The position numbers and the translations under genes were made by a program. A stretch of DNA of 64,000 bases, taken from assembly GCA_021904315.1 (NCBI GenBank), contig CM038908.1:10188501-10252500 (forward strand), in the 5' to 3' direction. This DNA is from Sphagnum magellanicum (Eukaryota > Streptophyta > Sphagnopsida > Sphagnales > Sphagnaceae). This document shows positions 1-64,000 of this stretch, one piece after another. Each line of letters starts with the position of its first letter. Position 1 is the stretch's first letter. Below the pieces are notes generated by a model that worked only from the letters and a program-made list of their open reading frames with translations, did not search any database and was not told where the DNA came from.

Positions 1-3000
1 TCCCCTTCTTCTATTTGGGCATAGATCGCATCGGTACATATCACTAATGTTTTTCATTTGGGTTTATCACACCCAATTCATACCACCATATTTTATATGT
101 TCTTCATGTCAATGTTCATCATGCTTTATGTATTCCTTTGACTCATATGGCAAGCAACCCATCTAACATTGTAACATGGCATGCATTTTTATTTTTCCCT
201 TATTAACATTTATCTTTTCTTTCGCAAGGTGGTGAAAAAGGTCAGCAAGAAACTCATGCACACCTTTGTTGATACATAATAGGCGATTGGGAAACATTAC
301 AAGAGGAACATATAATTAAAACCCAAGTTTGAGCTTCCCAAAGATTTTCAAACATGGTTTCGAATCCTTCTTCACATCCATCAAGATGACTACATCACGC
401 ATACAATGAACTTACAAATATAGGAAAATACGCTTGAATAGTGTGTGCATTGGTTATGAACATTCAAGTGACCCCATCCAATGAAACCAAGACAACCCTT
501 CACCTTTTTCACCCATTGATAAAGGTCAACCTCCTTCCTTTTGTCAATGATTTGCATCCAAACACAAGTTATTTTAAATCAAAAGGCATTTACTTCTGCT
601 TTGGCATGTTCACCACGTCTTTAATCTAATAATTTTTCAAATATGGTGTATGAACTATTATAAGATTGTTTTTATCCCATATGACTATGTGAATGATTTT
701 GATATTTTTTAGGTATGTGGGAACATTTTTCATGGTCATGTTCCCCCCATCCATATCACATTTGCTTGTGGCATCATGATTACTACCTTTGGAGAAACAA
801 AACGACAACATTTGACCCATTGTGAATGGAAAGGTGATATATCAACTAGTTGCCCACACACTTGTTATTCAATTTGCGAATACATTTGCAAAGCATTTTA
901 ATCCTAACCAATTTGATGTGGCAACACAAGATAAGTGTAAAATGATGGCCCATGTGGTTTGCACTAGGTTGAATTGCATCCAAATTAGGTGTTATCACAT
1001 GTGGATGTTTATAATGCCTTCAATTCTATATCACAAACAACCATTTTTCAAGAGTTGTGATCTGTTTTTGATGCATTGAATTGACTTTTCCCATTTGTTC
1101 AGTAATTTTATGTGTGTCCATCCACACTATATTTTTCATAGGCCTTTAAACATAAGGATCTCGCAATCATTTCATTCAAATCCCATACACAACGGAAGAT
1201 CTTTTGGATGGAACATTGTTTGCATTAACACATCTTTGCATTTTCCTCCCCACCATAATAGCCCACCTTACTTGTGTTTTTACCTCATTCGTTGATGATA
1301 TGCATATTATTGGTCATGCTTCAAATGTGGCAACAATGTTTTTTACAATTACAAGCAAAGTTTACAATGTTAGGCCTTTCCGCTTAGTTGATGAAATGTG
1401 TAACTTGGTTTCCATAGGGATTAAACTAGTGTTGTGCATGTAAGTGTAAATGATGTCCAAATTTTTTACACACACCTTTATATTGTAACTATGTATATAT
1501 ATCTATATATTTACACTTCATTTTAAATGAAGTTAATGTAAATATTTGTCAGTTACATTTACATGGCCCTATGTTTAAATGTTTTGGGGTGTGAAAATGT
1601 AAGTGCATATATTAAAGTTATCTATAATATCACCATGTTTTTGGGCCCCCTTTCACCCCCAAACCCTTGCTTCAATGGTATATGTAAATAAGGAAATTTT
1701 TATTAATCTAGTTATCAAAATTTTAAAACTTGACATTTAATGCACAACGTTCAAAAGTAATTATAGTAACTATATAAGTAAGAATAATGAAAGCATATGC
1801 AACATTAGTGGAGGAGTTAAGGAAAAAGGAAATATACATCGAAACTTAATTTACCACAAAAATTGATGGTTTTTTTGGTTTTACACCTCCCTTGAATGTT
1901 TATGTATTTTCTTATAAGTTTTTTTTTTTGAATCTCATCATGTTTATGATCATTGAACTCAAGGTTCTAAATGTTTTTTTCCCCTTACTTTATGGATAAT
2001 TCTACTATATATACCCTTAATGACCATGCTTTCCTACAAATCCATATTAATTAGTTACGGGTGCATGTTTTGAAATTTTTTTTGCAATGGGCCATTTGGA
2101 TGGCCTATCACCAAAACCATTATAAAATCCTCCCTCCCCAAATAAAAATCACATTTTTTTACATTTAAATTATTTTACATTGCCATATAAAATCATATAA
2201 GTGTATTCTTTTACACTTACACTATTTTCCATGGCCGTATAAAACAATATAAATATATTTATTCCTACACTTGAGTTTACAATATTTTACATGGCATAAA
2301 ATATATTTACATCACACGTGGTTTTACATTTACACAAGTTCATGTTCTATATTTATTGGATTTGCACTTACACAAAATGTGATTCCCAAACGATTTACAC
2401 ACATAACATTGGACTAGATTAATGTTGGGTGGGTATCAATTTTTAAAATATATGTTAGGTCTGGATATTGAAAACAAATTACCATATATGCTAATTTTCT
2501 TAATATAAAATTTAAACTATTTTTTGAAGGTCAAATCCAAGTTTTCAATTTGAACTTTTTTTTCAAGGCCAATTTTTAAGTTTCTAGTTCTTGCCTATGT
2601 CAGAACAATCGATTATTTGCATGAGTTTTCATGAATTGGTTATCATTTACAATTTCCATTTCAAAATTTGAAATTATTTAAAGAATTATTGAATTATTAT
2701 TCAAATTTTATTATTTAAATTTTAGGTTTACAGCAAAGGTAATATTTCAAACTTTTTTTCCAACATTTTTCTAGCCAACAATTTTTTTAAAAATTTCATA
2801 AATCCACAACTTCATTTGCCTCAAAAGACCTTTCAAATTCTTCTAGATTTTTTTTCTACATCTCCATCTATGTCAATGAATTCTATTAAACTAGAAGGTG
2901 ATTTACAACCAATTCTAAAATCACTAGGCCAAATATCAGTTTTTCCAATTTTTTTTATTATAACCTAAATCTTTTTAAATTTGTAAAGATTCCAACTAAA

Positions 3001-3289
3001 GAGAAAATTCTTGCAATTTCAATCTAAGATTCAATAATTCCCAAGATTTGATGAGTAAAAAATCCACAATTGGAAACATGGACTCATGTTTCTACCACCA
3101 TTACAAAGGACATTTTGTTTTCTTCACATCCACTTGGTATCGTCTAAAAATGAGAAGCTCCATGTTCACAAGTTTTTTGCTAGTTCACTTGTGTTGGTAA
3201 TCTATTCAAATATATCCAAACTACAATCTTCATCAACACCAATGTTAGCAAAAACATTTTCAAATTTTGCCAAAGGATGCAAATTGTGA
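1..3289. other. AT-rich intergenic DNA, no recognisable gene
   Basis: Every open frame here is short, rich in rare residues and lacks any motif I recognise. Long A/T runs dominate from about 1450 to 3050, with many short variants of 'ttacattt' and 'ttacacttac'. Some stretches at 200-1440 could be very old transposon sequence, but I could not match them to a family. Confidence 0.5.
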
Positions 3290-4830
3290 TGAGACTTCAA
3301 CAACATGGGATATAAGGATTTGCTATCATATACTTCAACAATAGCAACACCTTGTTCCCTCCCAATAAATGAAAACCAAAATAAAGGCTTTTAAACCTAA
3401 GATCTAACATCAAAGAAGACATATTATGGGTTTTCTTTTCTTCAAATTTTCTCAAGAAAGAAAGGAAAGATTCCAATACAACACAAACTTCCTTTTTAAT
3501 GTTGGATGCAAAAGAAATTAATTCATCAACAACAGTGAATTCCTCTTCCATCAAATTTTGTAGAGAGAGCAAAACTTCAAGTGCATCTCTAAGTTTTAAA
3601 ACCATGGATATTGCAAATTTTAGAACATCACTTAGTAATTAGTGCCCACATGATTGGTTCAAGACACATGTAATCACAATAAGAGAAAGGTAATCAATAC
3701 AATTTGGCAGACGTGCCATGTAAGAGGTGGTGTTACTTGGCTAGCCACCTTCATAGTAGTTTGTCTACTATAGCATAGAACCATAACAACTTGAAACAAC
3801 ATAGTGACTTTGCTAGCAAACTTGCAAAATAATCACACATAACAAATCAATAATCTTCGATATTAACAAAACAAATTGACAAATTTCAACAAAAAACTAA
3901 CTTTTTCACATAGTAAATAAGAACTTAGTATCTTTTTTGTTTTCATTGAGGTATTGAGTTTTTTGGGATGAATCCCAATCTCAACACAAGCTTTGGTCCA
4001 CTCTTGCCCACCCTTTCTAGATTTTTTGGGCCAAGTAATACACTTTTGCAAATTTGCTTGAATTACCTTGATAGATACATACTTTAGATTTCTATACACT
4101 TTTTCATTAATAATAGCATATTGACATGTTTTGGAAAAAACATGCCCAAAACAAGTACCATTGACATTTTCTTGTAAATTTAATGTTTCAAAACTAATAA
4201 CAAATTTCAAAGCAGAAGTCATTGCATTCAGATTAAAGCCCTCATCTTTCACATATGCAATGATTTTTTTTTTCAAACCAAATTTGTTTAAATAATTTGT
4301 CAAAATTTGAGCTAACTTTCATCCAAAAGTTTCTGCAACTTCAAACAATCCAACAATTATATGTTTTAGTTGGTAATTAAGTCCTAAAAAATTTGCAACA
4401 AAAGTAAAAATATCATGAACACCTTTATTCATCCATAAATCAAAGCTTGCATTTGAGGTATAACATTCTATAAAACTAGGCAAAACATATAATTAATTAG
4501 TTTTCTCCACCAAATTTGGCAAAATTTCTTGTGAAAATTGCCTTTTGGAAGGAAAATTAAGTCTTGGACATAAATGTAATGATAATATTCTAAACCATAT
4601 ACTTTCAACAAATTGGATTGCCAAATTATTTTTAATAATTAACAAACTTAGATTTTCATCAAATTCCTTTTGTTGAATATCATCTTTTTGAATGAATCCT
4701 TGATAACAAAAAAAATTGATATGGAGAATCCAAATGGATTGAAACATTTTTTTGTTGGCTACCTTTCTACATTTCCTCTCATCATATTTTGTACTCTTCA
4801 TCAATTTTTTTGAAAATTAAATAGTGATTA
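3290..4830 (-). pseudogene. Decayed hAT-family transposase (relic 1)
   Basis: Three successive minus-strand blocks (4804-4493, 4303-3863, 3605-3297) read in the order expected of a plant hAT transposase. The first has a stretch around 'FVESIWFRILSLHLCPRLNF' ahead of the catalytic region. The second has 'KIIAYVKDEGFNLN', a 'GTCFGHVFSKTCQYA' segment and 'KCITWPKKSRKGGQEW'. The third has the C-terminal block 'KKTHNMSSLMLDLRFKSLYF', which precedes the dimerisation region. The blocks are separated by frameshifts and stops, so no active enzyme can be made. The N-terminal BED zinc finger and the C-terminal dimerisation helix were not found. Two further relics (39.7-40.5 kb and 54.3-55.0 kb) carry the same KKTHNM signature, so one family has inserted repeatedly here. 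hAT enzymes cut and paste DNA and leave 8-bp target duplications. I could not define the ends of this copy. Confidence 0.8.
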
Positions 4831-5600
4831 GCACCCACATGTTTTTAAAAAGATGTTATACCATTTTAAAAAATAAATTGAAATTAGACCTTTTCTTGCA
4901 TGTGTTCTTGGGTTTGAAACATTGATAGGTGCATTATAACATAATAAACATCTCATTAGTTGTGGTTCCTCGAAATTCACATGTTTGTTATCATTTATGT
5001 AAAAGAAAGACTAACACATCTTATTTTCCTTCTAGCTCCCAAAATTTTCTTTGACTATGCAGCTTTTGAAAATGCTGCTGCATTATTTCTCTTCATTATC
5101 ATTTTGCAAATTTCTTTTAGTTTCATATTCCAAACTAGGATTATTTTAGATTGTTCTTCCACATTTTGTTTTTCCACAACAACTTCATTCATGAAAATGT
5201 TATAAGTTTCACTTAGTTTGTTTTCATTTTCCAATGAATGTTCCGTGTTGTAGTTTTCACAAAGAGATTTAATAAAAGAAAAATGATCAACAATATTCTA
5301 ATTCCCATTGTTCCCATTAACTTTTTACAAGCTTCCTATTATTCCCAACCTGACCCTACATAAACCCACACAAAGCTTTAAACTTTGACATTAAAAGTTT
5401 TTTTTGCAACTTACATCATTGCATATATCTTCCTTCTTTGTTTGAATCACATAACATGGCATATTGCACATGTTGTTAGATTATGGTTGATTTTAAATAT
5501 ATATTTTGTATCACCTAGCATGGATGTTTTTCAAGACAATTTTTTTTTTTAGTGCTTATAGTTATATGTTTGAGGATGATCAAGAGGTCGTTTATACATT
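4831..5600. other. AT-rich flank of hAT relic, nothing coding seen
   Basis: Low-complexity AT-rich sequence. It may contain the degraded N-terminal part or end of the minus-strand hAT element just below it, but no BED-type Cys/His pattern could be read. The plus-strand frames here show no known motif. Confidence 0.35.
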
Positions 5601-5603
5601 AGT

Positions 5604-6425
5604 GATGGAAGGTGTCGCAACCCCACTTTGGGATAAGTGTGAGGATGAAACTCACACCCCCAAAGTGGGAAGTTGGAGTCCTCCGGGACTCCCGAAAACT
5701 CAGAGCTCGAGTTCAAGGGTCAAAACACTTCGCATTGAGGTGTTCTTTATATCAATGAAAAGGTCTTGAAGTCTAGATGCCCGAAATGGCCTTGCATGGG
5801 CCATTTGGATATATGCAGCCCAAGTTATGGGCAAAAGAAAGGCCAGGAGTCAAATTGCCAGTTTGACTCCCGACCACTAAAAGTAAGGAATCGACCTCTT
5901 CCTGACGTTGCCTGAAGGAGTGCGACATGGAGTTGGAAAGTTCTTGAGGAGAGCTACAACTTTGATTTAGACCTCGTCTCGATTCAAATTCGAGGCGAGG
6001 AGTTATGAGTGTTCAAAGTCCCAGGACTCTAACTCGGGACAGTTTCGGGACTCCAACTTGGGAGTCCCGGGAAAAAGAGCCATTTGGATGTAGCCTCCAC
6101 GGAGAGCTGCAGAATATACTATATGGGGGAAGGTGGTGGCTTCCCCCGAGTCCGGGCTGTGGTGAGTCTTGTGTGTCAAAGTGCCCGTGGCTTGTCCCAA
6201 CACCCAAGGGTGTTCCCGAATGCTAACTAACCCTTTGTGGTTGGTTTTTGGATGCAGATTCAAGCTTGATAATCTAGTCCCTCTTCCTAATCTAATCCCG
6301 GGACTTCTAGCATGCCCCTCTACCCCCTTTTAGTGCTGGAAGTCGGGAGCGGCCCCCAAGTCCCAACTTTTCGCAACTCTACATAGCTGGACCCTAAAGT
6401 GGGTTCAACAAGGGACTTAGGAACG
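5604..6425. repeat. GC-rich repetitive island, possible solo LTR
   Basis: This block is far more GC-rich than its surroundings and is built from variants of 'gggactcc' and 'ggagtcccggg'. It opens near 'tgtcgcaaccccactttggg' (from 5611) and closes with 'tttcgcaactctaca' followed by 'ccctaaagtgggttcaac'. The opening and closing sequences are loosely inverted copies of each other. A TG start and CA end would fit a solo LTR of a Ty3/gypsy element, but no target duplication, primer-binding site or second copy was found. The frames at 6003-6263 follow the repeat on both strands and are not believed to be genes. Confidence 0.3.
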
Positions 6426-6599
6426 CATCAAAAGGAACCTAACTAGAGGACATACTATGAAGTGATTGAAAGTAATGTATGGTTTATAGATCTTTAGATG
6501 TTAGCATCGATATATACAGTACTTCAAGATGACCTTTGCATTTTAGTAGTTAGTTTTCCAAATTATCTTTTTTAGTTAGATTCCCATTTTTTTAATTAA

Positions 6600-7545
6600 A
6601 AAGCCTCTTTCAATTCAGAAGATTGTGAAGATTGTTCTGTATCAGTTGGCACATGGGGTTAGGCAAAAATTAATGGTCAATTTTTTTAATGTAGGAACAT
6701 CTACAATTAGAAAGTATATTGATATTGTTTGTGACATTTTATCTAGTAAGGATAAGTTGTATGTTGTATACATCCATACACTTAAAGGTGAGCACCTCAT
6801 GTCATGGATATTATAGGCATTTAGTCGATTTGTGGGTTGTTAATGGGATTCATCTGCCTCTTTCTTATAGGCCTAACATGAGAATCACTATTGTTATTGG
6901 TGACTATTATAATTGCAAGTGTGTTATGAACATTGTAATGTAGGGGGTATGTGATGTAAACAAACCTTTTTGGGATGTTTGTATTTCTTAGCCAAGTGGC
7001 GTCCATGATGGAAGACACATGAGATTCTCTAGTCTATACAAGCAATTTAGGAATCAGAGAGATTTTAGCAAAACCTATATCGAAGGTTCAAGGTGTGGAG
7101 GTTTTGTCTTTTATCTTAGGGAACTCTACTTATCCTATTAGGCCTTATTTGATAAAAAATTACAGGTCTAGGAATGGTATAGAATGAATAAAATAAAATT
7201 TGATTTTGCTATGAATGCATGAAGAGTTTTGATAGATAATATTTAAAAATACTTTAAGAATTATTGAAAGATTTTAAAAGGTATGCCTTGTAGAGTAGAC
7301 AAGGCCCCTAGGTATATCATGGCATGTTGTGTGTTGCACAACCATTGCCAGTTACAAGGTATACCAAAGCATGTTGTAAGAGATATAACATAAGTTGGTG
7401 ATCCATTTTTGGGCTAGCCCAAATGTATGAATTTCCCATATGAGGGTGATTTGGCCAAAGCAATTGGAGAATGTATATGTGATGCATTATTTGCATCATG
7501 GTTGGAGGGACATCCTACATGAGTTTGCATCCATGTAATGTGTGA
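6600..7545 (+). pseudogene. PIF/Harbinger DDE transposase relic (element 1)
   Basis: Read across frames, this stretch keeps the landmarks of the DDE nuclease of PIF/Harbinger transposons (DDE_Tnp_4 type). In order they are 'IVLYQLAHG' (helix before the core), a 'GIHLPL' remnant of the first-Asp region, 'YYNCKCVMNIVM' followed by 'GVCDVNKPFWDVC' (second-Asp strand), 'PSGVHDGRHMRFSSLYKQF', and near the end 'CCVLHNHCQLQ'. Frameshifts and stops interrupt it throughout. The partner gene of the element lies just downstream on the opposite strand, so the two genes point at each other. A second relic with the same layout is found at 29.1-31.4 kb in mirror orientation. Element ends and the 3-bp target duplication were not resolved. 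Confidence 0.75.
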
Positions 7546-7728
7546 TTATGTTTTGTAATGCAAATTGGAATTTGAATGTGCAATGGAATGCATTTGAAAT
7601 GTCATAATTAGAGATGCCATATGAAATTTGTAAAATGGAATGTGAAAATTGAATGTGCAAATTGGAATGACACAGGAAACGCACAAATGGAATGTGCAAA
7701 ATGAAATGTCTATGGAATGCCACATTTT

Positions 7729-8645
7729 CTAGTCCTTGTTACCATTGCCATCACTACCACCACCACCACTTCCATTACCACTACCACACATAAATTCTAC
7801 AAACATCCAAGCCACAAGAAGTTGGTTTTCCATAGTCTTCAAAGCAATTTCCTTTTGCCCTTCAATTTTCACAGCCTCAATCTTTGTAGAAGACTCTGTC
7901 AATTTGGACAATTCCTCTGCAAGTCCAACAAATCCATCACTTAGCCTCATACGTCTCTTGTTTGGTTTATTGTCCACCCTTGGCTTCTTACAAGTTGCTA
8001 ACCTTGATGTTGGTGGAGTTTTATTGAGTTGAGAAGAGTTGCTTGCAACTGGAGGAACCTATTTGTCTGGAGAAGGAGGAACGTCATGTTTTTCATTATC
8101 CTCCAAGTTGATATGCTCTTGCGCAAATCCACCCACTAAAATAGTTGGAACATTGTTGTCCATGCCTCTAGCAGTGTCGCAAGCCTTGGTAGTCTCGACG
8201 CAAATCACTAAACGCCTCTCAAACCATGGCGATTTGCATTGACATGTGCTAGATTCTTCATGCTCCTATTTCAACTTGTTAAATTTTTTCCGCATCTTGC
8301 GTACTTTGGACTGAACTTGAACTCAAGTACGTGGAGGGGTCACTGGAAATGCCTCTTTGATTTTGATTAAAATTTCCTGCCGTTGCAGCTGTGTCAAGCT
8401 GTTCATGCTATTGCCAAAACAATTCTCAAACAAATTCATCAATAATGCCGTAGAATTGTCTTTTCAATCTCTCTTGGATTTGGGTGGAGCAGGAGGGGCT
8501 CTGTGAGGCACAATGGACAAGGGAATTGAAGAGCCTCAAGCCATCATCATCTTGGCTCTTGAGACAGTTCCATGGTAAGAAAGACTAAAAAAATGCGATT
8601 AATTTTTTTTTGGGGAGAAACCTGGTGTGTGTATGGTGTGCAGTG
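7729..8645 (-). pseudogene. PIF/Harbinger accessory ORF1 (trihelix/Myb-like) relic
   Basis: The minus strand from about 8420 down to 7729 encodes a basic N-terminal part with 'KVRKMRKKFNKLK' and 'CQCKSPWFERRL', as in trihelix or Myb/SANT-like DNA-binding proteins. It ends in a charged helical tail containing 'KRRMRLSDGFVGLAEELSKL', then a Gly/Ser/Asn-rich end. Two or three stops break the frame. In PIF/Pong/Harbinger transposons such an accessory protein binds the transposon ends and helps the transposase enter the nucleus. Its position right after the element 1 transposase, convergent with it, supports the assignment. The tail resembles the one encoded at 29694-29972 in element 2. Confidence 0.6.
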
Positions 8646-9110
8646 AGAAAATGGCTATGGAGGATGGGCACCTCAAGAACTAGGTAGGTGAGCACAGGTC
8701 AGCACGAAGGCGAATGGTGAGACTCGTGAGAAACTCAGGCAGAGTGCTAAAAGGATCGCCGCAGTTCCTGGATAGGGCGGAAGGGGCAGCCACAGTGGCA
8801 GACAGGGGGCGACTTGAGAGTCCACGGGCGTGAGTCAGGAGTCGAGCGGGGGGGGCAAGCCACGAGTCCACGGGTGCGAGTCGAGAGTTGGGAGTTGAGA
8901 GTGCCGGGGTGAGTTGGATGTCCCCAGTCGAGAGCGCATGGGGGCGAAGGCGGGAGTACCAGGGCGAGTCGGGAGCACGCGGGGGCGAATCGGGAGTCAG
9001 GAGGCGGAGCTGCAGCTGAGCAGAAAGTTGGGATTTTCTGCCTGCCAGGGCTTGTGGAAGATCGTGGGCAGATTTGCTCCACGCGCGGTAGTCTGCTGTG
9101 CATATGCTGA
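8646..9110. repeat. GC-rich degenerate minisatellite
   Basis: Short imperfect units around 'gagtccacgggcg', 'gagtcgagag' and 'ggcgagtcgggag' follow one another. Open frames occur on both strands but are low-complexity by-products of the repeat. Composition differs sharply from the AT-rich neighbours, suggesting a separate insertion or local expansion. Confidence 0.5.
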
Positions 9111-9124
9111 CTTGCTGGATGTGT

Positions 9125-9360
9125 GTGCCACTAGATTAAGATGCCTCCCACTCTTAGGGAGTAGGCATAAGAGCGCTCCCCCTCCTATGCCTTGTGATCT
9201 ACATATGTATAGGTTCATAATAAAGTTCACCTTGTGCATTGCAGGGGGTAAAGCCCAGGAATGAGGGACATTCCCAAAATGCACTGCCGGACTTGGCTAC
9301 TGCCTTGTTGAAGACCCCTTATTTTGGGAGTGCCCCCACCTGGGACCTTACCCTACGCAT
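9125..9360. repeat. Foldback-family repeat, single arm
   Basis: The sequence matches the left arm of the foldback element at 36.3 kb over about 170 bp in the same order: 'taggcataagagcgctcccc', 'tgatctacatatgtataggt', 'gggtaaagcccaggaatgag', and an end reading 'gggaccttaccct'. No coding content. Confidence 0.6.
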
Positions 9361-9684
9361 TAAAACTTTAACCCACAAGCCTGACAGATGTGCGACCATA
9401 GACTGATGTTAGTTGCTCTTTGTTTCACAGAATCAGGCTGTGAGATTATACTCAAACTGTGTCATTCTGCAAACTCCTAACTTTTGGATTTACAGTAAAA
9501 TGCTCTTTATGCATCTAGATGCACTGAGAGGAGGAGGCTACCACGTTTGAGCAGATCGTGATTCGTTATAAAGAACTACTGTTATTTTCAAAGTGTACTC
9601 AGAGAGCACCTTATAACCATGAAAGTTCCTGCTCTCAGGAGAGGAACTTTTCAGATTCAGAATGTTCAGTAGTTGTGCTTTACA

Positions 9685-9800
9685 CATGGTAAAGCCCTTG
9701 GGGGAGGCCATTCTCAGAATCAGGGGCTGCCTCGGCTCCGCCTCACACATGCCCTTATTCTGAGAATGCCCTCCAGCTAGGGGCTTTTACCTAACACATT
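9685..9800. repeat. Short foldback hairpin of the GGTAAAGCCC family
   Basis: 'ggtaaagcccttgggggagg' and 'ccattctcagaatcagggg' are answered about 60 bp later by 'cccttattctgagaatgccc' and 'ctaggggcttttacc' in inverted order. The unit could fold into a hairpin of roughly 40-bp imperfect arms. Confidence 0.55.
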
Positions 9801-11024
9801 TCTAATGTGTTGTGTGAAGAAATTTTTGACAACAATGGTAAGCCAATCCCTACTCAAGGCATTGTCATTGTGTGGTTGCTGGGCCTAGACCCTACACTCA
9901 TGGAGTGCTGGAATGCCTTCATGCATAAATGGGAGATAGATATGATAGAATTGAAGCCACAACATGAAGTTTGAATAATGGAGATTTCCAGATGGAAGAA
10001 AAACCACTCCCGGAATTTGACATTGAGATGTCCACCATACCTAGAGTGAGTAATGTACCTATGAAACTGCAAATATATCTCCACAACAACAAATTGAAGG
10101 TATAATGACACTGAGTGCAGTCATAACCTAAGAGTCACTCACAAAGTATCAGACCATCACCTTCATCACAAATAGCAGTGACAATTACACAACTATCCAC
10201 TGACTTCATCAGCTCCTTACAGTGGGTGTTAAATTATATAATAACCTGTCCAAACTCTTGGGCAAACCATTACAACAAATCTGCATCCTGAGCTTCTGTC
10301 TGTTGGCTAGCATCAAGGGACATAACCTTATCAAAAGAGTCAACAGTAGCTGCTGCAATAAAGCTACAACAAGCTTCTGAGGGTAAGCTTTATGTCATTT
10401 TAGCTTCTTCTGTACAAGCAAGCATCTAAGCCTAAGGCTTAGGGTGAATAATCTATGAAAGCATACTGAAGAAAGTCACTAATAATTTAAAAGCAGTTAG
10501 TCCAAAAGCTGCAAGGATGTTTTGCTTGTGCATTGAGAAACTTTTAAGTCTGTCTGTTGTTTTCTTCCAGGCATCACCCATCATGTCTCTTTTGGTGTAC
10601 AGACATAGCTTCTGGAAAATGATGTTGTACAGGCAGTGTGCTGCTATGTAGCAGAGCAGAAGCTTGCTACCAAGAGGGTCAAGATTGCCATGGAAACATG
10701 GTATGGCCACAGCATGCTTTTCTGATGCTGTTGTTCCTTAGGTTGGTTTGACTGCAGCCATCTCTCTGGGGGGTAAGCCACACATGTCATGTGGATTCAA
10801 TGTACAGTTTCTGTGAAATGTGACTGTTGTGGGTTGTTGCTTACATCTGTTGAAGGTCTAAGCAACAACCCACATGTGCATCTTACCACTCATTTGTTTA
10901 TTATGTCTGTCCTGCAGGACTGTTAGAGCTGCTCAGCACAAGTATGAGAAGGAGTGGCAACATTTTCACTGTTGGCAGAGGTCACATATCACCAAAAGAA
11001 AATTCACTACAAGTTGCTCTTGTG
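9801..11024. other. 3' flank of RPAP1 gene with a dispersed repeat
   Basis: Downstream flank of the minus-strand RPAP1 gene and probably its 3' UTR close to 11025. A dispersed repeat lies at about 10130-10240 ('cttcatcacaaatagcagtg' ... 'cttcatcagctccttacagt'). It recurs at 21.6-21.75 kb and, more weakly, at 22.2 kb. No convincing coding region. Confidence 0.4.
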
Positions 11025-14000
11025 TTATCTTGCTGGAAGTCTTGAACTCTGCAAGCACTCCACCTGAGCCACAAGTGAAAGATCACCCTCACAGGCTGTC
11101 AACAGCAACTGTACTCTTTTGTCAAACTCTTCACTGCTCAACTCTGCCATTTCCTTTCTTGGTGATGGAGGCTGATACTCCAGAAGCTGCATCAACATAC
11201 CCTGCAACAATGCATAAACACTTCATTAGGGCAGCTTGCTTGAATAGGAGGCACATAGAACTAAGGACCAGAGAACAACCTCTTGATCTCTCACAAAACA
11301 TAGGTTTACCTGCTGCTGTACCTGTGTTGAGCTTTGAACCAGAGTTGTGATCACCTTATTAAGTGCAAGCTTCTCCTTCACAACATTTCCTGCTATGAAA
11401 ATATAACCAAAAATGTGATGCAAGGCTAATGCAAATGACATTGAGCCTCCCACAGCTGCAGTTTCATATGCTCCTGATGTCCACGCAGAGACATACGCCT
11501 CAATCATCTGGTTGTTTGTCTGCATCACAACATGAAAATTCTAACAATGTCAGAATAAACACCATCTAAAATAGGACAGCTGAGATAACTTGCTTCTGAA
11601 TTTACAAACTGACTGTCTAAGAGTAAACGCTCCACATAGTCTCCACACTTGATTTGAAAGCAAATGTGAATTACCTCAAATGGGTACAGGTAACCCCATT
11701 GTTGACCACAGCACTCAGTCAAAGGAGGAAGCAACTTGAGAACTTGCGCTTCAGCCAATTGGTGCCATATAGCAAGCCGTACAGAGTCTGGCACACCCTG
11801 CCGCAAATATATGGCTACCTGGCGACCAAAGACCAAATCACCATATGAATTGGCACCAAATTGCTCTGCAAGAGTTTCTGCAAATGTGGTGTAGTTGCCA
11901 TCAATACAACAGATAAAATCCAGAGGCATGCTTGAAGGTGATTCATCAAAACGACTTGCCATATCTGATCTGAACTCAGAGGTTTCTAAATGTTTCATTT
12001 TTGGCCAGTTATCAAGCTGATGCCCATAGAACTCCTGCAAGGTTCCCACCATTTTGTGGACATCCTCATGCAGGAAGAAACCATCTGCCAGAACAAAAAC
12101 AGTTGATAATGCATGGAGTTTTCTTATCAATGGTATTGTCACGATGAAGTTGCTTTCACTCTCCTCCATTGTCTCACTCAGAGCTTCCAAACTCAAAAGC
12201 CATGAAATACCAGCTTTCACAACCTCTTCCATCTCCAGCTTTTCTTGTACAGCAACTGAAACTTTGTGACCTGTCAAGACCTCTATTCCTTGAGACCCAT
12301 CAAGAAAATGAGATATGTTAGTTGCCATAGGGCTTAGAAGCCAATGTGATGGCAGTGGCAGCCTCTGTCTTGCCCACTCTCTCACCAAGGAGTCCATTGT
12401 ACTACAAGCATCAGTCCCTTCCTCCTCACACACAGTTGCAAGTCTCAAAGAGCCAAAAGTTGATTTTTCCCTTTTTGATACTTTTGGATTGATATCTGCT
12501 TCTCTTTTTGAGGCTTTCCACAGTTTTGTTGATGTCCACGTATCCCTGAAGTCCTTCATGAGAAGCTTGGAGACCAGTTGAGGGTCCAAGCTGGAACTCA
12601 AAGTCAAGCCCTTCATCCAATCACTGCTGCCCTTAGATTCATCCCAGCTCTTCATCACAACTTCCATGTTTTGGAACAAGAATGCTAGCATATCAGGGTG
12701 CAGCAGGGATTTCAAACAAGCTTGCTCTACTAGATCACCATTCTCAGGATCAGCAATTGCAATGATTCCAAACCAGCAGCTGATTCTCCACGTAAAGTCA
12801 GAGGCCAAGACCTCCTCTCTGCCCATTTCACAATCAAGAGCCTGAGAAAAACTTCCATGACTTGGGGGTAAAATCTCCAGCAACTCTGCCACAAGCCTGG
12901 CACTAGCCTGGGCAACAAGAACCCCTTTGGACCAAGCTCCTCCTCCAACAGAACCCCAGCCCAATCCCAGACCAGGGGCAGGACCTCCCCTCCCATTTGC
13001 CTCACTAGACTGTAAGACATGACCATTCATGATCACTTCCTTCCCCACAAGGGCCAGCAAACCTCTCAACTCAATAGCACCTGAGGCCACTAAACCATGG
13101 TCCAAAACATTGTGGCCTTCAAAGTTGTCACCCATGTATATTTGTAGACCACTCTCTGGTTTTGCACTTCCAATTAATTGGTCCAGTATGTTCAGTAGTC
13201 GCACCAGACCATGCAAGCAGCTAGTTGCAGCCAAAGACATTTCATAATTTCCCCTATGCCTGATAGCACACAAGCTTGCCAAGAGGGTACTCTTCTCACT
13301 ACCTAATTGTGCAGCTGCTGAAGCCAAGCTCCCATACTTGAGAACCCCATTCGTTGCCAATAGAAGTCCAAGGTGAGGGATGAAGGTTGGCAACCATGGA
13401 ATGCATGACACAGTATTTCTCCCTTCTTTGTCCTCATTCCCAATCTTCTCACTGACTGTGGCAAGAAAATGAAAAACTGATGCCAATGTTCCAACCAATT
13501 TTGCCCTGCTACCATCTCCTGTGGTCAAAGATTGTTCATCTCCATGTGCAGCAATAACCAGTTCGTTAGTCGCAGCAGACACAGATTCAGTTGACAACCA
13601 CCCAATTGCTGTCTCAACCACAGGGATAGCAACCTGCCATGTCCAGTTGATATGGATGAATTCCTCAGTTTCAGTATCCAACATTCCTCCCTCTTGTGAG
13701 TGGAGTCTTGGCAGTGTTTGGGCCAGGCTTTCAAGCAAGATGTATGACTCCTGGGCCAGACACAATGCATCCTCTTTCTTGTTGCTGGCAATGTCTTCTG
13801 ATGACAAGGGGGTGAGCCAGAAACACAGAGCAGGATAGATGTCTGAAAACAGGGAAATGCCCATCTGATAATGTATGCAAACACGCCATAGACGGAGTGA
13901 TGCAATTATTGTTGAGCGGACTCCTTCAAAACATTCCTCACCAAGTCTTGGGTGCAACTGCATGGGGTATCCCTGTCTGTAAAGTTCACACTGTGCCACT

Positions 14001-17000
14001 TGCAGAGCTCCTGACTCTGCAAACCGAATGCAATTCATCCTACTTGCCTGTAGCAATACCTGCACATTACATCAATCATGCACTGCATTAAATCACGAAC
14101 ATGTACACAGCAAAGTCTTTGAACAGGCCCTTTATTGGCGTGCATGAATTAGGTGAATCCACAGGGTTTAGAGAGACGGTGATGCACCTTGAGAAGTTCA
14201 ATGGCCTTTGTATGGGCAGGACGCAGGGCATCAACCTCAGCATCCAACTCATCATCCATAAGAAAGAATTGTTGGATGATGGAATCCATCAGTCTGGGGC
14301 ACTTCATGACAGCATCAGCAGCTCCAGGGGAATGTCGTGCCAGAGCTACTACCACACTCAGCAGTGGCTCATTGGCTCCTGTGATCTTCTCCACCTGTGT
14401 TGAATCCTTCCTGTGTTACTCAGAACAGCTGAAATACTGACATGTTCATTTTCCAGTGCAGCACAATGAAACAGTGATTTTATTTTGTAGTACTGCTAGA
14501 CTATGAGTATTGCAAAGCAGCATAAAGAGAGGAAAGACCTCGAGAATAAAACGTATCCTGGGCAAGATGCCCATACGGATAAAACCAGCAGCAACATCTT
14601 TGATTGCAACTGTAGCATCATCTCCAACTGTCTCTTCATCTTCGCCACCATCAACTTTGGAACTGACCCTCTCAGAGAATGGAAACATCTCATTTGTCTT
14701 GACATTGTACTTCCAGTGACCTCCTCCAAGAAAGCCCTCACTGTGTTTTGTGTGTCTTCGAAAGATAGGTGCCATAAATGTTGATATATCACCAGGCCAA
14801 AATGCCTGTCAAACTCACCAAAGAATGTATTAAGACTTTACCAAGACAGGCTTTGATATCCATTTGAAGCTTTCAAACTGCAACAAAGTTTACATGCCCA
14901 TGAAATATACTGCTGCTTCAAAACCACACCATGGGATAGTGAGAACCTCATGGAGATTGGAAATCACTTCATTAGCAGAGCAGGTCAGGATTGCCTGTAG
15001 AGCCTTGGAACAGGCTACAACCACAGTGGTGTGTTTGTCATCCAGTGCAAGTCTGCACCCACAAGGCACTTGAACAAAGTTAGTCACTAGTATAATCATC
15101 CAACAAATATGGACACAGCAACCTTGACAACTTGCAAAATGAAATGCTCAAGCTAAACAGAGTGATTGTGAACACCATGCCTGAGTGTTAAGACTAGCTG
15201 TGGCTCTGGACCAAGAGCATATGCCCACACAGCTTGCCAATCCACTTCATTGTGTTCTTCTACTTTTGAAGGTCTGAAAGGAAAGCACAGGCACTGGCTT
15301 TGAATTCCTGCAATGGCCTTGTTCAGCACAGCTGCAATCAGCCGCAGGGCAAACACTCGGTGACCTGGAAACTGCAAGGCAGACAACAATTGAAACCTGT
15401 TGGTTTGAAAAAGGATACAAACATGGTGACACCACTATATAGAAAGCAGCAGAACAACATATATAAAAAACATGTCTGAAGAAGGGCTCACATACTGTGC
15501 TCCAAATGAGATCTGTTGCCTCCTTCAGACTGTAGCCTTTTGCAGCAGGATTCCCTTCTGACTGCAAATAATCGCACTCAGCAATACTCTTCTCACTCAA
15601 GGTTACAGCAGAAGACGTGTCATCTGCATACAATCATCAACAAAAGTCAGAGATTGTGCAGGATATACATAAGGAGAAAGAGGTCAGATTTTTTGATTTG
15701 TTGATGAGCATTCATAAAATAGAAAGAAAGTCAAGAAATTAAGAGAATTACTCAGCCTCATTGGTGCACCTGCTTCATCAATACCCAAAACATTGCCTTC
15801 CAGATCAAACTTGTGCAGCCTCACAGCCTCCACTCTCTCGGTCCAGGACTTGACCCGAACAACTGAGTTTCCCATATTATTATGTCCTACTGCAGAAAGC
15901 TGCTGCGAGAGGGCAGATAATGTTTTCTTCTCTTCACTCCCAGTCTCAAATGACTCTACAGTCTGCAAGGCTTCACTACTTCCAACATTACCAGTAGTCA
16001 ACAACAACAACTCGTCATTTCTCTTATCTTCTGCATGCCGGTTCTTGACTTTCTTCAGCCCCCTCTTTCTCAGCATGTCCAGCACTTCTGGTTTGAAGCG
16101 CTCCATCAACTCTGTCTGTGGCCGGGCCACCTCAGCAGTTGACATAGCAGCAATGACAGCCCGATTTTCAGCATCAATTGTCATTGCATCAGTTCTTCCA
16201 TCATCTGGAACTCCCTGACTGTCATCACTCCCATGCCTAGCAGTAGCAGGAAAATTGCTTCTTGCCAAAGCTGCAGCAGAAGCAGCATAATGCAGAGGTG
16301 CCTCATCATTCAGAACCACTTCATGTGGCATGCCCGGTGAGCCTTCTTCTGCAACTCTACTAATCTCTTGCATGGTGGTGGAATCAGAGTTCTTCTTCAT
16401 CATCTTCCACCTACTCACTGACAATGCCGCTTTCTCCTTCCCCTGCGGCTTTGCCAAAGCTGACAATGCTTCTGCACCTGATTCTTCCCCATCGTCCTCT
16501 GCCATCACTGCAGGCTCTTCTTTGGTGATCGGTAACCAATGCTGCAAATCAGAAACCTCAGAAGATTGAGCAATTCACAACCACCTGCGACCTAATCCAA
16601 GCAAGACAAACTGACGAAGAAGAATTTTATTTTATTTTTCTCGGAATATGTGTGCGTGCGTGCGTGTGCGTGCGTGCGTGTTTCAATCCACTGAAGAAAT
16701 AAAATTGTAGCATCATGCTTCATGGCCAAGTGCATTGCAATTGAGGAAAATGCAAGAAAACTGCGTGACTACACAGAAGGAGTGGAATGGATATGTAAAC
16801 TACCAGGAGCAGAACAGAGTAATGGAAATGAAGACTAACCAGGCCCTGGGATCGATGGCGAGCCACAGGAAACGCAGTGACACTAGAATTGCCAGGAAAC
16901 GACACGAGGGGAGCGGATACCGAAGAAACAAGTGAGGAGGGCAATCCTTTCTCCTTGATTCCACTCATAGCCGGAAGAGCCTCGTAGCCTGTTGTGTCCG

Positions 17001-17067
17001 AGAATCGCACAGCTTCGGAGCCTCCTACATGCGCTCCTCCATCTCCATCTCTGTAGGAGGAAGCCAT
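11025..17067 (-). CDS. IYO: RNA polymerase II-associated protein 1 (RPAP1/MINIYO)
   Basis: Ten exons with GT..AG introns and matching phases give 1604 residues (Arabidopsis MINIYO has about 1460): 17067-16840, 16541-15752, 15623-15496, 15371-15176, 15068-14911, 14805-14539, 14394-14188, 14059-11606, 11519-11310, 11201-11025. Residues about 198-240 ('AENRAVIAAMSTAEVARPQ', then 'ERFKPEVLDMLRKRGLKKV') form the RPAP1 N-terminal domain. Residues about 309-330 ('SWTERVEAVRLHKFDLEGNV') begin the RPAP1 C-terminal domain. Plant-specific signatures follow: 'WAYALGPEPQLVLTLRH', 'ALARHSPGAADAVMKCPRL', and the C-terminal 'GGSMSFALALHHIFGY'. The known role of the family is nuclear import and function of RNA polymerase II and the switch of plant cells to differentiation. 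The start is the first ATG of an exon with a good donor. Least certain is the 3' border of the large eighth exon. I chose the 86-nt intron with donor 'gtaaat', because reading on meets a stop at once. Confidence 0.9.
16649..16681. repeat. (GTGC)n microsatellite in RPAP1 intron 1
   Basis: Alternating 'gtgtgcgtgcgtgcgtgtgc' units, inside the first intron of the RPAP1 gene. Alternating purine-pyrimidine tracts can adopt Z-DNA; no function is inferred. Confidence 0.8.
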
Positions 17068-17084
17068 TTTATCGTCGTCGTCAA

Positions 17085-17235
17085 GGCAGAGAAAAAACTG
17101 TTCTCGCTACTACAACTGCTTCCTCCCTCCCTGCCTCCCTCCCTCGCCGCGCCTCTCACGCAACAAGCTCCGAAGAAGGCAAGAGAGAGAAAACACACTC
17201 TCGCGTGCGCAGGCAGGCAGCAGCACTGGCACCAA
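17085..17235 (-). promoter_or_regulatory. GA-rich 5' leader/promoter-proximal tract of RPAP1
   Basis: Just upstream of the RPAP1 start, the minus strand carries GGGA repeats (plus strand 'ctccctccctgcctccctcc' near 17122) and GAGA runs. Pyrimidine/purine tracts of this kind are common in plant 5' UTRs and core promoters lacking a TATA box. No TATA box was seen in its place. Assignment rests on position and composition only. Confidence 0.3.
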
Positions 17236-17381
17236 AAACACACGCGCACGCATACTAATCATATACAATTGTTCTCACAAATCATCGTCCCCCAACTCTT
17301 AACTCGCACTAATTATCAAATTAGACGACAATCCTCCCCGCCCAATAAACTTACTACCTAATCCCGCTCCCAACTCCCAAC

Positions 17382-18296
17382 CAGTGTTTTTCTTTTTTTT
17401 CTCAATCTTCTCATGGTGCTCCAAAAGTGGCGATCAGCAAGCCACAAGAGGATTTAGCCAAATCTGGCTACAAGACACGTAGAGAAGTAGAAAATGGAGG
17501 AATACTATTTACATGTTGATGAACCACTAGAATCTATTAGCTGAATCTGGCGATTTCAAAAGAAAAAAGCAAAAAGTAGAAATCTGCCCAAATCCTTCAA
17601 AAACCTTGGCAATTTCGAAACTGTTTTCCTCCAAATGTGGCGACTTTTTTGAAAATTTTCTCAAAAACTCCCTTGATCACTTTGCTTGGGACTGTTTTTT
17701 CTTTTATTTTCCTCCCAAAATTGCGAATTTTCGCCACAAAAACAATCACCGCTCCCAACCAGTGACTTTTTTTTTAAAAATTCTGATGTTGTGCCATTGG
17801 CTAGCATTCCAAGAAGGACATGTTTTTGGTTCCTGTGTAAAGATTTTAAAAAAATGCTATGAAACTAAAATTAGAGTCCAGATGTGTTGATTTTTTTTCC
17901 ATTTTTTGGGGTGAAAATTGGCGAATGTTTTTTTCACTAAAAGAAATATTGTGGCAATACATTCCCTTTTTAATTCTATTTTTCGGATTTTGGCGAAATT
18001 TTGCACCGACAAAAAAACGCTGCCCCCAACCATGAACTGCTTGGTTTTGGGGGAAAAAAAAAACGCTTTGTTTCACACCTTAGAAACAATGTTTTTTAAT
18101 AGACAAATTTACGCCAATTTTCAACCTGAAAAATCTGATTTCAACTTATACACAGGATTTTGCATGGTCCAAGAATATAGAAGGAGTCTGTTTTTTTTCT
18201 ACTTTTATTATGTCTCATGTATAGCCAGATTTGGCTAAATTATCTTTTGGAGGATCGCCACCTTGCCTGCATCACAAAATCGTTTAAAAAACACTG
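17382..18296. mobile_element. Non-autonomous DNA transposon with long TIRs
   Basis: The two ends are inverted copies. The left end reads 'cagtgttttt', then 'gtggcgatc' and 'atttagccaaatctggcta' (17454-17472). The right end read on the other strand gives 'cagtgttttttaaacg', 'ggtggcgatcctcc' and 'atttagccaaatctggctat'. No transposase is encoded; the interior is T-rich with several 'ggcga' motifs. The flanking 8 bases, 'ctcccaac' and 'cttaccaa', are only partly alike, so the target duplication is doubtful. The 'agccagatttggcta' motif recurs at 55.36 kb at the far side of a hAT relic, which suggests this is a hAT derivative. Confidence 0.6.
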
Positions 18297-18819
18297 CTTA
18301 CCAACGACCTCCAATCATACATAATTACTAATCCTAGTTATTAATCATCCACAGTCGCTTCTTTTTCCTGTGCAATTACATTGTTGACGAATTACTCACT
18401 AAATACTTCATTATTCGCTAATTAAACTACTAATCTTGTCTGGCCGCTCCTCACACTCTCCTGATTGGTGACTTCTTGAGGCGGCTTGCGCAACCGCCAC
18501 CTGTCCAAACTGGGCACGGCTGGGTCCACACTTGGTGCAAGCCACAAGTTTCGTCCATTGGAGTTTTCTGGCGGCAAATGATCCTGCTGTCCGATGTGCG
18601 CCATCTGTCAGAAATTGGACGGTTGTGACTGGTCAGGGTTCCGTAGTGAACTCATCGAGTTTCGTACTCGCCAATCAGAATACGCCAGATGTCAGACCTC
18701 CACACACTCGTTCTGCAGGCTCTGATGGTGTGCTCGTCTTGTCTCTTCTCTTGTACGATACATAATTTCTTTAAATTATTTTTATATTTTCTTAAAGTGA
18801 AACCATAGTTTACCTGCAT

Positions 18820-18943
18820 GATGTAAAATTAGGTGTAACTTTTGTTATTATAAGGTGTAAAATATGGTATAACTTTTGTTATTAGGTGTAAAATTAGGTG
18901 TAACTTTTGTTATTAGATGTAAAATTAGGTATAACTTTTGTTC
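18820..18943. repeat. 31-34 bp tandem repeat, about four copies
   Basis: The unit is roughly 'gatgtaaaattaggtgtaac' followed by 'ttttgttatta'. Copies 2 to 4 differ by single changes such as 'aggtataac', and the last copy is cut short. Confidence 0.85.
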
Positions 18944-19241
18944 CCATAACTGATTGTAGAGAGCGTCTCATCATTAACGTGGCAGCACACCATATGACAA
19001 GAGCTCCAAAGTTATGTTGTATATTTTGTTGCCTTCTGACGTTTTTGTGCCTCTCTATGACAATTTTTGCACATTCCTGGTCACTCATTGGTTGGCTGAA
19101 CCTCATAACTCATGCTCTTTTGTGTCTCATAACCAATAAAGCTCTCGATGCACCTGCGTCCCGTACAATCAATCAGGTATGTCTGGTAACTTGCACGAAT
19201 CTCACTTACCTCGTGCACAACGTGTTCTGCCTCATTATGGC

Positions 19242-19360
19242 AAGTTCAAACCCGAAACAGTAAAAAATAGGAAATGTTCCATGAAATTCCTGCCCCTTTT
19301 GGCAGGTTCAAACTTCAAATCAGCAACAGTTAAAAATAGGACATGTTCCACCACAATCCC
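19242..19360. repeat. Two-copy tandem duplication (~65 bp)
   Basis: 'ggcaagttcaaacccgaaac' ... 'taaaaaataggaaatgttcc' is repeated as 'ggcaggttcaaacttcaaat' ... 'taaaaataggacatgttcca'. Non-coding. Confidence 0.7.
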
Positions 19361-19430
19361 CCAAAATGAACTCACAAGCAGAGTAAACACCTGATGACCA
19401 AGCCTGAAAATGTGGGTTCAAATGAAAACT

Positions 19431-19521
19431 ACATGATTCCATAGTCTCTCCAATAGACTTATCTTATGGCTAAGTACATTATTCTATAGTCTCTCTCCAA
19501 TGGACTTATCTTATGGCTAAG
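19431..19521. repeat. Two-copy tandem duplication (~47 bp)
   Basis: 'attccatagtctctccaata' and 'gacttatcttatggctaagt' are followed directly by 'attctatagtctctctccaa' and 'ggacttatcttatggctaag'. Near-identical copies imply a recent duplication. Confidence 0.85.
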
Positions 19522-21579
19522 TTTGTGGTTGAGCATGTGTGTGGTTTTGTATTTTTGTTAATTTGATTTTAGATTATAATTTTCATTGTCTTGAAGGCAG
19601 CTTGGGCTACTTTACACATTATGTTCCTTTTTCTTTTCTTAGGAATATAGGAAAAAATCAAGGGAAAAGGTTTACTTCTCAAGAATCAAGATAACCCATA
19701 TTTTTCTGTGCAATTTTTTTGAAAAAATGTCAATAAAATAAATGTCACATAATTCACTTTTGGGGAAAAAAATTGCCACATGTCACAAGTAATTTTTTTT
19801 GGGAAAAACATTTTCACTTGGATTTCAAGGGGATGCATTTTCTGTAACAGCTTTCTACTTTTATGACAGATTCTAGAAACCTATGGCCATTTAATGCTAA
19901 TCCCTCTTGGGATGCTCACAATTTACCTAACATTACAAATGAGAAGAAAACATTGATTCAAACATTACATGATTTTAAGAGAAATTTGAATCAATTATTT
20001 GGATTGAGAGAAGGTTTCAATTACTAATGGAAACATGACCATCCTCAACACATTGTAGGTTAAAGAAACATATTAACTTGCTTGCTTATTAATTGTACAT
20101 GCTTAAAATGGGTGGGTGGTAACATGGCCATCACTAACATCATATTTATAATTTCAAACATAAGCGTATATGCTCGAATTTGAGCCTAAAGTGTAAGGTA
20201 AGGCCCTAATAGCCTAACAACACTTTCCATAATTGAGAACTCTAGAGTGTAGGAACCCTGAATGTAGAGCTCGTTGTCTAAACGGCTGCAATTGTGGTAG
20301 GCTTGGGTGTCAAGACCTTATTTGATGTAAAGTACCAGCTAATCAATAAAAGCAAGTATATGGGCCCTCTATGTTTTTTGTAAATTGCTTTTTTCACTTT
20401 AGAAGCTTCCTCCTCTTATCAAACTTTTGGTAATCTACTTTGCAACTACACACTACCTATTGAGAAACAATCACATTACCTTGTCCCTTATGGCAAGTTC
20501 AAGGAAATGTTTGCATGAAGTCTCAAAAGTTATGTAACACGTGGTGGGCATTCCTGAAAATGTGGGACCAAATGAAAACTATGTACATTATTGGGTAGTC
20601 CCTCCTCCCTCAGAGAGACAGAGCCAAGAAAGAAAAAAAACTACTTTACTTGAACTAACTTGACATCCTGGAACTTCTCTCTTTTCCTTTTTCTTATTCC
20701 TTTGTACATTTTCCAAATCTACTGTGTGTTTATTAATAAAGTTTTGCAGGGTTTCACCACTTTAGGGGGATGTCGGGGTGTCATGAAGCATTTCTATTTC
20801 TTAAGTGGGGTTTTGTCTCTTCTTTTTTTTTTTTTTTTTCCATTTTGAGTTCTACAAAAAAGATCCCACTTGAAATCTGTGTTTTTTTTGTCCTCCATAT
20901 TAAACCAGTGTTGGGCGTTCTCTCCTTTTTCAAATAAAGAACTAGTGTGTAGGGTTGAGTACATGGGACCCTTGACCAGCAGTTCCCAGAAAATCAAAGA
21001 ACCAGTTCAGATCCTTGACTAGCAGTTCTCAAAATAAACCCAAAACTGGAGGTTCTTCTGATGATTGTATTTTTTTTTTCAAAAAACTGGAACCAGAGCT
21101 TCTGTGATTCTGTCAATTTTCTGAAATCCAGAACCAGAACTTCTGCAATTCTGAAAATTTTCAGAAAACTGGAATCGTAGATCATTTTATCTCTAAAATT
21201 TATTAAAAAACGAACACCAGAGGTTCAAAGAACCACACAACACTGGTCATAACCAATGTGAGTACCAGCTAACCCTTTATCATAGGCCAGGGCAAATTGG
21301 GGTAAAAATGGGTATGTAGTTTTTAAATTTATCTGTTTGAAAATGAAAGAAAATTTCCACATTTGAAAATTTTTTAAAAAAAATTTCAGAGGTCAAATAC
21401 AATGTCAAAATTCAAGATTCAGAATGTGCTCTATTCATCCCTGATTCGCATAAACATGCCTACGAGTGAAAACGTAATGTACAAAAAGACAATGACATCA
21501 TGGTTGACACCAAGTTGGTGATGGAGTCTAGAGATATTGTCACACAACATTGGTCATAAGTTGTAACCTTACAAGAGTC

Positions 21580-21760
21580 ACCCACAAAGTGTCTGACCAT
21601 TTCACCTTCATCACAAACTGCAGTGACAAGCTAACATGACCACCTACTAACTTCATTGGCTCCAGACCCACAAAGTGACAAACCATTTCACCTTCATCAC
21701 AAACTGCAGTGACAAGCTAGCATGACTACCTACTGAATTCATCAGCTCCAGTCGGTGGGT
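21580..21760. repeat. Two-copy repeat (~90 bp) of a dispersed family
   Basis: 'caccttcatcacaaactgca' followed by 'gtgacaagctaacatgacca' occurs twice in tandem, each time ending in 'ttcat(t/c)(g/a)gctcc'. Related copies lie at 10130-10240 and 22210-22275. Confidence 0.75.
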
Positions 21761-22547
21761 ATAGATAGTACTTCATCACAAATTAGGGTGGCCTGCACCG
21801 TCGCCCCAAGTGTGAACTTGTTACCCAACTAATTTCTCCTTCCAAAACCAGTATATGTAATTTTAGTTGAATTTCTAGTGACAAAATTTACTCAAAATTC
21901 AATATCTCCAACATCTTAGCTCTAAAAATTTTAAATCACCTCCATAAAATCCTACTCATTGAGGGCTTTCCAGCAATCCCAAGAGCACACCCCAATTGGT
22001 CTCAGATTTTATTGAGTTTTCAATGACAAAATTGTTCAATATTCCATGACTCCTGCACCATTGGTCCAAACATTGTGAAACCACTTTGGTGCAACCCTAC
22101 TCATCAAGGACTTTGTGACAGTACCAAGACTGCAGCAATAGGTACTGGAGTTTTGGGAGATCTAAATGTGACGAACAAACAAAACAAACAGACTACCTTA
22201 ATAGATAGATAGCAGTGCCACGCTGCAATGAATACCCACTGACTTCATCAGCTTCATCAGTTCCTGAAGGTGGACGTAGATAAGTATACTATGGGGCTGA
22301 AAATTTGACAATTAAATCATTTCTGGAGAAGTACTTCATGGACAAAGATGGCCACTGCAAAGTGTCTATCACCCACAGGATTTACATCATGCAAATAACT
22401 GTTTTCATGCTCTAGCATCTCCCTTGGGAATTCAACTTGCTCCTTGCTTCAGTTAGGACCCTCCTGACATCAAAGGGTCTTTGGGAGAAATCTAAAAACA
22501 ATAACAGAATCACTCAACACAAATATACAACCTCTTTCGGACTAGTA

Positions 22548-25500
22548 TCACAACCTAGTCTGAACCTCCAAGAACTGTAGCTGCTCCATGAGCCGTTGTT
22601 TTGTATTCACCATTTTCAACCACCGCCTCTTCACCCGATTCTGCTCACCAGACAATGTCCTTCCCAGCTCATTAATTGTGTATTATGACTGCCAATCAGT
22701 CAAGACAAGAAGCAGGAACACCCACATGGAAGCAAGGCACCAGTTCTCACAACTTCAAACCAAGTACAACACAGTAGACATCACAACACACCTATCCCAA
22801 AGATGCCATTTGGGATCCTAGGCATGCCTGTACCACATGCATGATCATGATGACTGAAAAACAAAACCAGACAATACTAGGTTGTAAATGACCTTGGATG
22901 GATTCCAGCTTTACTTAACTTGCTCAAGCCTTATTGCCAGAGACTTGACCATGATTTAGTTGGAAGTAGGAAATGGGAGAGAGATGAAGCTCACAGGAAT
23001 CTGCAGAAGATGCCCAATGGTGAAAGAGGCAAGAACTGGATCATCAACACAACGGACGAGGCCTGGCACTGCTTGAGCCTGAATCCACCAAACCCTCATC
23101 AGGTTGGTGTCATCTATGACCAAGAGAGCATGAAACCAAGTATTTTGTTTCTATTCATGCCCTGGACATTTTGGATACCTTCAGCCTTGTCCAGAAAGAA
23201 CTTTGCAGGAGGTTTCATAAACCTTTCCAGCAGAAGTCAGACTGCAGAATCAACTATGTCATGACAGAATCTCAAACCAGGGGAAGTGCTGCAAATCTGT
23301 GAAACTGGGGTAGCAAAACATTTAGATGATATAATGTTACAGGGACAGACTTTACCTCAGGAACCAAAACATGGCACATATCAATGGCCTGCTTAGCAAG
23401 CTCCTTGACTAGCTCTCTTTCCACTCCAGATGCACAAGGTTCATCATCAAAGTACTCCACCTGTCACATAAGATCAGTATGTGAAAATTGATAAATGTTG
23501 CAGGGAATGAATTAGGACAAAAGACACTTCAAAATCAAGGAAATTCATAGACGATGCTCTGATAAGCAGCCCTGAATCAGAAAAAGGCCTTGCAACTGAC
23601 CTTCACAAAGGAAAACACAGAGGGAAAGATGGGCATCATAACAACTGGAAACAAAAGTACCTCTCCCATATTTAGGCCAAAGGAGCCTGGTTGCACCCAC
23701 ATCCTGCTCAAACATCAATGTTCCAAGATGTCAATAAGCAGGGGCAATTCTGGGCCTATTTGGTGATCCCTTCAGCTACAGAGCATGACAGCAATGGTTC
23801 CTTCCAGAGAGTATCCTTGACTTGCATGGGAAGTGACAGAGGTCCATCCTGAAGGCAAAGTTGACTGTAACAAGACACCAAATTCCCAAAGTTGGAAGAC
23901 CCTTCACAAAGGTTTCAATCTCACTTGCTTACCTCAATGTCAAACACAAGTAGAAAACATTGCAAACCAACAACATGAATCTCAGCAGTTATAGTTTAGG
24001 TGGTTCTTAATGATGTAAACAGAAAATCCAGTGTAGTGCTCATGGAGATTGGTTAAGGTGTGAAGAAACATTAAGCTTCAAAAATAGCTCATACCTTCCA
24101 TCTAGTAATCGGAAGCGCTGAATGCCATGAGCAATTATAAATGACCGGCAATCCCTCTCAAACATGTGCACCTTCAAGTTCTGACACACCCACATCCTAA
24201 CCGAGCTGAACAAACTGTGTTTGGTATACAAGAATGTCTGACCACTTGTGTGATTCTAGGAATATGAAAACTAGGATTCAATGTTTGAAAAGAACTTCTG
24301 ACCAGAAGTCTGTACTAGCCAGCCTACAATTGCCAGTGGATCCTGAAGTGCATCTTTGTTACTTCTGTGCAAAGCTCTAATAACAAAACAAGCTTCCTCA
24401 TCCTTCTGTGCCCACCTCTTATCCTAGATCCAAAGACAATGACTGATAAAATATCTAAATCTAAATGTCTGGATCCCCAGCAAGACACATCAATCAACAC
24501 AAGAACAATCCTTTAGTTGTGCAGTCTCTGCAACAGAACAAGCAGAGTAGGTCTAAAGCGCACCGCAACAGTACCGATTACATCTTCGTTATCCACATCA
24601 GGAGGATTCCATGATGTCACACTCATAGTTGACAATCCAAAAGGCTTCCCTTGCTCCACACACTGGCGTACCTGCCCACAATTCAGCAGGATGGGAAAGT
24701 AAGTGGCACATTAAGGGGAATGTAGTCTATGCAGGCCAGAAAATCTCAACCATGATTGTGAATAGGACACAAGAGGCTCATGGGGGCCCACAAAACAGCA
24801 TACAATGGACAACTCAGCAACATTACCATCACTTTGGAGGTAAGGCTGCTTTTCCGTCCAAGACACCTCTCAATTTCTTAGTCCTAATAGTGATGACAAA
24901 ATGAGAGGACATACTTACCATGAAGCGATAGCAAGGCTCATAGATATGGAAAGGAAGGGACCACCCAGGAAACAGGACCGCATCAAACAATGCAAGTGGC
25001 ATCCTTTCTGAATTTGCCAACTCCTCACTTACAAAAGGGACCTTTCTACTCCTCAGAGCCCTCCTCCCACCAGTATGTTCAGAAGACCTCTCTAATTCCT
25101 TGTTTTCAACGAGTGTGTCAGCAAGATTGTTCAAAGATGAGGGCACACATAACTCTTCTGGCCACCCCTTCTGCTGTGATTGGTCAGAGTTAATTGGCTC
25201 CCCTGTCCAATGTCCTGTGACTTTTTCAGATGGTGGCACAACCCCATTGATATGTTCTTTAGGCCCCGTTGACGATTCCTTAATGTCAACCCTCATGCCT
25301 TGAGTAACCTTCTGCAACAAACCATCATTCAATTCTGGCACATGACTTGTCCGTAAGAGGTGGGAGCTTAATTGATCCAAAATATTTGTGATACTTGTTG
25401 GATTTCTCCTTTCAGACTGTGACTGCTCCTCATCAAGAACCACATTGCTTGGAAGAAAAAGGCTTTTACTCACATCCGCCCTACCATTCAAACAAAATAG

Positions 25501-28459
25501 GTCCTCAGAGCAATAGACATTGATTTTAGCACAACTAACAAACCTTCAAGTCAGAATCCAACTGTAAAAGCTATGGGATTTGTCACCCTGAGTAGATAAA
25601 ACAATCCTTCAGGAAGAAAGCTCATAGAAATTATACTTGAGTAATGTGTAACCAGGCATGCGTGGCATCCCCAAAGACATGCGCACAAATTGTGCAAATG
25701 CATCTACAGGTATCTCATCTGCCCCTTCTGTTTCTTACACATCCAAACACCCAGTGCTCAATTGTTAATGCAGCAACAGCTGTTTATAAGGCCATAACAT
25801 GACATAGTCCAAGAAAACATCCACCAGTAGTTCTAAGAAACATTGTTGGAGCCACACTTGTTTGGCCAAGCCATGCTTGCCAACAAACAGACTGCATCTC
25901 TTCTTCATTGGGAATCTGATCAAACACAGAAATCTCCATTACTGATTGTAAAAGAGAAGACACTATGTGCAAGAAAACCATGAAACACTGATGTGGTAGA
26001 ATTTTTACTGCAATACCTTCAGAGGAAATGGCCAGGCCCACCACACCCTTTGTGATACAGTGGATACCATAAAAGAGTGGACCAGCCTTCTCTTCAGCAA
26101 GTTTAGCATACTGGCTGCTATTTCGTGTGGTGGTGAACAAAGGTGCCATGAATACACCTGCTCTGCAACGTGAACATCATCAAACATAAGAAACATACCT
26201 GTCTCCATCTCCCAGATAAACATCCTGCTAGTATGTGAAATCACCTGAGTTTGAATTCATGAATTACACTTCTACTCTACAAAACATATAAAGCCCAAAC
26301 GCACCAACAAAAATCTTCCCTGAGAAACACCAGAGGTAACTTGAATTGAAAGTTCAAGAATTGCAACCTTAGCACACACATCTCCCCTTGGAACATTGAC
26401 AGAAATCCTCTATTTGAAACAGCAAGAAGTCAGATCCCACCTGGTGCTCTCTGGGAAGACTGTTGAAAGCCTCTGATGGAACTCTGGAAAATCGAAACCT
26501 GCAAAGCTCAGAACCACAAATAAACTGATGAGACAAGAGCAACAATGAGAAGACTGTGTCAGAAAGCCTACAATAGTATGATGAAGAACATATCTGCAGC
26601 AAACACCTATCTAAACTTGATGAAGTCAAACCGGGACACCTGGTGATCAAGGCAGAACTACCAGGTGTGGTTTACATCCATTAAAGTAAGGTAGACAGAA
26701 TGAAAGAAACAAACCTGGAGAACCCAACATGAGGATGTGGGGGTTGTTGGTCATGACTGCCCTTTCAAGGTTGGGCAGATTTGGGAGCCCTGATGTAGGA
26801 GAAACAAAACCAGCTGCCTGTGACCCTGGCATATGGCCCATGCAAAGCACCATAACATACTTGTCATCCTCATTTTCTGAATTGGAATCTGTATCTTCTT
26901 TGTGTGCACCAGTCCCAGGTGTTTCAAGGGCATCCTTGAGAGGGATGATGACCTCCACATCCTTATTGGGGCCAAGACTCTCTTCTCTGACAACTGCACA
27001 TCAGCAACCCTGTCACAGAAATCATAACTTGGGCGGCACTATCAGCAATGTTCAAAAGAAGGGACAAAATCTTGGAAACACAGTGCCTGTATCTCACTGC
27101 ATGCAACACCATGAAGACTGAGGTGCAGACATGTGATAGATTATATGACAGAAAGAGCACAATAGAAATAATTTCAATCAGTTGCTAACTCAACAAACAC
27201 TTGCCTATAGAAGTGCCTAATTTTGGATCCCAATTCTGGTTTGAAGTTTGCTGGTTGAGTGTGCCCTGTGACATGGTATTGACTGCATGCAATAACACAG
27301 GTTCAGGCAAGTCATTCAGAAAACCAAGCAAGCTTGTTGTCTCTCCTGCCATCTTAGGGTTGTCTGCTTCAAAGGCAAGTAAGTCCCTGTTCTCTTCAAC
27401 CTCTTCCCTTATGGGAGCTTCAGAAGCACAAATGTCTTTCCCTTTCAACTTTGCATAATCTTCACAGAGTTCCTCCCAGTCCATGAGTGTCCCCTCATCC
27501 TCATCACTCACTATGTCCCCTATTCCACCTGCCACCCTCCTTTCTGCCTGCCCCTTCTCAGATCCATCTTGCTCTACTTCATGGACTAAAATCCCACATT
27601 CATTCACCAAACATTCTCTAGTGGATATGTCACATCCTTCATCCTTATTCCCAAACATCTCCAATGGATTCAATCCTTCTTCGTTCATGCCATTACCTTT
27701 ACCTGTAGCAAGAGGTGGAGTACCCCTCACCCCATCCAAACCATCAGCTGAGGAGTTTGCCTGTGATCGTGCACCTCCATTTTGCCCACAATTGTTTCCT
27801 CCTGTACCCGAGGGTCTGTCCCCTGTGAAGTTCGAACTAGCTCTGCAACCGGCATTCTCTGTTCTCTCCCCATGCCCTGACCCTAGTGGTTGCATATCAT
27901 CACCGTACTCAAGCCCTAGATTCTCCACAACACACCCTATCAAGGGCACGATCTCCGCCTTCTCCTCCCCTACATCTAACGCAAAGCTCGAGCTCTGGAC
28001 GGATGCATTCCAGGAGCTAGAGCTTGAGGAAGGAGAGGAATTAGGGTTTGGTGGAGAAAGGGATTGAGGAACGGAGAGAGCTTGGGGGATTTGTTGAGAT
28101 CGACCCTCCGATGAACTGGAAAAGTGGGACGCAAGCTCCTGGACTGCAAGAATGGCTGCTTGCGTGGGTTTCGAGATAAAAACAACTGCCAGTGTGGGGG
28201 GCGAACGAGGGCCGAGGAGGGACCGACCGTGAGCCCACGCAGCTAGCGGCGATTCTCCCTCCTGCATCCCACGCAGCACCAAGGTAGCGAACCTGAATAA
28301 TCTTCCGTCTTTAGCATTGTGCTCCGCGATGAAGCATTGCTCAAATCTCGGCGGGTTTCCAGTACTGCTGTGGCGCATCCGAGGCGCAAAACTGCACGAT
28401 GGCACACGGCATGCTATCAACTTGGCCCACCGCCGCGTCTGCACCGCCCTGAGCATCAT
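22548..28459 (-). CDS. FIST-domain / LON-domain fusion protein
   Basis: Eleven exons join in phase into about 950 codons: 28459-27199, 26993-26715, 26498-26441, 26162-26017, 25941-25825, 25727-25637, 25480-24919, 24671-24564, 24180-24095, 23864-23822, 23460-23356. The N-terminus (MMLRAVQTRRWAK...) is Arg-rich and lacks acidic residues, like an organellar transit peptide. A FIST sensory domain follows: 'PPTLAVVFISKP', 'VPLIGCVVE', 'LCMGHMPGSQAAGF', 'FHQRLSTVFPEST', 'CITKGVVGLAISS', with an acidic low-complexity insert of about 250 residues. Then comes a LON N-terminal domain: 'RMPLALFDAVLFPGWSLPF', 'YEPCYRFM', 'QGKPFGLS', 'FERDCRSFIIAHGIQRFRLL', 'VEYFDDEP'. FIST binds small ligands in bacterial sensors; LON-N binds protein substrates. 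Neither a protease nor a RING part is visible. The last exons are uncertain: candidates are one near 22865-22802 ('GMPRIPNGIFG') and a final one ending at the stop at 22548 ('KRRWLKMVNTKQRLMEQLQF'). It could instead be two adjacent genes. Confidence 0.65.
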
Positions 28460-29100
28460 TCTCGGACCAAATCCAAGCACACAAATCAGCTTGCCCAGGC
28501 ACGCTTCTAGTATTTATGTCATAGAGTCGTCAAATTCTTGCTTGCAGAACCGCAAGCCGCTTGTCTGTCCCCGATTGCAATTGGCTCTATAACGTTGTCT
28601 GCAGCGAGAGCAGATGTTGCAGTTGCTGCAGATTTTGACAAAATTGCGAGGATTTCCCGATCGCACACAAGAGAGAAGGAGTGCATACATGCGCTTGAAT
28701 TCGTCCGCTCGGCCGCGAAAATGGTCTGACAACCGATCATCCTCTCCGCCCCTCGAAGTGAGTGCGGACTTGCATATCCGCTCCGCCCAGACAGTTCGCT
28801 TTGCCCGCCACAACATACTGACCTGCATAAAACATTACATACCAGCCCGACAGCCCACAGTCGCACTGTGCAAAAAACCACTCACCAGTCCAGTATCCCA
28901 GGGGCTTCACAACCCAACCAAAAAAAATAAATTGAAATGACCCCATTCCTCCACCCTCTTGCTAGGGACTCCACAACCCAAATAAAAATATTGTAAAAAA
29001 AATTTTGTGATTAAATGAACTAAATTCCCGTAAATTATAAGAAAATGGTGTGGCCCATACTTTCATAGTAGTTTGCATTTTTCAAAATGGTACAATCATC
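28460..29100. promoter_or_regulatory. 5' flank of the FIST-LON gene
   Basis: A GC-richer stretch (28460-28940) directly upstream of the gene on the minus strand. It has overlapping frames on both strands but no known protein motif, so promoter and 5' UTR is the best reading. Beyond 28940 the sequence turns AT-rich. Two similar strings, 'ggggcttcacaacccaacc' (28890) and 'gggactccacaacccaaat' (28966), stand about 75 bp apart near the probable edge of the next transposon. Confidence 0.35.
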
Positions 29101-29169
29101 TCCCAACTCTTCATCTTCTTCTTCTAAAAAGTTTCATACACGGGTCTTTTTCTCCATTCTCCTAAGCGT

Positions 29170-29972
29170 CCATCTTAAGATATGCTGCTTGTAATGTTGG
29201 CTAGTGCAATTGTCATAGCCCGTCCCAATCTAACAACACAAAATAAAAGAAATATAAGACTTGTAACATGGTCAAATGATGCAATGTCAACCTTATTAGA
29301 TTTGTATGAGAAAAAATATTTGGTTTTTGGTTGTCGATTTTTTTTAACAAAGGATTGAAAAGAAATTCGAAGAAAACTTGTGGCACATATCCCCATTAAA
29401 AGTCCTAAGATTACAATTCAATGTCATGACAAGTGGGACAAGATGGAGGAAAAAAAAATCAAAAGAAGACAACGGAAGGTGTTATAGGTGCAACAACCAT
29501 TTCATGGGTTTGGTTTGACAAGATGAATCAAATTCTTGAAGGCACAGCTAAAGCAAATGACACACCAAGTGGTCTTGATTAAGGGCATGCGCATGTGAAA
29601 TCTTTTCAAACACCAACCATTGAAGAAGATTTACTAAACAATGGAGTTCCAACTCAAGCTGGGAGTGAAATTCCATAATCTCCTCCTTCCACAGTGCCTA
29701 TGTTTGGTACTCAAGCTACTACATCTAAAACTCCTCACACATGTGCAGCTAATTTGGTAAGTGTTTTTACTAAAGTCATGGGAAGGAAAAAACGTAGATC
29801 GAATGGTGATATGGCAATTGCTTGGAAGAAATTTGTTGATGCTTATGAGAAGATTGAAAATTTAAAGCTAGAGTTGCAAAGAGAGGCAATTGAGATTACA
29901 AAATCCATTGCTCAATCAATGATTGCAACGGAAGAAAGATCAAAGCAAGAAAGTAAAGAACAAACTTTGTAG
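29170..29972 (+). pseudogene. PIF/Harbinger accessory ORF1 relic (element 2)
   Basis: Across frames, the plus strand gives 'KDWKEIRRKL'-like and 'QCHDKWDKMEE' segments typical of a trihelix/Myb-type DNA-binding fold. The final open stretch (29694-29972) carries 'GRKKRRSNGDMAIAWKKF' and a charged helical tail ending 'ERSKQESKEQTL'. The tail resembles the one of element 1 at 7.7 kb. Several stops and frameshifts are present. It converges on the transposase relic at 30.6-31.4 kb, the same layout as element 1. Confidence 0.55.
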
Positions 29973-30599
29973 TTGGCACAAATTTTTGTTGCAAAACTGA
30001 GGGCTAAATGTCCACTTAATGTTCTAAACATTAAGATTTTTTTTCTTTTATGTGTTTTATGAATTAGACATTCATACAATAATGTATTAGACATGCATTG
30101 TAATGCAAAAAAACATGTTTGTTATTTTATATGTTTTTCATATGGATTTCTGCCTAATGAAGTCAAGGTTTATTCCCTAGAATTACGAAGTAAACATGAT
30201 GTAAATAATGGATCTCGAATCTCCTCATTAGTTGTCTTGGAACCTTCACCTTCTTGCGGCACTGATATGTGCATATTGGCAAAACCCACCATTGGATCTC
30301 CCTGTGCTCAAATGTCACAAACCATTGATTTTGGCATTCGTTGGTAAAAAATGTGCAAAGTGCGACATGCCAAAGCAATCACCAGAACTCAATCAACTCA
30401 AGCATTGAAAATTTTCAAAATCCTCCATTAGTTCTTCAAAGTCCCAAATGCATTTTCACATCACTTTTATTCATGGCTCAATTAAATCGAATTTGGTCAA
30501 CCATATTAAAATTTCAAAGTTTAAAACCTTTGAAAATGTACTATTAAATGGGATATGCAACATCACCAAAAAGGTAAGGTCAGATTTGCACACCTCCAA

Positions 30600-31395
30600 T
30601 ATTAACAAGGAGTTCTTACAAAATTTGTTGGGTCTGAAATGCACGATATAAATTGGACATTTTGAACTATCCTCCATTTGCAACTCCTCCTAACTAAACA
30701 ACACAAACATTCCAAAAAATATGGTCATAATCATTAACTGCTTGCACCACTAAGTTATGAAAGCACTTATTGTTGTAAAAATCTGCAGCTAAAGACTTAA
30801 CTTGTTTATTTGGTTTTGCACTTAATCATATATGGGCACAATCAATGACACCACAAATTTGTGGCAAACCTATGATGTCACCAAACCACTCAAAGAGGTT
30901 ATGTAACCAATCTCCTATAGGAGTATGAACATAAATTGAAAATAACTTGTCAACATTAAATAAAACATCACACACTATGTAGGTGTATTACCTAATACCC
31001 CACACCATATAATGCACTCATCTTCACAGGACATAATCTGTGTGCTAATTGATACAAAACCATTATCACAATCTTCCTGGAATGTATAGGTGCTTTCACA
31101 AATTCTGTTGAAGTTGGATTGATGTATGGAGTTAATTCTTGCAATAGGTACTCAAAGGTCAAAAATGTCATCCTATGGGATTGTAAATATTTCTTATCAA
31201 GAATTTTAGGCATACAATGTCACACATCACCCTTAACAACATCATAATGTATCCTTTGATGAGGTTCAACTCATCACATTTTTTCCTAACTTTGTTTCTC
31301 CAAGAAAGTGAAATAAAGAATGGTATGAAACGTTGCAACAAAAATTGCCCTATATCCAATAGGATAGGGAAGACTTGTTTTGGCTTTCAAGGGTG
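30600..31395 (-). pseudogene. PIF/Harbinger DDE transposase relic (element 2)
   Basis: Minus-strand reading gives 'SHRMTFLTFEYLLQELTPYI', 'IVIMVLYQLAHRLCPVKMSA', then 'LFEWFGDIIGLPQICGVIDC' (first catalytic Asp strand), 'NNKCFHNLVVQAVND' (second Asp strand) and a worn 'LGGVANGG' in place of the usual GGxHDG. These are the landmarks of the PIF/Harbinger DDE nuclease. Stops and frame changes make it non-functional. 'VLYQLAH' is shared with element 1, so the two are related, but this copy is inverted with respect to it. The third catalytic residue and element ends were not identified. Confidence 0.75.
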
Positions 31396-32254
31396 AGTGC
31401 TAGAAAGAAGAACCAAAAGAATAGCAAATAGGAGAATGGTGTCATTTTCGGCCATTGTTTTAGAACAATTCAGTCTTGACAAAAAATTATATATATAAGT
31501 TTTGAACTCAAAATACAAAGGACATAACTTTTTGAGTTTCAAACCCTAATCCATTTGTCAAAGGTTAGGAGTGAAATTGTAAATGATAAGATTTTGATTT
31601 TTGGTATTGTGAAGGCCACATTTTATTTTTCTAACATAAGATGAGAAATGATTTTCAAATGATGCTATTTTTGTGAAATGTGAACAAATTCATGTGGTTT
31701 GGTTGAAATGAATCATTAGCCCAAAATAAACATAACTTGTGATCACAAATTAAAAACATGACAAAGCACATGACTGTAATCTACAAAGGAAAAAAAAAGA
31801 AAGAAGGGAATCATCTTGTTGTTATTGAACCAAGCCATAGGCCAAAGAAAACACATTTATACTTGTAATTTTGACAAACTTGTAATGTTGTTGCTTATAT
31901 GACATTGATTCCAAAATTATCAATGAAAATAGTAGACACAGCCCCAAACCCAAAAATATTAAGCAACAGTCTTGACGTATGGTAAGAATTATTGTCCATA
32001 TCATTTCTTTCTACTAAAAGGTTACAATACGATGGTGATCATGATGGAAGTATACAATGGGCGTTTGTATGGTCACTTTTCATTGGAAGTAACAAGGGGG
32101 AAAGTACAATGTTTTTGCAATTTTACAATGAAATATCTTGTACATTGCAATCCTTCCAAAAGAATTTCCACCTACTGATTGATGAGTAACCATCCATTTT
32201 CCACAGGAACTGCAATTCACCTGAAGGTTCCAACCATACATTCCTACATATACA
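31396..32254. other. Transposon flank and 3' flank of Elongin A
   Basis: AT-rich DNA between the PIF/Harbinger relic and the Elongin A stop codon. The last few hundred bases are probably Elongin A 3' UTR. No coding region supported. Confidence 0.4.
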
Positions 32255-34403
32255 TCACTTCTTCAAAGAGTGTCCTATTCTTGGAAGCTGGTGAGGAAGA
32301 ATTGGTTTTGGTACTGGCCTTGCTGAAGCTACCACTGGTTTCCTCCGCATTGCAGCATGCATTTTTGCTTCATTACTGCATGGGATAGGCAATTGATCAG
32401 ACAAGGGACACAGGTTTTAAGAACTGGCAGCAACAATCTTATATGTAGACTATATATATCCAAGGTTTGTATTAGAACTAGACATGCACATTAGAAAATT
32501 ACCTGTTTACATACTCCATCCTTGCCTTCTTCATTAACCGGCCTTTACAGTTTGCAAACCGACCCACAGGGGCACTACCTGTCCTCACATAAAACAGAAG
32601 ACATCACTTTATCTCAGTGTGTGGAGGGAGACACAAGATTCTGGAGAAATTGTTTTGGGCAGGCAGACTGCAAGAGCATCTGAAGCCCAGAACTGACCTA
32701 AAATGCTACAAACCTCAAGCTACCATTGCAAACACATCAAACAGGGTTTGCATCAATAATTTGCACCCACACAAGGTTGATCAGAAATACCTCTGCCACT
32801 TCCAGGACCACATTTACTTCGCTTGGTGTCTGGTGGAGTAATCTCACATGACCGTGTTTGCCGAGTTGCTTTCACTGCAGTTACAAAGGACAATATTCTT
32901 CAGTTTGCTCACAATCAACAAGTTTCCCAACAAAGCACAAAAAACTTCTGGAAAGCAACATGGAAAAACTCAGTTGCCATGAACCCAAACAAAGAAACTA
33001 TTGATCAGAACAAGCACAAGGTATCTCACAGGATTTTGCCTCCTTGTAGAGCTCCTTCAAGCGGTCTACACCTTTTCTCTGGACTTCTTCTTGCTCTTTA
33101 ATCTTAGCCTGCAGACCAACAGTTGATTGATACAAGTTACATACTTAATATAAACAAGATCAAACTACTGCCAATTCTACACAACATAAAGAAGGAAACC
33201 AAACCCTAACATTGGGCCACTTACAGAACCAAACCCTAACTTATTCCTAATGCATTCTGAGACTTAGGGCCACTTAAGGTCCAGGGTCCAATGAAATAGA
33301 GCAACCCTATTGGCTGACAACCATAGGTTGGACCCATAGCCTCAAGATGAGGTTCCAAGACCCACAAGTAGCAAATTGAGGCTAAACCTACATGGCACCA
33401 TTTTGGAGGGGAAATCAATTGGTTTGGAACAAGAAATAGAGCTCAAAGGAGAGCTCACGATTCAGAAACCAAGACAGAAGCTAGAGTCCAAGGCAGAGTC
33501 CAACTCACACATTCAATTTGATTCAAATGAGACCAAATTGGTTCCTAAGAATCTTGACCTAGACCCCCATCTAAAGTGGGCCTTAGGGTTACACCAAAAC
33601 CAAAAAAGAACCCTGAAGGAGTGCCCTCATGGCACCACTCCCTTTAGGATGTCCTTAGAGCAAAAAGGGCGTCCCTTCAGTTCTCTTGAGTTTGCTCCCT
33701 TAGGGTTTTCAGCCTCAGCAAACTACAGGCCTGAAAACCCTAAGGGAGCAAACTCAAGAGTACTGGGAAAAACCCTAAGACCTCGGACTGCATGATTCCC
33801 ACACCTGAGATTGTTCATCAAGATACAAATCTGCCCATTACCCCAAGAGGCAAGCCACCTTTGAACCTGGTACAGCTGCTTCCATTTGAACTTGCACTTC
33901 CGATCCGCCATGCGCCGCTTCACCATCTCCACAGCATCATTTCCGAACTTGCGGGAGTAACACTTGAGCCAGAGCTCATCGGTGATTGGACTCAAATCCC
34001 TTCCCTGCACATGTCAACAGCAGGGCTATGTTGTTCAGTAGACGACATATCTATGTGAACACGAGTGACCTAGATCCCAAGCCGCATGTAAAGCTTATGA
34101 AATCGCGCTACAGTACACAACCACAAAATCTGGAGCCCCATGGCTTCGCTTCCAAAGGGCATACATATGCTCCCATACCACACAAAAAACAAGGACACCG
34201 CACCTGGCCACAACTAGTCCGGAAAGAGAGAGAGAGAGAGAGAGACGAACCTCTGTGCTCGACTCGATATGGAGGAGTTGATCGGCATCACAATGCGGAA
34301 GAATCACTTCCAACAAGCTCATGTCTGTGTGTCCCACATCTCCTAGATGCGACAGATTATCTATTGCACTCCGCACACAAAGCTCCACCAAAGACAACAC
34401 CAT
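32255..34403 (-). CDS. ELOA: Elongin A (transcription elongation factor SIII subunit)
   Basis: Six exons with matching phases give 216 residues: 34403-34251, 34004-33867, 33108-33030, 32874-32791, 32578-32503, 32375-32255. Elongin A relieves pausing of RNA polymerase II and joins Elongin B/C in a ubiquitin ligase. The N-terminus has a BC-box, 'SLVELCVRSAIDN', fitting the Leu/Cys spacing that binds Elongin C. Next come 'LGDVGHTDMSLLEVILPHCD' and 'DQLLHIESSTE' of the Elongin A domain, then 'GRDLSPITDELWLKCYSRKF' and 'FKWKQLYQ'. A charged coiled-coil ('IKEQEEVQRKGVDRLKELYK') and a basic tail ('GRLMKKARMEYVN') follow, as in Arabidopsis Elongin A. It lacks the long N-terminal extension of animal Elongin A, which is normal for plants. 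The start is the first ATG in frame. Intron 2 (about 760 bp) holds a perfect 30-bp hairpin. Confidence 0.92.
33683..33760. repeat. Perfect 30-bp inverted repeat in Elongin A intron 2
   Basis: The arm at 33683-33712 (beginning 'ctcttgagtttgctccctta') and the arm at 33731-33760 (ending 'gggagcaaactcaagag') are exact reverse complements, with an 18-nt spacer. The spacer carries a further partial match (cagcct / aggcctg). Confidence 0.95.
34228..34248. repeat. (AG)n microsatellite in Elongin A intron 1
   Basis: About ten AG dinucleotides in a row, directly inside the donor-side of intron 1 of the Elongin A gene on the minus strand, where it reads as CT repeats. Confidence 0.8.
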
Positions 34404-36269
34404 AGTTACCCACTTGTTTTCAATCCACAAACCAAGAATCCCAACAAATTACCACCACAACACCACCACCTCCTCCTCCTCCTCGCCCTCAAACAATCAA
34501 CACCTATTTGCTACTACAAACCCTCTCAACTTCCTGCATTTTCGAGCAAATCCTGCACTACAGAGGTCTCCAAAACAAGGATTACAGTCTCCATCTCTCA
34601 GGCATACCAGAAACATGATCTGCAGACGGTTAGGAGGAGGAAATGGCGGAGAGACGCAAGAGGGAAAAGGGAATGCTCGATCTTGCTTCTGGACACACTA
34701 CGTCGCCTTAACTTATACTGTCATCTCCACGGTTTGAATTTAACTCTGGTTGAGAACTCAGGTGCTGATCTCTGTTACTGCGATTAGAACTCCGGTGGCA
34801 CACACAGCTGTGGTGTTTGACAGAACACACGTCCTGAGATTCAGGTCCTGATACGAAAAGAGACCTCAAAAACACTTTGAGGACCTCAAATCCAGGAGTC
34901 GTCGTGTTGGAGGATTAACACATGTATCGAAGACCTTTATTTATGTATTTATTTATTTATTTATATTTTTTCCTTCTTGTTGTTAAACACTCCAAGAAAG
35001 TTCCTAGTGTATTTGGAGGGTAAGTACTAGGTATCAGTGTTGTGTTAATGGCCTTGCCTACCAAGGCAAGGATTTGTGTGTTCAGATTCATTATAGAGTA
35101 TAGTAGCTTAAGGGATTTTGGCCCGTAGGTAATAATAGGTCTATTTTTATATGAGGATTTTTGAAAGATGATATTCTGGCTTGTGTTGAAACTTGAGATT
35201 AGTTATAGAGTTACAATATCTTGAAGGATTTTGGTTTCTTTTAGAGGATTTTTTGAAGATTATATTTTTGCATAGTGAACTATTTGAGTTTCCATAATTC
35301 TCCTTTTGCCTTAAGATACTTTTAAATGTAAATGGCAAGGCCACACAGTGTGGCACACTTCCTTGTTTCAAAAGGAAGCTTCAGTTCCAGTAATTACTCT
35401 TTATATTTATTATTATTATTATTAATGGAACCTTCAGTTTGATTTTAAGACTGATTTTTTGAATTTTGAATTTAAAAAAAAATCATTTTCACAAAGAATT
35501 TAAAGCCAATCTTGTTGAAGATCGAGTCTAGTTCCATCTACATTACATATAACTAAACAAGTTTTTTTTTTTTTTAAATAATAATTTATTCAACTAGTGC
35601 ACAAATTTCAAGATAAAAATTATGTAATATTAATTATTTACAACCAATCAAATGCAACAACTTGTTCGTAATGTGAAGCCAATGTTCAAATGACAATTCT
35701 AACAAAACTTAGAACCTTTGGTTTAGAGACCTTAAAACTTAACAGTTTTAACCTATAACTTGGACTTACCAAAATTCCAAAACTTGCCAAGGTACCAAAA
35801 GATGACTAATTCTTAGTTTTTTTCATACCCAACTAGGTAGGTAATTTGTTAAATAATAATCATATGTTATGCTCTCGAAACAGCCACCTTGAAAGGTATC
35901 TAGTGTCTACCTAGATGCAATACATTTTATGGGTTTAAAATTTGTACTTTTGTTTTCTTTTTCTGGGTCATAAACACATTTAAAGTATTAGAATTCATAA
36001 CCTACTTGGATGAAATTCTAATAATCTAGGTAGGTCATTAAAATTTGAATATTTAATACCTACCAATAAAGGCCTTGTTGGATCTTTGGTTGCTACCTAC
36101 CAAGAAGGAAGGTTGTTTACCCGGTTATTAAAAATATCAATAACCACTAGATAAGTTAGTAATAACAATATAGATAAAGTTAGGTGTTTTTTCAACACTA
36201 ATAGATACCTTATATCCATCAATATCCCTCCTAGGAAAGAGCAAGGATATTATGCCTACTTCTAGGTGT
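34404..36269. other. Elongin A 5' flank and AT-rich intergenic DNA
   Basis: 34404-34900 is the upstream region of Elongin A, with CAC/CCT-rich stretches ('accaccacctcctcctcctc' at 34461) that suit a 5' UTR or promoter. From 34930 the DNA is AT-rich with (TTTA)n (34935-34970) and (TTA)n (35405-35425) microsatellites. No gene seen. Confidence 0.4.
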
Positions 36270-36284
36270 AAAGCCCTTCCCACC

Positions 36285-36740
36285 CACAAGGAGTAGGTGT
36301 AAGAACCTTTCCCTTCATATGCCTAGTGATCTAGGTATGTTTAGGTTCATGATACCTTTTGTGCCATGCGTTGCAATTGATAAAGCCCATGGGTGGGACA
36401 TACCCAAAATGTGGGGCTAAACTTGGTTATCACCTCGTCCTATTTTGAGAATGCCCTGATTGTGGGGCTTTACCTTATGATATTTTTTTTCCAAATTATA
36501 ATTTATTCACAATTGTTTGGTTTCCATAGCTTTTTGAGTGCAAGGTAAAGCCCCCAAGGTTGGGAGTTTGCCAAAAATAAAGGGCCTAGGCCAATGCCAT
36601 AGCTAAGTCTAGACTCACATTTTGTAAATGTCCCTTGCCCCTAGGCTTTTTACCCATAGTCAAGCATGAGGTGAACATTCTCATGAACCTAAACATTTAT
36701 AGATCACAAGTTGCAGGAGCGGCTCTTACACATACTTCTT
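36285..36740. mobile_element. Foldback element, GGTAAAGCCC family
   Basis: Two arms are inverted imperfect copies. The left arm (36285-36477) contains 'ggtgtaagaacctttccctt', 'gtatgtttaggttcatgat' and ends 'tgtggggctttacctt'. The right arm (36541-36735) begins 'caaggtaaagcccccaaggt' and contains 'catgaacctaaacatttata' and 'cggctcttacac'. About 63 bp separate the arms. No protein is encoded. Parts of the same family occur at 9.13-9.36, 9.69-9.80, 37.11-37.26 and 51.06-51.12 kb. Confidence 0.65.
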
Positions 36741-37109
36741 ACAAGTGTGAAGGACCTTATGCTATATATGTGTATTTATGCCTACATGTTTGAAGGCTAG
36801 GATTCTTCACATCCTTAAGGGATGGGTGTAAGGACATTAATTTTTTGGAGAGATATTCATGAACCTAACTAAGGTGGCCTCCAAATACACTTAGGAAATT
36901 TCTCCATGTGCTTTCCATACTAGAAAAGGCACCTCCCTTGGGTGCATTCTACACTTTAGTAAGCTATTAACAGGGTGATATATAGGTACCATAAAAAAGC
37001 ACCTTTAGGTTGAGCCATAAAGGGACACTAGGAGAAGAATGCGCCCTTGGGGTGGCTTCCTTTGCATAAAAGATTTTTAGTGAAGAATCTAGTAAAAAAT
37101 GGTAATTTA

Positions 37110-37265
37110 GAATAAGGGTAAAAACCCGAGGTGGCGGCATTCCCATAATAGGGGAAGGGGGGCGGGGTGAGGGGTGTACCAATTGCGTAAAGCATAAGGT
37201 GAACATTATCATGAACTTGAACATATGTAGTTCATGATGTGTATGAGGGTGAGGCATACTTGTGT
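37110..37265. repeat. Foldback-family fragment
   Basis: Related to the right arm of the neighbouring foldback element: 'agggtaaaaacccgaggtgg', then 'aaggtgaacattatcatgaa' and 'cttgaacatatgtagttcat'. A minus-strand frame over it is a by-product of the repeat. Confidence 0.5.
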
Positions 37266-37317
37266 GGTAAGTATGCATAAATTCTCTAGGTGTTAGATCC
37301 CATCCTCTCTTGCTAAA

Positions 37318-37533
37318 GGTGCATTCACACTTGGTGTTAGGGACTCTAATGTTGAGTCCCCTAACACCATGCTAGTCATTTAGGACTTACACCTACTTAC
37401 CATGAACATTTTATGTTAAGTTAACATTCACTTAACATTAAGCTATCAGCCATTTAACATTGGGTACCACCTAGGATGCCGCCTAGATTTTCATTTAACA
37501 CTGACTTAATGTCAAGTGTGAATGCACCATAAG
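37318..37533. mobile_element. MITE with 16-bp perfect TIRs
   Basis: Starts 'ggtgcattcacacttg' and ends 'caagtgtgaatgcacc', exact inverted copies. Just inside the left end lies a second hairpin ('ggtgttagggactc' ... 'gagtcccctaacacc'). The right two thirds recur at 38135-38287 with the same right end, so at least two copies exist. The superfamily is not assignable, since no clear target duplication could be read. Confidence 0.75.
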
Positions 37534-38134
37534 AGCGATATCCATGGATATAATGTGTCCCCTAAATGCACCTAAGGAAATTTTCCAAGTGTCTTACCTT
37601 CATTTTTTAAAATGACTCCTCCCTCAAAATTGGCATTTCCTTCCAAAAAGTTGAATTCTGCAATCTTAAGATGCCTGGAAAAGTGGCAGAATTTGTCTTC
37701 AACATCCTTTAGGTATGACAGAATGGGGTCAACTACTACTGACTATGCCAGTTAATTAGCCCTCTTAGGGTTAGGCTGTGAGCCCCACCAAGGATATACC
37801 TGACAAAATTGATCATAGATGGAGCATTCCCCCATGGAATCAAGAAGCAGATTCTGCACTTGTTGTCCATTCTGCCTTTGAATAAGGGAGAAGGGGAGCC
37901 TTGATAGGCATCAGTCTGAGTAGCTATCCTTGGTTTTTAACAAATGCCCCTATTCAGACTAAATAGGCTATGGAACATACTGGGTATCATCAAGCAAATG
38001 TTTAAGACAATTTCATGATTTAAGGAGTTGGAGGAGCCTAGTTTGTCCAACTTGAAAAATCATGAAATTTTGTGGAAGGTCAAAAGCATGAGGCCACCAC
38101 AGGTCTTACCAAAATAAGGGCGCGTGTGATGTAG

Positions 38135-38287
38135 CATACTAGTCACTTACTTATCATGAGGATTTTATGTTAAACTAACATTCACTTAACATTAAACTAT
38201 CACCCATTCAACACTGAGTGCCACTTAGGATGCCACGTACATATTCAATTAACATTGATTTAATATCAAGTGTGAATGCACCATAAG
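38135..38287. repeat. Left-truncated second copy of the 37.3 kb MITE
   Basis: 'tgttaaactaacattcactt', 'aacattaaactatcacccat' and 'atatcaagtgtgaatgcacc' follow the same order as in the first copy. The left inverted end is missing or too changed to see. Confidence 0.75.
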
Positions 38288-39699
38288 TTGTCCTTTTATC
38301 CACAATTGTGTTACAATATATCCTTAATGGATTTTGTATGATTGCACCTTCAACTAACAACTAATGTTATTTGTTGAGAATTGCTAGGTGTTAAATTAAT
38401 TCTCATGAGAGCAAGTGGGACCCAAAAAGAAAATTGACCTAACCTTGTTGAAATTTTTAACCTTGCCAAATTTTGCAAGAAATGAAAACCTATTCTTATT
38501 GATTAATTTTAGTAATTTAAAGCATCTTCGCTATTGCATTATATTTGGGTGATATCAATATTTATTACATCCAAATATAATGTTGAATTTCACCTTTTCT
38601 CACCCATAAATAGTAGATATTGAACATTATATATTGAAGAAAGATTTACATGTTCACATGTGGACCAATCATTGTGATTAGCCAATCAATAATATTCAAT
38701 GTGCAATGAATCAAGTAACTAGTTTTTTTTCCCCCCAATATTTTCATTCACCCATTGTAAATTTGATCAAAATGTTATTACAAATTGATATTTACAATAA
38801 CTTGGTGTAACAGAAATTTGGCATATGTGTCTTATTAGTGGAAATGTTTTTAACCCACTCCATTTGGATACCACAATATATGCAACCTATGTGAAAGGCC
38901 TTGTATACTTTATAAATGACTAGATTAAAATGTTAAAATATGCAAATTGGGGTTGTTGGACAAATTTTTTAATATAATTAATTTTTTTCCAAAAAAATTT
39001 AATTATCTTAATAGGTGTTGCATTAGCTAACTTTAGGTTAGAAACAACATGAGGAACTTTTCTTCAAAGACATTAGTCAATTCAAAACATCTCCAAATTC
39101 AAATGTGTAAATTGCAATCTATTCAATGTTGATTATCTTAACATTCATTTTAGATTTATAATGCGAAATAAGTTCAATTGAAAAATATTGTCCCTAAAAA
39201 ATTGTTTCAAAAACACCAAATTTTCATAAAGTTAAGAACTAAATTAACAAACAACTTGGCCCTTAATCAAACAATTTTTCCAAGCTTCACATGCAAATTT
39301 TTGTGGCACTTGCAGTCAAAGTTTAAACATTGTGTGCAAACAATTATACAAAATTATTTGAAAAGTCCTATAACTAGTGTTGACTATTGGGTAGTTTCAA
39401 TTTTGAAAATTGCCAAATCTAGTCCTATGTAAAATTGAGAATAAAAAAATTGTATGTTTTGCTTTTTCTTATCTAAAAAGGCCACCCAATTTTGAATATT
39501 TAAAAATTTTATTATCATCAATTCCTTGCATAAAAAATTATTGCTTCATATATAACAATTGAACACATACATTGCTTCCAAAATTTTATTATAACTATCA
39601 AATGAAAAATAATATGCATGAAACCCCCAAATAATCATTATCAAATCATTTTACAAATGTAATTGATCATGTGTTTCAAAGACTTGAGAATTCAAAAGA
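38288..39699. other. AT-rich DNA, nothing identified
   Basis: The open stretch at 39178-39432 has no motif I recognise and typical low-complexity composition. The region may hold further decayed transposon sequence. Confidence 0.4.
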
Positions 39700-40520
39700 C
39701 TTGTCAAACCATTCTTTTAAGACTTAGTTTACATTGGTTTCACCTTCCATAAATTTTGTCGTGCTACATGAAAAGTTACCTTTAAATATAAGGTCATAAG
39801 GCCAATCAATTGATGAATAAACCAATTAAAGGCTTTTGAAACAAGGATATAGCATCAATGACAACATGTTATGAGTTTTCTTTTTGTCATTTTTTATAGT
39901 GAAAATAAAAGAAAAAGGATCTAGAAGTGACACAACTTGCTTTTTCATGTCAACACAAGATTTTTCAACTTGCAACAAATCCTCCTAATTCATCACCTAT
40001 CCCATCTCATCAAAAATGATAAGATTGAGCAATTTTACATGAAATTTCAAGCTCATAAATATTGGAACTTGCAAAGCAACATTTAAAAACCAATGGGCAT
40101 GTGCTTGTTTTCAAATTAAAATAAAACTATATAATGTTCACCATAGTTTTAACAAGGTGTCATGCCAAAGGTGGAAAAACATGATGAATGTTTTAGACTA
40201 GTTTGTCAACTATGACACAAAATATTTTTTTCACAAAATTATAATACCTCTTGACACATGATTATTTTGCTAGCAAACTTTTTAACCTTTAAAAAAATTA
40301 AATGTGAATTGAAACCACATATTTATTCAATACAATTGATAATACCACTTCACACTATTTGCACAAGTGTTTCAATTGTTGTGAACACATTCCAAATCTA
40401 ATTCATGTTTTAATCCACATTTGCTATTTTTTTACCAAGTAGCTAATGCACTTTTGCAAATCACCTTTTATTAGACTAATCAACATATAATGTCATGGTA
40501 GATGTTTGATGGCTATCTCC
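39700..40520 (-). pseudogene. hAT transposase relic 2
   Basis: Heavily decayed. On the minus strand, 'LIKGDLQKCIS' near 40.45 kb corresponds to the 'ANLQKCITWPKK' part of relic 1. Near 39.88 kb, 'KKKTHNMLSLMLYPCFKSL' matches the C-terminal block of relics 1 and 3. Many stops lie in between. Confidence 0.65.
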
Positions 40521-41146
40521 CTTCTCCAAATGGTTTACACACAAGCTTAGGAATGTTTGCACCTATTGCAACACACAAAAAATTAAGAAACTATATAGGT
40601 TTTTTTTCTGAGCATGTTTTTTAATATACATCAACAATGATTTTTAAATTGTCGTATAGAAATAATCAATATTCTTGCATCTTCTCCAGCAGTAGCAATA
40701 ACATTGGTTTTCATGCCTTTGGTTTGCATCCTCCTAATCTCTATCCATTTCATCAAGACCATGGAAATCCAAGGGTCTTCATTTCATCTCCTTAATTTAT
40801 CAAGAACATGGAAATCCAAGGAATTCAGCTAATCTCCATCCACATCGTCAAAAACATGGAGATTTAAGCCACTCACCAAGTCAAGAGCTCAAAAGAAAAG
40901 GCTTTGAACCACAGGTAGTTATAGTAGTTACCTCATTTCCCATGCCTACATCAACATAGACATCAAATTAATCATCCTTGAGGGTTGCAAATTTCAATGC
41001 ATAAACCCCCAAAATTAAAGCCAAGGTTCCTTCCAAGTTTCCAATTCTAGTTGAATGAAAGTCCCGCTTGAAATAAATACTTTAGGTCATGCTATTAAAG
41101 TGAAAACCAATTCCACAAGGCATCACCAAACAATTACAACCCTGGT
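40521..41146. other. Left flank of the gypsy element
   Basis: No gene recognised. A short tandem-like run, 'accatggaaatccaagg(g/a)' with 'tttcatct' spacers, is present at 40750-40870 (about three degenerate copies of ~50 bp). Confidence 0.4.
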
Positions 41147-41294
41147 TGTTAGATTCCTTGAATGTCATGCCCGTACATGGCCTCATACATGATGGACAGT
41201 TACGAGCATGCCCATGTGTGCTTTTAGGGTTAATGTACGGTCTTAGGCAACTGTACGTTATTAGATACTTAGGGTTTCAATTTGTTAACGACGA

Positions 41295-41301
41295 TATAAA
41301 A
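41295..41301 (+). promoter_or_regulatory. Putative TATA box of the gypsy 5' LTR
   Basis: 'gatataaaaggcc' lies about 150 bp into the candidate 5' LTR, a usual place for the retrotransposon promoter. It matches the plant TATA consensus; no transcript evidence is available. Confidence 0.4.
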
Positions 41302-41869
41302 GGCCCAAACCTTTCTTTCTCCTTTTAGTTTTTCTAGAATTCCTTTGTCAAAAGCTTCCTCCATAATAAGCTAGGATTTCTAGATGCTCATGGCGGCCAT
41401 TGCACGGCCACCGTCTACATACATTTCATTTCCTTCTTTCTTTGCAATTCAATTCTAGAAAAACTACACTTTCTGTGCTTCATGTTGAAAGCCACAAATT
41501 TCTTTTGCTTGTAAGTTCTTGAGTAAGTTCTTGAGTTATTATTGCTATTGTTGGTGCTACTGTTGCCGAAGGATGTTTGTGTTGCTGCTATCCGAAGGAG
41601 CTCGCGTTGGTACTGGAGGGAGCTTACGTGTTACATTCATGTCAACCAACAAAGTTGAAATCTTTGAACAGGTTTCAAAGCTCCCCCTCCCTTTTTCTTT
41701 ATGTCTCTCTCCTATGGCAGCTAAGAAGTTTTAAAAAAAAACAAAAATTTAGGTGGCGGTAACGGCCGCCATCGTTGCATAGCAACTAAGCACCGCCTGC
41801 CATGGTTGTCGTGTTCCCGTGACACGAATTGCAGTGCCACATCACGTACACCGCGTAGCGTCGGGCTGT

Positions 41870-42385
41870 AGTGCCACAGCGTTGTGAGCTACAGCCGCGC
41901 GGTAGCGTCACGTTGCAAGCTGCAGTAATGTCGTAACGTCGCTGCATTGTGAACTGCAACAGCGGGTTGTAACAACGTTACAGTGAACTCCACCAGCGCT
42001 GTAGCAAGCTCCACCATCGCCGCGCAACCAGCTCCACCATCACTATGCTGCAACAGCACCATTGCTACGCAGCGCTGCAACGCCATCGCTGCGCTATAGC
42101 AGCAAGCCATCGTTGCGTTGCAACATTGCAAGTTACAACGCCGACATCGCCGTCGCAACGACCAACCTTCATCGGACTCTCGTCGAACTTTCGTCCTGCA
42201 CCTTGTCGTCCTACACCATGTCGTCCTACGTCTTATCGTATTGCGTCCTACGTCCTGCACCTATCGTCCTCCGCCCTGCCGTCTTGCCTTTTCATCCAAC
42301 ATCTGTTTGACTTCCGTCCGACCTCCGTCTGACCTTCGTTCGACCTTCGTTGGATGTTCATCTGACCTTCGTGCGATCTCTGTGT
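41870..42385. repeat. GC-rich degenerate minisatellites in gypsy leader/LTR
   Basis: 41870-42150 is made of variants of 'gctgcaacagc' and 'agctccaccatcgc'; 42170-42385 of 'ctgaccttcgt' and 'gtcctacgtc' units. Open frames on both strands are by-products. The composition stands out against the AT-rich flanks. Confidence 0.5.
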
Positions 42386-42724
42386 GTCACGGGTCATTCC
42401 CAACAACGCACTATATTTTTCAAATTGTACTTTGTGTTAGAATTTTGTAGTTAGTGCTGTGTACTATCACAAAATTTTGGGGCATGGGACAACATCATGT
42501 CCTCGGATGATGAGAGCACTACTGCTCAACCAGAGCCCAGGTATCAGCTATGAAGTAACACGCAATCCTTTGAGCTGATTTATTTAAGTTCATAATCTTC
42601 ACGACGGTCCCATCAAGTGTCTACAGCACCATCATCATCTAGTACAACTCCTACCAAGAATTCAGGTTCAAGTTACACTACATCAACAGTACATCAAAGT
42701 CCATTTGGAGGGGTTTAGTGGGGC

Positions 42725-44700
42725 ATGCCTATTGCTGCACCTACTTTCACACCATCATCGTATACTCCATTGCAAGCTGTGACTTCAAGATCCATTTACA
42801 CCATGGAGGTCAGCAATTCCTCTGGGAGAATTGAGAAGTTCAGTGGAAGGCCAGGCACTATTTCTTTGAGGGAGTTCAAGGCAACTTTCTCAACTGTGGT
42901 TTGTGAATTGGAGCTCAAGTATGGTGCTAATTACACCGAAGCGTTTGCATTCAAACAATTGGCTTGTTATGAGAACTATGAGGCATTGGATGTCTACGAG
43001 CAACATTCTACAAGGATTTTGGGTGTCACCCAGATTCCCAATCCAACTTACGCCATAGCCATCACCACCGCCTCTCAAGCTGCATTGCAAGCTACAATTG
43101 CACATCACGGGACTGTGCCGAATAATCCAGACTCGGTACCTACTTCAATAAACCTTTCTCTTCAACAATTCATTGCTACTACTACAAACATTCCTCCCAC
43201 CACCGATGCGCCAACTTTTACCGATCCAGTGGGGGAATTCTTTCGAATTCTTGAACTGGAATTTCCAGTCAAAAGTTCTAAAATAATTTTGTAGCTCGCC
43301 ACCTTCTCTCGGCAGAAGGATGAAACCCTCAAGATGCTTTACAAGAGGCTTCTCAAACTCAAAGAGGATACCCAGAGCATCATCGACTTGGAAGCTCCTC
43401 ACCGGTATCTTCGTTCGTTGGAAGGTACTCCAACACTCCACGCGCACGTTTTACAACGGGTCTTTGCAGAATTTGGAGACTCGTACATTTTGTTGGATGT
43501 GTACAACATTTCCGGAAAGTTGGAACTGGCTCATGCACACTATGAGGCCAGTACTATGAGGCCTCCATCATGTTCAAAGCCTCAACCTACACCAGCTGCG
43601 CCAACTAGATCATCACATTCTTCTTCAAGGACTAAAGCGGTGCACTCGGCTACACCCATCTTTCCTTCTTGCAACTACTGTGGCAATCTTGCCCACAAAG
43701 CTAGTGAGTGTAACATTCCTTCCGAGGATCTCTTTTGTGATTATTGTGGGAAAAAGGGACATCAGGAATCTGTTTGTTTTGCCAAGTTCCCAAAGCAGAA
43801 GCAACTCCGATTACAACGACAAAATCTGCTAGCATCTTCCGCTGTCCTTCAACCAAAAGCCAAGGCACCTCAACCTTCCACTCACGCTTTGCCCACCAAG
43901 GGCAATTCCAACAAGAATGTTAAGAAGAAGGAGCATAACACTGACAAGAGGGACGTGCTTCAAGCCCATGCAATTCAAGTATAGACTTTACATAATGAAC
44001 TCGAATCATTAAGGGCTCAACTTGCTAATCTAAAAGGCAAGTTCTCCCAACTAGCTAATCATGCCCAACCAGTACAAGGTTTAGGATCACGAGAGGGACC
44101 CCCTAGGTCATTCTATGGCCTTCCACACGATGCCATGGTTGGGGAGTATGTTCTTTCCACTCCACACAATTCTAGTCTCACACCAGAATTTGCTACTTCT
44201 TTTTGCCCTTCCTATGTCACAACACAAGAAGCTAGTGTGGCACCCAGAGTTTCTGCCACTAGGCAAGTAATTCAGACTGATGAACTCGCATCTGGTTCAA
44301 GTCCTATTACCAGGGCTAGAGGAGCTTAAGCAGTCATGCCACAATCTTTTCGTCCTCTCAACATGGAAGAAGAACGCACCTTGTTGGCGAAGGGGGAGGA
44401 GACTACTACACCACAAGTTGTTAGGGCATCAAATTCTCGTGTCCCAGGAGTACATGTACATCAGGAAAACACACAATTTTCCACTAATTAGCTTATGGAA
44501 TGTCAACTTTAAATGCATGAAGTGGCGCAAAAGCTTGTGAGTACACCATTGTTTAGTTTTCAAGATTTGAAGCTAAGCACCAAGGACATAATTGCAATCT
44601 TAGAGGATACCTTGAACACTACATCAAGTCTTCTACCAATCCCTGATCCACATGCTACAAAGGTCCCATCCAACACCTTGGAGAGACATTCGATTGGCTC
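42725..44700 (+). pseudogene. gypsy gag (nucleocapsid with two CCHC knuckles)
   Basis: Capsid-like region from about 42803, then two zinc knuckles of the form C-x2-C-x4-H-x4-C: 'CNYCGNLAHKASEC' (43670-43711) and 'CDYCGKKGHQESVC' (43736-43777). A Pro/Ser/Lys-rich linker follows. Gag packages the element RNA into particles. The frame continues beyond in-frame stops at 43292 (TAG), 43982 (TAG) and 44327 (TAA), plus further stops near 44490-44510, without changing phase. They are therefore point mutations rather than domain ends. Confidence 0.8.
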
Positions 44701-44899
44701 ACGTGTTGCAGATAACGTTCGTAATATGGTCACTAATTCTAACATGGCTAAACTAGTGGGCTTTCCTACCTCTGATTCTACATTCACATATCAGAAGGGA
44801 GTTCAGAACACCTCACTTGTGGATTTATTACTTAGCAAAGGTGTTGTGGATAGCCATTCTCTCCACAGAGTCTCTCACTCATTTTCGAAGGTGGTGCCC

Positions 44900-45260
44900 A
44901 GTGAGAGAACTTCCATCGCCACCGGAGTTGCCATTGTCGACAATACTGGGTCAGTAATCCAAGTGCGAGGACATACACCCAGAGTGGTATTTCTTGACCA
45001 GTGATTCTTGGAGTTCAATTCGCCAAGAAGATGGGCATGCTTAACTCCAAACTACGAAAATCTATGTGGCAGATTCGCACCGCTAGTGGGAGCGTAGAGG
45101 AGGTACTTGGGGAAAGCTCGGATTTGATTGCACTTAAGTTCAATGAAGGTACAGATCAGGAGCTTTGCTTACAGGTCAGATGTTTAGTCACTAATGCCAC
45201 AAGTTATGATGTGCTCATTGGGCAAGAGGCCCTGTTTCCACCAGGTTCACAATTGACAAC
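44900..45260 (+). pseudogene. gypsy aspartic protease, broken at the active site
   Basis: Downstream of gag in the same frame, 'VVFLDQ' ends in a stop exactly where the catalytic Asp-Ser/Thr-Gly triad is expected. The next frame picks up with 'VILGVQFAKKMGML' and later 'YDVLIGQEALFPPG', the usual C-terminal half of a retropepsin. A small deletion has removed the residues after the Asp and shifted the frame. The enzyme normally cuts the polyprotein; this copy cannot. Confidence 0.7.
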
Positions 45261-45626
45261 TAGTTCGAACATGCGTACTACCGAGTGGATTGGGAGATTA
45301 ATGGCCACCACCTGGGATACATACCCTTTGATTTACATGAGAACCATAGTCCTATGGCTCACCATTGTATGGTCAAGGAAGCACACACCATTTCTTACAT
45401 CCAAGAAGTTAGCCACGAATGGATAGAGGGAAATGAGGAGGAGATAGCTTACGCTCAAGCTACTGAAAGCTTGAAGGTGGTTCCTACTGACATTCAACAT
45501 GGACCAGAGGTTTTACAAAGGTTCAAAGTAGCCCACAAGCCCTTGGTCAAAGCTTTGTCTAGTTTTGAGAGCATGGAGAGCCATGGCAAACCGATTAAGC
45601 CATTACTTTGTCAGCAAATCACCTAG

Positions 45627-46612
45627 ACACCACCTAAGGAAGGGATTACATTACTAGAGCTCTTTGGTGGTATTGGTACAGGTCTCGAAGCCCTACTACA
45701 GTCAGGGATGGTGGTTCGAAGGTATTTCTACGTAGACATTGATGCTATTGCAAGGCAAGTGGCGGCATCAAGAATGAGGGAGTTCACAACAAGATTTCCA
45801 CAACAATTTGCAACCACCGCATGGAAGGCTAGTTTCACATTTTTGCCCTCTGACATACAACTAATTCAAAAGAAGCATATGGAATTACTTGGCCTGTTGA
45901 CCTCATCATTTCAGGTTGGGAATGTCAAGGATTTTCAGTGGCTGGATTTGGAGAAGGCTTGAGTGACATAAGATCTGGTCTTTTCATGGACATGATACGA
46001 TTGATCACCTGGGCTCAAACCATTTCTCCTACATTTGGTTATGTAATTGAGAACACTCCTTCTCAGCTTTATCAGAGGGAGAAAGTCCAGGAGCACTACA
46101 CACTAGTCCAGCATTACCTTGGAGAGCCGCTCTTACTTGATGCGGCACAATGCGGTTCCTATGCGCACTGGCTGCGCAACTGGTGGACCAACTTGGCACC
46201 ACTCTCAATTCTGTAGCTAGCTCTGAAATACACTATCAGAGACTCGAACCTGCAGGTTTCTCACATATTGGATGATCAAAGTTGTTGCCAACCAATTACA
46301 AGGCAAGAAAAACCTCTTTGGTTTCCTACAAACACAATAGGAAAACCAAAAAGTGTTTGGCCCACCTTTGTCTCCTTCCTAGGAGCACATGCCTTTCAAG
46401 AAGATGGGCTAGGCCTGGTTTATCGTCATGCTTCATCCAATTGGGATGAACCAAGCCCAAAAGAAAGAGAAAGCGCTATGGGGTTCTAAGCTGGCATTAC
46501 TAATCACACTAAGGTGACTAAATTGGAGTGTAATGCTCTACTAAGGAGAGGCATGGACCTGAACTCCCTTACATGGTTGTTGGTAACTTGTGTACTCTTT
46601 CAAATGTACACA
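45627..46612 (+). pseudogene. C5-cytosine DNA methyltransferase domain (DNMT3-like) in the gypsy polyprotein
   Basis: Motifs appear in the linear order of C5 methyltransferases. Motif I (cofactor loop) is 'ITLLELFGGIGTGLEALLQS' at 45645-45704, then 'YVDIDAIARQVA' (motif II). Motif IV is 'VDLIISGWECQGFS', with the catalytic Cys codon at 45923-45925, followed by 'GFGEGLSDIRSGLFMDMIRL'. Motif VI is 'YVIENTPSQL' (Glu-Asn-Thr, 46049-46057) and motif VIII is 'QCGSYAHWLRNWWTNL'. The end reads 'EPSPKERESAMGF' and 'RRGMDLNSLTWLL', resembling the C-terminus of DNMT3 ('E..vmGFp..Td ... lLG.s..v.vi.hLl'). A one-base shift near 45885 splits motifs II and IV. In-frame stops lie at 45624, 46214 and 46487. 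C5 methyltransferases add a methyl group to cytosine using S-adenosylmethionine. The domain sits between protease and reverse transcriptase, in the reverse transcriptase frame. Assignment as methyltransferase is firm; the DNMT3 subclass is less sure. Confidence 0.85.
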
Positions 46613-48541
46613 ACACTAACACTGATTCAATCAACTTGCAGTTCTAGCGATGCAACCACATGGCACCCCGACCAAGTACACTTGCCTATTTTTAACATTC
46701 TACATTTCACTCTTAGTGTTGGGGGGGAGGAAGTACCATGTAATTTGACTCAAGTTGTGTCTAATACACCTAGAGGTGCATTAGCTTCTGGAGAAACAAT
46801 TACAACCTTCTACGAATCTACGCAGTTGGATAGTGGAGATCCCAATACACCAGGTTCTTCAAACACACTTTCCAACTCCATTCCATGTGTTTCCAACTAC
46901 CCTTTCATTATGGGGAACCAGCTCACCAAGAAGGAGAAAGACCAAATCACAAACTTGTTAATTAAATAGGAGAATGTGTTTGCATTCTCAATGAAAGACT
47001 TAGGTAGGTGTAAGACCATGCAATTATCTATAGACCTTACAGATGAAACACCCGTCTATCGAAAGAGGCATAGGTTGAGCAAACATGAATGGGAACTGGT
47101 AGATGAAAAATGCAAAGAGCTCCATGAAGCCGGTCTCATTCAGCCATTAATAACTGATTTCGTAGTCGCTACAATAATGCCAGCAAAGAAAGATTCAGCT
47201 GGATTATGGACTGAGAAAAGGATGTGCGGGGATTATAGGCCTTTGAACCTAGTTACACCGCAAGATAAGCACCCCATGCCCATCCTTGAAAAATTGTTTG
47301 ATAGCATTGGAGATTCAAACATCTTCACAATTGTGGATCTGAGGCAAGGTTTCAACCAAATTGTGCTCACTGCGAAGGATTGCAAGAAAATAACATTCCA
47401 TGGAAGCAACAAGTTATGGGAATGGCTTGTGATGCCTTTTGGATTGAAGAATGCACTTGTCTTCTTTCAACGAGTCATGGCCCAAGTTTTCGAAGGGGCA
47501 GATTTCCTGAAGTGCTACATAGATGACGTCCTAATGCATAGCAAGGGACTCCTGCATCATTTGGCTCATCTTGAGGAGTTATTCAAGAAGCTCCATGAAG
47601 TCAATATGAAGATCCATCCTAAAAAGTGTGAGTTTGTTGTCACCTTAGTAATCTACCTTGGACATAAAATTTTGCCAAATGGTATTATGGCTCATTGGGC
47701 CAAAGTAGTAGCCATTTTGGAGATGCCCAATCCTACTGATGTTCACAAGTTGAGGAGCTTCATCGGACTATGTAATTACTACAAAATTTATGTCCAAGAT
47801 TTTAGTACTATTGCTCATCCTCTCTATGCATTGTTAGAAAAGGATCTTGCTTGGACATGGTGTGATGAAGCTCAAGAAGCTTTCAACACACTCAAGGAAA
47901 AGCTTTTAGAGTTCCCCATTCTGAGAAGACCTAATTTCAACAAGGTTTTCATTCTACACACTGACTGGAGTGCTCTTGGTATTGGAGCTATTCTTGGCCA
48001 ACTTGATGAGGAAGGCAAGGAATATGTTATCGCCTATGCATCTCGAAGCAACAACAAGGCTGAAAGCAACTACTCTTCATACGAGGGGGAATGCCTTGCT
48101 ATTGTATGGGTCGTCATACATTTCAGGCCCTATCTTTATGGCACCAATTTCACTTTGTATACTGACCACCAGCCTATCAAGTGGTTGATGACCAATGATA
48201 AGCTTACTGGTAAGTTAGCTCATTGGGCGCTTATACTTCAAAAGTATGAATTCAAGGTTATTCACCGACCTAGTATTACACATCAGAATGCGGATACCAT
48301 GTCACGAAGACCCTTCACTACCTCTGAAGATTTTTTAGAAGGCAAGCAAGATTTTGACCAGATTCCAACAATACATGTATCTGAGGCATCTAATTATCTT
48401 GCACTACTGCAATGTAACCTGGTTGAACATCCCATTCTTGATATATGGGAGGACTTGGACACTTTGAGGTTTCTTCAACATGGGGAATACCCTCCCCAAA
48501 TTACATCAAGTCAACGAGATCGGATACAACAGCGGTCCTAA
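46613..48541 (+). pseudogene. gypsy reverse transcriptase and RNase H
   Basis: An open stretch of 521 codons from 46976, continuous in frame with the methyltransferase except for a TAG at 46967. RT landmarks: 'YRKRHRLSKHEWELVDEKCK', 'RMCGDYRPLNLVT', 'FTIVDLRQGFNQI', 'WLVMPFGLKNAL', and the catalytic 'YIDDV' (47516-47530). RNase H follows with its three acidic residues visible: 'LHTDWSALGIGAIL' (Asp), 'YEGECLAIVW' (Glu), 'LYTDHQPIKWL' (Asp). Then comes the 'HRPSITHQNADTMSR' linker typical of Ty3/gypsy. It copies element RNA into DNA. This is the best preserved part of the copy. A TAA at 48539 separates it from integrase. Confidence 0.9.
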
Positions 48542-49700
48542 TGCCATTCATGGAGGGAGAATCACCTCGTCCGATGCTTACCACAAGGCGACAGAGTGGT
48601 TCCATCACCACATGAACGGCTTGGTCTTATTCAAAAAGTACACTCGGAGCTTGGACACTTTGGAGTTAAGCGTACTTATAGCCTTCTTGCTCCTCATTAC
48701 CATTGGAGAGGTATGTATGCTCAAGTCCGAGACATCATTGCTAGGTGTGAACAATGTGATAGAGTGAGAACTTCTTTCTCCTCTCGACAGCTCACGCTTT
48801 CTCCACTCCCTATTCAGGGCATGTTCTATTGTTGGTCATGTGATTTAGCTGGAGAGTTACCACAAACCTTTAAGGGTAATGTTTACATCATGATTATGAT
48901 TGAGCATTTTTCAAAGTGGGTTGAGCTTGTTGCGTTACCAGACAAATCATCACACAACACCAGCCATGCTTTCTTACAATAGGTTCTAAGTAGGTTTGGG
49001 GCTTGTGTTGAGTGCCTTATTGATCAAGGATCAGAATTCAAGGGAAAATTCCAAGACCTACTTGACCATGCTCTCATTGACCATCGTCAAACTTCAAGAG
49101 ATCATCCTCAAGCTGATGGCCTTGTAGAAAGGATGGTTCAAACTGCAAGAAGGGACTTCGGAAGATTTGCCTCACTAAGAACAAAGAGGATTGAGACCTG
49201 GCCCTCCCATACTTCGTCATGGGTTACAAGATGTCCAAACACGCCTCTTTATCTCATTTCTCTCCTTACTTTTTACTTTTTGGGAAACATCCCATTCCAC
49301 CCTCTTCCATTGCTGTTCAAATGGACCAGGTTGTGGACTTGGATTCCCCAGCCACTTGGGCTAGGGTCATTGCAGAAAGGGTTGCTCTATTCAGGAGGGT
49401 TATGCCCATGGCCATGGAAAACATGTCCATTACACAACATCGAGACACCTTACGGTATGCACACACACGAGGTGGTAGTTACAAACCTAAGGTGAGACAA
49501 TTTGATGTTGGTGATTTTGTATATCTCCAGCGGCAACCAAATGATACTCTAGACACTTCTTCTGGTCGCATTATCTTGAGGATTAAGGTGACCAGGCCTT
49601 CAGGTGTGTTGGAGCTACAAGGAGCTGACGAACGCACAATTCGTGATCATTCCAAAAATTGTGCGCCTTGCCACCTGCCGAACTTGGATCCTACCATCAT
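48542..49700 (+). pseudogene. gypsy integrase
   Basis: Zinc-binding HHCC motif: 'VHSELGHFG' and 'RCEQCDRV' (48640-48770). The DDE core shows 'CDLAGELP' (first Asp), 'CLIDQGSEFKG' (second Asp) and 'HPQADGLVERMVQ' (Glu). The C-terminal part carries 'FDVGDFVYLQRQ', the usual start of the GPY/F-like module, before the PHD finger. An in-frame TAG at 48980 and a frameshift near 49150-49220 break it. Integrase inserts the DNA copy into a chromosome. Confidence 0.85.
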
Positions 49701-49734
49701 CACGTCGACTTGGATTCCTCCACTTGATTATCCA

Positions 49735-49887
49735 TGTCAGGTATGTCAAAGGACAGAGGATGTTGATCAAATGCTGCTTTGTGACAATTGTAATGGTGGA
49801 TACCATCTCTTCTGCCTCAAGCCGGAACTCACTCAAGTTCTTGCCGGCAATTGGTACTGTTCATCATGTTCTCCTACAGCACCTTAA
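49735..49887 (+). pseudogene. PHD finger at the C-terminus of the gypsy integrase
   Basis: The last 50 codons before the stop at 49885 spell a C4HC3 PHD finger: Cys pairs in 'CQVC' and 'CDNC', then 'YHLFC' and 'WYCSSC', with the conserved Trp two residues before the last Cys pair. PHD fingers read the state of histone H3 tails. Here it takes the place that a chromodomain has in chromoviruses, so a role in choosing insertion sites is likely but inferred. The module itself is intact in this copy. Confidence 0.9.
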
Positions 49888-50441
49888 TTCCTACTCAGAC
49901 CATGCCATGTTTTTCTCGGCTCAGGTCTAGGGAGGGATACATGATAATTTCATCTTAGCTTCACTTGTGCATTGTATATATATGTGTGCATGCATCTCTT
50001 TTTAGTTGATTAGTTTATACCTTTGGCTGGCTTTAATCTTTTTGTTTAGTAGAATTTACTACGTATTTACATCCTTACGACACTGTACGTCACAACATGA
50101 ATGCATGATTGCCTCCTTCACATTTGCTAAAATCTTAGGATCTTCAAATGGGTGCACATGAACAATCTGAAAAAGAAGAAGCTCCTTTGGAATGTAACCA
50201 AGCAAGCCATTTCTTGGAAAACTCCTAACAAGGACACACCACATGTATAACTCTCTACACTAATAAGCCATCAGCACAATGGATCATTACCTCTAGACAC
50301 CCCCCTTGGATGTTGCAATGGGTAAAGTTCTTATTTCAAGAATTAAAGTTTAATTCTCTCACAAGTTTCTTCAAATTGTAAGGTGAATTGGTACAATGTT
50401 CATGTTTGTTTTACTACACTTATGGGTTTTTGTGTAATATT

Positions 50442-50670
50442 CATATGTTTTATACATATTTATAATTTATCAACATTTGAATTCCAATTCATTCATAACT
50501 AGACCATATACATCTATAGTTTATCAACATTTGAAAACTAGTTCATTCATAATCGGACTATATACATATTTATAGTTTACAAACATTTGAAAATTGGTTC
50601 ATTCATAATTGGACCATATACATATCTATAATTTACTAGCATTTGAAAATTCATTCAATCATAATCAGCA
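50442..50670. repeat. Tandem repeat, ~60 bp unit, about four copies
   Basis: Unit: 'catatacatatttatagttt' then 'a(t/c)caacatttgaaaa' then 'ttcattcataat(c/t)gga'. Copies diverge by 10-20 percent. Confidence 0.8.
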
Positions 50671-51059
50671 AAGGAAAATTAAAATGGTCAAATACAAAAC
50701 CATCTACACAATCGACCTCCTAAATTTTGAAAATACATATCCTTACTTTTTTTAAAATAAAAATTTGTTATGTTGATATCCAGAGGTTTGTCCTAAAACT
50801 AAATAACCGGACAAGACTGGTTTTTACACACATGAAGGGGAATTATGTGCTATGTGCACATGGAGGGAAATGACAATATGCAATTACAAGCTCAAGAATA
50901 CATCATAGTCTTGTAATTTCACTCCATGTGTATATGCATAAGAAGTTATTTGAAGGCCTAACTTTTATGCACATACACAGAGTGAAATTCAATATTATTT
51001 GATTAAATATAATAATTTGAGGGCCTGTAGTGTGGATGCACATGAAGGTACATTCCGTG

Positions 51060-51115
51060 AGGTAAGGCACCGGCCATTGACATTGGCATATTTTCAGGAG
51101 TGCCTTTACCTGGAA
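51060..51115. repeat. Short hairpin of the GGTAAAGCC-type family
   Basis: 'gaggtaaggcaccggcca' is answered by 'aggagtgcctttacct' in inverted order around a short loop. It is similar to the ends of the foldback elements at 9.7 and 36.5 kb. Confidence 0.4.
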
Positions 51116-51182
51116 AGGTGAGTAAGTGTGTACTATGTACCTGAAATTTTTTTTCTAAGGAATTTTTGTTTGTAGCTAAATT

Positions 51183-51232
51183 GGTGATCACCCAGAGGAA
51201 GATTTAGGTAAATATGGCGATTATCACTAATA
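51183..51232. repeat. hAT-like left terminal sequence
   Basis: 'ttggtgatcacccagaggaa' and 'gatttaggtaaatatggc' resemble the left end of the element at 17382 ('gtggcgatcagcaagcc ... gatttagccaaatctggc') in the same orientation. The right partner is uncertain. Confidence 0.4.
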
Positions 51233-52099
51233 TTTCCCCTAATTATGGCGATTAAAAACCCTCCAAGATCACTTCATTTTTGAGTTTTTAATTTTTAATT
51301 TCGCCAATAAAAAAGGGCTGATTAATGGCATAATATAGACAAGTTTTTCACTCTTTCTAGCTCGCCTGATGTATAGGAGAGCTTTGACTTGACATATCAA
51401 TTGAGCTATTAGTCGGCGCTTTTCAGGACTAGTCGCTTTAATTAATTTCCAAAATAATCTGTTATTCAACTCTCTAGATCAGTGGTTTTGTTTCTAGCGA
51501 ATTTTCGATATAAAAATTTGAATTAAAAAAAATTAATTTACATACATATATTCTTTAAAATTATACTTTTTTTGAAAAATTAAAAATTAAAAAAACAACC
51601 GAAGTGAAGTCAAGGTGGTCTTATCCTCGACTTGAGAGAAAGTTTGCAAAATTAGGCAAAATTTTCTGACTTGGAAGATTCCCACTGCAGTAAAGCACAA
51701 TGATGAGCTTCTCGGTCTTCCATTGCTTATGTGTGCATTGACAAATCTGCTCAAAACAGCCTAGCTGATAAGGCACAGGTTAGCAGCTGTAATTAGATTC
51801 AAATTTCAAAAAGGCTCGAGTATTGTCGTCATGTGTAAGAAAAAAAAAACAAGAATGGAAAAGGCTCATCAAGTGCTGAACAAACTTAGAGTGATCAGCA
51901 GCAGTATAATACTAACTATTGCTGAATTGCAAGCATCAAAACACATGAATCCAACATCTCTGCTGGTTCACTGGGCTGTTTGTTGTAACCAGACTGATCT
52001 AGGTCTAGAGCTTGCTTTGATTTTCAGTCCATCATGGATAATTACATGTCGTGTGATAGTAGTACAAGAAGTTCAGCTCGCCCAGAAGATTGCAAGCTC

Positions 52100-53066
52100 A
52101 TGAGAGCTGCAATGGTTGCATTAATTGTGTGCACAATTACGGCGCTGTTGCTATTAGGTGTGGCTGATGCCGCGGACCCAGATCCTTTGCAGGATTTCTG
52201 CGTGGCGGACTTGTCCCCAAATGCTACAGTACATGTGAATGGTTTTCCTTGCAAAGACCGCGCAAATGTTACTTCCAAAGACTTCCTTTACACGGGCATG
52301 CGTCTTGCTGGTTCGAGCTTTCAACTTGAACTTGGCGTGCGTAATTAATGGTTGATGTAATAGATCTTACTTTATTAGCAGCTCCTCGACGACGAGAATT
52401 AGCTGGTGTATGATCTGCAAGTCTAGCTAGTCGCATTTGAACGTCTTTTGGTATACCCATGATCCATTCTTCTCTACATTCGACCTGCACAGTTTTCTGC
52501 AGTGGTTGCAGGTCATGCACGAGCTGGTTCTAATCTTTTATCAGCTTTCTCCTCGTCATGTGGGTGGGTGGTTGGTATTTTCAGGAAATGTGTCTCTCAC
52601 AGGTACCAACGCCGTCCCCAAGGTTGTGAATGTGTTCCTGTACCCAGCTCTCAACACACTGGGCATCTCTCATGCTCGACTGGATTTCGGTATCGGTGGT
52701 GTCATTCCTCCTCATACCCATCCCTTCGCGACCGAGACTTCGTTTGTGGTGAAAGGGACCATCTACACAGGCTTCATTAGCTTCGAAAATGTACTATACG
52801 CAGAAACCTTGCAAGAGGGAGACATCTATATCTTTCCCAAAGCAACCCTACATTTCCAACTCAATGTAGGTGATGGACCTGCAGTGACCTTCAACAGCCT
52901 CACTTCCCAGAATCCTGGATTCGTGACTGCAGCAAACCAGCTGCTATTTACGAACATCTCGGCTCCAGTTCTTGAATCATCTCTGGGAATAAATGCCGAA
53001 ACTCTCAAGTTACTACAAGACTCTAACATTCCTCTCTTCTTTGGAGGATCTAAAAGCCGCAGCTAA
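52100..53066 (+). CDS. Germin-like protein (cupin)
   Basis: Two exons (52100-52310 and 52585-53066), phase 1 junction, 230 residues, the normal size for the family. The start was chosen so that residues 1-24 form a clean signal peptide ('MRAAMVALIVCTITALLLLG', cleavage near Ala-Asp). An in-frame ATG at 52034 would bury it. Mature protein has the two N-terminal cysteines that form the germin disulphide ('DFCVAD', 'GFPCKD'). Germin box 1 is 'GVIPPHTHPFATETSFVVKG' (His, His, Glu metal ligands). Box 2 is 'GDIYIFPKATLHFQLNVG' (fourth ligand His; the usual PxG reads PKA). Germin-like proteins are secreted, manganese-binding, often hexameric wall proteins; some are superoxide dismutases or oxalate oxidases. 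Which activity this one has cannot be told. It lies between two hAT-like terminal sequences (51.2 and 55.4 kb). Confidence 0.93.
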
Positions 53067-53159
53067 ACAACTAGTCCAAGCATGCAGAAGTGCTGTAAAT
53101 TCTAGTGCTGGCAAGCATCATGTGGGTATGTCATGAAACCTCAGTGCCTGTGGATTTCA

Positions 53160-53165
53160 AATAAA
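53160..53165 (+). terminator. Candidate poly(A) signal of germin-like gene
   Basis: AATAAA about 95 bp after the stop codon, followed by T/A-rich sequence. Confidence 0.45.
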
Positions 53166-53166
53166 G

Positions 53167-54329
53167 ACTACTAGCTCTGCATCAGACAAACGCCGGTGAG
53201 AGAATAGTGGAATTCTCATGAACTTTGGCACGATCCTGGTGATATTCTCTAGATGAGATTCATCAGATCCAGCTCCAGCTTCAGACCTAATGTTGCAAAT
53301 TCAATTGTACATGATGTGCATTCAATAACTTTCTAAGTGTGTTTGATTTCAAATGGACCCCCTGTAGCTGGATCATTCTCAAAAATGTTTCCTTCAAGAA
53401 TAGTTGAATAAGGACATCATCCACAAATCACAAAATTATTGACTAGGAATCAAGGATAGTCTAACCTCCTTAGTCAATGAACGCTTCAGTTCCTCCCTTA
53501 ACTCATCCAATTTCATTGTAGCTGCAAGTGTATGTAACTTTTCGTTTTTCCCCCTAAAATCCAAAACTAGTCCACCATTTAGGGTGAAACGCTTTTGCAC
53601 AAGTTAGCTAGACGTTTATAATTTCCATTATTTAATGGTTTGAACATAAACAAAATAGACGGTATGTGTGCTTAGATGAAGTCACAACAATATCAAAACA
53701 ATTATACTAACCCATACAAAAACCATATGGCTTAACCAAAAAATAGTAAGCTAGCCAATTGAATCTACATCAATAGGGCAAGATGGGTGTAGCATTGGTT
53801 TAGGCCACAATGAGGAACCCCCTACCTTTTCCATGCTTCAAAATTGCTTTTCAATTACGAGCCTTTACCTTCCCAAATCTGCCAAATCCCTCTTCACCAT
53901 AACAATCTTGGATTCTAATTTCCAATGATCTAACTCTGCATTCTGAATCATATTTTCTCCTTTGATGGCCCTCTATGTCTTATATATCAATAATGCCTGA
54001 AAGGTTTCAACGTCTCTTTCTACACGTTGTTGCTCACAAACAAACATCTTGAGTTCTGCAACTTCTTGCTCACCAAACCCATGGGCGACCTACCACAAAC
54101 ATGAAAAATTCGTAATACAATTTTGGTAACCCTAAACCACAAATGAAACAAAAAAAAATTTCAATCCAACACCATGGATGGATCCCCTCTTTGGACCCCA
54201 TATGAACAAAACGCCTTGCTTTAAAGCCCCCCTTAAAAATTTGTTTTTTTTTGTGTACATCGACTTTTGTCTGGCACGGCATCTCCTTGTTGGCCTTGAA
54301 TTGTTTTGCTTTCTTTTGAAAACAAGGTG
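53167..54329. other. Intergenic DNA, no gene recognised
   Basis: Mixed-composition DNA between the germin-like gene and the hAT relic. The frames near 54070-54290 have no motif and are cut by frame changes. Confidence 0.4.
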
Positions 54330-55000
54330 TGTGATATGCAGTGATTCTTTCCTTTCATTTCTAAAAACATATGAAAAAAAAAAAAACTCATAACATGCTT
54401 TCATTAATATTAAATTCACAATTTAAAAGTTTTCATTTGGTGTCTTCATTTGTTGATGATGGGCAAGACATTTTGATTACTGAAAAATATGATAAAAAAT
54501 CTTTACATGTTATGTTTTTAAAATGTTATTATCATTTACATCATATGGTAGATCACCAAATTAGATTTTCAAACTGAAAAGTTAATGAAAATTGCAATCT
54601 AAATATTTTTGAAATGACTAGTCGCACAAATCAACTAGTTAAAAAACTAGATAATAAAAATTTGCTAATTTTTAGGAGATTTTAAATAAATGTTAAGGAG
54701 ATAAAGTGTATTCTTCAATGGTGGCAAAAATATGAATCTATTTTTTCCACTATTGGTTTTTTTATTTAATAAATATTGAAAATTGCTGGATCAACCTTGA
54801 GAAGTTGTTTATAATAAAAAAAAATTGAAAAATTTGAATATTTGTTAGTAAGAATTTATTTAATGATCCAAGAGTTGGTTTTCAAATCTCTTTGTAATCT
54901 AGTAGAGTTTAATAAAATGGATGAACACTTAGAAAACAAGTTAGAAAAATTTGAAGATGAATTTGAGCGGGATGAAATTTAAAATTAAAAAAACTTCAAT
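54330..55000 (+). pseudogene. hAT transposase relic 3 (C-terminal part)
   Basis: Plus-strand reading gives 'FLKTYEKKKTHNMLSLILNS', 'QFKSFHLVSSFVDD' and 'EKYDKKSLHVMFLKCYYHLH', as in the C-terminal third of hAT transposases. Near 54715 it gives 'LQWWQKYESIFST', the Trp-Trp segment of the dimerisation domain. Stops are frequent. The N-terminal two thirds are absent. Confidence 0.7.
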
Positions 55001-55361
55001 TTATGCATTTTCATCATGCTTTTGCAAGTATTTTTATTTTTATTTTTATTTTTAAAATTAAAAATTAATATAATTTTTAAAATAATTGGTTTGTAGGAAC
55101 CATCTTCAAAAATTGCTAAAATGGTTAATGTCTATTCTTACTTTCATTAGTAAGAAATAACTACTAACCATTTTACTAGTCAAATTTTGCTAGAAAATGA
55201 ATTTTTTAATTTAAAAATGAAGTGCTTTTGGAGGGTTTCCATTGCCAAAAGTGAGAAAAAGAAAAGTAAAACTTGCCAAATATCTACATTTGGTTTTCAA
55301 TGCTTTAGCTATGAATATAAAATGTTGATTAAAGATTTATACTCTATGATCTGGTTTATAT

Positions 55362-55412
55362 AGCCAGATTTGGCTAATTTTTCCTTAGGGATGATCATTA
55401 ATTTTTTCAACA
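55362..55412. repeat. hAT-like right terminal sequence
   Basis: 'tatagccagatttggctaat' at 55362-55381 is nearly identical to the right end of the 17382-18296 element, in the same orientation. It lies some 360 bp past the last recognisable coding block of hAT relic 3, as expected for the end of that element. Confidence 0.5.
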
Positions 55413-55762
55413 TATTCCTATGGATGATTCCCACTTAAACTACATAAAGAAATCCCCCCCCCTCACCCCAAACAAACAGTAATGAAAAGTGACGACATTT
55501 CTTCAGAACCCAAATTTTCTCTCGTTTTTTGGCGAATTAATAATACAAATATTAAAAAAACAGGACATCGACAACAGAATATTCCAGCTTCTGTATTTTT
55601 CTGACCGCGCCGCACAAATTCGCCAAAAAGAAAATAAGGCGAGTCGTGAGGAATTTGTTTTTTTGGGGGGAAAAACGCTGTCTTGCGTACGTTCTCATAC
55701 AGTTGGAGAGTATATGGAACGAAGGGAACGAAGGGAAACAGAAGTGGGAACAAAGAATCCGG

Positions 55763-55769
55763 AACCCTA
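55763..55769 (+). promoter_or_regulatory. Telo-box-like element upstream of RPL17
   Basis: 'aaccctag' about 90 bp before the RPL17 start. Telo boxes (AAACCCTA) near the transcription start are a known feature of plant ribosomal protein promoters. This one is one base short of the full consensus. Confidence 0.35.
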
Positions 55770-55854
55770 GAAAGAGCGCTCAGCTCCCATGTGCTGTCTA
55801 CTTTCTCACAAGCGGCGTCTGTCTCCGTAGAGCGAGCTTCCGCCGCCTGCAACG

Positions 55855-57717
55855 ATGGTATGCACTTCGACTTCCTTATGCATCGATTCTGGCTTCCGCT
55901 CTGCTGTGTTTTGTTCTGTTTCTCTTCTTTTTCTCTCTTTCTAGTTCACAGATTTGTGTTTGATTGGTTTCAGTTAAATCGGTGTTCCTCTTTCGTTTAG
56001 GGTTTCGGGAGCTCATGTGGGCGCTGCGTATTGCTTGTGTTATTTTTTTTCCTTTGGTTTTTGGGAAACGCCTGGCGAATCTTGATTTGACAGAGGCTGG
56101 TCCGTGCTTTTGTTCAGTCGTGGAATGTCGTGTTTTCTCGTTGGAATGGCTAGCAAATCTGTAATATTGTAGAAAGACTGACGGAGGGCAGTGCCACAGG
56201 TGAAGTACGCGCGTGAACCTGACAATCCCACAAAGGGTAAGCATTGCACTCTTTGAATCGTGTTTTTATTCATTTTGCTGCGAATATGAAGCGGGCAGGT
56301 TCTTTTGGGTTTTGGATTGATTCGAAGAAGCATGCGCTTTTTTTGTCGTCTTTAGGGTTTTGGATTGGCTAGATGAAGCATGTGCTTTATTTGTGGTCTT
56401 TTCTGGTTGAGTTTCTCTTGAAGAAGTGATCCGCCAATGTGCATCTTGATGCCAGCTTGATCTGTGTTTATCTTCCATGTGCAGCATGCAAGGCCAGAGG
56501 ATCGGACTTGCGTGTGCACTTCAAGGTGTGGACTATTCACAACCCTTGTTGGTAGCTCAATGATTTGGCTGACTTGTGACATGTGCACACATCTCTGTTG
56601 TTGGATTTGCTTTTTGTTTATGGCTAACTCCGGAGTCCTTGTGCAAATCAGAATACCAGAGAAGCAGCGCAGGCCATTAAGCACCTCGAGTTATCAAAGG
56701 CCAAGAGGTACTTGGAGGATGTGCTTGGACACAAACAAGCTATTCCCTTCCGTAGGTTTTGTGGTGGGGTTGGCCGCACTGCACAAGCTAAGTCACGGCA
56801 GTCTAATGGACAGGGACGGTGGCCAGTGAAGTCAGTCACGTTTCTGCTTGGCTTGTTGAAGAATGCAGAGAGCAATGCTGAGGTATTGTCTCTGTTGCCC
56901 TGAATATTTTCTGTTCATTGTTCATAATTGTGGTGCATGATATGATGTTCATTATCTTCCTAGTCATTGTCTGCTGTCATTTGGAGTGGGAGAAAAGGTG
57001 TATACACAATTGCACCTTGTTGGGCAACCTGTTCAGCTGACAAGTTTCTGGCTGCAGGTGAAAGGCCTTGATGTAGACACCCTCTTCATCTCTCACATTC
57101 AGGTCAACAAGGCACAAAAACAGCGGCGCCGGACATACCGTGCACATGGGAGAATCAACCGTATGTCCTCTTTAAGCCCTTTTTTGTGGGTTGGTTTTGG
57201 TGCAAGGCAATGTCTTTTGGGTGATACTGTATCTCCTCGCAGATCTTGCAGGTAGTGAATTTCATAATAGTGGTCTACTGTTGAGGACATGCAGATTTTG
57301 TGGTAGGAATCCTAGTTGATTGCAATTTGGATCTTTTGGTTGAAGCAAATGGTACTGGTGGTGTTTCTGGTATTTTACAGCCTACATGTCATCTCCATGC
57401 CATATTGAGCTTACTCTCTCAGAGAAGGAGGTGGCTGTCAAGAAAGAGGTGAGGGTTTTGACTTGTTTTCATCTTCATAGAAGTTATCATTAGATAACTT
57501 TGGAATCTATTGTACTTTTTAATTGTAATCAAAGGTTTGACATGGTTGGTAGTTATTGCACTTGCACTCTCTGCCTTGTTGGACAAGTATTGCTGCATTG
57601 GTGAAATAACACTTCGATAATGTTGAATACTGCTTGCAGGTTGAAGCACAAATAGCTCCCCGGAGGCCCCGCAAACAACAGGCTCGGTTGCGTAGTGGTG
57701 TCACATCTACTGCATAG
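55855..57717 (+). CDS. RPL17: 60S ribosomal protein uL22 (RPL17)
   Basis: Seven exons with matching phases: 55855-55857, 56200-56236, 56485-56525, 56652-56882, 57058-57160, 57381-57448, 57640-57717; 186 residues. The first coding exon is the ATG alone. The protein follows plant RPL17 almost residue by residue: '[20 protein letters not shown]', '[17 protein letters not shown]', '[20 protein letters not shown]', '[20 protein letters not shown]', '[20 protein letters not shown]'. uL22 lines the nascent-peptide exit tunnel of the large ribosomal subunit. The C-terminal tail is basic and slightly longer than in Arabidopsis. Introns of 126 to 342 bp all have GT..AG borders. A telo-box-like motif sits about 90 bp upstream. 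Expected to be strongly expressed in dividing cells. Confidence 0.96.
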
Positions 57718-59125
57718 ACTGTAGCACTCTGGTGCTTGCTTGTCAATGGGTTGACAGATTTTGACAATCTCAGAACATTTCCAAGTTTGGGCATATGCTG
57801 CCCAGTTTGTATGCAGCATTCTGTGAGGATGAAATTCTGTTCTTTACATTTGAGATATTATTTTGTTGTTGACAAGTTCTTGGTTTTCTTTTTAAGGTTG
57901 AACAAACTTTTGGTTGAAAGTGTGTGTTTGAGAAGACTCTCATGTCTAGGGTCCATGAGCAAGGAGACAGTAATGTCACAGAATTACATTCAACCACACA
58001 AGGATGTGGAGGTCTATAGATCTGCAACATTTTGCCCAATTAAGTTGTGGAAACCATTTTGTTTGTATGAGTATTCAGAAAGTTCATTCCAGGTCTTCAG
58101 TGGACTTTATTTTTGGTTTGGTGGATTTCATGCTTTGTTTTGAGATTTTGACATCACTTTCTGCTGAGTCTATAGCAACATGAATAGCAACATGTTGTGC
58201 ATGATGTGGTGGCCAGTGATGACTTTAATCTTACCTACATTGTCTGAATGATGTGATGTCATCACCTTTTTGTGCTTCTGAGGCCACCATGTTTTGTATG
58301 TTATTCTTTGAAAGATTTTGAAGATGTTGACATCAGTGACTGATGCTTGCTGATTTTGCTGATTTTGTTCAGAATTCCATAGTCTTATGGTTGACCTCCA
58401 CTCAATACTGAAGGCAATGATGATTAAGTTACCTATTTTGTGAAGAGGTTTATCCTCAGGGATCAGAAATATTTTGAATGAGCCTTCTGAAGTTGGAGAT
58501 ATAAGTTGCAGCTTCCTGATGATTTGACTTGTCATGACTATTATTAGATTCTAGTTTCATGGCTCTTGATCTCTAACACAACACTATTTTGAGTCTTCCA
58601 GCATGTTTTGTGACATCTGTGTTCTGACTCATGTGGGATTTGAAAACAACTTTCATATGAGGAGCTGTGCGTCTTGACCAATTAGTTGCCTCACTTCTAC
58701 CAGTTTCAGTTTTGGAGGTAATCATGGTCCTAATCATAATCCTGGAAGTAAGTTGAATGCATGTTTAAGGTATACCTTGGTTGCTCTGTTCTGATGAATT
58801 ATTTTCTTTTGAATTTCCTCAATGTATAGAAGGTAATTAGTAGCAAATTGTGCCTTTTTTCTGATGGGCATTTTCAGGGATTTTCACATCTGTGAGGACT
58901 ATGTACATTGAAATGTGAGTAGCAAAAATGTTTATTGGTGGTTGTGGTCCAGCTTTTGGGGATATGCAAGTTTATCCGTGTCAGGTCTAGGTCATGCATT
59001 TATTTCTTGGACATCATCTTTTAAGTTTGAAACCTTTTGACCATTACTTCTTTCTCTCTTTTCAGTGCTTCTCGAGTTCTGCCTGGATGCTGATGAAAGT
59101 GTCATGTTCTCTGAGTTCATGTAGT

Positions 59126-59355
59126 TTGCCAATGGGTTGATGATATGTTTTGCAGACTCCAGTATGATGACCAAAATACAGACTACAATTATCTGACCAT
59201 TGGCAAACACAGGTTCTTTTCATGTCATTTGGGGGAGTATTTGTTTGTGGTGGAGTTTGCAAATTGTGCAAGCCAATGGATGATGATATGGTTGTCAGAT
59301 CTCATTATGGTGACTAAACTACAGACTACAATTATCTGACCATTGGCTGGCATTG
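59126..59355. repeat. Two tandem short inverted-repeat units
   Basis: Unit 1 (59126-59206) runs from 'tttgccaatgg' to 'ccattggcaaa'. Unit 2 (about 59268-59352) runs from 'aagccaatgg' to 'ccattggctgg'. Both share 'cagactacaattatctgacc' near the right end. Each is about 80 bp, the size of a tiny MITE. Confidence 0.75.
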
Positions 59356-60607
59356 ACATTCTTTGATTGTGTTCTGTTGTGTTGTGATCTGCAAAAATGA
59401 AAGTTGACTGATATGATTTGTTTTGTAGACAGGACTTAGTTGTGTTGAATGGAAAACAAACCATAATCAATGGTAGTGTGAAGTAGCGCAGAGCCCAAGT
59501 GAAATTTGACTGATGCGATTTGGTTTGTAGAATGGAGGATTGAATTGTTTCTGACAGTTGTTAAGTCCTGTGTTTTCAGTATAATGGAAGGTTTGTTTTG
59601 TCCTGAGACATCTCTTGCAGTCCATGCACAACTGTTGAGGGTAGCATTTACAAAGTCCAGACTATATTAGAGGTAGAGATTTAGATTAAATTCATACTTT
59701 CCCAAACTTTCCCAATGTTCTGTTCTTCAGTAACTCTGTGGATAGGGCAGTGGACTTTCTTTATTGGTCTAGGGAACAAAGGCAACAAGAAGATGAAACT
59801 GTGTAGGGGAAGAGAGCATACTTTCTCTTGGATGGCCTGAAAATGTGTGGTAAGTTCCAATCTCAGTCAGTCTTTTAGGTGCAGAATTTGCTGGGACGAG
59901 TAACGGAAAACATTATGGTTAAGGAATGATGATCACGTCAGAATTCCATTTTCATGTTAGTGCATTCTTTTATGATACATGTGCTTGACTTGAGGGTGTC
60001 TTGTCAGCCTTTTTCTTACTTTCTAATCCAAGAGGATGATTTTATTAAGCACTTGAATCAATATCATTTCTGGGGGAGATTTGATGATCAGAATTTCATG
60101 TAGTGTAATGGTATATTTGCAGTTGATCTGTGTGCAAGGCTATAGTGGGATCTGAGATTGGATTGTTGGATGTTCAATTTTGGAACTGACCCCAATTTAC
60201 TTGTATGTCATGTCTTCTTCACAAAGTAGAATCCCAGAGTAGTGATGCCAGCAACTATGTGGTGGTTCCAGTTTTTGATGAGAACTAATTTGAGCTAATT
60301 TATGTAATTTACTAAAACCTCAAGTTCTGGCTTTTGGAGAGAACATGATTCTACTAAGTTTTAGTTTGATACAACCTCTGGTGTCCTGGTTTTAGTTACT
60401 TGCAAGTCTAGTGGAACTTCTGATTCCGGTTTCATTTTCTTTTTTGAAAAACTGGTGGAACCTTTTTTTTCATTTTCTTAACCTCTTTTCACATTCTAAA
60501 CATTAAATTTCTGCCTCTGGAAAAAATTTCATGCCTTTTCATACCCATTCCATTGGTGGGTTGCTTAAAGGACTGAGCCAGTTATTGAGGACTGAGCCAG
60601 TTCCATT

Positions 60608-60650
60608 AAATATGACCCCTAAATTTAGGGAATATTTAGGGGTCATATTT
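60608..60650. repeat. Perfect 17-bp inverted repeat
   Basis: 'aaatatgacccctaaat' (60608-60624) and 'atttaggggtcatattt' (60634-60650) are exact reverse complements with a 9-nt spacer. Confidence 0.95.
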
Positions 60651-60819
60651 TTAAGGTGTGGTATGTTATTAGTGATGGAAATATGAGATTCACTTGAAGG
60701 TTATGGCAAAAGTTGCACCATCTTTTGGGTATTCAATTTGAACCCCATACCATCTGTAGACGTATGGGCAAATTCTTGAAGACATTGTGCAAATAAGTAA
60801 GCCCCCAACTCAAGATTAT

Positions 60820-61265
60820 TAGGAGGATGACTTACCTATGGTTGAATTTGTTCACAATAGGCAATAGTCTTCATAGACTACTATATTCAAGTTAAACTAT
60901 GGTTGACATCCTTGAACACCTATCAACAAGAAAATTAACGGGTCTCAAGTCTTGGTTGTGAAGGATTTCAATTTCTCAATTATTCATGTTATGAGTATGA
61001 TTAGAAGACATTTGTTGTTACCACAACAAAGGAAAAAGTTCTACGTTGACACATAATTGTGTGATGTCATTTGATGTGGGGTTCAGAGAATTTCTAAGCG
61101 CTTCCAACATGAATTGAAGAGTCTCTAGTGCTAAGAAGTTGCATCCTAGATGGATTGGTCCAATTAAGAAAATGGTTAGGGTAGGTGTCACAGCATACAA
61201 ACTACAATTGTCAAAAAACATGGAAATCTGTGGAGGAATATTTTTTCATGCATAGATTGATGAAT
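60820..61265 (+). pseudogene. Ty3/gypsy integrase C-terminal remnant
   Basis: 'LPMVEFVHNRQ' and 'FKLNYG' near 60830-60900 match the end of a gypsy integrase core. 'KLHPRWIGPIKKMVRVGVTA' followed by 'YKLQLSKNME' near 61135-61220 matches the GPY/F module and the Tyr-Lys-Leu strand after it. Frameshifts and stops are numerous. It is a different, older element than the one at 41-50 kb, and no PHD finger follows it. Confidence 0.65.
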
Positions 61266-64000
61266 GATAATTATGGATGAAACATTTTCATGAATTAAAA
61301 AAATAGATGAAAAAATAAGTGGATGAAAATTTAAAATGGAAGAGCAAAAAAAAATGGATGAACATAATCTATTTGCAACCAAAAGTTATGTGCCACCTAA
61401 ACTATACTTCTTCACAACCAAAAGGTTTGTGTCAATAGAAATATGACATGTTCATTTCCAAGAGGTATGTTCTCATTGGGAATTGAAATAATATAAGTTC
61501 ACACGTTCTCAAAATCATTTCACATCTTTTTTATTTGAATTTAGTCTATTAAACCTCTTACATCTAGATCATTCTTTCCATTTGAAGAAGAAAATTGTAT
61601 TTTTTACCCCATCTCCATTCAAATTTACTATCTTCAACTTTTTTTACGATTACCATCCATTTGCAATTGTTACACATCTATTTTACAATGGCCAAACTAA
61701 AATTTATAGGAATGGTCACACCAAACATTTTGAAAACTATGATTGAATACATATTAATTTCAAGCATGTTAAATAAAATATGCAAAATGACAATAAGACT
61801 TTTAGAATATCTAAAAGTTTCAACTTTGTTGGACCCTTTAAAGAATTTGTTAGAAATCAAAACATGGGGAACAAAATGGTAAGAGCAAATTGACAAAACA
61901 ATTGAATGGGCAGTATGGTGATGGGTGAATGCAAAAATTAACAAAAAAAAAGTCTTGCATTGTTCAAAGAAATTATAAACATATTGAAGGAGGATATGGA
62001 AGACTATCACTACACGATGTTTACACATGCCATGGAATTCTTTCAAGAACACACAAATTTTTAAAAACCAATTCTAGAACATTTTTTCACAAGTATATTA
62101 CAAGATTTGTCAATCAAAGTATTTGTTTCTCTTGACAACCTCTTATCAACAAAATTTATGAAACCTAGTAGATGACTTTATGCAACTCTAAACAAGCGAG
62201 CCTGGGTGCCACAAGATTTAAAGAACAAAGTGTTAAAACAACCCATGAATCGCCAGATGATAGGCCTTGCATTGAAACCACGAGATGTCTACAATAATAT
62301 TTTTTTTAAATCCCAACAATTGATGAAAAAATCAAAATACCATTCTTTGCAATAATTTTTGATTCATTAAACGTTTTGATATGAATTAGGGCTGAAATTG
62401 AAAAAAAAGATTTTACTTCCTAAAAAATCCAAGAAATCTTGAAAAAAAATTAATTTTTAAACATCCAAAGAATTCTAATATCTAGACTAAAGGATTGTAT
62501 CCTCCAACCCAATTCATGTTCCATTTTTGAAGCCTTATAAGGCTAGCAGCAATATAAAGCCTCTACTTCGATCAATCCTAAAAGAAGACGGAATTAGTTG
62601 ATATGCTTCATGTGACTGGAGGACTTGGTTCTTAGTGGTTCACTTTCCTCTTGGTGACCTACCTTTTTTGGGCTATTTGCTTTGGACTTTGGTGCTTGCC
62701 CCTTGTTTTTTTTTCTTTCCCTTTCTTGGGTGCTTTCTTTTCATAAAGTTTGGCAGGGTTTCATCACATGGAATTCACTTTGAAATGGAATAGGTATTAT
62801 AGCACAAACTTTAAAGAAACTCGTTTTAGACACATGAAATTCTACCTCATGAAATGGTTTGGTTATGAACTTGAACATAATTATTGGAAATTTGAAAAGA
62901 ATTTGAATTCAAAAAATTTCAAAGAACATTGGAACATCAAAGCATGTTTTAATGAACAACTATGTTGTCATGGTGTTGGACATGAGGATCTCTATAATAT
63001 CCCATCCAAAAGGAAGAGGCTTAACATGTCATATAAATGATTAAATCAAGTTCTGCTTTTTTTATGAGTTCTTCTTGAATTGTTGACCACAAGCATTCAA
63101 AACTACAAGGAGAGGTGTGTAATAATTTTACGTAAGTTACTATTATTAGTAATAAAAATCTATGCTACATGCACAAATAACTTTTAAACAAATGAGATAA
63201 TTTAGTTAAGATTAATTAACTACCTCATAACATGTGATGTTCACCTTGCTTGCCATGGAAGTAACATTTGCATGGATGATGAACTTATGCATGAAATATT
63301 AGGGAAAGTAACATTTTTATGTGTAGTCACACTAATAGGAGCTGCAAGTGGAATTGGCATTTTAAAGTTGTAAAATGAGTTATAAATGAATTGATTTTTT
63401 TTAAATGGCATATTTTGAACAAATTTTAACACAAATCTTAGTATAATAGTACAATATATATATAAATATATTTAAAACATTCCACGAATAAATAGTCACC
63501 AAGAGGTGATCATGACTCCTTTTATCATGTTTGCAACCCTCTACATTTTGAATTTAGATGTTCACCTCTTAATTAGGAACTTAGGGGTGGATTAACAAGA
63601 TGGTAGCAACTTGTATGACCTTCAAGATGGGTGGAAAACTCACAATAAATTGATGTTTTATTCATTTTTATTTTGTTTTGTCAACATGATTCAACAATAA
63701 TTATTTTTCACACTTTTACATGATAACAAAGTTTGATTCTTTTTTTTTTTGTAGTTAATGTTTTTGGTCATTGTAAAAAATTATGAATTTCTAATCCATC
63801 ACTTACTATAACCAGTCCCAATCTATGAACATCATCTTAGTAAGCAAGCCCACCATTTTCTAAATAATCACTTAGATAGGCAAGGTAGGCTCCTTTTGTC
63901 TTGTTTGCACCTTAATGTCCATTTTGTGTGTCTTTAGCTATTGTGATGATCAGGGTGAACAATTTTGAATGCCTTCCATGAGATATTTTCCTTGATTTCT
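61266..64000. other. AT-rich DNA with unidentified decayed sequence
   Basis: Several stretches (61860-62290 and 62750-63040, plus strand) look like decayed coding sequence because they keep low stop density in shifting frames. I could not match them to a family. The 62750-63040 frame (96 codons) has no known motif. No gene is called. Confidence 0.35.

What the first reader, a model, noticed from the sequence alone, without database searches (positions are those of the whole stretch)
45627..46612. A Ty3/gypsy retrotransposon that encodes its own C5-cytosine DNA methyltransferase
Seen: methyltransferase motifs I, II, IV, VI, VIII and a DNMT3-like C-terminus lie between retropepsin and reverse transcriptase, in the reverse transcriptase frame. 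The domain belongs to the polyprotein and is not a nested host gene. Known: capture of cytosine methyltransferases by retrotransposons has been described, as far as I recall, in dinoflagellates and charophyte algae; plant retrotransposons are normally targets of methylation. Inferred: the element could methylate its own DNA copy, hiding from or steering host silencing. The DNMT3-like layout suggests de novo activity.
Basis: partly seen in the sequence, partly recalled or inferred. Interest (0 to 1): 0.92.

Follow-up and report, generated by a model that had tools for sequence, protein, structure and literature searches.

The report
Jumping gene carrying a DNA-methylating enzyme
A dead copy of a plant retrotransposon really does carry a DNMT3-type DNA-methylating enzyme inside its own polyprotein, and relatives in a liverwort and a green alga carry it too, which extends a phenomenon so far reported from two algal lineages into land plants.

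Summary
At 45627-46606, between retropepsin and reverse transcriptase of a Ty3/gypsy element (42803-49887), lies a whole C5-cytosine methyltransferase domain with motifs in DNMT3 order. This copy is dead (stops and frame changes from gag to integrase), and no LTRs were found. The domain is no stray insertion: relatives encode protease-methyltransferase or methyltransferase-RT-RNaseH in one ORF, one of them from the liverwort Calypogeia fissa. A second group, with two proteins labelled as a green alga, has the methyltransferase elsewhere (RNase H - methyltransferase - integrase) and shares a PHD finger behind the integrase. The nearest solved structures are DNMT3s. The catalytic Cys and motif VI Glu are kept, but the Pro before the Cys is Glu in all 21 rows of the window/liverwort clade in my tree. 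Retrotransposon DNMTs, including a gypsy one in Klebsormidium, were published in 2018 (PMC5890265), so the kind is known. Unreported, as far as my ten paper searches show, are the land-plant and alga-labelled members, the two positions, the PHD tail and the altered motif IV. Self-methylation of the cDNA is the likeliest role, but activity and dN/dS were not tested. The host is unidentified.

The parts
42803..43792 (+). gag with two CCHC-type zinc knuckles (seen by eye), broken by a stop at 43292-43294
   Evidence: GAG profile E 3.2e-52 and 9.3e-57; P0124 residues 1-734 align at 42803-44998; Pfam zf-CCHC_5 only 0.047, below its cut-off
44998..45252 (+). aspartic protease (retropepsin) part; the part upstream of it is in another frame
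   Evidence: PR profile E 2.4e-41; relatives P0124, P0125, P0126 hit PF13975, only P0126 above the Pfam cut-off
45627..45899 (+). methyltransferase motif I region, frame of the ORF upstream
   Evidence: MT profile E 1.5e-46
45890..46606 (+). methyltransferase motifs IV, VI, VIII and C-terminal motifs, in the RT frame, with two in-frame stops
   Evidence: MT profile E 5e-60, 1.7e-37, 6.5e-8; PF00145 E 7.5e-8
47189..47674 (+). reverse transcriptase core
   Evidence: RT profile E 1.4e-66
47858..48247 (+). RNase H
   Evidence: RH profile E 2.1e-59
48611..49117 (+). integrase (H2C2 zinc part and core), stop at 48980-48982
   Evidence: INT profile E 5.7e-49 and 1.7e-17
49408..49704 (+). integrase C-terminal part, in another frame than the core
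   Evidence: INTc profile, built only from four proteins of the RH-MT-INT type, E 1.4e-36
49735..49869 (+). PHD finger at the end of the polyprotein; C4HC3 ligands present by eye
   Evidence: PF00628 E 1e-11; nearest solved PHDs WSTF, KMT2D, Lid, ATXR5

Best explanation
The window holds a decayed copy of a Ty3/gypsy retrotransposon whose Pol polyprotein includes a DNMT3-type cytosine methyltransferase between protease and RT, and a PHD finger after the integrase. Shown: the anatomy, its recurrence in other copies and hosts, and protein-level conservation. Inferred: the methyltransferase is made as part of Gag-Pol, is packaged with RT and integrase in the element's particle, and methylates cytosines of the new cDNA (or of the freshly integrated copy), so that the copy arrives looking like host chromatin; the PHD finger helps to choose the integration site by reading histone H3.
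For: Single unbroken ORFs in relatives: gag-PR-MT (P0124, 1214 aa), PR-MT (P0125; P0126 of Calypogeia fissa), MT-RT-RNaseH (P0121, 820 aa). Of 61 long relatives, 38 carry another retroelement domain. In 10 pairwise comparisons the MT is more conserved than the linkers in 7 of the 7 where a linker was measured, and within 5 points of protease or integrase in 4 of 10. MT distances track those of PR (r 0.98, 9 proteins in two clusters), RT (0.84, 8 proteins) and RNase H (0.55, 12 proteins). Catalytic Cys in 60 of 60 tree rows and motif VI Glu in 59 of 60, two rows being DNMT3. Nearest solved structure DNMT3A, 1.5e-15. Published relatives: both SymbioDIRS DNMTs tested methylate CG de novo in yeast (PMC5890265, section 10).
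Against: All 21 rows of the window/liverwort clade have Glu in place of the motif IV Pro (41 Glu and 19 Pro over 60 rows), so ordinary catalysis is not assured. In the other 6 of 10 comparisons the MT is 5 to 20 points less conserved than RT, protease or integrase. At least 5 of the 120 listed fragments have lost the Cys, as decayed copies would. The published gypsy enzyme (KnitGypsy) gave no activity in yeast, which its authors call inconclusive. MT distances do not track those of the integrase (r 0.02, 9 proteins). No dN/dS, no expression, no assay. No LTRs found here.
Confidence: 0.5

Rival explanations
1. The enzyme acts on host chromatin around the insertion site, not on the cDNA: the PHD finger docks the integrase complex on H3 and the methyltransferase silences or marks the neighbourhood, which limits damage to the host.
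For: The PHD finger is found in the window and in 7 of the 10 relatives that show an integrase. Its solved relatives include PHDs of ATXR5, KDM5, BAZ2 and UHRF1, several of which I recall as readers of unmodified H3.
Against: The methyltransferase is at the other end of Pol in the window type. No histone-binding residues were tested.
Confidence: 0.2
2. The domain has lost or changed its chemistry (motif IV Glu) and is kept for another task, such as binding cDNA or RNA, or as a structural part of Pol.
For: Glu replaces the motif IV Pro in all 21 rows of the liverwort-type clade and in 20 of 26 rows of the sister clade; the tree needs 3 changes.
Against: Catalytic Cys in 60 of 60, motif VI Glu in 59 of 60 and motif VIII His in 59 of 60 rows, which a merely structural role would not require. 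DNMT3 rows are included in these counts.
Confidence: 0.2
3. Several separate captures: the PR-MT-RT and RH-MT-INT elements took up related methyltransferases independently, as the 2018 paper argues for dinoflagellates and charophytes.
For: Two different positions; MT does not co-vary with INT. One clade of all PR-MT enzymes is not rejected (p 0.37).
Against: The window shares gag with the P0168 group and integrase C-part and PHD with the RH-MT-INT group. In the tree the retroelement enzymes lie together against DNMT3, but with only two outgroup rows and long branches this is weak.
Confidence: 0.3
4. A recent host gene fragment inserted into this one copy.
For: None found.
Against: Of 61 long relatives, 18 have PR followed by MT in one ORF and one has MT followed by RT.
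Confidence: 0.01

Closest known systems
KnitGypsy-Dnmt3 of the charophyte Klebsormidium nitens (de Mendoza et al. 2018, PMC5890265; abstract, passages and sections 9-11 seen)
   Same: A Dnmt3-type methyltransferase with un-rearranged motifs, without introns, in the Pol ORF of a gypsy element.
   Different: Host is a charophyte alga; the sections seen do not give the domain's place within Pol, and the word PHD does not occur in the main text; repeats are DIRS-like; key residues are said to be conserved, whereas the window type has Glu for the motif IV Pro. I had no KnitGypsy sequence to compare.
SymbioDIRS-Dnmt3 and SymbioLINE-Dnmt of Symbiodinium (same paper)
   Same: A cytosine methyltransferase inside a retrotransposon; the SymbioDIRS ones methylate CG de novo in yeast.
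   Different: Other retrotransposon classes (DIRS, LINE), captured independently according to the paper.
DNMT3A/3B/3C
   Same: Best match by profile, nearly the full domain, same motif order, similar motif VIII and C-terminal motifs.
   Different: Distant; no ADD or PWWP domain found beside it; motif IV Pro replaced.
Chromoviruses (gypsy with a chromodomain after the integrase; general knowledge, and passages of PMC3350952)
   Same: A chromatin-reader domain at the integrase C-terminus.
   Different: A PHD finger, not a chromodomain.
Orchid gypsy elements with an AlkB m6A demethylase (PMC9289625; abstract and passages seen)
   Same: A plant gypsy lineage that acquired a nucleic-acid-modifying enzyme.
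   Different: RNA demethylase in an additional ORF. The abstract and passages seen, of a screen of 121 angiosperm genomes, name no DNA methyltransferase; I did not see its full list of 15 domains.

Membership tests
Ty3/gypsy LTR retrotransposon | domain order PR-RT-RNaseH-INT | tested here: met
   window coordinates; extra MT between PR and RT
Ty3/gypsy LTR retrotransposon | two long terminal repeats | tested here: inconclusive
   No flank similarity clearly above shuffles, direct or inverted; copy is old and may be truncated
DNMT3 methyltransferase | motifs I to X in linear, un-rearranged order | tested here: met
   profile A4 aligns with a DNMT3A chain (6brr) over positions 27-341 of 349
DNMT3 methyltransferase | catalytic Pro-Cys of motif IV | tested here: not met
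   Cys kept in 60 of 60 rows; Pro is Glu in 41 of 60 rows, including the window and all rows of its clade
DNMT3 methyltransferase | ADD and PWWP domains at the N-side | tested here: not met
   Pfam scans of relatives show gag and protease, or RT and RNase H, there
DRM (rearranged plant enzymes) | rearranged motif order | tested here: not met
   DRM chains match at most profile positions 26-156, while DNMT3A matches in linear order
KnitGypsy-Dnmt3 group | Dnmt3 in the Pol ORF of a gypsy element | tested here: met
KnitGypsy-Dnmt3 group | common descent with the Klebsormidium elements | not testable with these tools
   no protein named Klebsormidium among the 120 hits listed of 305, or among those listed
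KnitGypsy-Dnmt3 group | purifying selection on the MT (Ka/Ks under 0.2 in the paper) | not tested
   DNA of sister copies was not available; only protein identities compared

The most novel reading that the evidence does not exclude
One old gypsy lineage of green plants, from chlorophyte algae to liverworts, has carried its own DNMT3-type writer and a PHD reader for a very long time, moved the writer within the polyprotein at least once, and remodelled its catalytic loop: a self-marking retrotransposon lineage rather than scattered captures.
Probability: 0.35. Interest if true: 0.8.

Novelty: new variant of a known kind. Interest (0 to 1): 0.62.

Why it matters
Plant retrotransposons are normally the targets of DNA methylation. 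A lineage that brings its own methyltransferase into land plants would let the question whether methylation can serve the transposon be tested in a liverwort, next to ordinary gypsy elements in the same genome. The natural change of the catalytic-loop Pro to Glu, shared by a whole clade, is also a test case for C5-methyltransferase chemistry.

Tried and rejected
Chance similarity, or a host gene fragment inserted into one copy: rejected.

Phage or bacterial origin of the domain: with the liverwort-type alignment A1, scans of viral contigs and genome contigs gave 23 and 20 pattern matches and no relative by tblastn. The titles of the 80 genome-contig loci are bacterial or archaeal; the IMG/VR contigs bear no organism. 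Among their 4204 stop-to-stop frames of at least 150 aa the best MT-profile score was 61.5 bits, and none hit my RT, RNase H, integrase, PHD, protease or gag profiles at E 1e-5. I take them for distant family relatives; they were not put into the tree.

A programmed stop before the RT: rejected, because relatives P0121, P0122 and P0123 have tyrosine there.

LTR search, direct and inverted, over several ranges: best scores 28-32 against shuffle maxima of 31-39; one of the six comparisons (5' flank, inverted, 32 against 31) was just above its 12 shuffles, over 20 bases. MT against INT distances: r 0.02, against simple co-descent. One clade of all PR-MT enzymes: neither shown nor rejected (p 0.37).

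Full report
OBSERVATION. The open frames of 40-54 kb show gag, protease, methyltransferase, RT, RNase H and integrase pieces on the + strand. Pfam finds DNA_methylase in 45854-46216 (7.5e-8) and a PHD finger at the C-end of 49195-49887 (1e-11). Profiles that I built from relatives, not from the window, place gag 42803-43792, PR 44998-45252, MT 45627-46606, RT 47189-47674, RNase H 47858-48247, INT 48611-49117, INT C-part 49408-49704 and PHD 49735-49869, and hit nothing else on the + strand or on the - strand.

STATE OF THE COPY. It is dead. Stops or frame changes lie in gag (stop 43292-43294), in the protease (frame change near 45.0 kb), before and inside the MT (frame changes near 45.25 and 45.89 kb; stops 45624-45626, 46214-46216 and 46487-46489), before the RT (46967-46969) and in the RNase H/integrase part (48539-48541, 48980-48982, frame change near 49.2 kb). 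No LTRs were found by three searches.

RELATIVES. The piece 45854-46216 had 361 hits among 364 candidates, 120 listed, these 64-87% identical. A search for longer ORFs gave 10 hits among 566 candidates: P0121, 820 aa with MT, RT and RNase H; P0124, 1214 aa with gag, PR and MT; P0125, PR and MT; P0126, named by its source as Calypogeia fissa, a leafy liverwort, PR and MT; P0130, RT, RNase H and MT. A third, profile search scored the best 8000 candidates and gave 305 hits, 120 listed. Of the 61 proteins of P0121-P0218 with at least 285 residues, 38 carry another retroelement domain and 23 the MT alone. PR comes before MT in 18, RT or RNase H before MT in 12, MT before INT in 10 (3 of these also among the 12), MT before RT in 1; none shows both positions. 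Of the 10 with INT, 7 show the PHD finger. The profiles were trained on some of these proteins, so for them the counts are partly circular. P0155 and P0161 bear the label Chrzof1, which I read from memory as Chromochloris zofingiensis, a chlorophyte; the other proteins of that type are unnamed. P0196 shows the order RT-RNaseH-MT-INT-PHD in one ORF, the PHD match being cut short and just under the Pfam cut-off.

WHAT KIND OF METHYLTRANSFERASE. A single relative matches DNMT3C and 3A first in the PDB (2e-4). The six-domain profile matches DNMT3A at 1.5e-15, in one chain over nearly the whole domain; DRM at 3e-10 over its first part only; HhaI at 1e-5. No chain named DNMT1, CMT or MET1 is among the 56 matches up to E 1. 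In a tree of 60 rows (57 retroelement proteins, being those of the 218 with at least 230 profile positions, plus the window, DNMT3A and DNMT3C) the window falls into a 21-row clade with P0126 (support 100/100). This clade is sister to the 26-row RH-MT-INT type clade (98/85); outside lie P0190, the P0168 group and the P0182 group. The bootstrap had not settled and long branches are present. The catalytic Cys is in 60 of 60 rows, motif VI Glu in 59 of 60; the residue before the Cys is Glu in 41 and Pro in 19, needing 3 changes on a tree built without that column. In the wider set of 120 fragments, at least 5 have lost the Cys.

CONSTRAINT. dN/dS could not be done. Of 10 protein comparisons, the MT is within 5 points of PR or INT in 4: P0126/P0124 (PR 75%, linker 55%, MT 71%), P0168/P0124 (PR 43, MT 45), P0168/P0171 (PR 87, MT 88, gag 57), P0161/P0158 (INT 46, MT 45, linkers 30). 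It is lower in 6: P0125/P0124 (PR 87, MT 78), P0161/P0196 (INT 49, MT 42), P0121 against P0213 and P0130 (RT 43 and 40, MT 35 and 35), P0213 against P0216 and P0196 (RT 77 and 73, MT 57 and 59). In all 7 with a measured linker it is above the linker. MT distances follow PR, RT and RNase H but not INT; the PR set is two clusters, so its r of 0.98 says little.

MECHANISM. Inferred only: packaging with Pol, methylation of the cDNA or new insertion, and targeting by the PHD finger. The 2018 paper proposes cDNA methylation for the DIRS elements (discussion). The altered motif IV makes catalysis the first thing to test.

LITERATURE. Ten searches of the held library (open-licence PMC papers, no preprints). 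Six papers were opened: PMC5890265 (abstract, passages, sections 9-11), PMC9289625 (abstract, passages), and passages of PMC6338049, PMC3286476, PMC3350952 and PMC9998398. Of these, only PMC5890265 reports retrotransposon cytosine methyltransferases as a finding of its own in what I saw, in dinoflagellates and K. nitens; a search of its text for embryophyte, moss and PHD gave none. Others listed, such as PMC11244446 and PMC12344493, were seen as listings only. So the land-plant and alga-labelled elements appear unreported within that library, which is not proof that they are.

HOST. Unknown. The window also holds RPAP1, cupin and ribosomal L22/L17 gene parts. The only close relative with a named host is from a liverwort, 71% identical to the family's majority sequence in the MT core, so a bryophyte host is likely but not shown. 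The own-genome search did not complete.

Noticed in passing
window 41750-42400: A CpG island just upstream of gag: CpG observed/expected 1.06-1.43 in 250-base steps; it holds the highest and third highest of 127 bins of 500 bases (median 0.23) in a CpG-poor window. It lies where the element's leader or promoter would be.
   Followed up: partly
window 11525-16574, minus strand: RPAP1 gene parts (RPAP1_N and TPR_RPAP1); the long ORF 11525-14071 has CpG o/e of only 0.13, as if the gene body were methylated in the germ line.
   Followed up: no
window 52431-53066, plus strand: Cupin (germin-like) gene part behind the element.
   Followed up: no
window 56941-57255 and 58208-59202, plus strand: Ribosomal protein L22/L17 exon and two C/D snoRNA matches, SNORD34 and snoZ155.
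   Followed up: no
P0130 1069-1089 and P0161 737-780: G-patch-like stretches behind the methyltransferase in elements of the RH-MT-INT type (the first is below the Pfam cut-off).
   Followed up: no
P0168, P0171, P0173, P0175, P0176: A separate group of gag-PR-MT ORFs of about 1330 aa with the usual Pro-Cys in motif IV; host unnamed, possibly a charophyte like Klebsormidium (guess).
   Followed up: partly
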